Origin: Chthoniobacterales bacterium
GTDB lineage: Bacteria > Verrucomicrobiota > Verrucomicrobiia > Chthoniobacterales > JAATET01
Assembly (NCBI GenBank): GCA_036569045.1
Contig: DATCRI010000014.1
Coordinates: 1 to 38,425, forward strand
Reading direction: 5' to 3'
DNA: 38,425 nucleotides
A program made the position numbers and the translations under genes. Positions 1 through 38,425 of the stretch are shown one piece after another; the first letter of the stretch is position 1, and each line of letters starts with the position of its first letter. The notes beneath the pieces were generated by a model that was not told where the DNA came from, ran no database searches, and saw only the letters and a program-made list of their open reading frames with translations.

Positions 1-2
1 CC

Positions 3-740
3 GCCGAGGGGGTCGACGAGGTTGTGCTCGACGTGACGGATGCCGGCTCCATCGAAGCCGCGCGCCAGCGGATTTCCCGCGAAACCGGCGCCGCCGGGCT
101 CCGGGCCATTATCAACAACGCGGGCGTGGGCAACGTCATGCCGCTGGAGTTCACGCCGCCGGCGCGGTTTCGCCAGGCCTTCGAAGTCAATGTCTTCGGC
201 GTCGTCGCGGTGACGCAGGCCTTCCTGCCGCTCGTGCACCGGGGGCGGGGCCGCATCGTGAACATCGGGTCCGTCGGCGGGATGATCACCATTCCCTTTG
301 GGGCCGCGCTCACGGCGTCGAAGCACGCGATCGAGGCGATCAGCGATGCGCTGCGGCTCGAGCTCCACGCGGCGGGAATTTTTGTGACGTGCATCCAGCC
401 GGCCTCGATCGACTCCGGCTCCGCCGAAAAACTGGCTGCGGCCACCGAGTCGACCATCGCCGCCCTGCCGCCCGAGGGCCAGCGGCGCTATGGCTCTCAG
501 CTTCGCAAGTTTACCGAGGCCATGCTGAAATCGGAACAGGAAGGGAGCCCGCCGGAAGTCGTGGCGGAGGCGGTGCTGGCCGTCCTGAGGGCGAAGAAAC
601 CGCCGGCGCGCAAGCTGGTCGGCAAGGACGGCCGACTGCTGAAGATGCTTGCCCGCGATGTGCCGGATGCCGCTCGCGATGCGCTGCTGCGGAAGCTTTT
701 CCTCGGGAGCCCGGCTTTTGGCTCCGACCCGGGCTGCTAG
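3..740 (+). CDS. SDR-family protein, 5'-truncated, catalytic Tyr replaced
   Basis: Short-chain dehydrogenase/reductase-like protein cut by the left window edge; the frame is open from base 3, so the N-terminal glycine-rich cofactor loop is not visible. Seen: the structural NNAG motif at about 114-125, the strand with the Ser site (NIGSVGG, about 259-279), and the helix ASKHAIEAISDALRLEL. In the classical YxxxK motif the Lys is present (321-323) but the Tyr position encodes Leu (CTC, 309-311), reading LTASK. The closest-looking subfamily is the classical SDRs with the SDALRLEL signature. Known: the Tyr is the general acid/base of SDR reductases. Inferred: the protein either uses different chemistry or has a non-redox role. 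Family membership is secure; substrate and activity are unknown. Downstream gene is convergent. Confidence 0.88.
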   Translation, partial: AEGVDEVVLDVTDAGSIEAARQRISRETGAAGLRAIINNAGVGNVMPLEFTPPARFRQAFEVNVFGVVAVTQAFLPLVHRGRGRIVNIGSVGGMITIPFGAALTASKHAIEAISDALRLELHAAGIFVTCIQPASIDSGSAEKLAAATESTIAALPPEGQRRYGSQLRKFTEAMLKSEQEGSPPEVVAEAVLAVLRAKKPPARKLVGKDGRLLKMLARDVPDAARDALLRKLFLGSPAFGSDPGC

Positions 741-768
741 CGGCGGGAGCCCGGGCGCGAAGGCTCGA

Positions 769-1677
769 TCAGCGCACCCGACGGCCGACTTTTTCGTCCC
801 AGTGGAGCGGCTTGTCGCTCTTCGGCAGCGGGGCGTCGGGCGTGTCGGCGATCGTGACGCCGGATTTCCAGTCGGGCGGGCAGATCGCGATATATCGTGC
901 GTAGCCACCCGTGCCACCGGCAAATTTCGGGTAGCCGATCGCGACGAGCGCGCCGGTCTCGGGGACCTTGTCGAGATTCGCGACTCCTTCGGCCTGCGCG
1001 TAGCCGTGGTGCATGAGCCAGTGCTCGCCCTCGAGCGTCGGCGTGCTGTCGGTATCGAGCGGCTCGTGGCCGTGGAAGAGGATGTGCCGCTGCTCGTGGA
1101 GGAATTTCAGGGCTGCGAGGCTCACGCCAGGAAACTGGGGGAGCGTGGCGAGCGCGGGATCGGGCCAGCGCTTCGACCAGTCGGACCGCACGAAGACGAC
1201 GGAGCCCTCCGGGATGCGGCCATTGCGCTTCTCCCACGCCTCGATATCGGCGACCTGCAGGGCGTAGTTCGGGTCGGCCTTCACCTGCTCGACGATCGAA
1301 ATGACGGCGAGCGGGCGCACGGCAAACGTCGGCGGCAGCTCGTCGATGGCAGGGTATTCCGGCGCCCAGTGCGCGGGCGGGTCGAGCTGCGTGCCGAGTT
1401 GATCGGTGGCGAGCGAGTAGGCCGTCGCGACGAAGCCGTCGGTCGCGTAGGCGTAGGGCTTGCCGGTCTTCGGGTCGACGGTCTGCGCGAACCGGGCCGG
1501 CCCGAAGCCAGTCCAGACGGGAATCGTCGGCGTGATCGTATGCGTGAGGTCGACGTATTTCGCCTTTTTGAGGGTGGTCTCGTAGACGCCCCAGAGACTT
1601 TGTTCCGCGCCATGAGCCGCGAGCGCGCTTCCCAGCGCCGCGATTGTCAGGATGCCAATTCGCATGTCCTGTGCCAT
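769..1677 (-). CDS. Exported cyclase-family metal-dependent hydrolase
   Basis: 302-residue member of the cyclase / kynurenine-formamidase-like family (PF04199 type). The N-terminus is signal-peptide-like: a hydrophobic stretch at residues 7-22 followed by AHGAEQ, so export to the periplasm is likely. Residues 41-50 ([10 protein letters not shown]) match the family's first strand. The usual metal-binding HxGTHxDxPxH signature is altered to [11 protein letters not shown] at residues 93-103; Asp and the last His are kept. Family members hydrolyse or cyclise amides and lactones using a divalent metal. A second Met at residue 5 (ATG at 1665) gives a cleaner signal peptide and could be the true start. 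It diverges from the BNR-repeat gene, with 94 bp between them. Substrate cannot be told from sequence. Confidence 0.85.
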
Positions 1678-1771
1678 ACTCCCGGCCCGGCGAAGGCGGC
1701 AATCGTCAAAAAGAATCCCGGGAAACGATGTCCGGATGACGCTCCCTCGTTCGTCGTCATTTCAAAACCTC

Positions 1772-2887
1772 ATGAGCACGATCCGAGTCCTTGTCGGCAC
1801 CCGCAAGGGAGCATTTCTCCTCACGTCCGATGGCCAGCGCGAGCGGTGGGAGGTGAGCGGGCCGCATTTCGCCGGCTGGGAGATCTATCACCTCAAGGGA
1901 TCGCCGGTGGATCCCAATCGCCTCTACGCCTCGGTTTCCAGCGGGTGGTTCGGGCAGGTGATCCAGCGCTCCGACGACGGTGGCGCCACGTGGGCGCCGG
2001 TCGGAAACGCGTTTCTCTACGACGGCGTGCCCGGCACGCATCAATGGTATGACGGCACGCAGCATCCGTGGGAATTCAAGCGCGTCTGGCATCTCGAGCC
2101 CTCGTTCACCGATCCGGACCATGTCTACGCCGGGGTGGAGGATGCCGCGCTTTTCGAGTCGAAGGACGGCGGCGCGACCTGGACCGAGCTCTCCGGCCTG
2201 CGCCAGCACGATACCGGCCCGCTCTGGCAGCCGGGAGCCGGCGGGATGTGTCTGCACACGATCCTGCTCGACCCCGTGAACGCCGGCCGGATGTTCGTTG
2301 CGATCTCGGCGGCGGGTGCATTCCGCAGCGACGATTTCGGAAAAACGTGGCGACCGATCAACAAGGGGCTCGTCTCGAATTTCATGCCGAATCCTACCGG
2401 GGAGGTCGGTCATTGCGTGCACCATATCGCGTTTCACAAGGCGAATCCGGAGACGCTCTTCATGCAGAAGCACTGGGACGTGATGCGCAGTGATGACGGT
2501 GGCAACAACTGGCGCGAGGTGAGCGGCAACCTGCCGACGGACTTCGGCTTCCCGATCGACGTGAATGCGAACGAGCCCGAGACGATCTACGTGGTGCCGA
2601 TCAAGAGCGACTCCGAGCATTTTCCAATCGACGGGGCGTTGCAGGTCTGGCGCAGCCGCACGGGCGGCGGGGAGTGGGAGGCGCTCACGAAGGGGCTGCC
2701 GCAGCGGGATTGTTACGTGAACGTTCTGCGTGACGCGATGGCGGTGGATGCGCTCGATCCCTGCGGGGTGTATTTCGGCACGACCGGCGGCCAGGTCTAT
2801 TGCTCCGCCGACGCGGGCGATTCCTGGAATGCCATCGTGCGCGATCTGCCGGCGGTGCTGTCGGTGGAAGTGCAGACGGTGCCATGA
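1772..2887 (+). CDS. BNR/Asp-box repeat beta-propeller protein (sialidase-like fold)
   Basis: 371-residue protein built of repeated Asp-box motifs (S-x-D-x-G-x-T-W type): SDDGGATW at residues 67-74, then [24 protein letters not shown] and SADAGDSW. This is the pattern of WD40/YVTN/BNR-like, VPS10-type or exo-sialidase-like propellers. No signal peptide is visible; it starts [15 protein letters not shown], so a cytosolic location is likely. ATG at 1772 is chosen because the family begins at this [10 protein letters not shown] strand; the open frame extends upstream but without homology-like sequence. I see no clear sialidase catalytic Arg triad, so enzymatic sialidase activity should not be assumed. 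It overlaps the next gene by ATGA, which suggests translational coupling with the MoaD/ThiS-like protein. Confidence 0.87.
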
Positions 2888-3180
2888 TCCGGGTCGTCCT
2901 GCCGGCCCATCTGCGCACGCTGGCCCGAGTCGACGGCGATGTGGAGCTCGAGGTCGGAGCGCCGGTGACGATCCGCTCGGTGCTCGACGCGCTCGAGATG
3001 AAGTATCCGATGCTGCGGGGGGCGATTCGCGACCACGGCACGCTCAAGCGCCGGGCGTTTGTGCGCTTCTTTGCGTGCCAGCAGGATCTCTCGCACGATT
3101 CCGTCGACGCTCCGCTCCCGGACATCGTCGCGAGTGGCGCGGAACCGTTCGTCGTGCTCGGCGCGATCGCCGGCGGCTAG
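2884..3180 (+). CDS. MoaD/ThiS-family ubiquitin-like protein
   Basis: 98-residue protein of the beta-grasp MoaD/ThiS type. It opens [14 protein letters not shown], carries the [15 protein letters not shown] helix region typical of MoaD-like proteins, and ends in ...AIAGG. A C-terminal Gly-Gly is what MoaD/ThiS sulfur carriers and ubiquitin-like modifiers use for adenylation and thiocarboxylation. The start is fixed by the ATGA overlap with the BNR gene. No MoaE, ThiG, MoeB/ThiF-type activator or other molybdopterin/thiamine gene lies in the window, so a partner enzyme, if needed, is elsewhere. I infer a paired function with the upstream propeller protein; whether it is a sulfur carrier or a protein modifier is open. 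Confidence 0.83.
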
Positions 3181-3246
3181 CTCGCGAGACCGCGCTATGC
3201 GCTGGCGCGGGAGGGCGGGGCATGCGATATCCTCTCGCTCTCGAAA

Positions 3247-5007
3247 ATGGACGCGAAACTCGCCCTGCGACGGTCCTTGCGCGACCAGCCGACGCGCTGG
3301 GGCGCGGCCGTTTTCCTGGCGAAGGCGACCATGCTCCGGTGGAAGCGGGCGCTGGCCGAGCCTCCGGGGCGCCGTCCTCGCCGGCTCGCGCGCCAGCCAT
3401 TGTCGCCGGATTTTCACCTCCTGGCGGAATCCCGCTCCCCGCTGTATGCCCAGATCTCTGCGGCCGAGTGGGCGTTGCAGGCGGGGAAGGTGCAGAATCT
3501 GCGACTGGCCGCCCGCGCGCTGGATGGCCTCGTCGTCCCGGCGGGCGAGGTGTTCAGCTTCTGGGCGAATGTGGGGCGCGCGACGCGGCGGCGGGGATTC
3601 GTCAATGGGCGCGAGCTGCGGGAGGGCTGCGTGATTCCCAATATCGGCGGCGGCCTTTGCCAGCTTTCGAATGCGCTCCACGACGTCGCGCTGCAGGCCG
3701 GGCTCGAGATCGTCGAGCGGCACGCCCACACCCGGCAGGTTTCGGACAGTCGGTTCGCCGGCCGCGATGCCACGGTCTTCTGGAATTACGTCGACCTGCG
3801 TTTCCGGGCGAAGGAGGACACCCGGATTGCGGCGGAATTGTCGGCCGATGAATTGATCGTGCGGCTTGCCTCGGCGACCGGCCTGCCGTCGGCGCGAGAG
3901 ATTGCGCCCGGATGCGCGACGGGCCTGCGGGCGGCGGAGAGCTGCGAGACCTGCGGCAGGGCCGATTGTTTTCGGCACGCGGAGGCCGTGTCGCTGCCCC
4001 GCACCCATGGGGACGCCTGGGTGGTCGATGCGTGGATGCCCGAGCACGACGGCTGGATGTGCGCCCATCGCCAGCCGGCGGATCACCTGTTGCTGCCGAT
4101 GGATGGTCGCCGGCTTGGGCTCCGCGCCTATCGCTGGTTGAGCGAGGGTTTCGCAGCCGTGCACCAGGCGCCGTTTACGGTGCTTCGGCGGTCGATCACA
4201 TCCCGTCGGCTGGCGAGCCAGGGAGCGACGCGGCAGCGCGCTTTGCTCGCGATGGACGAGGCGATGGCGATCGCGCTGGCCCGCCGGATTCCGCCGCTCG
4301 CGCCGCATCTCACGATCAGCCAGAATCTCCTGCCCTTCCTCTGGCGCGACGGCTGGCTCGGGGGCCGGACATTCGACGTGCTGATGACGCGTCTGCCGCT
4401 GCACGAAATGGAGGCGCGGCTCGATCGGGCCGCCCTCGCTCGTCCGGAAAGTCCGACACTCGCCGACTTTCGAGCCCCGGCCGAAATCGTGGAATGGGAA
4501 CGCCGGGCTCTCGCCGCCGCCCGGGCCTGGGTGACGCCGCACGCGGCCATCGCCACGCTCGCCGGTTCGCGCGCTCGCCCTGTGGACTGGGAAATGCCCG
4601 CCGTGTCGATCGCCCGTCGGGGCACGGAGATCGTGTTTCCTGTGAGCACCCTCGCACGCAAGGGCGCCTGCGAATTGCGCGAGGCGCTCCTCGCTCTCGA
4701 GCTGCCGCTCCGGCTTGTCGGGCCCGTGATCGAAGGGGAGGATTTCTGGCGCGACGTTCGCCTGTCCCATTCGGAAGGCGATTGGCTGGACGGCGCGGCC
4801 GCGGTGGTGCTTCCGGCATGGATCGAACATCAACCGCGGCGCTTGCTGCGGGCGCTCGCGGCGGGTGTGCCGGTGATTGCCAGCGAGGCGTGCGGGCTGA
4901 CGCCGAGGCCGGGACTGACGATCGTGCCGACCGGCGATGTCGAGGCGCTGCGAATCGCGCTGGAGGCGATCGCGGAGCCTACGCGCCGTTCTCGATGTGC
5001 GAGATGA
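3247..5007 (+). CDS. VanW-domain protein fused to a glycosyltransferase-like C-terminus
   Basis: 586 residues with two parts. Residues about 60-200 are a VanW domain: FSFWANVG at 103-110 and GGGLCQLSNALHDVAL at 134-149, followed by the VERHAHT segment. A cysteine cluster follows: C223, then C233, C236 and C241 (CxxCx4C), possibly a metal site. The C-terminal third resembles the second Rossmann half of a GT-B/GT4 glycosyltransferase: a segment around residues 515-545 (AAAVVLPAWIEHQPRRLLRA then AGVPVIASEACGL) looks like the donor-binding region. The first GT half is not recognisable. No signal peptide or clear membrane segment is present. VanW is known from glycopeptide-resistance clusters but its biochemistry is unclear. 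The gene's last 29 nt overlap the convergent GGDEF gene. Confidence 0.8.
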   Translation: MDAKLALRRSLRDQPTRWGAAVFLAKATMLRWKRALAEPPGRRPRRLARQPLSPDFHLLAESRSPLYAQISAAEWALQAGKVQNLRLAARALDGLVVPAGEVFSFWANVGRATRRRGFVNGRELREGCVIPNIGGGLCQLSNALHDVALQAGLEIVERHAHTRQVSDSRFAGRDATVFWNYVDLRFRAKEDTRIAAELSADELIVRLASATGLPSAREIAPGCATGLRAAESCETCGRADCFRHAEAVSLPRTHGDAWVVDAWMPEHDGWMCAHRQPADHLLLPMDGRRLGLRAYRWLSEGFAAVHQAPFTVLRRSITSRRLASQGATRQRALLAMDEAMAIALARRIPPLAPHLTISQNLLPFLWRDGWLGGRTFDVLMTRLPLHEMEARLDRAALARPESPTLADFRAPAEIVEWERRALAAARAWVTPHAAIATLAGSRARPVDWEMPAVSIARRGTEIVFPVSTLARKGACELREALLALELPLRLVGPVIEGEDFWRDVRLSHSEGDWLDGAAAVVLPAWIEHQPRRLLRALAAGVPVIASEACGLTPRPGLTIVPTGDVEALRIALEAIAEPTRRSRCAR

Positions 5008-6058
5008 TCCGGTCGCGACCGCTTTCCTTGGCTCGGTAAAGGCCGGCGTCCGCGAGGCGGATGACTTCCTCGGTCGTGACGAGTTCCGCGGGATCGAAAT
5101 AGGCCAGCCCCATGCTGATCGTGACGGTGATGGAGTGGCCCTCGGATTCGATCGGCGTTCCGCGCACCGCCTCGCGCACGCGTTGGGCGATGTTGATGGC
5201 GTCGGTCGCCAGAGGGTCCGCAATGACGAGCAGGAATTCTTCCCCGCCCATGCGGCAGGCGAAATCGTCGTTACGAATGCTGCGAAGAATGCGGCGCGCC
5301 ACTTCGCGCAGCACCTCGTCGCCGACGGAATGGCCGTAGGTGTCGTTGATCTTCTTGAAGAAATCGATGTCCAGCATCGCGATGCAGAATTTCTCGCGGC
5401 GTTGGGCGGCCACCTGATGCTGGCGGGCGAGAAATTCCTCGCCGCCGGCGCGGTTCCAGAGGCGCGTGAGCGGGTCGACGAGCACGGCCTTCTTCGCGGC
5501 GGCGAGTTCCTCGTTCATGCGTAACTGTGCGACGGCGAGTTGCTTGGATTTGATCTCCACTTCGACCATTGCGGCGAGGTCCTTGAGATCCTCCATCTGC
5601 GAGGCGGTGAGCTTGCGGGGTTCGCGATCGATCACGCAAAGGGCGCCAATCTTGTGGCCATCGGGCGAACGCACGGGCATCCCGGCGTAGAAGCGAATGC
5701 TCGGATCGCCCGTGACGAGCGGATTGTCGGCAAAGCGCTCGTCCTGGGAGGCGTCTTCGACGACAAAGGCGTCGTCCCCGAGAATGGTGTGCCCGCAGAA
5801 GGAGACTTCGCGCGAGGTCTCGGTCCCGTTCAGTCCCTGGACGGATTTGAACCACTGGCGGCCGCCGTCGACCATCGTGATGGCCGCGATGGGCACGCCG
5901 ATCAATCGGGACGCGAGCCGGGTGACGCGCTCGAACCGCTCCTCGATCGCGGTTTCCAGGATGTTCAGGGACTCGAGGGATTTCTGGCGCTGGGCCTCGT
6001 CGGGCGGAAGGTCAGGAGCTTTCAAGACAACAGATTCGCGGTGCAAGAATCGTAGCAC
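4979..6058 (-). CDS. GAF-GGDEF diguanylate cyclase
   Basis: 359-residue cytosolic signalling enzyme that should make cyclic di-GMP from two GTP. Residues about 35-175 form a GAF sensor domain of the type often found beside GGDEF (VTRLASRLIG, SFCGHTILGDDAFVVEDA, YAGMPVRSPDGHKIGALCVI). A helical linker (about 180-210) leads into the GGDEF domain: LVDPLTRLWNR, then DIDFFKKINDTYGHSVGD, and the active-site motif GGEEF. The RNDD four residues ahead of the motif region fits an RxxD allosteric inhibitory site, so product feedback is likely. The start is GTG at 6058. No DNA-binding or transmembrane segment is seen; the GAF ligand is unknown. It is convergent with the VanW gene. Confidence 0.93.
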   Translation of the reverse strand: MLRFLHRESVVLKAPDLPPDEAQRQKSLESLNILETAIEERFERVTRLASRLIGVPIAAITMVDGGRQWFKSVQGLNGTETSREVSFCGHTILGDDAFVVEDASQDERFADNPLVTGDPSIRFYAGMPVRSPDGHKIGALCVIDREPRKLTASQMEDLKDLAAMVEVEIKSKQLAVAQLRMNEELAAAKKAVLVDPLTRLWNRAGGEEFLARQHQVAAQRREKFCIAMLDIDFFKKINDTYGHSVGDEVLREVARRILRSIRNDDFACRMGGEEFLLVIADPLATDAINIAQRVREAVRGTPIESEGHSITVTISMGLAYFDPAELVTTEEVIRLADAGLYRAKESGRDRIISHIENGA

Positions 6059-6135
6059 GCCCTCGCGGGGTTGCGCGACTTTTTGCGAGAGAGCCCGGTG
6101 GCGGAATCTCCGGGCAGGCTGGTGAACGTGCGGCT

Positions 6136-6462
6136 TTAGTGGCCGAGGGCGAGCCAGGTGATCTCGACACCGTAGACCCGCGTTTCGCGCCAGGTCGTCA
6201 CCGCGAGGGTGAAGCCGGTGGGTGTGACCTGCGTGACGGCCACGCTCACGCGGGCGCTGTCGCGCTGGTCGATGTCGAAGCCCGCGAGCGAGGCCTGCAC
6301 CAGCGGCGCGCCGGTGAAGGGCTCGGCAAACGTCACTTCGGTGACGAACGTCCGCGGGGACACGTCGTCGTTCGAGGTGGTGGCCAGATTCCAGCCCTCG
6401 GAGTTCACTCCAAGGCTGAAGGCGGACGACGCGGTTTTCCAGGGAACGATTGAGGAAGTCAT
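6136..6462 (-). CDS. H-type lectin domain protein
   Basis: 108-residue protein that is almost entirely one H-type lectin-like domain (PF09458 type). Matching features are VTFAEPFTGAPLVQASLAGF, the RVSVAVTQVTPTGFTLAVTTW strand pair, and a C-terminal ...YGVEITWLALGH. Such domains in snail agglutinin and discoidin bind N-acetylgalactosamine-type sugars as trimers. No signal peptide is seen (MTSSIVPWKTASSAF), so a cytosolic location or non-classical export would be needed. Bacterial copies are often fused to larger proteins, so a free-standing one is a little unusual. It diverges from the DUF1697 gene with 138 bp between them, where I see no clear promoter. Sugar binding is not shown by the sequence alone. 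Confidence 0.78.
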   Translation of the reverse strand: MTSSIVPWKTASSAFSLGVNSEGWNLATTSNDDVSPRTFVTEVTFAEPFTGAPLVQASLAGFDIDQRDSARVSVAVTQVTPTGFTLAVTTWRETRVYGVEITWLALGH

Positions 6463-6600
6463 GATCCGGAAATTTGGAAGTTAACGAGGCCCTCAGTATT
6501 GTTCCCGCATCGAAGTGGAAAGCAGATTCGTCCCCTGGCGGAAATTCCCGCGGATTTTCCGTTTGCTCCCCGGTTCTTCGGCCGCAAGAGTCACCCTGCC

Positions 6601-7146
6601 ATGACGGGAATCGCCCTGCTGCGAGGCATCAATGTAAGCGGTCACCGGCCGGTGCCGATGGCTCGCCTGCGCGAAGTGCTCGAATCCGCCGGCTTGGGCG
6701 CGGTCCGCACGTATTTGCAAAGCGGGAACGTCGTTTTTACCGCCATCGGGAAACCCGACAAATCGAGACGGCTGATCGAAGCGGCGATCGAGCGCGATTT
6801 CGGCTTCCCGGTGCCGGTGATTCTCCGCGACGCCGCGGAGTGGGAGAAAATCCTCGCCGCCAATCCCTTCTTCGGGAAACCCGGCGTCGATCCTGAGGCC
6901 CTCTACGTGACCTTCCTCGACGCGCCGCCGCCCGCCGTCGCCTTGCGGAAGCTGGATGACCTCCCGGATTCGCCGGATGCGTTTCAGCGAATCGGAAACG
7001 AGATCCACCTGCACTGTCCCGGAGGCTATGGTCGCACGAAGCTGTCGAATGCCGCGTTCGAGCGAAAACTCGGTGTCGGGGCGACCACGCGAAATTGGAA
7101 AACGGTGAATGCCCTCGCGGCGATGGCGGCGGAGGGGGCGGCGTGA
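6601..7146 (+). CDS. DUF1697 family protein
   Basis: 181-residue protein of the DUF1697 family. It opens with the family signature MTGIALLRGINVSGHRPVPM, followed by LQSGNVVFTA and the C-terminal GRTKLSNAAFERKLGVGATT and RNWKTVNAL. The function of the family is unknown. ATG at 6601 is chosen because it begins the signature; in-frame codons upstream carry no family similarity. It overlaps the next gene by GTGA (stop 7144-7146, GTG start 7143), so the two are probably one translational unit. Confidence 0.9.
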   Translation: MTGIALLRGINVSGHRPVPMARLREVLESAGLGAVRTYLQSGNVVFTAIGKPDKSRRLIEAAIERDFGFPVPVILRDAAEWEKILAANPFFGKPGVDPEALYVTFLDAPPPAVALRKLDDLPDSPDAFQRIGNEIHLHCPGGYGRTKLSNAAFERKLGVGATTRNWKTVNALAAMAAEGAA

Positions 7147-7709
7147 CAGAGGAGATCCTGAGTTTCGCGACGCCGGCGGAGCTGCGGAAATGGCACGAAA
7201 CTCATCATGCGCGGCCCGAGGGCTTCTGGCTGCGTCTTTTCAAGAAAGGCTCCGGCGAAAAATCGGTCTCGTATGCCGAGGCGCTCGACGAGGCGCTGTG
7301 CCATGGCTGGATCGACGGGCAGAAAAAGAGCTTCGATGCAGATTCCTGGCTGCAGAAATTTACGCCGCGTCGCCCGCGCAGCGGATGGTCACGGGTCAAC
7401 ACCGGCCATGCGGAGCGATTGATCGCCGCGGGCCGGATGAGTCCCGCCGGATTGGCGCAAGTGGATGCGGCAAAGGCTGATGGCCGCTGGGCCGCTGCCT
7501 ACGATTCGCCGCGAAACGCCGTCCCGCCCGCGGACTTCCTTGCCGCGCTGGAAGGGGAGCCGAAAGCCAGGGCCTTCTTCGCCACTCTCAACCGCGCCAA
7601 TATCTACGCGATCGTCTATCGCCTGCAGACGGCAAAACGCCCCGAAACGCGGAATCGGCGGCTCACGGCGATCGTCGAAATGCTCGCCCGAGGTGAAAAA
7701 TTTCATTAG
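7143..7709 (+). CDS. YdeI/OmpD-associated family protein
   Basis: 188-residue protein of the YdeI/OmpD-associated (bacteriocin-protection-like) family. Recognisable segments are FATPAELRKWHETHH, GFWLRLFKKGSG, SYAEALDEALCHGWIDGQKK, the RRPRSGWSRVN motif, and a C-terminal helical segment ETRNRRLTAIVEMLARGEKFH. The start is GTG at 7143, set by overlap with the DUF1697 stop. Family members are small soluble proteins of unclear mechanism; some have been linked to stress or antimicrobial peptide tolerance. No signal peptide. Both genes of this pair often appear as orphan cytosolic proteins, so the pairing does not reveal the role. Confidence 0.86.
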   Translation: MTEEILSFATPAELRKWHETHHARPEGFWLRLFKKGSGEKSVSYAEALDEALCHGWIDGQKKSFDADSWLQKFTPRRPRSGWSRVNTGHAERLIAAGRMSPAGLAQVDAAKADGRWAAAYDSPRNAVPPADFLAALEGEPKARAFFATLNRANIYAIVYRLQTAKRPETRNRRLTAIVEMLARGEKFH

Positions 7710-7754
7710 CGCGCTGCGAAAGACGCCTTTTGCCTCGATAATCAGGCAACCTGT

Positions 7755-7792
7755 CGCAGTTTGTGAGGTTTGCTACACGCAAATGAACTGCG
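7755..7792. other. Nested inverted repeat upstream of the marR-RND operon
   Basis: A perfect 7-bp inverted repeat (CGCAGTT 7755-7761, AACTGCG 7786-7792) encloses a second perfect 5-bp repeat (TTTGC 7769-7773, GCAAA 7779-7783). The region 7710-7899 is the longest gap before the operon and is visibly more AT-rich than the coding sequence. It may be an operator or a structured leader; with no downstream U-run it is not a clear terminator. Confidence 0.4.
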
Positions 7793-7812
7793 AAACGCGA
7801 TTTTTGAGACGT

Positions 7813-7867
7813 AGTCTTGAAAAAGACTTGCGGTTCCTATATGCGCCCTTATTTCTTATGGCATAAT
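7813..7867 (+). promoter_or_regulatory. Candidate promoter/operator region for the MarR-RND operon
   Basis: An extended -10-like box TGGCATAAT lies at 7859-7867, which would put transcription start near 7874, about 26 nt before the MarR ATG. An alternative is TTGAAA (7817-7822) with TATATG (7838-7843), but the 15-bp spacer is short. A perfect 6-bp dyad, AGTCTT (7813-7818) and AAGACT (7823-7828) separated by GAAA, overlaps this and is the kind of short palindrome MarR proteins bind. The boxes are read by eye and the assignment is tentative. Confidence 0.35.
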
Positions 7868-7899
7868 CCATCAAGTCGATTAATAGCTCCGTCACACCT

Positions 7900-8478
7900 A
7901 TGAATGCACTGACCATGAACGAATTACCTCGTCACAGCTCCCTTCTCGAAGCCGCCAAGTCCCAGCCGGAATTTGATTCGGCAGCTTGCGATCTTTTCCT
8001 TACCGCCCTTCGCACGGGCGAGGCGGTGTCCGAGGTCGAAGGCCGTTATCTCGCGGAGCATGGCATCACTCCCGGCCGTTTTGCCGTGATGTTGCTCCTG
8101 GGCATCGACGAAAGCATCACCCGCAAGCCCTCCGAGCTCGCCGAAATGATCGGCGTGACCCGCGCGACGATGACTGGCCTGCTCGACACCCTCGAGCGTG
8201 ACAATTTCGTCGGCCGCGCCATCGATCCGACCGACCGCCGCTCGATGCGTGTCGAGAGCACGCCCGCCTGCCGCGAGCTGCTCAAGAAGGTGCTGCCCGG
8301 TTATTTCCGCCTCGTCTCCGCGATTCCCGCGACTCTCACGGAGGAAGAGCGCGCCGAGTTCATCCGCATCAGCCGCAAACTCCAGGATGGCCTGCACCTC
8401 GCGGAAACGAAGTTTGTGCACCAGGCGATCGTTGGCCAGGCCGTCGCGCCGGCTACCGCGGCGTATGCCCAAGCCTAG
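7900..8478 (+). CDS. MarR-family transcriptional regulator
   Basis: 192-residue winged-helix regulator. The MarR core runs from about residue 50 to 150: GITPGRFAVMLLLG, the helix-turn-helix segment KPSELAEMIGVTRATMTGLL, then the wing with DPTDRRSMRVESTPACRELL (the DxRSxxV-type loop). N- and C-terminal helices would form the dimer interface. MarR proteins usually repress an adjacent efflux operon and release DNA when a small phenolic or lipophilic ligand binds; here the RND adaptor begins inside its 3' end (14-nt overlap), so autoregulation of the pump operon is the natural inference. Candidate palindromic sites lie upstream at 7755-7828. The inducing ligand is unknown. Confidence 0.92.
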   Translation: MNALTMNELPRHSSLLEAAKSQPEFDSAACDLFLTALRTGEAVSEVEGRYLAEHGITPGRFAVMLLLGIDESITRKPSELAEMIGVTRATMTGLLDTLERDNFVGRAIDPTDRRSMRVESTPACRELLKKVLPGYFRLVSAIPATLTEEERAEFIRISRKLQDGLHLAETKFVHQAIVGQAVAPATAAYAQA

Positions 8479-9604
8479 GACCTGGCTCTCTCTCCTGATT
8501 GTCGGCGCCGTCCTGGCGGCGGTGATCGGGGGGTTGGTTCTCTTCAAGGTTGCTCAGTTCGCGAAATTCGCGAACATGAAATGGACGATGCCGCCGACAG
8601 CGGTGACGTCCATGAAACTTGTCGAGGAGGCGTGGCAGCCGACGCTGCCCGCCGTGGGCACGGTGCAGGCCGTGCAGGGCGTGATCGTCAGCACGGATCT
8701 CCCCGGCATTGTCGAAAAGATCACTTTCGAATCCGGCCAGCAGGTCAAGGCGGGCGATCCCCTCGTCAAACTCGACACGAAGCAGGAGGAAGCCCAGCTC
8801 AACTCCGCGCAGGCTCGCCTGGCGCTGGCGAAGTCGAATCTCGAGCGCCAGCAGGGCCTGCTCCAGAAGCGCGTCTCGTCGCAGTCCGATTTCGACGCCG
8901 CGCAGGCGGAGTATCGTCAGTCCGAGGCCGCCGTTGCCGAGATGAAGGCGACGATCGAGCGCAAGGTCATCCGCGCTCCCTTTACCGGGGTGCTCGGCAT
9001 TCGCGAGGTCAATCTTGGCCAGTATCTCCAGAGTGGAAACGCCGTCGTTCCGCTCCAGTCGCTCGACCCGATCTACGTGAACTTCTCGCTGCCGCAGCAG
9101 AAATTGCAGGATCTTACGGTTGGCCGCGATGTGAAGGTGAAGGCCGACGGCCTGCCCGGCCAGTCGTTCACGGGTCGGATCACCTCGGTGAATTCCATCG
9201 TCGACGAGGCCACCCGCAACGTCATGGTGCAGGCCACCCTCGAGAATCCCGGCCAGATCCTGCGCCCGGGCATGTTCGTCAATGCCGAGGTCATGCTGCC
9301 GGCCAGGGAGAAGGTCATCGCGGTGCCCGTCACGGCGATCAATTACGCGCCCTACGGCGATTCGGTCTTCGTGATCGAGAGCATGAAGGACGAAAAGGAC
9401 GGCCACTCCTACGACGGCGTGCGCCAGCAGATTGTCTCCCTCGGCGCCCAGCGCGGCGACCAGGTTTCCGTCGTGAAGGGATTGAAGGCCGGCGAAGAAG
9501 TCGTCACGACCGGTGGTTTCAAACTCATGCCGAAGGCCGCCGTCGAACGCAGCAACGCCACGCAGCCGGCGAATTCCGCCGCCCCCACGCCCGCCGATAG
9601 TTAG
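8465..9604 (+). CDS. RND efflux periplasmic adaptor (membrane fusion protein)
   Basis: 379-residue HlyD/AcrA-type adaptor that links an inner-membrane RND pump to an outer-membrane channel. One transmembrane anchor lies at about residues 8-27 (LSLLIVGAVLAAVIGGLVLF). It is followed by the lipoyl half (VQGVIVSTDLPGIVEKITF), a coiled-coil hairpin (about 110-170), the second lipoyl half (IRAPFTGVLGIREVNLGQYL), a beta-barrel (VNFSLPQQKLQDLTVG) and the membrane-proximal domain. ATG at 8465 is chosen because it directly precedes the membrane anchor; it overlaps the marR stop by 14 nt. The gene is 9 nt from the pump gene. No TolC-type outer-membrane factor is encoded here, so it must be supplied elsewhere. 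Confidence 0.94.
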   Translation: MPKPRTWLSLLIVGAVLAAVIGGLVLFKVAQFAKFANMKWTMPPTAVTSMKLVEEAWQPTLPAVGTVQAVQGVIVSTDLPGIVEKITFESGQQVKAGDPLVKLDTKQEEAQLNSAQARLALAKSNLERQQGLLQKRVSSQSDFDAAQAEYRQSEAAVAEMKATIERKVIRAPFTGVLGIREVNLGQYLQSGNAVVPLQSLDPIYVNFSLPQQKLQDLTVGRDVKVKADGLPGQSFTGRITSVNSIVDEATRNVMVQATLENPGQILRPGMFVNAEVMLPAREKVIAVPVTAINYAPYGDSVFVIESMKDEKDGHSYDGVRQQIVSLGAQRGDQVSVVKGLKAGEEVVTTGGFKLMPKAAVERSNATQPANSAAPTPADS

Positions 9605-9613
9605 TTTTCCGCG

Positions 9614-12600
9614 ATGAAGCTCACCGACCTGTTTGTGCGCCGGCCGGTGCTGGCCCTTGTCATCAACATTGCGATCCTCATTGCGGGATTGCAGGCCATC
9701 AAGGGCCTCGCGGTGCGCCAGTATCCGCGCAGCGACATCGCCGTCGTCAAGATTGCGACCGCCTACGTCGGCGCGAATGCCGACCTCGTTCGAGGCTTCA
9801 TCACCACGCCGCTGGAGCGCTCCATCGCGAGCGCCGACGGCATCGATTACATCGAGAGCACCAGCGCGCAGGGCCTCAGCACGATCACCGTGCACCTGAA
9901 ACTCAACTACGACGTCAACGCCGCGCTCACGCAGATCCAGGCGAAGGTCGCGCAGGTGCGAAACGACCTCCCGCCCGAGGCGGAGTCCTCCCAGATCACC
10001 GTCGAGCTCGCCGACAACGAGATCGCCGCGATGTATATCGGCTTTGCGTCCGACACGATGAACGCGAGCCAGATCAGCGATTATCTGCTCCGCGTCGTCC
10101 AGCCGCGCATCACCGCCATTGCCGGCGTCCAGCGCGCCGACATCCTCGGCAACCGCACCTTTGCGATGCGCATCTGGCTGAAGGCCGACAAGATGGCCGC
10201 GCTCGGCATTTCTCCCACCACCGTGCGCGAGGCGCTCACCGCGAACAACTACCTCTCCGCCCTCGGCCGCACGAAGGGCAGCATGACCGCCGTCAACCTT
10301 GTCGCGAATACCGACCTGAAGACGCCCGAGGAATTCCGCGACCTCATCGTCAAGCAGTCCGGCAACACCGTCATCCGCCTCGGCGAGATCGCCGACGTCG
10401 AACTCGGCAGCGAGAATTACGACGACGCCGTGCGCTTCGACGGCCAGACCGCCACCTTCATGGGCGTCTGGGTGCTCCCGACCGCGAACTCCCTCGACGT
10501 CATCCGGGCCGTCCGCGAGGCCCTGCCTGCCATTCGAGCCGGTCTGCCCTCCGGCCTCCGCGCCGACGTCGCCTACGACTCCACGGTCTACATCGACAGC
10601 GCGATTCACGACGTCGTCAAGACCCTCACCGAGACGCTTCTTATCGTCATCGCGGTCATCTTCCTGTTCCTCGGCTCCGTCCGCGCCGTCATCATTCCCG
10701 TCATCGCCATCCCGATTTCCCTCGTGGGCGCCTGCCTGCTGATGGCGATGTTCGGCTTCACGCTGAACCTCCTCACGCTCCTCGCGATCGTGCTCTCCGT
10801 CGGTCTCGTCGTGGACGACGCCATCGTCGTCGTGGAGAACATCGAGCGCCACCTCCACGAGGGGCAGACGCCGTTCAATGCCGCGATCTACGGCGCCCGC
10901 GAGTTGCTCGGCCCGATCATTGCGATGACGATCACCCTCGTGGTCGTCTACACGCCCGTCGCGCTGCAGGGCGGCCTCACCGGCGCGCTCTTCCGCGAGT
11001 TCGCCTTCACGCTGGCCGGCGCCGTCGTCATCTCCGGTATCGTCGCGCTCACGCTCTCGCCGATGCTCGGGTCGAAGCTCCTCAAGGCCGGCGCGAGCGA
11101 CCGTGGGTTCGCCGGCGTCGTGAATCGCCGGTTCGACAGCGTCCGCCGCCTCTACTCCGGGCTCCTCACCCGCGCGATGAACTACCGCCCGGCCATCCTG
11201 CTCGTCTGGGCCGTCGTCTCGCTGCTTGCCGTCCCGTTCTTCATGTTCTCGATGACCACGCTCGCCCCCGTCGAGGACCAGGGCGTCGTCTTCGGCATCG
11301 TGCAAAGCCCCGCCGACGCCACGCTCGAGCAGACCACGCTCTTTGCCGGCAAGATCTACGACGTCTTCAAGAGCTTCCCCGAGGCCGCCAGCATCTTCGA
11401 GATCATCAATCCCGCCATGGGCTTCAGCGGCATGGTGACGAAGCCGTGGAACGAGCGAAAACGCAATACCGAGGCCATCCAGGCCGCCGCCGCGATGGAG
11501 TTCAGCAAGGTCCCCGGCGTCCGCATCATTCCCATCACGCCCGCCCCGCTGCCCGGCGGCGCGCAGTTCCCCGTCGACTTCGTCATCGGCTCCACCGCCG
11601 AGCCCAAGGTCCTGCTCGAGGTCGCGAACAAGCTCGTCCAGAAGGCCTTCGCCAGCGGTGTCTTCCAGTTCGCCGACGCCGATCTGAAATACGACCAGCC
11701 CCAGGCCGAGGTCGTCTTCGACCGCGACAAGGTCCGCGCCCAAGGCATCAATCTCTCCCAGGTCGGCGCCGACCTCTCCACCATGCTCGGCGGCAACTGG
11801 GTGAACCGCTTCAGTAACTCTGGCCTCAGCTACAAGGTCATCCCGCAGATCAAGCGCGTTGATCGCCTGAATACCGACCAACTCGGCGACATCTACGTCA
11901 CCGGTCCGCAGGGCAAGCTCGTCCCGCTCTCCACCTTTGCCACCATCGAGACCACCGCCCAGCCGCGCTCGCTCAACCGCTTCCAACAGATGAATGCCGT
12001 CCGCATCCAGGGCGTCATCCCGCCCGGCGTCCCGCTCGACAGCGCGCTCAAGGTTCTCGAGGACGAAGTGAAGAACAGCCTGCCAGCCGGCTACAGCATC
12101 GACTACGCCGGCCAGTCGCGGCAGCTCCGCGTCGAGGGCAGCAAATTCCTGCCCGTCCTCATGCTCAGTTTCGTGCTCATCTACCTCGTGCTCGCCGCGC
12201 AGTTCGAGAGCTTCCGCGACCCGCTCATCATCCTCTTCGGCAGCGTCCCGCTCGCGCTTTCGGGATCGCTGATGTTCACCTTCTTCGGCTTCACCTCGAT
12301 CAACATCTACAGCCAGGTCGGCCTCATCACCCTCGTCGGCCTCGTCGCCAAGAACGCCATCCTCATGGTGGAATTCGCGAACCACCTTCAGGAGCAGGGC
12401 CTCGCCAAGCTCCAGGCCATCATCGAGGCCAGCACCACCCGCCTCCGCCCGATTCTCATGACCACGGCGGCCACCATCGTCGGCCACTTCCCGCTCGTCA
12501 TTGCGACGGGCCCCGGCGCCGGCGCGCGGAATTCCATCGGCATCGTGCTCTGCACCGGCATGTTCATCGGCACCGCCTTCACGCTGTTCGTCGTCCCCGC

Positions 12601-12688
12601 GATCTACATGCTCGTGGCCAAGAACCGCAAAAAACTGGCCCCCGAGGACGACCTCCAGGCCGCCCTCACCCCCGCCCCCGTTCACTGA
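9614..12688 (+). CDS. RND family multidrug efflux permease
   Basis: 1024-residue inner-membrane proton-driven pump of the AcrB/MexB/HAE-1 type, close to the usual 1020-1050 residues. It opens LTDLFVRRPVLALVINIAIL (TM1) and has the two large periplasmic loops after TM1 and TM7. The proton-relay aspartates of TM4 are D401 and D402 in VGLVVDDAIVVVENIERH, and the TM10 lysine is present in GLVAKNAILMVEF (about residue 913). The C-terminus is short and cytosolic. With the upstream MarR and adaptor it forms a complete regulated inner-membrane efflux unit except for the outer-membrane channel. Substrate range cannot be read from sequence. A 21-bp repeat array begins right after its stop codon. Confidence 0.96.
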   Translation: MKLTDLFVRRPVLALVINIAILIAGLQAIKGLAVRQYPRSDIAVVKIATAYVGANADLVRGFITTPLERSIASADGIDYIESTSAQGLSTITVHLKLNYDVNAALTQIQAKVAQVRNDLPPEAESSQITVELADNEIAAMYIGFASDTMNASQISDYLLRVVQPRITAIAGVQRADILGNRTFAMRIWLKADKMAALGISPTTVREALTANNYLSALGRTKGSMTAVNLVANTDLKTPEEFRDLIVKQSGNTVIRLGEIADVELGSENYDDAVRFDGQTATFMGVWVLPTANSLDVIRAVREALPAIRAGLPSGLRADVAYDSTVYIDSAIHDVVKTLTETLLIVIAVIFLFLGSVRAVIIPVIAIPISLVGACLLMAMFGFTLNLLTLLAIVLSVGLVVDDAIVVVENIERHLHEGQTPFNAAIYGARELLGPIIAMTITLVVVYTPVALQGGLTGALFREFAFTLAGAVVISGIVALTLSPMLGSKLLKAGASDRGFAGVVNRRFDSVRRLYSGLLTRAMNYRPAILLVWAVVSLLAVPFFMFSMTTLAPVEDQGVVFGIVQSPADATLEQTTLFAGKIYDVFKSFPEAASIFEIINPAMGFSGMVTKPWNERKRNTEAIQAAAAMEFSKVPGVRIIPITPAPLPGGAQFPVDFVIGSTAEPKVLLEVANKLVQKAFASGVFQFADADLKYDQPQAEVVFDRDKVRAQGINLSQVGADLSTMLGGNWVNRFSNSGLSYKVIPQIKRVDRLNTDQLGDIYVTGPQGKLVPLSTFATIETTAQPRSLNRFQQMNAVRIQGVIPPGVPLDSALKVLEDEVKNSLPAGYSIDYAGQSRQLRVEGSKFLPVLMLSFVLIYLVLAAQFESFRDPLIILFGSVPLALSGSLMFTFFGFTSINIYSQVGLITLVGLVAKNAILMVEFANHLQEQGLAKLQAIIEASTTRLRPILMTTAATIVGHFPLVIATGPGAGARNSIGIVLCTGMFIGTAFTLFVVPAIYMLVAKNRKKLAPEDDLQAALTPAPVH

Positions 12689-12690
12689 GC

Positions 12691-12951
12691 GAGCACGCTG
12701 GTCGATTCCCGACCAGCCCTGGCGAGCGATCGACCAGCGCTGGTCAATCGTAGAGCAGCCCTGGGCAGTCCTTCACCAGCCTTGGTGAGCGGTCGACCAG
12801 CCCTGGTGAACAACCCGCCAGCCCTGGTGAGCCTTCCACCAGCCTTGGTGAGTGATCGACCAGCGCTGGTGAACGATCGACCAGGGCTGGTCAATCATCC
12901 ACCAGTCCTCGGCAACTTTCGACCAGGGCTGGTCGAAGGCTGACCAGCCCG
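12691..12951. repeat. 21-bp palindromic tandem repeat array (11 full units plus degenerate ends)
   Basis: Between the convergent RND pump and DUF885 genes lie 11 consecutive 21-bp units starting at 12711, 12732, 12753, 12774, 12795, 12816, 12837, 12858, 12879, 12900 and 12921. A degenerate 20-bp unit precedes them (12691-12710) and a partial one follows (12942-12951). Each unit carries a dyad core ACCAGNNCTGGT near its start, then a 7-9 bp less conserved spacer often ending in GATC. The base pair outside the core is complementary in 7 of the 11 units, as g/c (12732, 12753, 12879, 12921) or c/g (12774, 12816, 12837). Because 21 is divisible by three, short heptad-repeat reading frames occur on both strands; I do not count them as genes. 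The rest of the 12689-13024 gap holds nothing else I recognise. Confidence 0.9.
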
Positions 12952-13024
12952 CTTTCACAGAGTAAATCGATCCGGAATCCCTCCGGAACCGGGTTTGTGA
13001 GCCTCCAAAAGGACTCGCAGAGAG

Positions 13025-14806
13025 CTAGCTTTTCCCGGCCTTCTCCGCGGCGATCCATTCGTCCACGCGGCGCTCGAGCACGTCGAGCGGCACGGCGCCT
13101 TCGCCGAGGACGACGTCGTGGAATTTGCGGATGTCGAACTTCTCGCCGAGCGCGGTTTCGGCTCGTTTGCGGAGCTCGAGGATCTTGAGCTGGCCGATCT
13201 TGTAGGCAAGGGCCTGGCCGGGCCAGACGATGTAACGGTCGACCTCGACCTTGATGTTCTGCTCGCTCAGCGCGCTCTGCTCGCGGAAGTAGGCGATGGC
13301 CTGGTTGCGCGTCCAGCCCTTCGCGTGGATGCCTGTGTCGACGACGAGGCGGACGGCGCGCCACATCTCGTAGCTGAGGCGGCCGTATTCGGAGTAGGGG
13401 TCCTTGTAGAAGCCCATTTCCTTGCCGAGGCCTTCGCAATACAGCGCCCAGCCCTCGATGAAGGCGGTGTAGCTGCGCTCGCGGAGCAGTTCGGGCTTCT
13501 CGGCCATCTCCTGCGCGAGGGCGATCTGGAGATGGTGGCCGGGCACGGACTCGTGCAGCGCGAGGGCTTCCATCTCCCACTTCGGGCGCTGGTCGAGGTG
13601 CGAGGTGTTCGTGAAATACGTCCCGGGGCGGCCGGCCTCGGGGGAACCGGCCTCGTAGTAGGCGGTGGGCTTCGCGTCGGCGACGTAGTCCGGCACGGGC
13701 TCGACGCCGTAGGGGAGGCGCGGGAGCTTGCCGAAAAAATGCGGCAGCACGGGGTCGATGCGTTTGCAGAGCGCGCGGTAGCCGGCGACGAGCTCGTCGG
13801 CCGTCTTGTAGTAAAAGCGCGGGTCCTTGCGGAGAAATTCGCCGAAGGCCTTCTTGTCGCCCTTGAAACCGATCTTCTCGCGCAGCGCGGTCATCTCGCT
13901 CTCGAGGCGGGCGACTTCCTTCTCACCGAGGGCGTGAATCTCGTCCGGCGTGAGGTCCGTCGTCGTGGATTCCTTCGCTTCGAGCGCATACCACGCGGCG
14001 CCATCGGGCAGGGCGGCGAGGCCGATCGTCTCGCGAGCGCCAGGAATGTAGGTCTCGTTGACAAATTTCCGGAACTTGCGCAGCGCGGGCAGCACGGACG
14101 TCTTCAGCGCCTCCAGGCCTTTCTGGCGATAGCTCTCGCGCTGCTCGGGCGTGAGAAACGGGGCGTCCTTCTTGAAGGGCGCGAGGATCGGGTTGTCGAG
14201 CGTCTCATTGTCAACGAGGGCGGCGAGCTGCGCGGGCACGGTCGCGAGGGTCACGCGGGGAACGGTGACGCCGCTCTTCAGGCCGCGCTGGAGCAGGGCG
14301 ATGTCGTTATCGACGACCTGAGGGTAGGTCTTCAGGCGGGTGAGGATGGCGTCGAAATCGGCGGCGCGGTCCGCCGGGACGACGCGCATGAGGTCGGCGA
14401 GGCTCTGGTGCACGCCGCCCATTTGGTTGAGCGCGAGCAGCTCGCCGGGGAACTTCTGGAAAGCGACCGAGTCGCGGGTGTCATGCAGCAGCAGGTCGTA
14501 GTCGAGCCGACGCTCCTTCGTGAGCTGCTTCGCGTCGATCTTCTCGAGCTCGGCAAGGAATTCCCGGGTCTGCGCGTCGTTGGCCACGATGGCGGCCTCG
14601 GAGTTGTCGGTCCATCGGTCGAGGCCCTCGCGCTTGCCGAGGTAGGTGGCCCACTCGGGGTAGGTCTTCATGTCCCACGCCCAGATCTTGTCGATGAGCG
14701 CCTGGAACTTCGCGTCCTCGGTGGGCTCCGCGGCGGAGAGATTGGCGGCAAGGACGGTCGCGAGGAGGAGGGCGGGAAGGCGCATGAGGTGGGTGGGAAG
14801 GCGCAT
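13025..14806 (-). CDS. DUF885 family metallopeptidase-like protein, exported
   Basis: 593-residue protein of the DUF885 family (PF05960), roughly the family's normal length. A signal peptide is evident: ALLLATVLAANLSAA at about residues 11-25. The zinc-site signature HESVPGHH is at 418-425, followed by ERSYTAFIEGWALYCEGLG, whose Glu residues are the likely downstream ligand/catalytic set. Members resemble gluzincin metallopeptidases; activity on peptides is plausible but not shown. The start region contains an exact 21-bp duplication, so ATG at 14806 or at 14785 could be used; the shorter form gives the more ordinary signal peptide. It is the last gene of the purN-helicase-site-2 protease run, 11 nt after the preceding stop. 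Confidence 0.9.
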   Translation of the reverse strand: MRLPTHLMRLPALLLATVLAANLSAAEPTEDAKFQALIDKIWAWDMKTYPEWATYLGKREGLDRWTDNSEAAIVANDAQTREFLAELEKIDAKQLTKERRLDYDLLLHDTRDSVAFQKFPGELLALNQMGGVHQSLADLMRVVPADRAADFDAILTRLKTYPQVVDNDIALLQRGLKSGVTVPRVTLATVPAQLAALVDNETLDNPILAPFKKDAPFLTPEQRESYRQKGLEALKTSVLPALRKFRKFVNETYIPGARETIGLAALPDGAAWYALEAKESTTTDLTPDEIHALGEKEVARLESEMTALREKIGFKGDKKAFGEFLRKDPRFYYKTADELVAGYRALCKRIDPVLPHFFGKLPRLPYGVEPVPDYVADAKPTAYYEAGSPEAGRPGTYFTNTSHLDQRPKWEMEALALHESVPGHHLQIALAQEMAEKPELLRERSYTAFIEGWALYCEGLGKEMGFYKDPYSEYGRLSYEMWRAVRLVVDTGIHAKGWTRNQAIAYFREQSALSEQNIKVEVDRYIVWPGQALAYKIGQLKILELRKRAETALGEKFDIRKFHDVVLGEGAVPLDVLERRVDEWIAAEKAGKS

Positions 14807-14815
14807 GAGGTGGGT
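14774..14815. repeat. Exact 21-bp tandem duplication spanning a start codon
   Basis: Two perfect copies (14774-14794 and 14795-14815) each contain the reverse-complement ATG of the DUF885 gene. The protein therefore begins MRLPTHLMRLPALLL, with a repeated MRLP. The copies share no sequence with the 12.7-kb array despite the equal length. Confidence 0.9.
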
Positions 14816-14817
14816 GG

Positions 14818-15891
14818 TTAGTGGCGCATCTGCGCGCGCTCGCGCAGGAGGTTGAGGCTGACGAGGCCGAGGATCTGCCCGGCGGGATTCACGACCGGCA
14901 GGACGGGGCTGCCGCTTTCCTGCATGTGGCGAAAGGCGTCGTCGAAAGAGGCGTCGATGGCGACGGTGGGAAGCACGGTGGCGAGGGACTCGATCGATGC
15001 GTGAGACGAGGCGGCGGCGAGGAGCTGGTTCCGCGGGACGACACCGGCAACGCGGAGATCCGCATCGGTCACGACGTAGAGCGGCTCCGTGTCGTGCAGG
15101 GCCTCCTGCGCGGCGATCGCGATGGGCGTGGCGACCGGAAACGTCCGGAAACGGGTGATCATGGCGTCGGCGACGCGCATGCCGGCGACCGCGGCGCGCA
15201 TGCCGGCCAGCGTGGCTTCCTGCTGGGCGCCCATGAAAATGAAGAACGCGATGAAGAGCAGGAAGGGATTGAAGTTCGTGTAGCCGGGGATGCCGAAGGC
15301 CGCGATGGCGAACAGCACGGCAACAACCTGGCCGACGCGCGCGGCGATGACGGTCGCCTTGCTGTGGTCGAGCTTCATCGCGAGCAGCGCGCGGAGAACG
15401 CGGCCGCCATCCATCGGGAACGCGGGAATGAGGTTGAAGACGATGAGCATCCCGTTCACCCAGAGGAGATCGAAGGCGAGGCTGCGCACCGACTCTCCGT
15501 AGGTGATGAAATCGCCGTAGCTCGACGGAAGCCCGAGTCCCAGCCAGAGCAGGAGACCGATGCCGACATTCACCGCCGGCCCGGCGATGGCGATGATGAG
15601 CTCCTGCACCGGATTCTCCGGCATGCGCTCGAGCCGGGCGACGCCGCCGATCGGGTAGAGTGTGATGTCGGGTGTGCGAATGCCGTAGCGCCGCGCCGCA
15701 ATCGCGTGGCCGAACTCGTGCAGCAGCACGCAGAGGAACAGCAGCGAGATGAAGAGAACGCTCCAGCCCGCGCTGATCGGGCCGCCCTTGAGGTAGCCCT
15801 GGTAGGCGTAGAATGCGAGAAGCAGCAGGAACGTGCCGTGCAGGCGCACGTCGATCCCGGCAATCCGCGCGATGCGATACGACCAGCTCAT
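14818..15891 (-). CDS. Site-2 protease (M50) with C-terminal CBS pair
   Basis: 357-residue integral membrane metalloprotease of the M50/site-2 family, Rip3/SpoIVFB-like in layout. The catalytic HEFGH is at residues 58-62 inside a membrane segment, and the third zinc ligand motif NLIPAFPMDGGRVLRA lies in a later segment. About six hydrophobic segments precede a cytosolic C-terminus (about 235-357) with two CBS motifs (ADAMITRFRTFPVATPIAIA and the ASFDDAFRHMQESGSPVLPV region). CBS pairs in this family bind adenine nucleotides and tune proteolysis. Known members cut membrane-bound regulators; the substrate here is unknown. ATG at 15891 overlaps the helicase stop (ATGA), which fixes the start and suggests coupling. 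Confidence 0.93.
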   Translation of the reverse strand: MSWSYRIARIAGIDVRLHGTFLLLLAFYAYQGYLKGGPISAGWSVLFISLLFLCVLLHEFGHAIAARRYGIRTPDITLYPIGGVARLERMPENPVQELIIAIAGPAVNVGIGLLLWLGLGLPSSYGDFITYGESVRSLAFDLLWVNGMLIVFNLIPAFPMDGGRVLRALLAMKLDHSKATVIAARVGQVVAVLFAIAAFGIPGYTNFNPFLLFIAFFIFMGAQQEATLAGMRAAVAGMRVADAMITRFRTFPVATPIAIAAQEALHDTEPLYVVTDADLRVAGVVPRNQLLAAASSHASIESLATVLPTVAIDASFDDAFRHMQESGSPVLPVVNPAGQILGLVSLNLLRERAQMRH

Positions 15892-17891
15892 TCCGACAGC
15901 ATCTCCCGCAGGCGCGCGAACGAATTCTCGAACTGCTCCTCGCTCACCGGCGCGCTCATGAGTTCCTCGAAATTCTTGCGGACGACGCCGTCGCCCTCGA
16001 TCTCCTCGAGGAAGCGGCTGGGCTCGCAGAAGGTCGCCGTGCCGAAGCGGTTGCGGTTGCGGCAATGCGTGATCGTGAGCGAGCGCATGGCCCGCGTCAT
16101 GCCCACGTAGAACAGGCGGCGCTCCTCGTCGATGGTGTCCTCGGCCTTGGAGCGCTCGTGCGGCAGCAGGCCCTCCTCGGCGCCGATGAGATAGACGTTC
16201 TTGAACTCCAGGCCCTTCGCGGCGTGGAGCGTGATGAGCGTCACGCCCTTGGCGTTGTCCTCCTTCTTTTCCTCGCGATCGCGGTCGAGGGAAACTTCGT
16301 CGAGGAAGCCGCGCAGGCCCTTGCGCGAGCGTTTCTGGTGCTCGGCGAGGCTGGCGAGCAGCTCCTTCACGTTGATCTCTCGCTTGTCGCCTTCCTCGAT
16401 CGTCTTGCACGAGCGCTTGAGGTCGTCGATGTAGCCGCAGTCGGCGAGCATCTCGCTGATGATGTGCGCGGCGTCCGAGCCGGGCGTGGCGATGCGAATG
16501 CGCGCGGCCGCCAGCGTGTCGGTGAACTTGCGGATGGCCTCGGCGGCGCGCTTCGTGATGTAGGCGAGAAATTCCTCGGACGTGAGTTCCTCGAAGAGGC
16601 TGCGGTGTGCGGCGTGGCTGCGCTCGAGCGCGATCTCCACGGTGGTCGCGCCGATGCCGCGCGGCGGATTGTTGATGATGCGCAGCAGCGCGGCGTCGTC
16701 CTGCGGATTCAGCAGCGTGGCCATGTAGGACATGATGTCCTTGATCTCGCGACGGTCGTAGAAGCTCTTGCCGCCGACGACGCGGTAGGGGATGCGCATG
16801 CGGCGCAGGTTCTCCTCGAAGAAGCGCGACTGCTGGTTCATGCGGTAGAGGATCGCAAAATCCTCCCACGAGCCGGTCTCGTTGTCGCGGCGCGCGCCGA
16901 TCTCGTTCACGATGAATTCCGCCTCTTCGCGGTCGTCCGGCACGGAGAGCACGTTCACCGGCTCGCCGCCCTCGAGCGGGCTCCAGAGGTTCTTGCCGCG
17001 GCGCTTCGTGTTGTTGCGGATCGTGCGGTTCGCGGCCTGGAGAATCTCGTTCGTGCTGCGGTAATTCTGCTCGAGCTTGACGATGGTCGGGTTCGGGAAA
17101 TGCCGCTCGAATTCGAGGATGTTCGCCGACTCTGCGCCGCGCCAGCCGTAGATGCTCTGGTCGTCGTCGCCCACGACGCAGATGTCCGGCCGGCCCTCGC
17201 CGGCGAGCAGCGAAACGAGGTCGAGCTGGAGGCGGTTGGTATCCTGAAACTCGTCGACGAGCAGGTGGCGGTAGCGCTGGCGGAGCTTGTCGCGCACTTC
17301 CGGAAAGCCGTCGAGCAGGCGCACGGCGTTCACGAGCAGGTCGTCGAAATCCATGGCGTTGAGCGCGCGGAGTTCGTTCTCGTAGCGGGCGTAGACGGCG
17401 CCGGCGACCGTCTCGTCATCCTGCGGCGGCCGGTGGCCGGCGTTCTTCGCCTTGCTGATGAGATTCTTCGCGAGGCCGACGTCGAATTTTTCGTCCGCCG
17501 AGGTCACGCGATTGATGATCTTCTTGAGCAGGCCGGTGGTGTCGCTCTCGTCGTAGATGCTGAAGTTCGGCTTGTAGCCGAGGTGGCCGGCGTCCGCGCG
17601 AAGGATGCGCACGCAGAGCGCGTGGAATGTCGAGGTGGTGACGAGCTTTGCGGCCTCTTCGTCGACCATGCCGGCGACGCGTTCCTTCATTTCCTTCGCG
17701 GCCTTGTTCGTGAACGTGACGGCGAGGATGGACGCGGGATCCGCGCCGTGGGCGACGAGCCACGCGATGCGCGCGGTGATCACGCGGGTCTTGCCCGTGC
17801 CGGCGCCGGCGAGGATGAGGAGCGGGCCGTCGTTGTGCTTCGCGGCGAGCTGCTGCTCGGGATTGAGGTCGAAGATGCGGAAACGGCTCAT
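15888..17891 (-). CDS. UvrD/PcrA/Rep-type superfamily 1 DNA helicase
   Basis: 667-residue 3'-5' DNA helicase. Motifs seen in order: Q-motif region NPEQQLAA, Walker A AGAGTGKT (28-35), TFTNKAAKEMKERV (Ia), Walker B LVDEFQDTN, motif III VVGDDDQSIYGWRGAE, motif IV region LEQNYRS, motif V TLHAAKGLEFKNVYLIGAEE and motif VI RRLFYVGMTRA. All are intact, so ATPase and unwinding activity are expected. The family acts in nucleotide-excision and mismatch repair, replication restart and removal of RecA filaments; which of UvrD, PcrA or Rep it matches best I cannot say. Its start overlaps the purN stop and its stop overlaps the site-2 protease start, so it sits mid-operon. Confidence 0.96.
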   Translation of the reverse strand: MSRFRIFDLNPEQQLAAKHNDGPLLILAGAGTGKTRVITARIAWLVAHGADPASILAVTFTNKAAKEMKERVAGMVDEEAAKLVTTSTFHALCVRILRADAGHLGYKPNFSIYDESDTTGLLKKIINRVTSADEKFDVGLAKNLISKAKNAGHRPPQDDETVAGAVYARYENELRALNAMDFDDLLVNAVRLLDGFPEVRDKLRQRYRHLLVDEFQDTNRLQLDLVSLLAGEGRPDICVVGDDDQSIYGWRGAESANILEFERHFPNPTIVKLEQNYRSTNEILQAANRTIRNNTKRRGKNLWSPLEGGEPVNVLSVPDDREEAEFIVNEIGARRDNETGSWEDFAILYRMNQQSRFFEENLRRMRIPYRVVGGKSFYDRREIKDIMSYMATLLNPQDDAALLRIINNPPRGIGATTVEIALERSHAAHRSLFEELTSEEFLAYITKRAAEAIRKFTDTLAAARIRIATPGSDAAHIISEMLADCGYIDDLKRSCKTIEEGDKREINVKELLASLAEHQKRSRKGLRGFLDEVSLDRDREEKKEDNAKGVTLITLHAAKGLEFKNVYLIGAEEGLLPHERSKAEDTIDEERRLFYVGMTRAMRSLTITHCRNRNRFGTATFCEPSRFLEEIEGDGVVRKNFEELMSAPVSEEQFENSFARLREMLSE

Positions 17892-18463
17892 CGGTTCTCC
17901 TTGGCCATCTGGCGGATGACGGCGGGATAAAGGTGATGCTCCTGCGCCTGGATGCGCGCATGCAGGGACTCGGGCGTGTCGTCGGGATGCACGGGCACCT
18001 CGGCCTGCGCGATGATCTCGCCGTTGTCGATCTCGGCATCGACGAAATGCACCGTGCAGCCGGCCTTGTCGACGCCGGCCTCGAGCGCCTGCTTCCAGGC
18101 GGCGATGCCGCGGAAATCGGGCAGGAGCGAGGGATGGATATTGATGATGCGGCGTGGAAAGGCCTCGAGCAGCGGCGCCTTCACGACGCGCATGTAGCCG
18201 GCGAGCACGACGAGCTCCACGCCGGCGTCGAGCAGCGCCCGGGCGAGCTGTTCCTCGACATCGGGCGAGAGGCGCGTGCGGTATCTGGGCTCGGAGATCA
18301 CGAGCGTGGGCAGGCCGGCCTCGGCGGCGAGCTTAAGAATCCCCGCGTCGGCGAAGTCGGAGGCCACCAGCACGATTTCGACGTCGAGTTCACTGGCGCG
18401 CTGGGCGGCCAGAATCGCAGCGAAGTTGGAGCCCTTTCCGGAGCCGAGAATGCCGAGTTTCAT
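17888..18463 (-). CDS. purN: Phosphoribosylglycinamide formyltransferase
   Basis: 191-residue folate-dependent GAR transformylase, third step of de novo purine synthesis: it transfers formyl from 10-formyltetrahydrofolate to glycinamide ribonucleotide. It opens MKLGILGSGKGSNFAAIL (phosphate loop). The catalytic Asn-His pair sits in NIHPSLLPDFRG and the catalytic Asp in the DAEIDNGEIIAQ segment. Length matches the family. ATG at 18463 is chosen because it begins the Rossmann strand. First gene of a four-gene minus-strand run; its stop overlaps the helicase ATG. It diverges from the TPR-AAA gene with 101 bp between, where no convincing promoter is visible by eye. Confidence 0.95.
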   Translation of the reverse strand: MKLGILGSGKGSNFAAILAAQRASELDVEIVLVASDFADAGILKLAAEAGLPTLVISEPRYRTRLSPDVEEQLARALLDAGVELVVLAGYMRVVKAPLLEAFPRRIINIHPSLLPDFRGIAAWKQALEAGVDKAGCTVHFVDAEIDNGEIIAQAEVPVHPDDTPESLHARIQAQEHHLYPAVIRQMAKENR

Positions 18464-18564
18464 GGATGGGGGATGATGCCACACGCCGGGGGAGGAGCAA
18501 GCGTGGTCGGGAGCGCGGCTGCGCTTGATCTTCCGTCGCCACTCCGCTCGAATCGGCCCGCGCC

Positions 18565-19926
18565 ATGTCCCAGATCGATTCCCTTCGAGAAGCCGTCCGG
18601 GTCTCCCCCGACAATGTCCCGCTGCTGGTCCTTTTTGCGGAGACTTGTCTGGCGGAACTTTCCGTGGACGAAGCGGTGGAAGCCTTCCAGAAGGTCCTCG
18701 CGAAAGAACCGCAGCATGCCGAAGCCCGCGTCGGGCTGGCGCGGGCTCTGCACCAGGCGGGCCGGACTTCCGAGGCGATCCTGCGGCTCGAGGCCTTTGT
18801 CGAGGAACAGCCCGGCCACGCCGCGGCGTGGCTGCAGCTCAGCCGGTTTTTGATGGCCGAGGGCCAGCGCGACGCGGCGGTCTCCTGCTACGAAAAGAGC
18901 CTGAAGCTGCCGGGCGGTCGGCAGGATGCCTCGCTGGAGCAGGAACTTTTCCTGCAAAACCCGGAGAAAACGCCGGCCAGGGGCCGCGTGACGAGCGAGG
19001 GCTGGAATCTCGAGGCCGAGGGCGCCGCCGCGCCGGGGATCGAGCCGCCGGTCGACGATGCGCTCGAGCGGCCGGCAACGACGTTCGAGGACATCGGCGG
19101 CATGGAGAGCGTGAAGGAGGAGATTCGGATGAAGATTCTCTATCCGCTCAAGAATCCGGATCTCTTCAAGGCCTACGGCAAGAAGGCTGGCGGCGGGGTG
19201 CTGCTCTACGGCCCGCCGGGCTGCGGCAAGACGCTCATCAGCCGCGCCACGGCCGGCGAGATCGACGCGAATTTTCTCTCGATCGGCATCCACCAGATTC
19301 TCGATCTCTACATCGGTGAGAGTGAGAAGAACCTGCACCGCATCTTCGAACTCGCGCGGGACAATGCGCCGACGATCCTGTTCTTCGACGAGGTCGATGC
19401 GCTGGCCGCCGATCGCCGAGACATGCGCAAGAGCGCCGGACGCACGCTCATCAACCAGTTCCTCGCCGAGATGGATGGCAATGTCGCGGAAAACGACGGC
19501 GTGCTGATCCTCGGCGCGACGAATGCCCCGTGGCACGTCGACCCGGCCTTCCGTCGGCCGGGACGCTTCGACCGCATCCTGTTCGTGCCGCCGCCCGACG
19601 AGGCCGCCCGCGCGTCGGTGATCGAGGTGCTCGCAAAGGGCAAGCCGATCGCCAACCTCGATCCGCGCGACCTCGCCAGGCGAACGAAGGATTTCTCCGG
19701 CGCGGACTTAAAGGCGGTGTTCGAGATCGCGATCGAGCGCAGCCTGGCCCAGGCGATGAAGCGCGGGCAGGTCGTGCCCGTCACGCAGCGCGAGCTCGTG
19801 GACGCTGCGAAAAGCCTGAAGCCCTCGACGAAAGCGTGGTTCGAGAGCGCGAAGAACTACGCGCTCTATTCGAACCAGGGCGGATTCTACAACGACGTGC
19901 TGGAGTTTCTCGGTCTCAAGAAATGA
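18565..19926 (+). CDS. TPR-AAA ATPase (CDC48/SpoVK-like single AAA domain)
   Basis: 453 residues. The first 120 are three to four tetratricopeptide-like helical repeats, followed by a linker rich in Ala/Glu/Pro (about 120-172). The AAA module begins at TTFEDIGGMESVKEEI (172-187), the p97/katanin-type entry. Walker A GPPGCGKT is at 216-223, the pore-loop region LDLYIGESEKN at about 247-256, Walker B ILFFDEVDAL at 271-280, sensor 1 GATN at 317-320, and the Arg-finger segment RRPGRFDRILF at 330-340. A C-terminal lid follows. All ATPase residues are present, so it should form a hexameric remodelling motor whose TPRs bind a partner. ATGA overlap couples it to the TPR membrane protein, its likely partner. 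Substrate unknown. Confidence 0.93.
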   Translation: MSQIDSLREAVRVSPDNVPLLVLFAETCLAELSVDEAVEAFQKVLAKEPQHAEARVGLARALHQAGRTSEAILRLEAFVEEQPGHAAAWLQLSRFLMAEGQRDAAVSCYEKSLKLPGGRQDASLEQELFLQNPEKTPARGRVTSEGWNLEAEGAAAPGIEPPVDDALERPATTFEDIGGMESVKEEIRMKILYPLKNPDLFKAYGKKAGGGVLLYGPPGCGKTLISRATAGEIDANFLSIGIHQILDLYIGESEKNLHRIFELARDNAPTILFFDEVDALAADRRDMRKSAGRTLINQFLAEMDGNVAENDGVLILGATNAPWHVDPAFRRPGRFDRILFVPPPDEAARASVIEVLAKGKPIANLDPRDLARRTKDFSGADLKAVFEIAIERSLAQAMKRGQVVPVTQRELVDAAKSLKPSTKAWFESAKNYALYSNQGGFYNDVLEFLGLKK

Positions 19927-21179
19927 GCGACGAGCTGGCATCGGCGAACGCCCAACGCGGCTCGATTCTCCTGGATCAGGGCCGGTATCCCGAGGCGGAG
20001 AGCTACTTTCGCGAGGCGCTTTCGCAGGATCCCAACGATCCCGAGACGCTGGCCAGGCTGGCGCTGTGCGAGCTGAACCAGCGCCGCGCCCCGGCCGCGA
20101 TGGAGACGATCCGGCGGGCGATCGGGTTCGCGCCCGACGCCGCGCATCTGCACGCGTTGAAGGCCTTCATCGAGGTGGAGCTCGGGAAGCCGGCGGAGGC
20201 GCTGAAGTCCGCCGGCGCCGCGCTCGAGCTCGACCCCGAGTGCGACGATGCCTTTGTCGCGCAGGCAGCGGCCTACATTCATCGCCGGGAGTGGGCGAAG
20301 GCCGAGACGGCCGCCCGCGCCGCGCTGGACATCAATCCCGACCACGGCGGCGCGGCGAATCAGCTCGCGCACGCGCTGCGCCTCCAGAATCGGCTGCACG
20401 AGAGCGGCGACCAGATCGCCTACATGCTGGCGCAGGATCCCGAGGATGCGGATACGCACGTGGCGGCGGGCTGGACGGCTTTGCAGCGCGGCCAGCGCGA
20501 GGATGCGGAGAAGCATTTCCTCGAGGCGCTGAGGCTCGAGGCCGGGAACGAGGGCGCGCGAGAGGGCCTGAAGGAGGCGTTTCGCGCCAAGTCGCCGATC
20601 TACCGCGCGTATCTGAACTACTGCTTTTTCATGCAGCGGTTCACCGAGGGGAAGCAGTGGCTGGTGATCATTGGTCTGCTGGTGGTCGTGAAGTTTGCGA
20701 ATGCCGTGCTCGGGCCGTATGGCTGGATCGTCAGCGGACTCTACATGCTTTTTGTGCTCTGGGTGCACGTCGCGCGGCCCGTCGGGAATTTCCAACTGGT
20801 CTTCGATCGCGCCGCCCGGCACGCCCTCGGTCGCGGCGAAACCCTCGAGGCGTGGGTCTGTGGCGGCGGGGTGATCGCGGGCATTTTGCTTTGCCTGACG
20901 GGGATTCTTTCGGGGCTCGCGGCGCCGCTCGTCATCGGCGCCACGCTGGTCGCGGCGGCGTTTCCGTTCGCCTACACGTTCACGAATCGCTCGAACGGAA
21001 AATGGCTGTTCGGTGCGGTGGGCGCCTTTGTCGTGGCGGTGGGATTTGCGAGTGCGGGACCGCTGCTCGTGGGGCAAAAGCCGCCGGAGGTCGTCACCGG
21101 CCTGGTGGGAGTCGCCCTGCTCGCGGTGATCGCCTGCACGTGGCTGTGCAACGTCGGCGCGCTGAATTCTCGGCGCTGA
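19923..21179 (+). CDS. TPR-repeat membrane protein, partner of the TPR-AAA ATPase
   Basis: 418 residues. The N-terminal 220 or so are six to seven tetratricopeptide repeats (for example [59 protein letters not shown]). The C-terminal half has about six hydrophobic segments ([52 protein letters not shown] and later ones), so it is a polytopic inner-membrane protein with a TPR domain probably on the cytosolic side. ATG at 19923 overlaps the AAA stop. Shared TPRs and coupling suggest the two proteins interact, perhaps recruiting the AAA motor to the membrane. No family name recognised for the membrane part. Confidence 0.86.
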
Positions 21180-21228
21180 AGCGGCGGCGTCTTGTCAGTC
21201 GCGGTCGCTTGGCTAGGCTGCGGCTCGC

Positions 21229-22110
21229 ATGGATTTGCCGGCCTACCTGAAAAACTGTTCCGATCGAGTCGACCGCGCGCTCGATGGCTTTCTGCCGAAG
21301 GCGCCGGTGAAGCCGGCGACCATTCACCGGGCGATGCGCTACAGTCTCTTCGCAGGCGGGAAACGCATGCGACCGGTGCTCTGCCTTGCAGCGGCGGAAG
21401 CCTGCGGCGGCGATTTGGCGGCGGCGCTGCCGGCCGCCTGCGCGGTGGAATGCGTCCACACCTACTCGCTCGTTCACGACGATCTGCCGTGCATGGACGA
21501 CGACGATCTCCGCCGCGGCCGGCCGACATCGCACAAGGTTTTCGGCGAAGGGGTGGCCGTGCTCACGGGCGATGCGCTGCTGACTCAGGCGTTCGAAATT
21601 CTCGCGCAGGCGAAGCCGTCGGCGCGCCATTCCATCGCCGCGATGATTCGTGAACTCGCCGTCGCCTCCGGCAGCCTCCAGCTCATCGCCGGGCAGGTGG
21701 CCGATCTCGAGGGCGAGGGGAAGCCGGCAACGCGCGCGCAGCTGCGGTTCATTCATGAGCGCAAGACCGCCGCGATGATCGAGGCGAGCCTGCGCCTCGG
21801 CGCGATGAGCGCGAATGCGACCCCGGCGAAGCTCGCCGCGCTCACGGACTTCGGCCGCAACCTCGGCCTCGCCTTCCAGGTGATCGACGACATTCTCGAT
21901 GTGACGCAGACGAGCGAGAAGCTCGGCAAGAGCGCCGGCAAGGACGTGGCGGCCGAGAAGGCGACGTATCCCGCGGTCATCGGGCTCGAGGCCTCGAAGC
22001 GCGAGGCGCGGCGGCTGACCGATGCGGCGCTGGCGGCATTGAAGCCGTTCGGCTCGAAGGGTGCGACGCTCCGCGCCGTCGCGGATTACCTGCTCGTGCG
22101 GGAGTTCTGA
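21229..22110 (+). CDS. ispA: Short-chain (farnesyl/geranylgeranyl) diphosphate synthase
   Basis: 293-residue all-trans prenyltransferase. The first Asp-rich motif is in [19 protein letters not shown] (DDxxxxD form, typical of bacterial FPP/GGPP synthases) and the second is [16 protein letters not shown], the Lys/Arg diphosphate-binding segment, precedes the first motif, and [16 protein letters not shown] matches helix H with the conserved Lys-Thr. It condenses IPP with allylic diphosphates in isoprenoid synthesis. The residues before the first motif ([11 protein letters not shown]) would set chain length, but I cannot decide C15 from C20. It follows the TPR membrane gene by 49 bp. Its stop codon sits in a palindrome shared with the convergent AEC gene. 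Confidence 0.93.
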
Positions 22111-22118
22111 CGCGTCAG
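22107..22118. other. 12-bp palindrome joining two convergent stop codons
   Basis: The perfect palindrome CTGACGCGTCAG contains the TGA of the prenyl synthase (22108-22110) and the TGA, read on the minus strand, of the AEC transporter (22115-22117). It lacks a U-run, so terminator function is doubtful. It may simply follow from both genes ending in TGA with CG between them. Confidence 0.6.
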
Positions 22119-23050
22119 GAAATCCACAGCGCCACCGCCAGCGGGGCGGCGGAGAGGATCGTGCTGAGCGCGATCGAGCCCGAGGCCAGCGACTCGTCGC
22201 CGCCGAGTTTTTCCGCCATGACGAACGACGCGGCCGCCGTGGGCGTGGCGGCCAGCACGACGGCGATGCGGAGTTCGCTGCCCGAGAAACCCATCGCGCG
22301 GCACAATGCCCAGGCAACGAGCGGGCTGATGAAGACCTTGAGCACGCTGGCGGCCACGATTGCAGTGCGGCGGCCTCGCAGCGAAATCGTGGCGAGCGAA
22401 CCGCCGATGCACAGCAGGGCGACGGGCACGGCGGCGGCGCCGAGCGTCTCGAGCGTGCGGCTGGCAAAGACCGGCAGATGCCAGCCGAAGAGCGGAAACA
22501 GGAGGCCCGAGACGCACGCGATGATGAGCGGATTCGTGGCGACGCTGCGCGCGATCAACGAGAGGCTGTCCGCGCCGAGATTGTGCTGGCTGCCTTTGAG
22601 GACGATGACGGCGAGGACGTTGTAGAGCGCCGTCATCGACGTCATCACGAGGAGGGCGGTGGTCATCGTTTCGCGGCGAATCTCCGGCGGCAGCGCGGCG
22701 AAGGCGTAGGCGAGCACGGGCACGCCGATGTAGGCGAGATTTCCGCGATAGGCCGACTGCGCGAGCGTGCCGTCGACTCCCGGAGGAAGACGAAGAGCGC
22801 GTCCCGTGAACCAGCCGAGGCCGATCATGAGAAACGTCGTGAGCGCCATCAGGCCGATGAGGGAGAGCGTGCGCGAAGTGGAATGGTCGATCCCGGCGAC
22901 GCCGACGAAGATCAGCGCCGGGAGCGCGATCCAGAAAACCAGCTTGTTGAGATCGGCCATGAACCCGCGGCCGAGGAATTTCAAATGGGCGAGCAGCGAA
23001 CCGAGGGCGATGAGCAGCAGGATGGGGGCGAGGGTGTCGAAGATCACCAT
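22115..23050 (-). CDS. AEC (auxin efflux carrier) family transporter
   Basis: 311-residue polytopic inner-membrane protein with about ten hydrophobic segments in two halves of five, the AEC/PF03547 arrangement. Landmarks are PILLLIALGSLLAHLKFLG at the start, the loop RGNLAYIGVPVLAYAF (family NxxxxGxP-type motif) and the second-half VPVALLCIGGSLA and ATPTAAASFVMAEKLGG. Family members export or import organic anions such as malonate or malate. It lies 4 nt after the U32 gene stop and is the last of a packed minus-strand run (antitoxin, toxin, U32, AEC). The substrate cannot be predicted. Confidence 0.92.
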   Translation of the reverse strand: MVIFDTLAPILLLIALGSLLAHLKFLGRGFMADLNKLVFWIALPALIFVGVAGIDHSTSRTLSLIGLMALTTFLMIGLGWFTGRALRLPPGVDGTLAQSAYRGNLAYIGVPVLAYAFAALPPEIRRETMTTALLVMTSMTALYNVLAVIVLKGSQHNLGADSLSLIARSVATNPLIIACVSGLLFPLFGWHLPVFASRTLETLGAAAVPVALLCIGGSLATISLRGRRTAIVAASVLKVFISPLVAWALCRAMGFSGSELRIAVVLAATPTAAASFVMAEKLGGDESLASGSIALSTILSAAPLAVALWIS

Positions 23051-23054
23051 CGCG

Positions 23055-25475
23055 CTAATAAGTTCCCTGCGTCACGCCGAGCTGGTGGCTGGCCTTCAAC
23101 CGCCGCCAGAGCGCGTCGCCCTCGTCGCGGCCGTCGAGCAGCGCCCGGTAGGCCGCGAGCACGTCGGCGGTTTCGCGCGCGTTTTCCTCGAGCAATTCCA
23201 CGCGGAAATGGCGCAGGCCGGCGTTCCACAACGCGTCGTAGAATTTCGCGCCGGTCTGCGCGGCGGCGTTGAAGAGCGTGTTTCGGCAGCCGACGTCGGC
23301 GCGCAGCGGGTGCTTGATGCCGACGCGGTCGCGCAGGTGCACGCGGTGCTTTTCGCAGGGGCGGCCGCAGTCGAGGAACGAGGTGCCGGTGCTCATGAAC
23401 GCGGCAAAGACGCAGTGCTCCATGTGAAACATCGGCATGTGCTGGTGGAGCGTGAGCTCGAGCCATCCGGTAGGCACGGACTGCGCGAGCGCGACGACCT
23501 GGCCGACCGTGAGGTCGTAGGAAACGGTGACGCGCTCCAGGCCGTGGTCGCGGAAGAGCGCGGCGCTCACGGGGTTCGACACGTTGAGCGAGAAGTCGCC
23601 GATCCGACGCAGCGGCGAGTTCGCGAAGTAGGCGATCGCGCCGACGTTGCGGATGAGGACGCCGTCCGGCGCGGCATTCTCGATGAGCTTGAAAAAACCC
23701 TGCTCGCCGGCCTTCTGGATGCGCGGCGTCGCGAGGAAAATCGGCTTCCCCGCGGCGCGGGCGCGCTCAACGGCCTCGCGGTAGCGGCGGATGTCCTCGA
23801 AATCCGCGTAGACGAGATCGACGGGGCCGGCGAGGGCGGCGTCGAGCTGCTCGAAGCTGCGGCAGAGAACGGAAAGCTCCGGCATGTCCGGGGTGGCGGG
23901 ACGGGCGTGAATGTCGGCAAGGATTGCGTCGAGCGTGATCGCGGGCGGCGCGGGCGGAGGCGCGGTCTCGAGCTGCTCGACGAGCGCGCGGCGGAGGCGG
24001 TTCAGCTCGCTGATCGGGAGGATGACGTCGCCGATGAGCTGGTTGTCGAGCGTCTCGAGGCGGAAGGGCGTGTCGGTGAGCTTGCCGAGCTGCGCGGCGA
24101 GTTTTTCGGTCGTGAGCGGCTGGGTGCGGGCGGCTTCCAGCGGGGCGGCGGATTCGACGACGGCGGTCCCGGCCTCGATACGCAGGGGCTGACCGACCGC
24201 GCCGCTCACGCGGAATCGGAGCGGCGTTTTGTGGGCATCCCGGCTGGGAATCTGGCCGGCGAAGGTCTTGCGAAGCTCGCGCGTGAGGGCGGGATCGTCG
24301 GTCTTCCAGACGCGGTCGCCGGGCGCGACGCGGGCGAAGTCGATGCGGCCGCGCTCGAAGAAAATTTTGCCGTCGTGCAGCTCGAAGACGCGGCCGCCCT
24401 GCTCGGCGTTCGTATCCGCCGCATGCTCGAAGACGAGGCCGTCACCCAATTTGAGATTTTGGATTTTGGATTTTGGATTGCTGAGTTCGACGTGATCGCG
24501 GCCGACCTTCTGGACGGTGCCAAGGAAGACGCCCCGCTTCTTGCCGTAGCGGGCGCCGACGAGCTGCTGGTGGTTGACGCCGTGCATCCAGCCCGTGAAG
24601 AGGCCGCGCGAAAAGGTCATCTCGAGCTTGTAGAGATCCTCGGCGCTGGGTTCCTCGACATGATCGGCGAGCGCCGCGTCGAGGGCCTTCCGATAGACGG
24701 CCGTGACGGCGGCGACGTATTCGGGCGACTTGAGCCGGCCCTCGATCTTGAAGCTGCGGACGCCAGCGGCGACGAGGGCGGGGATCTCGCGCACGGCGGC
24801 GAGATCCTGCGGCGAGAGGAGGTAGCGCTTGTCGCCGAGGTCGCGCACGGCGCCATCGACGACGAGCTCGTAGGGCATGCGGCAGGCCTGGGCGCATTCG
24901 CCGCGATTTGCGCTGCGCTGGCCAAGCGACTCGCTGGTGAGGCATTGGCCGGAATACGCGACGCAGAGCGCGCCGTGGACGAAGGTTTCCAGCGCCATGG
25001 CCTCGGCGTCGAATTTCGCGAGCTCGCGCAGCGACGTCTCGCGGGCGAGGACGACCTGTTTGACGCCGAGTTCCTCCGCGAAGGCAATGCCCTCGGGCGA
25101 GGTGATCGTCATTTGCGTGGAGGCGTGCACGCGCAGCCGCGGCGTGAGCTGACGCGCGAGGGCGGCGAGGCCGACGTCCTGGATGATGACGGCGTCCACA
25201 CCGGCGGCCTCGAGCACGCGGAGTTGCTCGACCGCGGCGGGCAGCTCGTCGGTGAAGACGAGGACGTTGAAGGTGACGTAGCCCTTCACGCCGTGGCGGT
25301 GGAGGAAGCGCATGACCTCGGGCAGGTCCTCCTCCGTGAAATTCTCGGCGCGCATGCGGGCGTTGAATTTCGAGAGGCCAAAAAAGACGGCGTCGGCGCC
25401 ATTTGCGACGGCGGCGCGCACGCATTCCCAGTCGCCGGCGGGGGCGAGGAGCTCGGGAAGAGCGGAAGCACTCAT
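23055..25475 (-). CDS. U32 'peptidase' family protein, RlhA-like, with C-terminal extension
   Basis: 806 residues, longer than E. coli RlhA (about 650). The N-terminal U32 domain has PELLAPAGDWECVRAAVANG, the beta-barrel strands GVDAVIIQDVGL and RVHASTQMTI, and the cysteine block CVAYSGQCLTSESLGQRSAN then RGECAQACRMPY, which in RlhA/TrhP-type proteins is linked to iron-sulfur binding and tRNA/rRNA hydroxylation. A DUF3656-like middle follows (about 300-480), then a second barrel-like region with extra cysteines (FLDCGRPCEK, DVGCRNTLFN). Known RlhA hydroxylates 23S rRNA C2501. Direct peptidase activity is doubtful. A 7-bp tandem repeat is carried in frame near residues 333-341. ATG overlaps the PIN toxin stop (ATGA). 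Confidence 0.88.
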   Translation of the reverse strand: MSASALPELLAPAGDWECVRAAVANGADAVFFGLSKFNARMRAENFTEEDLPEVMRFLHRHGVKGYVTFNVLVFTDELPAAVEQLRVLEAAGVDAVIIQDVGLAALARQLTPRLRVHASTQMTITSPEGIAFAEELGVKQVVLARETSLRELAKFDAEAMALETFVHGALCVAYSGQCLTSESLGQRSANRGECAQACRMPYELVVDGAVRDLGDKRYLLSPQDLAAVREIPALVAAGVRSFKIEGRLKSPEYVAAVTAVYRKALDAALADHVEEPSAEDLYKLEMTFSRGLFTGWMHGVNHQQLVGARYGKKRGVFLGTVQKVGRDHVELSNPKSKIQNLKLGDGLVFEHAADTNAEQGGRVFELHDGKIFFERGRIDFARVAPGDRVWKTDDPALTRELRKTFAGQIPSRDAHKTPLRFRVSGAVGQPLRIEAGTAVVESAAPLEAARTQPLTTEKLAAQLGKLTDTPFRLETLDNQLIGDVILPISELNRLRRALVEQLETAPPPAPPAITLDAILADIHARPATPDMPELSVLCRSFEQLDAALAGPVDLVYADFEDIRRYREAVERARAAGKPIFLATPRIQKAGEQGFFKLIENAAPDGVLIRNVGAIAYFANSPLRRIGDFSLNVSNPVSAALFRDHGLERVTVSYDLTVGQVVALAQSVPTGWLELTLHQHMPMFHMEHCVFAAFMSTGTSFLDCGRPCEKHRVHLRDRVGIKHPLRADVGCRNTLFNAAAQTGAKFYDALWNAGLRHFRVELLEENARETADVLAAYRALLDGRDEGDALWRRLKASHQLGVTQGTY
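24455..24479. repeat. 7-bp tandem repeat (GATTTTG) inside the U32 gene
   Basis: Three full GATTTTG heptamers plus a partial fourth, on the plus strand. In the minus-strand U32 protein they read NPKSKIQN at about residues 333-341, between conserved segments. The same heptamer is found at 27329-27362 in an unrelated gene. It is far more AT-rich than its surroundings. Confidence 0.92.
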
Positions 25476-25849
25476 GGTTTGAGAAGCTTGATTTTCAAGC
25501 CGGGGATGGCGCGGTAGTGCTTCCCATTCGCGGTGGCCAGAGGAAGGTCGTTCTCGAGGGCAGTGGCGGCGACAAGGGCGTCGCCGCTACGGAGCCCGTG
25601 CGCGAGCGCGTAGCTTTCGATGTAGATGGCGGCGCGGTGGCCGATGTTTTCCGTGAAGCCGAGGGTGGTGAAGTCGAGGTCGCGGAGGAATGATTTGTTG
25701 AGCACCATTTGCCGGGCGTCGCGGGCGCCCTGGAGAAATTCCATGTAGGTTTGGATGGAAATAAATCGGGCGTCGGCGCCATCGATCATCCGCGCGGCAG
25801 CGGCGTTGCCACGCTGGGCCCAGATGAAGATGTCGGTGTCAAAGAGCAT
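25472..25849 (-). CDS. PIN-domain toxin (VapC-like)
   Basis: 125-residue PIN-domain RNase. The acidic residues of the family are present: Asp in MLFDTDIFIW, Glu in SIQTYMEFLQG, and Asp in GLRSGDALVAATAL, with the closing LATANGKHYRAIPG segment. VapC toxins cleave tRNA or rRNA and are held inactive by the partner. Its start lies 11 nt inside the 3' end of the upstream antitoxin gene, the classic order for type II pairs. Its own stop overlaps the start of the RlhA-like U32 gene (ATGA), so the pair is coupled into that transcript. Confidence 0.93.
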   Translation of the reverse strand: MLFDTDIFIWAQRGNAAAARMIDGADARFISIQTYMEFLQGARDARQMVLNKSFLRDLDFTTLGFTENIGHRAAIYIESYALAHGLRSGDALVAATALENDLPLATANGKHYRAIPGLKIKLLKP

Positions 25850-26081
25850 TGGGCCGCGGGGCTCTCAAGCGTTCGATGACCTGCGCGACGCTCTCTCCAG
25901 CGGGGTCGCTGCCAAAAAAGGGATGATCTTTGACGCGAAATTTCCGGCGACTGCTCGGAACAATGGGGGCCAGGATGCCGCGAGCCTTGCCGCGGTGATA
26001 GACCGTGACTTCCTCGTTGCGGTCCAGCGCCTCGAGCACGTCGCGCATCTTGTAGCGCAGATCGACGATTGATGCTTTCAT
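25839..26081 (-). CDS. Phd/YefM-type antitoxin of the PIN toxin
   Basis: 80-residue antitoxin starting MKASIVDLRYKMRDVLEALD, with EEVTVYHRGKARGILAPI, the Phd/YefM-type fold: an N-terminal DNA-binding strand-helix region and a C-terminal tail that should wrap the toxin (SDPAGESVAQVIERLRAPRP). ATG at 26081 is chosen because it begins the family pattern and lies just after a good promoter; in-frame sequence further upstream is not family-like. Antitoxins of this kind usually repress their own promoter together with the toxin. Confidence 0.88.
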   Translation of the reverse strand: MKASIVDLRYKMRDVLEALDRNEEVTVYHRGKARGILAPIVPSSRRKFRVKDHPFFGSDPAGESVAQVIERLRAPRPNAL

Positions 26082-26091
26082 GTCTCGCGCC

Positions 26092-26119
26092 ACTATACAT
26101 TTCCGTTTTCGAGAATCAA
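26092..26119 (-). promoter_or_regulatory. Promoter of the antitoxin-toxin-U32-AEC run
   Basis: On the minus strand TTGATT (26114-26119) is spaced 16 bp from TATAGT (26092-26097), preceded by TG. The expected start site near 26085 leaves only about 4 nt before the antitoxin ATG, so the mRNA would be almost leaderless. The -35 box covers the first base of the DUF971 start codon on the other strand. Read by eye. Confidence 0.55.
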
Positions 26120-26430
26120 TGACCGCCCCGCTTCGCCCCGCCAACATTCAGATCATCGGTTCCGAACTCGCAATCGCCTGGAGCGACGGCGAGGAGTCGT
26201 ATCTTCCTCTCGAGGCGCTGCGTCGGGCCTGTCCGTGCGCCGCGTGCGGCGGTGAGCCGGACGTGATGGGCACGGTGATCCGGCCGCAGAACACCTGCAC
26301 GGCCGCGAGTTTCGAGCTGCGGAGCTACGAATTCGTCGGAGGCTACGGCTTCCAGCCGCGCTGGGGCGATGGACATTCGTCGGGCATCTATTCGTTTGCG
26401 TATCTGCGCCGGCTGGCGGAGGCGAGCTAG
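26119..26430 (+). CDS. DUF971 domain protein (GBBH-like N-terminal fold)
   Basis: 103-residue protein made of a single DUF971 / gamma-butyrobetaine-hydroxylase-like N-terminal domain: LAIAWSDGEESYLPLEALR, then RACPCAACGGEPD, SYEFVGGYGFQPRW and GDGHSSGIYSFAYLRRLAEA. Free-standing DUF971 proteins are common in bacteria and are often found near Mrp-type iron-sulfur scaffolds; the cysteines in CPCAACGG could bind metal. The start is ATG at 26119. The gene is divergent from the antitoxin and its stop overlaps that of the convergent TPMT-like gene by 4 nt (CTAG). No pathway is obvious here. Confidence 0.88.
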   Translation: MTAPLRPANIQIIGSELAIAWSDGEESYLPLEALRRACPCAACGGEPDVMGTVIRPQNTCTAASFELRSYEFVGGYGFQPRWGDGHSSGIYSFAYLRRLAEAS

Positions 26431-27005
26431 CTGCGGAGGCGGAGCAGGCGCACGAGCTCGCGCCCCTCGCGACCCGGATAGGCCTGCGTCGGGATGAATT
26501 CCTCGATCAGGTCGAAGTGCGGCGCGAAAAATGCGTCGAGCTCCCCGGTCGTGACGCCGTAGGGCGGCCCTTCGTAGTCGCGCGGGCCGGGATCGAGATA
26601 AAAAATTGCGAGCAGGTGGCCGGATGGTTTCAGCGCCGCCGCCGTGGCGGCCGCGTAGTTGGCGCGGAGGGCGGGCTCGATCGCGCAGAAGCAGGTGTGT
26701 TCGAAGACCCAGTCGAACTGGCCGAGCAGCTCGGGCGGCAACGCAAAGAGATTCGCCAGGCGGTAGCGCTCGCCTCCCGCGCGGGGGAAGGATTCCGCCC
26801 GGGTGATCGCCGACGGCGCAATGTCGAGGCCGATGGGCAGAGCGCCCGTCGCGGCGAGCGCGCGAACGTCATGACCGCTGCCGCAACCGGGCACAAGGAC
26901 GTGGCCCTTGATTTCGTGGGTCGCCAGCCATTCGAGGAGCGGTGGCGCCGGGGCAGCTTTCTCCCAAGGCGTATCCTTGGTCTGGTAGCGGGCTTCCCAA
27001 TCCAT
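26427..27005 (-). CDS. TPMT-family class I SAM methyltransferase
   Basis: 192 residues, thiopurine-S-methyltransferase family type. It begins MDWEARYQTKDTPWEKAAPA, the family's WExRYQ...PWxxG-like entry, followed by the SAM-binding loop VLVPGCGSGHDVRALA, IGLDIAPSAI, then FDWVFEHTCFCAIEP and SGHLLAIFYLDPGPRD. Bacterial relatives methylate thiols, selenium or halides, but the acceptor is not readable here. ATG at 27005 is chosen since it begins this entry. It follows the ovothiol-type methyltransferase by 4 nt, so it is the last gene of a three-gene unit with the aminopeptidase. Confidence 0.88.
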   Translation of the reverse strand: MDWEARYQTKDTPWEKAAPAPPLLEWLATHEIKGHVLVPGCGSGHDVRALAATGALPIGLDIAPSAITRAESFPRAGGERYRLANLFALPPELLGQFDWVFEHTCFCAIEPALRANYAAATAAALKPSGHLLAIFYLDPGPRDYEGPPYGVTTGELDAFFAPHFDLIEEFIPTQAYPGREGRELVRLLRLRS

Positions 27006-27009
27006 GAGG

Positions 27010-27774
27010 TCAGCGTCGGCGCCAGCGGCTGCCACAGGCAATCCCAAACTGGAACTTGCGGACGTGCTCGCGGATCAGGAATGGCAGGTCGATCACGTGC
27101 TCGAGCTCGAAATGGGGCTCCAGCAGGACGCGAAGGGCATCGAAGCTGCGGCCGGTTGCCGCGGTGCCGCCGATCCAATGCGCTTTCGGCGTGAATTCCT
27201 CGAGCCAGGTGAATGGGGTCGTGAGCAGGAGCTGGCCGCCGGATTTCACGAGCGCGGGCAGGCGTTCGATGAGGCGAAGCGGCTCCGGCAGGCGGCAGAG
27301 GAGGTTCGCCGCGAGGACGACGTCGAACGATTTTGGATTTTGGATTTTGGATTCTGGATTTGGGAAATCCATTGCGTCGCCCTGCTCGAAGGTTACGCGC
27401 GTGCGGTCGATCCCTTCGGGCACGCGGGCGATGCCCTGCTCGATCAGGTCGCCTTCGACGGCCTTCTCGTAGGCGTGCGTGCCCCCGGAGCGGAGGTGAT
27501 TCGCGGCGGCGATGAAGGCCTGGGAATAGTCGATGCCGACCACCTCGGCGCAGGTGCGGGCGAGCTCGAAGGACGAGCCGCCCACGGCGCAACCGAGGTC
27601 GAGCGCGCGGCTTTCCGCGGCGACGGGCGCGAGGAGTTCGCGCACCAGCCGGGTCGGGAAGCCGATGGCGGCCGTGGGGCCGGGGCCGTCACCGAGAATC
27701 TCCGCAGCGCTTCCGTAGTGGAGCAGGAGATACTCGGCGAGGAGCTTCGGCGATTCGTAGATGTTCTCGCTCAA
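27010..27774 (-). CDS. Putative 4-mercaptohistidine N1-methyltransferase-type SAM enzyme (OvoA C-terminal-like)
   Basis: 254 residues. The N-terminus ENIYESPKLLAEYLLLHYGS and LDLGCAVGGSSFELAR, GIDYSQAFIAAA and the FDVVLAANLLCRLPEPLRLI segment match the methyltransferase half of OvoA, which adds the N-methyl group in ovothiol A synthesis. The sulfoxide-synthase half is absent, so this is a stand-alone methyltransferase. The start is probably TTG at 27774, which overlaps the aminopeptidase stop as TTGA; the next ATG would lose the family's conserved N-terminus. A heptamer repeat is carried in frame at about residues 138-149 (PNPESKIQNPKS), in what should be a surface loop. Assignment to ovothiol chemistry is by family resemblance, not proof. 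Confidence 0.8.
   Translation of the reverse strand: MSENIYESPKLLAEYLLLHYGSAAEILGDGPGPTAAIGFPTRLVRELLAPVAAESRALDLGCAVGGSSFELARTCAEVVGIDYSQAFIAAANHLRSGGTHAYEKAVEGDLIEQGIARVPEGIDRTRVTFEQGDAMDFPNPESKIQNPKSFDVVLAANLLCRLPEPLRLIERLPALVKSGGQLLLTTPFTWLEEFTPKAHWIGGTAATGRSFDALRVLLEPHFELEHVIDLPFLIREHVRKFQFGIACGSRWRRR
27329..27362. repeat. 7-bp tandem repeat inside the methyltransferase gene
   Basis: Three exact GATTTTG heptamers, a fourth with one change (GATTCTG) and a partial fifth. In the minus-strand gene it reads PNPESKIQNPKS. Together with 24455-24479 it shows the same element in two different genes and the same phase (peptide KIQN in both). Confidence 0.92.
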
Positions 27775-28928
27775 GCGGTGAGTCCGGTCATGTAGCTCGA
27801 GGGCTCGAAGCTCTCGATGAGAACCTTCGTTTCCCCGTCGCGGTGCATGCGGGCCTGCACGACATTGATCTCGGGCGTCTTGTGCGGCGCGAAGAGGATG
27901 TCGTCGTGGGTGGCGTTCTCGGCGTGGAGAAACTTGTCGGGCGTGACGTCGCCGCCGAGATGGTCGTCGCGGCCGGTGGCGACGTGGATCGTGCCGAGGA
28001 TTTTTTCGTCCTGGATGTCGCGGCCGGAAACCGGGAGCACCTGCGTGCCGAAGCCAAGTTCGCCGATGATGCCGGTCGCGGGGTCGCTGGCGAGTTTCGC
28101 GTTGTGCGCGGCGACGGTCTCGGCGTTGCCTGTGAGCAGCTCGGCGGTCTGCACGCGGCCGTCGGCGACGGTCATCAGGCCGATGGTGCCGTCCTCGTAT
28201 TTCATCGGGAACTGACCGTGGGCGCTGGTCGGCACGTAATAGATCTCGCCGGCGGGCAGGTTTGCGACGTCGGGCTCCTCGCCGCGACACAGGCCATGGC
28301 TCTTCTGGGCCTCCTGGCGGTCGAGGTCGAGGTGGAGGGTCGCGTTGCGGCCGAGGAAGGCAAAGTCGATCTCGATCCAATCGGCGAGTGTCATGCCGAG
28401 ACGGAGGAGTTCGCCCTTGTGGCTGACGTCGTCGTAGTTCACCGCGAGACCGGTCGTGAGAATGATCTGGTTCAGCCCGTGCAGCGTGGCGCCGCGGAAG
28501 CCGTGCTGCTTCGCCGAGGCCGTGAGCGGCGCGGTGGCCGAGTAGGTCGAGATGCAGAGGATGATGTCGTAGGCCGGGTAGATGTCGCTTTCGAAGCTAA
28601 GCTCGCGGCCATCGGAGGAAATCGCCGTGGCGGGCAGGTCGAGGTTGCTGCCGCCGGTGACCTTGTAGGCCAGGAAGTCGCCGCCGGTGAGCCGGAGCTC
28701 GGCGAGGACGCCCTCCTGCAGGCCGACGTAGAAATGCTGGTAGGCGTTGCGCTGGATCGAGAGGTCGGGGTTCTCGAGGAATTTGAAATCCACGACATCG
28801 CGCGGGTCTTCGAGATCGATGAGAATGCAGATTCTCTGGCCGGGCTTCGGCTTGAAGGTGCCTTCGATGAGGCCATAAAGGCTGAACGGCGGATAGGTGC
28901 GGACGGCGACTTGCTCGGCGATGGTCAT
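27771..28928 (-). CDS. M29-like (leucyl/AmpS-type) aminopeptidase family protein
   Basis: About 385 residues. The C-terminal half has the family's metal-site pattern: GIIGELGFGTQ, then IQDEKILGTIHVATGRDDHLG and DKFLHAENATHDDIL, which resemble the GEL..GTN, DEK..GTxHxAxG and HxD segments of the M29 aminopeptidase T/AmpS family. The exact ligand set differs from the well-known members (HAENATHDD instead of a short HxD), so it may be a divergent group. ATG at 28928 is chosen (MTIAEQVAVRTYPPF); an upstream in-frame ATG at 28994 would add 22 residues without similarity. First gene of the unit with two methyltransferases, whose start overlaps its stop. Confidence 0.72.
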   Translation of the reverse strand: MTIAEQVAVRTYPPFSLYGLIEGTFKPKPGQRICILIDLEDPRDVVDFKFLENPDLSIQRNAYQHFYVGLQEGVLAELRLTGGDFLAYKVTGGSNLDLPATAISSDGRELSFESDIYPAYDIILCISTYSATAPLTASAKQHGFRGATLHGLNQIILTTGLAVNYDDVSHKGELLRLGMTLADWIEIDFAFLGRNATLHLDLDRQEAQKSHGLCRGEEPDVANLPAGEIYYVPTSAHGQFPMKYEDGTIGLMTVADGRVQTAELLTGNAETVAAHNAKLASDPATGIIGELGFGTQVLPVSGRDIQDEKILGTIHVATGRDDHLGGDVTPDKFLHAENATHDDILFAPHKTPEINVVQARMHRDGETKVLIESFEPSSYMTGLTA

Positions 28929-29067
28929 GGGATTGTCGATGGTTAAAACTGAATGCGTTGTTCGATAACGATCGGACTTCCGAAAAGTTTGCACCGGATC
29001 GGCTGCGGGGCAAGGTCACGATTTCGTTTGAAAGGCGCGGCGGGTAACGCGTTAGCTCGCGAATCCG

Positions 29068-30915
29068 ATGTTCGAACCCGCGGCAATGCTCTCCTCCGAT
29101 TTCTGGCGACGCGTCGATGCCGCGCTGCGGAAATGGGGCCCGCTCCTGCTGCTGGCCTTCGCGATTCTCTACTACGGCCAGTATTATCGCTCCGATCTGA
29201 ACCTCGGCGGCGAGGGCGGCACGGCGGCCGTGAACGCGATGCGGTTGAACGCGGGCTGGCTGCCGATCAAGGAGACGACGCTGAACTACAACGTGATGTG
29301 GTTCTACCCCGTGGCGTGGCTCTTCAGGCTCATCGGGCCGGATTACATCGCGATGCGGATTTACTTTTTTGCGCTCTGCCTGATCTCCGGCCTGCTGGGA
29401 TTCCTGATCGTGCGTCGCGTCACCGGGCTGGGGTGGTATGCGCTCGGCGTCGGCCTCCTCATTCTCGCGATTCCCGGGATGCTGTTTCGCAACTACATGG
29501 GCCTGCTGCCGTTGCTGAATGCGTGGGCGCTGCTGCACGCCTTCGTGTGGAACGGGAAGGTCGGGTGGCGGCGCTGGCTCTGGTTTGCTGGAGCAGGGCT
29601 CGTGCTCGGGCTCACCTTCCTTGTGCGGATCGATGCCGCGCTGTTTTTCGCGGTGATCTATCTGGGCCTGATCGCGCTCTTTCCGCTCAGCGTGCGCGGG
29701 GAATTTCTGCGGCGATTGCCGGTGGCGATTGGCGGCGGACTCCTGTGCGTGTTCGCCGCCGTGGCGATTCATCTGCCGTTTTACCTGGATGCCCGCGCGC
29801 GCGGCTTTGCCCCGGAATTCGTCGGCCAGTATTCGACGATGTGGAACCAGATCCGCTACGAGGTCGAGCGGCGGCTGCCGAGCAAGCCCGCCGCACGATC
29901 CCAGGCGAGGGCGATCCCTGCCCAACCGGTCCCGTCCGGCGGCTGGGTGCCGGTTCGGTTCCAGAAGACGCCGAAGAACTGGGTCGCCCAGGCGCGCGCT
30001 CAAAAGATGGCGGAGATGAATCGCAACGGTCGCCCGCGACAGGAACTGCGCGACCTGTTCAGGCAGGCCTCTTTTTACAGCGCGGCCTTCATTCTCATCC
30101 TTCACCTGCCGATCCTGATCAGCGGACTGGTGATCGTCGGGGCCGGGGGTGTTCTCGCGTGGACGCTCGTGCGACCGGACGCGGCCCGAAAGGAAGCCTC
30201 GCTCGTCTGCCTCGTCACGCTGGGCTCTGCGCTCACGCTCTTTCCCCAGTATTTCTTCTTCCGCCCCGACACGCCGCATCTCAGCGAATTCATGATTCCG
30301 TTCCTGGTCGCGATGGCCTGCGCGGGATTCTTCGCGGTGCGATGGATGACGCGCTGCCGGTCGTGGATTCTCCGGGCGCTCGGGGCGGGGTTCGCGGTCC
30401 TGTGCCTCGTCTCGGAAGCGTTGTTTTTCTACCACTCGTTCCGCAAGGAATCCGCCGGGACGATTGCCGCCGCGCGGAAACGCTCATTCGAGGCGGTTTG
30501 CGACAACGGCGTGCACGTCTGGCTGAAAAAGGGCGAGCGGAAGCGCGTGCAGGCGATCCACGACCTCATCGTGAGCCACTCGCAGCCCGGCGAATGGGTC
30601 GTCACGTTTCCGTATTCCCCGACGGTCAATTTCATGACGAATCGGCCCTCGTATCTGAAAAATCTCTACGTCGACAACGCGAGCGCCGAGAAGAACTTTG
30701 CGGAGGTCATGATCGCCGATTTCGAGAAGTTTCGGCCGGCGGTCATCCTCATCGACCACCGCGACATCAACGACACGGAGTTTTCCCGTTTCCGGAACTG
30801 GGCGGCGCCCGTTTATCGCTACATTCAGCAGCATTACGTGCGCGTCGGCGGGGATCTCGACCTCGACGAGAACGAGATCTACGTGCGGCCCGACAAGGTC
30901 CCTCCGCAGGCCTGA
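29068..30915 (+). CDS. Polytopic membrane protein, GT-C glycosyltransferase-like
   Basis: 615 residues with about eleven to twelve hydrophobic segments (for example LLLLAFAILYYGQYY, FFALCLISGLLGFLIV, WFAGAGLVLGLTFLV, GGGLLCVFAAVAIHLPFYL) and a soluble C-terminal region of about 150 residues. The first outside loop carries acidic residues in GGEGGTAAVNAMRLNAGW, and a similar loop position holds the catalytic acid in GT-C (GT39/ArnT-like) enzymes that use lipid-linked sugars. I do not recognise an exact family. A Pro/Ala-rich soluble insert (about residues 270-320) splits the membrane part. Diverges from the aminopeptidase gene with 139 bp between; I see no clear promoter there. Confidence 0.7.
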   Translation: MFEPAAMLSSDFWRRVDAALRKWGPLLLLAFAILYYGQYYRSDLNLGGEGGTAAVNAMRLNAGWLPIKETTLNYNVMWFYPVAWLFRLIGPDYIAMRIYFFALCLISGLLGFLIVRRVTGLGWYALGVGLLILAIPGMLFRNYMGLLPLLNAWALLHAFVWNGKVGWRRWLWFAGAGLVLGLTFLVRIDAALFFAVIYLGLIALFPLSVRGEFLRRLPVAIGGGLLCVFAAVAIHLPFYLDARARGFAPEFVGQYSTMWNQIRYEVERRLPSKPAARSQARAIPAQPVPSGGWVPVRFQKTPKNWVAQARAQKMAEMNRNGRPRQELRDLFRQASFYSAAFILILHLPILISGLVIVGAGGVLAWTLVRPDAARKEASLVCLVTLGSALTLFPQYFFFRPDTPHLSEFMIPFLVAMACAGFFAVRWMTRCRSWILRALGAGFAVLCLVSEALFFYHSFRKESAGTIAAARKRSFEAVCDNGVHVWLKKGERKRVQAIHDLIVSHSQPGEWVVTFPYSPTVNFMTNRPSYLKNLYVDNASAEKNFAEVMIADFEKFRPAVILIDHRDINDTEFSRFRNWAAPVYRYIQQHYVRVGGDLDLDENEIYVRPDKVPPQA

Positions 30916-30938
30916 TTCCCGTCGATTATGACGCGGGG

Positions 30939-30968
30939 TTGCCATGACGGACCCATTTCCGGTATGGT
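30939..30968 (+). promoter_or_regulatory. Candidate promoter of the cysteine desulfurase
   Basis: TTGCCA (30939-30944) and TATGGT (30963-30968) with an 18-bp spacer, putting the start site about 8 nt before the ATG at 30983. Matches are partial and read by eye. Confidence 0.35.
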
Positions 30969-30982
30969 AATCGGTTCCTTCA

Positions 30983-32158
30983 ATGAGCGACGAACGCACC
31001 ATCTATCTCGACAACAACGCGACAACGCAGGTCGATCCTGCCGTGGTCGAGGAGATGCTGCCGTGGTTGAACGAGTATTACGGCAACCCGTCGAGCGCCT
31101 ATCGGCTCGGCAAGCGTGCGCAGCAGGCCCTCGAGGTCGCTCGTGAGCGCGTCGCCGGGCTGCTTGGTTGCGAAACGAGCGAGATCATCTTCACGAGCTG
31201 CGGCTCGGAATCGATCAATACCGCGATCCAATCGGCTCTCGCGCTCGATCCCGATCGCACGCACGTCGTCACCACCGCCGTCGAGCACAGCGCCACGATG
31301 AAGCTCGGTGAGCACCTCGTCCGCCGCGGCGTGGAGGTGACCTGGCTGCCGGTCGACTCCGAGGGGCAGCTCGATCTCGAGCGCCTCGAGAAAGCGATCC
31401 GTCCCGACACCGCGCTCGTCAGCCTGCTCTGGGCGAACAACGAGACCGGCGTGCTGTTTCCGGTCGAGCGCATTGCGGAGATCTGCCGCGCGAAGAAAGT
31501 TCCCTTCCACTGTGACGCCGTGCAGGCCGTCGGCAAAATTCCGCTGAATCTGGCCAACGCCGGCATCCATTTTCTCTCCGTCTCGGGGCATAAGCTCCAC
31601 TGTCCGAAGGGTGTTGGCGTGCTCTACGTCAACAAGCGCGTGCGCTTCACCCCCTGGCTGCGAGGCAGTCAGGAGGGCGCCCGCCGCGGCGGCACGCAGA
31701 ACGTCGCGTCCATCGTGGCGCTCGGCAAGGCGGCGGAGATCGCGGCCGAACACATGGCTGAGGAGCAGACCCGCGTCCGCGCGATGCGGGACCGTTTCGA
31801 GTCGGAAATTCTCGCCCGCGTGCCGGGTGTCGAGGTGAATGGCGATCGCGAGAATCGCCTGCCGAACACGACGAGTCTCGCCTTCGAGGGCATCGAGGCC
31901 GAAGGCGCGCTCATGCTGCTCGACGAGCGCGGCATCTGCTGTTCCGCCGGTTCCGCCTGCACGAGTGGTTCGGTGCATCCTTCGCACGTGTTGAAGGCGA
32001 TGGGCTGCTCCAACGCCCGCGCCCGCGCGAGTCTGCGATTCTCCTTTGGCCGCTTCAATACCGACGCCGATGTCGAGGCCGCCCTCGAGATCGTGCCGGC
32101 GGTGGTCGCGAAGTTGCGCGCCCTGTCGCCGGTGGGAAGTCCGGTCCTCACGGCCTGA
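30983..32158 (+). CDS. Cysteine desulfurase (NifS/IscS family)
   Basis: 391-residue PLP enzyme that takes sulfur from cysteine for iron-sulfur cluster or thiocofactor assembly. It begins IYLDNNATTQVDPAVVEEML; the Schiff-base Lys lies in SVSGHKLHCPKG, and the catalytic Cys is in the flexible loop GSACTSGSVHPSHVL near residue 325. Residues FHCDAVQAVGKIP and EHSAT hold the cofactor. The loop is the group I (IscS/NifS) type. No iscU/sufU, iscR or nif gene is nearby; a SufE-like protein is found 6 kb downstream (38019). The gene stands alone, with a weak hairpin 10 nt after its stop. Confidence 0.95.
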   Translation: MSDERTIYLDNNATTQVDPAVVEEMLPWLNEYYGNPSSAYRLGKRAQQALEVARERVAGLLGCETSEIIFTSCGSESINTAIQSALALDPDRTHVVTTAVEHSATMKLGEHLVRRGVEVTWLPVDSEGQLDLERLEKAIRPDTALVSLLWANNETGVLFPVERIAEICRAKKVPFHCDAVQAVGKIPLNLANAGIHFLSVSGHKLHCPKGVGVLYVNKRVRFTPWLRGSQEGARRGGTQNVASIVALGKAAEIAAEHMAEEQTRVRAMRDRFESEILARVPGVEVNGDRENRLPNTTSLAFEGIEAEGALMLLDERGICCSAGSACTSGSVHPSHVLKAMGCSNARARASLRFSFGRFNTDADVEAALEIVPAVVAKLRALSPVGSPVLTA

Positions 32159-32167
32159 CGCGGCATC

Positions 32168-32179
32168 GGGGAAATCCCC
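32168..32179. terminator. Weak hairpin after the cysteine desulfurase
   Basis: GGGGAAATCCCC forms a 4-bp G-C stem with an AAAT loop (32168-32179). There is no U-run, so termination would be weak or factor-dependent. Confidence 0.2.
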
Positions 32180-32225
32180 TGCTTTCGTCGGGCAAAGCGG
32201 CCGTCCCTGGCAGGCGCGGCGATCC

Positions 32226-32384
32226 ATGAGCATGTCCACCATCCTGCTCATCATTCTTGTTTTGCTCCTCGTTGGCGCCCTCCCTGCCTGGCCGCATAGC
32301 TCGGGCTGGGGCTACGGTCCCAGCGGCGGTCTCGGCCTGGTCTTGGTGATCGTGCTCGTGCTGCTGCTGCTCGGGGTCATCTAG
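32226..32384 (+). CDS. DUF3309 small membrane protein
   Basis: 52-residue hydrophobic protein: MSMSTILLIILVLLLVGALP, then WPHSSGWGYGPSGGLGLVLV and a second hydrophobic stretch ending LLLLGVI. This is the complete DUF3309 pattern: two membrane segments around a conserved GWGYGPSGG turn. The family is small and its function unknown. The start could be 32226 or the in-frame ATG at 32232; the former keeps the usual MSxSTILL N-terminus. Confidence 0.88.
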   Translation: MSMSTILLIILVLLLVGALPAWPHSSGWGYGPSGGLGLVLVIVLVLLLLGVI

Positions 32385-32427
32385 ATTTCGATTTGCCCCG
32401 CGCGCCGAGCCGCCTAGCCTTTTGGCC

Positions 32428-32955
32428 ATGGATTGGGTATGGCCGGTTATTCAGAACCCCTTCACCTGGGGGCTCGCCCTCGGATTGCTCATCGCGGCGT
32501 TCCTCGCAAAAAGTGCGTGGACGGCACGAGGCGTTTTCAAGCGGGAGATTGCCCGCCAAAAGGCGGAGTTGGAGCAGCTTCAGCAGCACCTCAACACCCA
32601 CCTCAAGATCACGGCGACGGGCAGCGATCGGCTCGAGAAGGAACTCGCCGAACTCAAGGTTCAAAACGAGAACCTGCGGGTGAATCTGGCGGCGTCGCAG
32701 CAACGCCCGGGCCGGGCGGAAGCGCGGCAACTTCAAATTTACGAGGCGGCCGTCGTGCGCATGCGGGAACAGGCGCCGGGATTTGCCTCGGCCTGGGAGC
32801 AATCGTTGCGGCAGGCCACGGCGGAGAACGAGGCTGCGGAGAGCGGTTTCTCCCGCCTGGTGAAGAAAATCATTCCTGGAACCTCGCTCGCGAATGCTCC
32901 GACGGACTCCACGCCTCTGATCGGCGGCGGCGATTCCGCAAAGTCGTCCGGGTAG
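32428..32955 (+). CDS. Membrane-anchored coiled-coil protein, unrecognised
   Basis: 175 residues. One N-terminal transmembrane segment (about residues 12-28, PFTWGLALGLLIAAFLA) is followed by a long coiled coil rich in Glu/Gln/Leu/Lys (about 35-90, AELEQLQQHLNTHLKI, LEKELAELKVQNENLRVNL) and a helical/disordered C-terminus ending in a Gly/Ser/Asp tail. A type of inner-membrane protein with a cytosolic coiled coil; no family recognised. ATG at 32428 is chosen over a TTG two codons earlier. Followed by a small hairpin and the convergent lipocalin. Confidence 0.72.
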   Translation: MDWVWPVIQNPFTWGLALGLLIAAFLAKSAWTARGVFKREIARQKAELEQLQQHLNTHLKITATGSDRLEKELAELKVQNENLRVNLAASQQRPGRAEARQLQIYEAAVVRMREQAPGFASAWEQSLRQATAENEAAESGFSRLVKKIIPGTSLANAPTDSTPLIGGGDSAKSSG

Positions 32956-32979
32956 GTTGCTTCCCTGACTCGGATGACC

Positions 32980-32994
32980 TTTCCGGCCCGGAAG
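32980..32994. terminator. Hairpin between the coiled-coil and lipocalin genes
   Basis: TTCCG (32981-32985), loop GCC, CGGAA (32989-32993), with a T-G pair outside. It lies between two convergent genes and could end either transcript, but no U-run follows. Confidence 0.25.
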
Positions 32995-33002
32995 CTGCGT
33001 TT

Positions 33003-33521
33003 CTAAGGCCGCTGCTCCTGGCTCGCGAGCTGGTCCGTGGCATAGCCGCGGGCCTTGCAGCGGGCGAGAATGCCATCCAGCGTGGGCTTCGGCAGGGATG
33101 GCGTGCGGGCAAGGATGAAGAGCATCTTTTTGTCGGGAGATCCGCCGACCATGTAGGTGCCGGGCTCGAACTCGATGATGCGATAAGGCACCTTGATGGG
33201 CCAAAAGAACTGCGCCCGCAGTTCGCCGTCGGGCCCATCCTTGACCGGGAGCAGGATGGATCGGATCTCGCGTTGCTTGGTTTCACCGACCTTCCGGTAG
33301 GTGGTGAAGACGTCGTAGCCGCCGTTTTCTCGCGCCGTGTAGTGCTCGATCGTCTCGCGCCAGTTCTTGTCGAGGAAAGTCGGAATCGAGAGCAGGGAAT
33401 ACCATTTTCCCGAGAATTGGGCGGGATCGATGTGGGCGACGGGCTCGTTCGAGAGCGGGGTGGCAGGAGCAGGCATGGCGAAGGCAAGAAGGAGGACGGG
33501 CAGCAGGAGGCGGTAGGTCAT
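33003..33521 (-). CDS. Lipocalin-family protein (Blc-like), exported
   Basis: 172 residues with a signal peptide (LLLPVLLLAFAMPAPA). The lipocalin opening motif is FSGKWYSL, followed by the eight-strand pattern: YDVFTTYRKVGETKQ, GELRAQFFWPIKVPYRIIEF, TYMVGGSPDKKMLFILART and a C-terminal helix TLDGILARCKARGY. It lacks a lipobox Cys at the signal end, so it is probably a soluble periplasmic protein, unlike E. coli Blc. Blc-type lipocalins bind fatty acids or lysophospholipids and act in membrane stress. ATG at 33521 is chosen as it starts the signal peptide. Confidence 0.88.
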   Translation of the reverse strand: MTYRLLLPVLLLAFAMPAPATPLSNEPVAHIDPAQFSGKWYSLLSIPTFLDKNWRETIEHYTARENGGYDVFTTYRKVGETKQREIRSILLPVKDGPDGELRAQFFWPIKVPYRIIEFEPGTYMVGGSPDKKMLFILARTPSLPKPTLDGILARCKARGYATDQLASQEQRP

Positions 33522-33590
33522 GATGCGAAGGGTAACGATCCCCGGGGGTGATTCGGTTGCGTGCGGGGGCCCGGGTGGATATGCAGGAGC

Positions 33591-34820
33591 ATGGATTCCT
33601 CCTCGTCGCGCGTCGTGATTGTGGGCGGCGGCGCGGCGGGTTTTTTCGCGGCGATCGCCTGCGCGGGGGCGGATCCTAGCCGCGAAGTCGTCCTGCTCGA
33701 GAGCGGGCGGTATCTCCTCACGAAGGTGCGGATATCCGGCGGAGGTCGCTGCAACGTCACGCATGCCTGCTTCGAACCGCGGGAACTCGCGGCCCGCTAT
33801 CCGCGCGGCGGTCGGGCGCTCATTGGCGCGTTTCATCGCTTCCAGGCGCGGGACACCGTCGAGTGGTTCGAGTCGCGCGGCGTGCGGCTGAAGACCGAGG
33901 CGGACGGACGCATGTTTCCCGCGAGCAACTTTTCCGCGTCGATCGTGGACTGCCTGCTGGAACGGGCGGAAGCGGCCGGCGTGGAGGTGCGCACAAGCAT
34001 GGGCGTGAACGCGGCGCGGCGCGCGGACGACGGATTCCTTCTGGAACTCAGCGACGGCTCCGAGCTGGCCTGCGGGAAGCTTTTGATCGCGACCGGTGGC
34101 TGCCGCACGCCCGCTGCGGCGCGGTGGGTCGAGGCGCTGGGCCACACGCTCGAACCGCCGGTGCCGTCGCTGTTCACGTTTCACGTCGAGACGCCGTGGC
34201 TGCGTGCGTTGCCGGGCATCGCGACGGAAGTCGAGGCCGAGGTTCCCGGCACGAAACTGCGCGAGCGCGGGCCGTTGCTCGTGACGCACTGGGGAGTGAG
34301 CGGGCCGGCGATCCTGCGCCTGAGCGCGTGGGGGGCGCGCACGCTCCACGATCGGGACTACAGATTTTCGCTGCGGGTGAACTGGCTGCCCGGCCGCACG
34401 GCGGAAAGTGTGCGGGAGGAACTGCGGGCGCGTCGCGATTCGCAACCGGGGAAGACGGTGACGAACAGTCCGATTGCGCCGCTGCCAGCCCGGCTGTGGG
34501 AGAGCATCGTCGCCGAGGCGGGAATCGGGGCCGACGTGCGCTGGGCGACGCTTTCCCGGGCCGCGATGCTCGCGCTGGCAGACCTGCTGACGCGCACCGA
34601 GCTGCCGGTAAACGGCAAGAGCCTGAACAAGGATGAGTTTGTCACCTGTGGCGGAGTGCGGTTGCCCGAAGTGGATTTCAAGACGATGGAGAGCCGCATC
34701 GTGCCGGGGCTCTATTTTGCGGGCGAGGTGCTCGATATCGACGGCGTGACCGGCGGGTTCAATTTTCAGGCGGCGTGGACGACGGGCTGGATCGCCGGGC
34801 ATGCGATGGCGGAAGCATGA
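33591..34820 (+). CDS. HI0933/YhiN (BaiN-like) FAD-dependent oxidoreductase
   Basis: 409 residues of the HI0933-type flavoprotein family. The dinucleotide loop VVIVGGGAAGFFAAI is at residues 8-22, the family signature VRISGGGRCNVTHAC follows, with FASIN-type helix FSASIVDCLLE, and the closing FAD motif GEVLDIDGVTGGFNFQAAWT near the C-terminus. The cysteines in CNVTHAC are conserved in the family. Substrates are known only for BaiN-type members acting on bile-acid intermediates; no substrate should be assumed here. ATG overlaps the start of the next gene (ATGA), a YkgJ cysteine-cluster protein. Confidence 0.92.
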   Translation: MDSSSSRVVIVGGGAAGFFAAIACAGADPSREVVLLESGRYLLTKVRISGGGRCNVTHACFEPRELAARYPRGGRALIGAFHRFQARDTVEWFESRGVRLKTEADGRMFPASNFSASIVDCLLERAEAAGVEVRTSMGVNAARRADDGFLLELSDGSELACGKLLIATGGCRTPAAARWVEALGHTLEPPVPSLFTFHVETPWLRALPGIATEVEAEVPGTKLRERGPLLVTHWGVSGPAILRLSAWGARTLHDRDYRFSLRVNWLPGRTAESVREELRARRDSQPGKTVTNSPIAPLPARLWESIVAEAGIGADVRWATLSRAAMLALADLLTRTELPVNGKSLNKDEFVTCGGVRLPEVDFKTMESRIVPGLYFAGEVLDIDGVTGGFNFQAAWTTGWIAGHAMAEA

Positions 34821-35251
34821 AGAAACGCGGGCCGGACCTGAGTGAAGTGCGCGCGGTTTACACGGAGGTCGCCGCGCGGCCGATCGAGCGAAATTGCACG
34901 CTGCGGACGGAGTGTTGTCATTTCCAGCTCACCGGCCGGACGCCTTATCTGACCAGGGGCGAGGCGCTGCTTGCCGCCCGGGCCCTTCGAGCGACCGGGC
35001 GGAAACAGCTGCCCGAGCGGGCGGACGGCGCCTGTCCGCTGCTCCACCCGGAAACGCAGCGGTGCCTCATTTACGCGGACCGGCCATTCGGCTGTCGCAC
35101 CCACTTTTGCGCGGCAGCGGGCGGCCCCTATGCGCGGCGAGACGTGCTCGATCTCATCCGACGGCTCGAGGCCGTCGACGCCGCTCTTGGCGGCGAGGGA
35201 CCGCGGATGCTGCCCGGGGCGGTGGCGGGGGCGTTGCGGGAACTCGGATAA
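34817..35251 (+). CDS. YkgJ family cysteine-cluster protein
   Basis: 144-residue protein of the YkgJ (CxxxxCC) family. Metal ligands are in RNCTLRTECCHFQL near the N-terminus and CPLLHPETQRCLIYADRPF and GCRTHFCAA later, giving a zinc- or iron-sulfur-type centre of 4 to 8 cysteines. ATG at 34817 overlaps the flavoprotein stop, so they are coupled. Function of the family is unknown. Confidence 0.9.
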   Translation: MKKRGPDLSEVRAVYTEVAARPIERNCTLRTECCHFQLTGRTPYLTRGEALLAARALRATGRKQLPERADGACPLLHPETQRCLIYADRPFGCRTHFCAAAGGPYARRDVLDLIRRLEAVDAALGGEGPRMLPGAVAGALRELG

Positions 35252-35300
35252 ACTGGCGAACGGCCGCGTTTGGGGTGATGCTCGATCCCACGGTGCGGAA

Positions 35301-35768
35301 ATGAAGCGTCTTTTTCGAATGCTGGCCCTGGCCGGCCTGCTCGCCGGGTTGCCGGCCTGCCGCGATGCGGGCGTTCCCAGTGGGGCCGCTCCGTCACCCA
35401 CCCCTTCGCCAACGCCCTCACCCACGCCCGTGCCGGGCACGACGTCGGGGAATCCAAATACGTCCTCCGGGGGCGCGAGCGATCCGTCCGTTGTCTCGGA
35501 TACCGGCGCCCCGATGGCGAGCACCCAGGAAGTGGTCATCGTGTCGGCCTCGGATCCCCTCGATGCGACGACGACCGAGATTTCGGTGCAGCGGGCGAAT
35601 GGCGAGGTCTGGGCATTCGATGTCCCCGGCGCGCCAGATCCGCAGGTCGGCGCGGAGGCGATTTTCCAGAGCGCGAGCATGGTCTTTGGCGACCTTGCGG
35701 GCTTCCTGATTTTCCCGACGCTCGACAACGGGCGCTTCGCGATCGCCGACGCGACCCGCATCCGGTGA
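35301..35768 (+). CDS. Putative lipoprotein with SPTP-repeat linker
   Basis: 155 residues. The signal peptide (LFRMLALAGLLAGL) ends in LPAC at residues 17-20, a plausible lipobox with Cys20 as the lipidated residue. A short disordered linker follows with repeated Ser-Pro-Thr-Pro (PSPTPSPTPSPTPVPG) and Gly/Ser, then an about 80-residue beta-rich domain (EVVIVSASDPLDATTTEISV ... DLAGFLIFPTLDNGRFAIAD) of unknown family. Likely outer-membrane or inner-membrane lipoprotein exposed to the periplasm. ATG at 35301 is chosen as it starts the signal peptide. Confidence 0.75.
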   Translation: MKRLFRMLALAGLLAGLPACRDAGVPSGAAPSPTPSPTPSPTPVPGTTSGNPNTSSGGASDPSVVSDTGAPMASTQEVVIVSASDPLDATTTEISVQRANGEVWAFDVPGAPDPQVGAEAIFQSASMVFGDLAGFLIFPTLDNGRFAIADATRIR

Positions 35769-35826
35769 CCGGCTACCGCGAATAAAGGGTGTGCTGCCCC
35801 GGCGGATGCCGCATACTCCGCCGACT

Positions 35827-37092
35827 ATGCCATTTCGCACTCTCGGTCTCGACGACCGCATCTTCCAAGCCGTCCAGGAGGCGGGTTACACCGAGCCGAC
35901 GCCGATCCAGGCGGCGGCCATTCCCGAGATCGTCGCGGGGCATGATCTGATCGGCATTGCCCAGACGGGAACGGGCAAGACGGCGGCCTTCACGCTGCCG
36001 ATGCTCACCCTGCTTGCGAATCGCGGCACCGGCGGCGGCCGCACCCGCGCCCTTGTCCTTGCGCCCACGCGCGAACTCGTCGCGCAGATCGAGGAAAACG
36101 TCCGCGCCTACGCGAAGCACCTGCCGCTCCGGATCGCGACCGTCTTTGGCGGCGTCGGCGAGCGTCCGCAGATCCAGGCTTTGCGTTCGGGTGTCGATCT
36201 CGTGATCGCCACGCCCGGTCGCCTGATGGACCTCATGGGCCAGGGCGCCGCGAACTTCAATTCGCTGGAATTTCTCGTGCTCGACGAGGCCGATCGCATG
36301 CTCGACATGGGCTTCCTGCCGTCGATTCGGCGCATCGTGAAGGCCATTCCGGCCAAACGGCAGACGTTGCTTTTCTCGGCCACGCTCTCGAAGGAAATCG
36401 AGGCCCTCACGAACGACTTCCAGCGCAACCCGAAGAAGGTCCAGATCGGGCGGCGCTCCAACCCCGCCGAAACTGTCGCGCAGCTCGTCTACGAGGTGCC
36501 GAAACATCTCAAGGTCTCGCTGCTCGCCCATCTGCTGGCCGACCCGCAAATGAACATGGTGATCGTCTTCTCGCGCACGAAACACGGCGCGGACAAGATT
36601 GCCCGCAAGCTCGAGCAGACGGGGGTGAAATGCGCGACGCTGCACTCGAACCGCTCGCAGAACCAGCGCCTGCGGGCGTTGAAGGCGTTCAAGGACGGTG
36701 AGGTGCGCGTGCTCGTGGCGACGGACATCGCCGCCCGCGGCATCGACGTGGACGGCATCTCGCACGTGGTGAATTTCGACTTCCCGATGCACGCGGAGGA
36801 CTACGTGCACCGCATTGGCCGCACGGGCCGCGCCCAGGCGGTGGGGGACGCGATCAGCTTCGTGACGAACGAGGACTACGGGTCGCTCAAGTCGCTCGAG
36901 AAATTCATCGGGCGCGGGATTCCCCGCAAGCGCGCCGAAGGCTTCGACTACAACGCCTCCGCGCCGAAGGAGGATGGCGGCCAGCGTCCGCGCGGTCCGC
37001 GTCGTCCGGAAGTGCGGATGGACGGCAGCCCCGGTGGCGGCCAGAAACGCCCGCCGCGGCGGCGATTTGGCTTTGGCCGGCGCGCGTCATAG
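35827..37092 (+). CDS. DEAD-box RNA helicase (RhlE-like)
   Basis: 421-residue ATP-dependent RNA helicase. Motifs in order: Q-motif YTEPTPIQAAAIP, I AQTGTGKTAAF, Ia PTRELVAQI, Ib ATPGRLMD, II DEADRMLDMGF, III SATLS, IV region VIVFSRTKHGADKIA, V LVATDIAARGIDVDG and VI YVHRIGRTGRA. The tail after about residue 360 is basic with Arg/Gly-rich stretches (QRPRGPRRPEVR, KRPPRRRFGFGRR), a common RNA-binding extension of RhlE-type helicases in ribosome assembly and cold adaptation. ATG at 35827 is chosen for its PFRTLGLDDRIFQAV start; a longer in-frame extension has no similarity. Confidence 0.95.
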   Translation: MPFRTLGLDDRIFQAVQEAGYTEPTPIQAAAIPEIVAGHDLIGIAQTGTGKTAAFTLPMLTLLANRGTGGGRTRALVLAPTRELVAQIEENVRAYAKHLPLRIATVFGGVGERPQIQALRSGVDLVIATPGRLMDLMGQGAANFNSLEFLVLDEADRMLDMGFLPSIRRIVKAIPAKRQTLLFSATLSKEIEALTNDFQRNPKKVQIGRRSNPAETVAQLVYEVPKHLKVSLLAHLLADPQMNMVIVFSRTKHGADKIARKLEQTGVKCATLHSNRSQNQRLRALKAFKDGEVRVLVATDIAARGIDVDGISHVVNFDFPMHAEDYVHRIGRTGRAQAVGDAISFVTNEDYGSLKSLEKFIGRGIPRKRAEGFDYNASAPKEDGGQRPRGPRRPEVRMDGSPGGGQKRPPRRRFGFGRRAS

Positions 37093-37159
37093 CCGAGAAA
37101 GAGCTTGAGCGCTGCGCTGTGCGTCCGAAACTTTTCTTCCACCCTTTGAAATCCCGACC

Positions 37160-38014
37160 ATGAGCTCCTACGCGCATCCTGAAGCCCTCGTTTCGACCGA
37201 ATGGCTCGCCGAACATCTCAACGATCCCGACATCCGCATCGTCGAGAGCAATGAGGACGTGCTGCTTTACAGCACCGGCCACATCCCCGGCGCGGTGCAC
37301 ATCGACTGGCGCGGCGACCTGCAGGACCAGACGGTGCGCGATTACATCTCGCCCGAGGATTTTGCCGCGCTGGCCGCGAGGAACGGCATCGGCAAGGATA
37401 CGACGGTCGTCTTCTACGGCGACAAGTCGAACTGGTGGGCGGCCTACGCGCTGTGGGCGTTCCGCCTCTTCGGTCACGACAAGGTGAAGCTCCTCAACGG
37501 CGGTCGCGACAAGTGGATCGCCGAGGGCCGCGAGACGACTCGCGAGGTGCCAAAGCCCGCGGCGACGGAGTATCCCGTGCCGCCGAAGCGCTATGACGAC
37601 GAGATTCGCGCGTTCTACGAGGATACGCTCGCGCAGAGCAAGGCCGGCAAGCCGCTCATCGACGTGCGTTCGCCCGGAGAATTCAGCGGCGAGGTCACGC
37701 ACATGCCCGAGTATCCGCAGGAAGGCGTGCTGCGCGGCGGCCACGTCCCCGGTGCGAAGAGCGTGCCGTGGAAAAAGGCGGCAAACGACGACGCGACGTT
37801 CAAGAGCGCGGACGAGCTGCGCGAGATTTACGAGGTCGGCGCGGGATTGAAGCCCGGTGACGATGTCGTGGCCTACTGCCGCATTGGCGAGCGCTCGAGC
37901 CACACGTGGTTCGTGCTCACCTACCTGCTCGGCTACCCGAACGTGCGCAACTACGACGGCTCCTGGACCGAGTGGGGCAACCGCGTGCGCTCGCCGATCG
38001 AAAAGGGCGCGTAG
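37160..38014 (+). CDS. Two-domain sulfurtransferase (thiosulfate/3-mercaptopyruvate type rhodanese)
   Basis: 284 residues with tandem rhodanese domains. The inactive N-terminal domain (about 10-130) holds [19 protein letters not shown]; the catalytic C-terminal domain has [13 protein letters not shown] and the active-site loop [16 protein letters not shown], with Cys237 taking the persulfide (CRxGxR loop, typical of thiosulfate sulfurtransferases). It moves sulfur from thiosulfate to cyanide or to a thiol acceptor. It is 4 nt ahead of a SufE-like gene, so persulfide hand-off is plausible. Confidence 0.93.
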
Positions 38015-38018
38015 GCCG

Positions 38019-38425
38019 ATGTATCCGCCGAAGCTGCAGCAGATCGTCGATTTATTCGAGGCGCTTCCCGACATGGAGAAGCGCGAGACGCTCATCGTCT
38101 ACGCGGACCAGGCCAGGGGCCAGGGGCCGCGGGAGGGCGAGACGTTCGACCTCGAGGATGTGCGCAAGGACGAGGAATGCACCGACACGGTGGGCATCTT
38201 TCTCAAGGTGAATCCCGACCGCACCACCCACTACCGCGTGACGCTCGGCCCGCAGGTGCAGACGCTCACGAAGGCGATGACGACGATCCTTTGCAAGGGG
38301 CTCGAAGGTCGCACCATCGAGGAGGTGCTCGAAGTGCCGGCGGATTTCGTGCCGAAAATCGTCGGTGCGGATCTCGTGCGCCAGCGCAGCCAGACGGTCT
38401 ACTACATCCTCACACGCATGAAGAG
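38019..38425 (+). CDS. sufE: SufE-family sulfur acceptor, cut by window end
   Basis: The frame opens at ATG 38019 and stays open to the right edge, giving 135 complete codons. It begins MYPPKLQQIVDLFEALPDME and holds ECTDTVGIFLKVN, where Cys is the persulfide acceptor (usual context GCxSxVW; here EC-T-D-T-V). Next come the conserved KAMTTILCKGLEGRTIEEVL helix and GADLVRQRSQTVYYIL. SufE takes sulfur from a SufS-type desulfurase and stimulates Fe-S assembly. Only 4 nt from the rhodanese, so likely co-transcribed; no SufS is adjacent, although a NifS/IscS-type desulfurase sits at 30983. Confidence 0.88.
   Translation, partial: MYPPKLQQIVDLFEALPDMEKRETLIVYADQARGQGPREGETFDLEDVRKDEECTDTVGIFLKVNPDRTTHYRVTLGPQVQTLTKAMTTILCKGLEGRTIEEVLEVPADFVPKIVGADLVRQRSQTVYYILTRMK

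Follow-up and report, generated by a model that had tools for sequence, protein, structure and literature searches.

The protein reported here contains a domain of the VanW kind, for which cell-wall cross-linking was demonstrated recently, and which the consulted parts of PMC12729407 present as a second family of L,D-transpeptidases with a triad of cysteine, histidine and a small residue in C. difficile. The enzymes are treated as well in PMC11986978, as far as the portion seen extends. The same parts of PMC12729407, a review, state that some VanW proteins have no transpeptidase activity, and describe the family as mostly Gram-positive. For a second element of the protein, a cysteine motif, the available section of PMC4389238 gives a precedent in ThiC, where the spacing CX2CX4C serves a [4Fe-4S] cluster. 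In the published titles and abstract openings on VanW that we surveyed, no fusion of VanW to a glycosyltransferase was found.

We analyzed a window of 38,425 nucleotides from a Chthoniobacterales bacterium, in which one gene encodes such a fusion. Its features are as follows.

3247-5007, forward strand: VanW-glycosyltransferase fusion gene encoding 586 aa, a single open reading frame to which 75 relatives align over their full length.
3247-3366, forward strand: basic N-terminal helices (residues 1-40; DSSP of the model, hydropathy) without a visible signal peptide or transmembrane helix.
3487-3855, forward strand: VanW domain (PF04294, Pfam), residues 81-203.
3628-3630, forward strand: C128, an invariant cysteine of the fused clade (76/76 aligned proteins), proposed fourth metal ligand.
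3658-3660, forward strand: C138 in GGGLCQ, proposed catalytic nucleophile (87/87 glycosyltransferase-fused rows, 48/50 other rows).
3727-3729, forward strand: H161, proposed catalytic histidine (87/87 fused rows, 49/50 other rows).
3793-3795, forward strand: D183, possible third active-site residue (invariant in 104 aligned domains).
3943-3969, forward strand: CxxCx4C cluster (C233, C236, C241), each cysteine in 76/76 aligned proteins.
4000-4611, forward strand: N-terminal Rossmann domain of the GT-B fold, about residues 252-455, missed by Pfam and placed by the model and structural alignments.
4612-5001, forward strand: C-terminal Rossmann domain of the GT-B fold, about residues 456-585, with R471-K472-G473 and E527 (Pfam, model, conservation).

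The initial annotation described a VanW domain and a CxxCx4C cluster in one polypeptide without a signal peptide, and this description is borne out. The 586-aa frame contains both the VanW domain at residues 81-203 (122 bits against a cut-off of 27, E 1.2e-35) and C233-x2-C236-x4-C241, and the highest 19-residue hydropathy near the N-terminus of the window protein is 0.65. A hydrophobic start was absent in 75 of the 76 aligned family members by a crude hydropathy test, which flags just 6 of 9 YkuD neighbour proteins and so falls short of a true signal-peptide predictor. Neither the window protein nor the aligned members gave a Pfam match to a peptidoglycan-binding domain.

Relatives were collected by a scan of genome contigs, and the best 80 of 155 were kept. 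Seventy-five of these exceed 530 aa (range 566-645 aa) and form, with the window protein, the 76-row family alignment, at 37-54% identity to the window protein; left out of the alignment are the five that do not exceed 530 aa and L081, which duplicates the window gene. Four of the short relatives (L034, L044, L070, L078) run into a contig end and the fifth, L061, consists of two ORFs. According to the record titles of the best 80 of 155, seven groups carry the fusion: Verrucomicrobia, Acidobacteria, cyanobacteria, Proteobacteria, Eremiobacterota, Bacteroidia and Myxococcales. A single record is titled Mycobacterium; its place in the tree is beside Inquilinus, and the label is probably wrong. 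All other named hosts are diderms. The distribution is patchy. Among 194 genomes from the window's phylum, 4 have full-length matches, its own genome counted, and 3 more have N-terminal-only matches. Genomes with any VanW, the centre genome counted in each survey, numbered 5 among 398 in the Labrys phylum, 10 among 247 in that of L009 (Blastocatellia) and 19 among 244 in that of L022 (Pseudanabaena). Because the scan patterns were built from the window query, distant fusions, including Gram-positive ones, may be missed by these counts. No VanW other than the fusion protein was found in the genome of the window, and a second VanW match with an open frame of 276-463 aa is present in 7 of 28 fusion-holding genomes (L009, L013, L022, L031, L053, L058, L076). 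Among the 48 plasmid and 3 phage records matched, no match spanned 80% of the query, and the viral_contigs set held no confirmed copy of the fusion gene.

In a tree of 132 VanW rows, 86 of them fused and L104 included, the fused domains form one clade (support 98/91). This clade and 33 solo rows are split from 13 rows that contain four of Gram-positive type (99/96; enterococcal VanW is absent from the tree). The protein encoded at L104 961-2472 (minus strand) is a member of the fused clade that has C128 and the cysteine cluster and is without the C-terminal glycosyltransferase domain. Domain anatomy, conservation and the single clade of fused VanW domains are firm observations.

The annotation's view that the protein ends in half a glycosyltransferase proved wrong. 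The full-length model (mean pLDDT 90.9, pTM 0.90; weaker at residues 1-10, in the loop 161-180 after H161 and in the linker 211-250) shows a complete two-domain GT-B at residues 252-584. Only residues 512-575 match Pfam glycosyltransferase models, and the group-1 match is barely at the cut-off. With VIA-align, the top match of residues 252-584 was sucrose-phosphate synthase (Z 19.8, 295 residues, rmsd 4.7), and other whole GT-B enzymes gave Z scores of 18.2 (MshA), 18.0 (BshA) and 17.9 (WaaG). Since the segment aligns onto whole enzymes, both Rossmann domains are present, and on the evidence of the model the first is simply too divergent for Pfam. Across the family, Glyco_trans_1_4 is matched at 0.01 by 74 of the 76 proteins, and an N-terminal glycosyltransferase model by one. 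The RKG motif is kept (R471 in 75/76, K472 in 72/76), and E266, R409 and E418 are invariant polar residues of this part. The EX7E motif is incomplete: its first glutamate (E527) is found in 72/76 and its second in 1/76, and WaaG has both at the aligned places. The modelled GT-B half is likely, although unproven, to be a working glycosyltransferase.

For the VanW half, 163 rows were merged to 137 distinct ones, 87 glycosyltransferase-fused and 50 other. C138 and H161 occur jointly in 87/87 fused and 48/50 other rows, the two exceptions being an all-gap fragment (L042_2) and a Rhodococcus row with serine for the cysteine. Five columns (G135, G136, C138, H161, D183) are invariant in 104 aligned VanW domains, a statement valid for those 104 only, as the set excludes L104, L155, L159, L162, L163 (where serine replaces C138), the L042 fragment and 16 more rows, and the Rhodococcus row is outside it. 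Judged by motif only, C138 and H161 likely correspond to the active-site residues of the VanW L,D-transpeptidases in C. difficile. An acyl-transfer site that uses a thiol, in the manner of the transpeptidases, is likely in the VanW half. Modelled alone, the domain reached a pLDDT of 87.4. No solved relative was found by sequence (best E 0.53) or, for the model, by Foldseek at E <= 0.001, and the best VIA Z was 4.5. The NCBIfam models of resistance-associated VanW score far below their curated cut-offs (NF033128 91/365 bits, NF033122 68/610, NF033123 75/600), and identity to VanW-B is 31% over residues 42-230.

Cysteines 128, 138, 233, 236 and 241 are invariant in the 76 aligned proteins, and C549 is present in 73. 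C128 is found in 87/87 fused rows and CxxCx4C in 86/87; the remaining row, L070, carries CX2CX3C instead. Among the 50 other VanW rows both C128 and CxxCx4C are missing from all but L104, itself of the fused clade. Since that clade is one group, a single gain of the four cysteines, together with the fusion or close to it, is probable, and their joint presence amounts to one event. The simplest reading of this pattern is that C128, C233, C236 and C241 make up a four-cysteine metal site, which is likely but unproven. H244 was considered as the fourth ligand and rejected, with histidine in just 43 of 76 proteins.

An all-against-all comparison of 2981 flanking ORFs revealed no neighbour conserved family-wide, the widest group reaching 13 of 81 loci. 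A gene for a YkuD L,D-transpeptidase directly adjoins the fusion gene in 10 of 79 loci, in three lineages, and no YkuD neighbour was found in the other 69; the 79 are the loci with called genes, some of them without a neighbour on one side at a contig end, and exclude the window locus. Eight of the ten come from a single Verrucomicrobiales clade with 16 tree rows, 8 of which have a YkuD gene; it lies just downstream (gap -13 to +77). In L050 the YkuD gene lies 33 bp upstream on the same strand (Pfam E 5.8e-21), and in L048 it is convergent (E 4.9e-7) and the only YkuD found in that genome. Two of the ten, in L046 (6.3e-5) and in one Verrucomicrobiales locus, miss the Pfam threshold of 1e-5 and were recognised by phmmer. 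Three of the eight Verrucomicrobiales proteins were scanned with NCBIfam, and match LdtF/DpaA/YafK with E 2e-67 to 4e-63, under the equivalog cut-off. Given 176 YkuD hits over 21 genomes, chance alone should yield about 0.23 such neighbours across 79 loci, and the probability of three or more lineages with YkuD is about 0.002, a value that assumes one gene per kb and is uncorrected for the choice of the family after the tally. Among the ORFs of 165 loci, phmmer with two queries, which do not catch all YkuD, found none away from a VanW-glycosyltransferase gene. Among 73 of 74 immediate same-strand neighbours (Pfam, 1e-5; a 1979-aa neighbour in L001 was left out), YkuD counted 7 and the others of the first 25 families listed at most 2. 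Among 265 neighbours within two genes (100-1000 aa, 1e-5), with kinship ignored, the first 25 families listed included YkuD (3+5), DUF58 and VWA (6 each), and dehydrogenase, helicase and ABC transporter (5 each).

At the window locus we read a MoaD/ThiS-like ORF upstream of the fusion gene and a convergent GGDEF gene downstream, so there is no YkuD link there. The MoaD/ThiS-like assignment, also by reading, concerns a small ORF at 2884-3180 that ends in Gly-Gly and has no NCBIfam match; the adjoining ORF at 1706-2887 encodes a protein that matches a glycosylhydrolase model under the cut-off. In nine other loci (L009 7726-8298 and relatives) a protein of about 160 aa is encoded after the fusion gene on the same strand, and the L009 product has no Pfam match.

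Solo VanW genes have neighbours of their own, of which 82 of 136 were scanned. On two Bartonella plasmids the solo gene adjoins an M15 metallopeptidase gene, and on an Aureibacter plasmid it is one gene away from one; one Bartonella copy resembles D-Ala-D-Ala dipeptidase models with scores under the cut-offs, and phmmer found no M15 relatives in the other loci searched. In seven Acidobacteria genomes the solo gene is clustered with birA, an acidic 108-aa ORF (orf108) and coaX (L172 1139-6062 and the corresponding stretches of L109, L110, L173, L174, L177 and L178; of these the neighbour scan took in L109, L172 and part of L110). In L110 the cluster is interrupted by a 921-aa gene, and the ergothioneine genes egtB and egtD lie upstream in 5 of the 7. 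Pfam recognises nothing in the 108-aa product of L172. In L118 and L119 the gene calls put the VanW gene in the wrong place.

We propose that the fusion protein is cytoplasmic, possibly membrane-peripheral, and combines two enzymes in one chain. The VanW half would be of the L,D-transpeptidase kind, a thiol acyltransferase or peptidase with a Cys-His site that works on peptidoglycan stem peptides, on cytosolic or lipid-linked precursors or on recycled muropeptides, and the complete GT4-like GT-B half would move a sugar onto the same or a related substrate. C128, C233, C236 and C241 would form one metal or Fe-S site that pins the linker to the VanW domain. The metal, the location, the substrate, and both activities with their coupling are inferred; cytoplasmic action on peptidoglycan peptides is the guess best supported, by the family to which the domain belongs and by limited evidence from gene neighbours. 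We hold this explanation as a whole tentatively, at somewhat less than an even chance. Several points speak against it: the VanW transpeptidases described in the available parts of PMC12729407 are membrane-attached with peptidoglycan-binding domains and the fusion has no signal peptide, some VanW proteins lack transpeptidase activity by the same source, the second glutamate of EX7E is lost, and no YkuD neighbour was found in 69 of 79 loci or at the window locus. The annotation had further hinted that VanW domains act in glycan or envelope sugar chemistry. The envelope part of that idea survives, on the strength of the known VanW L,D-transpeptidases (PMC12729407, as consulted), the retained cysteine and histidine and the YkuD neighbours in three lineages, but the same evidence favours peptide chemistry on peptidoglycan over sugar chemistry by VanW itself. 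A bolder version, in which metal-stapled cytoplasmic L,D-transpeptidase-type thiol chemistry is coupled to the addition of sugars to peptidoglycan precursors or recycled muropeptides in diderms, is perhaps gated by Fe-S redox state and yields novel glycosylated peptidoglycan species, seems to us improbable.

The loss of the second EX7E glutamate in all but one of 76 proteins, the single match to an N-terminal Pfam glycosyltransferase model and the truncated L104 would also fit a GT-B half that is a non-catalytic sugar- or nucleotide-binding scaffold, with VanW as the sole enzyme; but R471, K472 and E527 are kept (75, 72 and 72 of 76) and E266, R409 and E418 are invariant, which suggests a working site, and we consider a mere scaffold unlikely. 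Equally unlikely in our estimate is a fusion that makes a small soluble metabolite, such as a glycosylated peptide or thiol, with VanW forming a thioester or amide and no role in peptidoglycan. The want of a family-wide neighbour agrees with such a product, as do the solo VanW genes beside birA, orf108 and coaX (five of these genomes also carry egtB and egtD upstream), and the fold matches to MshA and BshA, although their Z scores are tied with those of many GT4-like enzymes. Against it stand the YkuD neighbours in three lineages, the M15 genes beside some solo VanW, and the action of characterised VanW enzymes on peptidoglycan (PMC12729407, in the parts seen). The likeness to VanW-B and the patchy distribution could further point to a role in resistance, as a stand-alone accessory factor against glycopeptides or beta-lactams in the manner of enterococcal VanW. 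We regard this as very unlikely, with 91 bits scored against a cut-off of 365 and no van gene beside the window gene (by reading) or among the Pfam families listed near its relatives. The named hosts are moreover diderm, bar the Mycobacterium-titled record, and an outer membrane bars the entry of vancomycin. An artefact has next to no probability, be it a chimeric assembly, a chance fusion or the frame error that the annotation had itself allowed for: apart from L061, split in two ORFs as 1 of 80, nothing was found in its favour, and a frame error is excluded by the 75 of 80 kept relatives of more than 530 aa, which align along their length and fall into one clade.

On the two-enzyme reading, the fusion protein may perform cell-wall chemistry within the cell, and it recurs in many Gram-negative bacteria. 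The family is a diderm one in which a VanW active site is joined to a complete glycosyltransferase, adjacent to YkuD in some lineages, and it offers a direct handle on the role of VanW proteins that have no export signal.

Compared with known systems, the protein shares with LdtCd4 and LdtCd5 of C. difficile the VanW domain and, by motif and not by alignment of the sequences, the Cys-His active site. According to the consulted parts of PMC12729407 those enzymes are membrane-attached and have PG4 peptidoglycan-binding domains; the fusion protein has neither, and adds four cysteines and the GT-B half. Solo VanW proteins of cytosolic type (VanW-B, VanW-G and those of Acidobacteria, Bartonella and Aureibacter) resemble it in the VanW domain and over part of the N-terminal region, and eight solo sequences read by eye have, as in the fusion, no obvious signal peptide. 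They are about 270 aa long and have no glycosyltransferase, and C128 and CxxCx4C are absent in those examined, the enterococcal ones excluded. With ThiC the protein shares the CX2CX4C spacing. With GT4-like GT-B enzymes (WaaG, PglA, MshA, BshA) the protein has in common the complete fold, the RKG motif and the first glutamate of EX7E, but its N-terminal domain is unseen by Pfam, the second glutamate is lost, and a VanW domain is attached.
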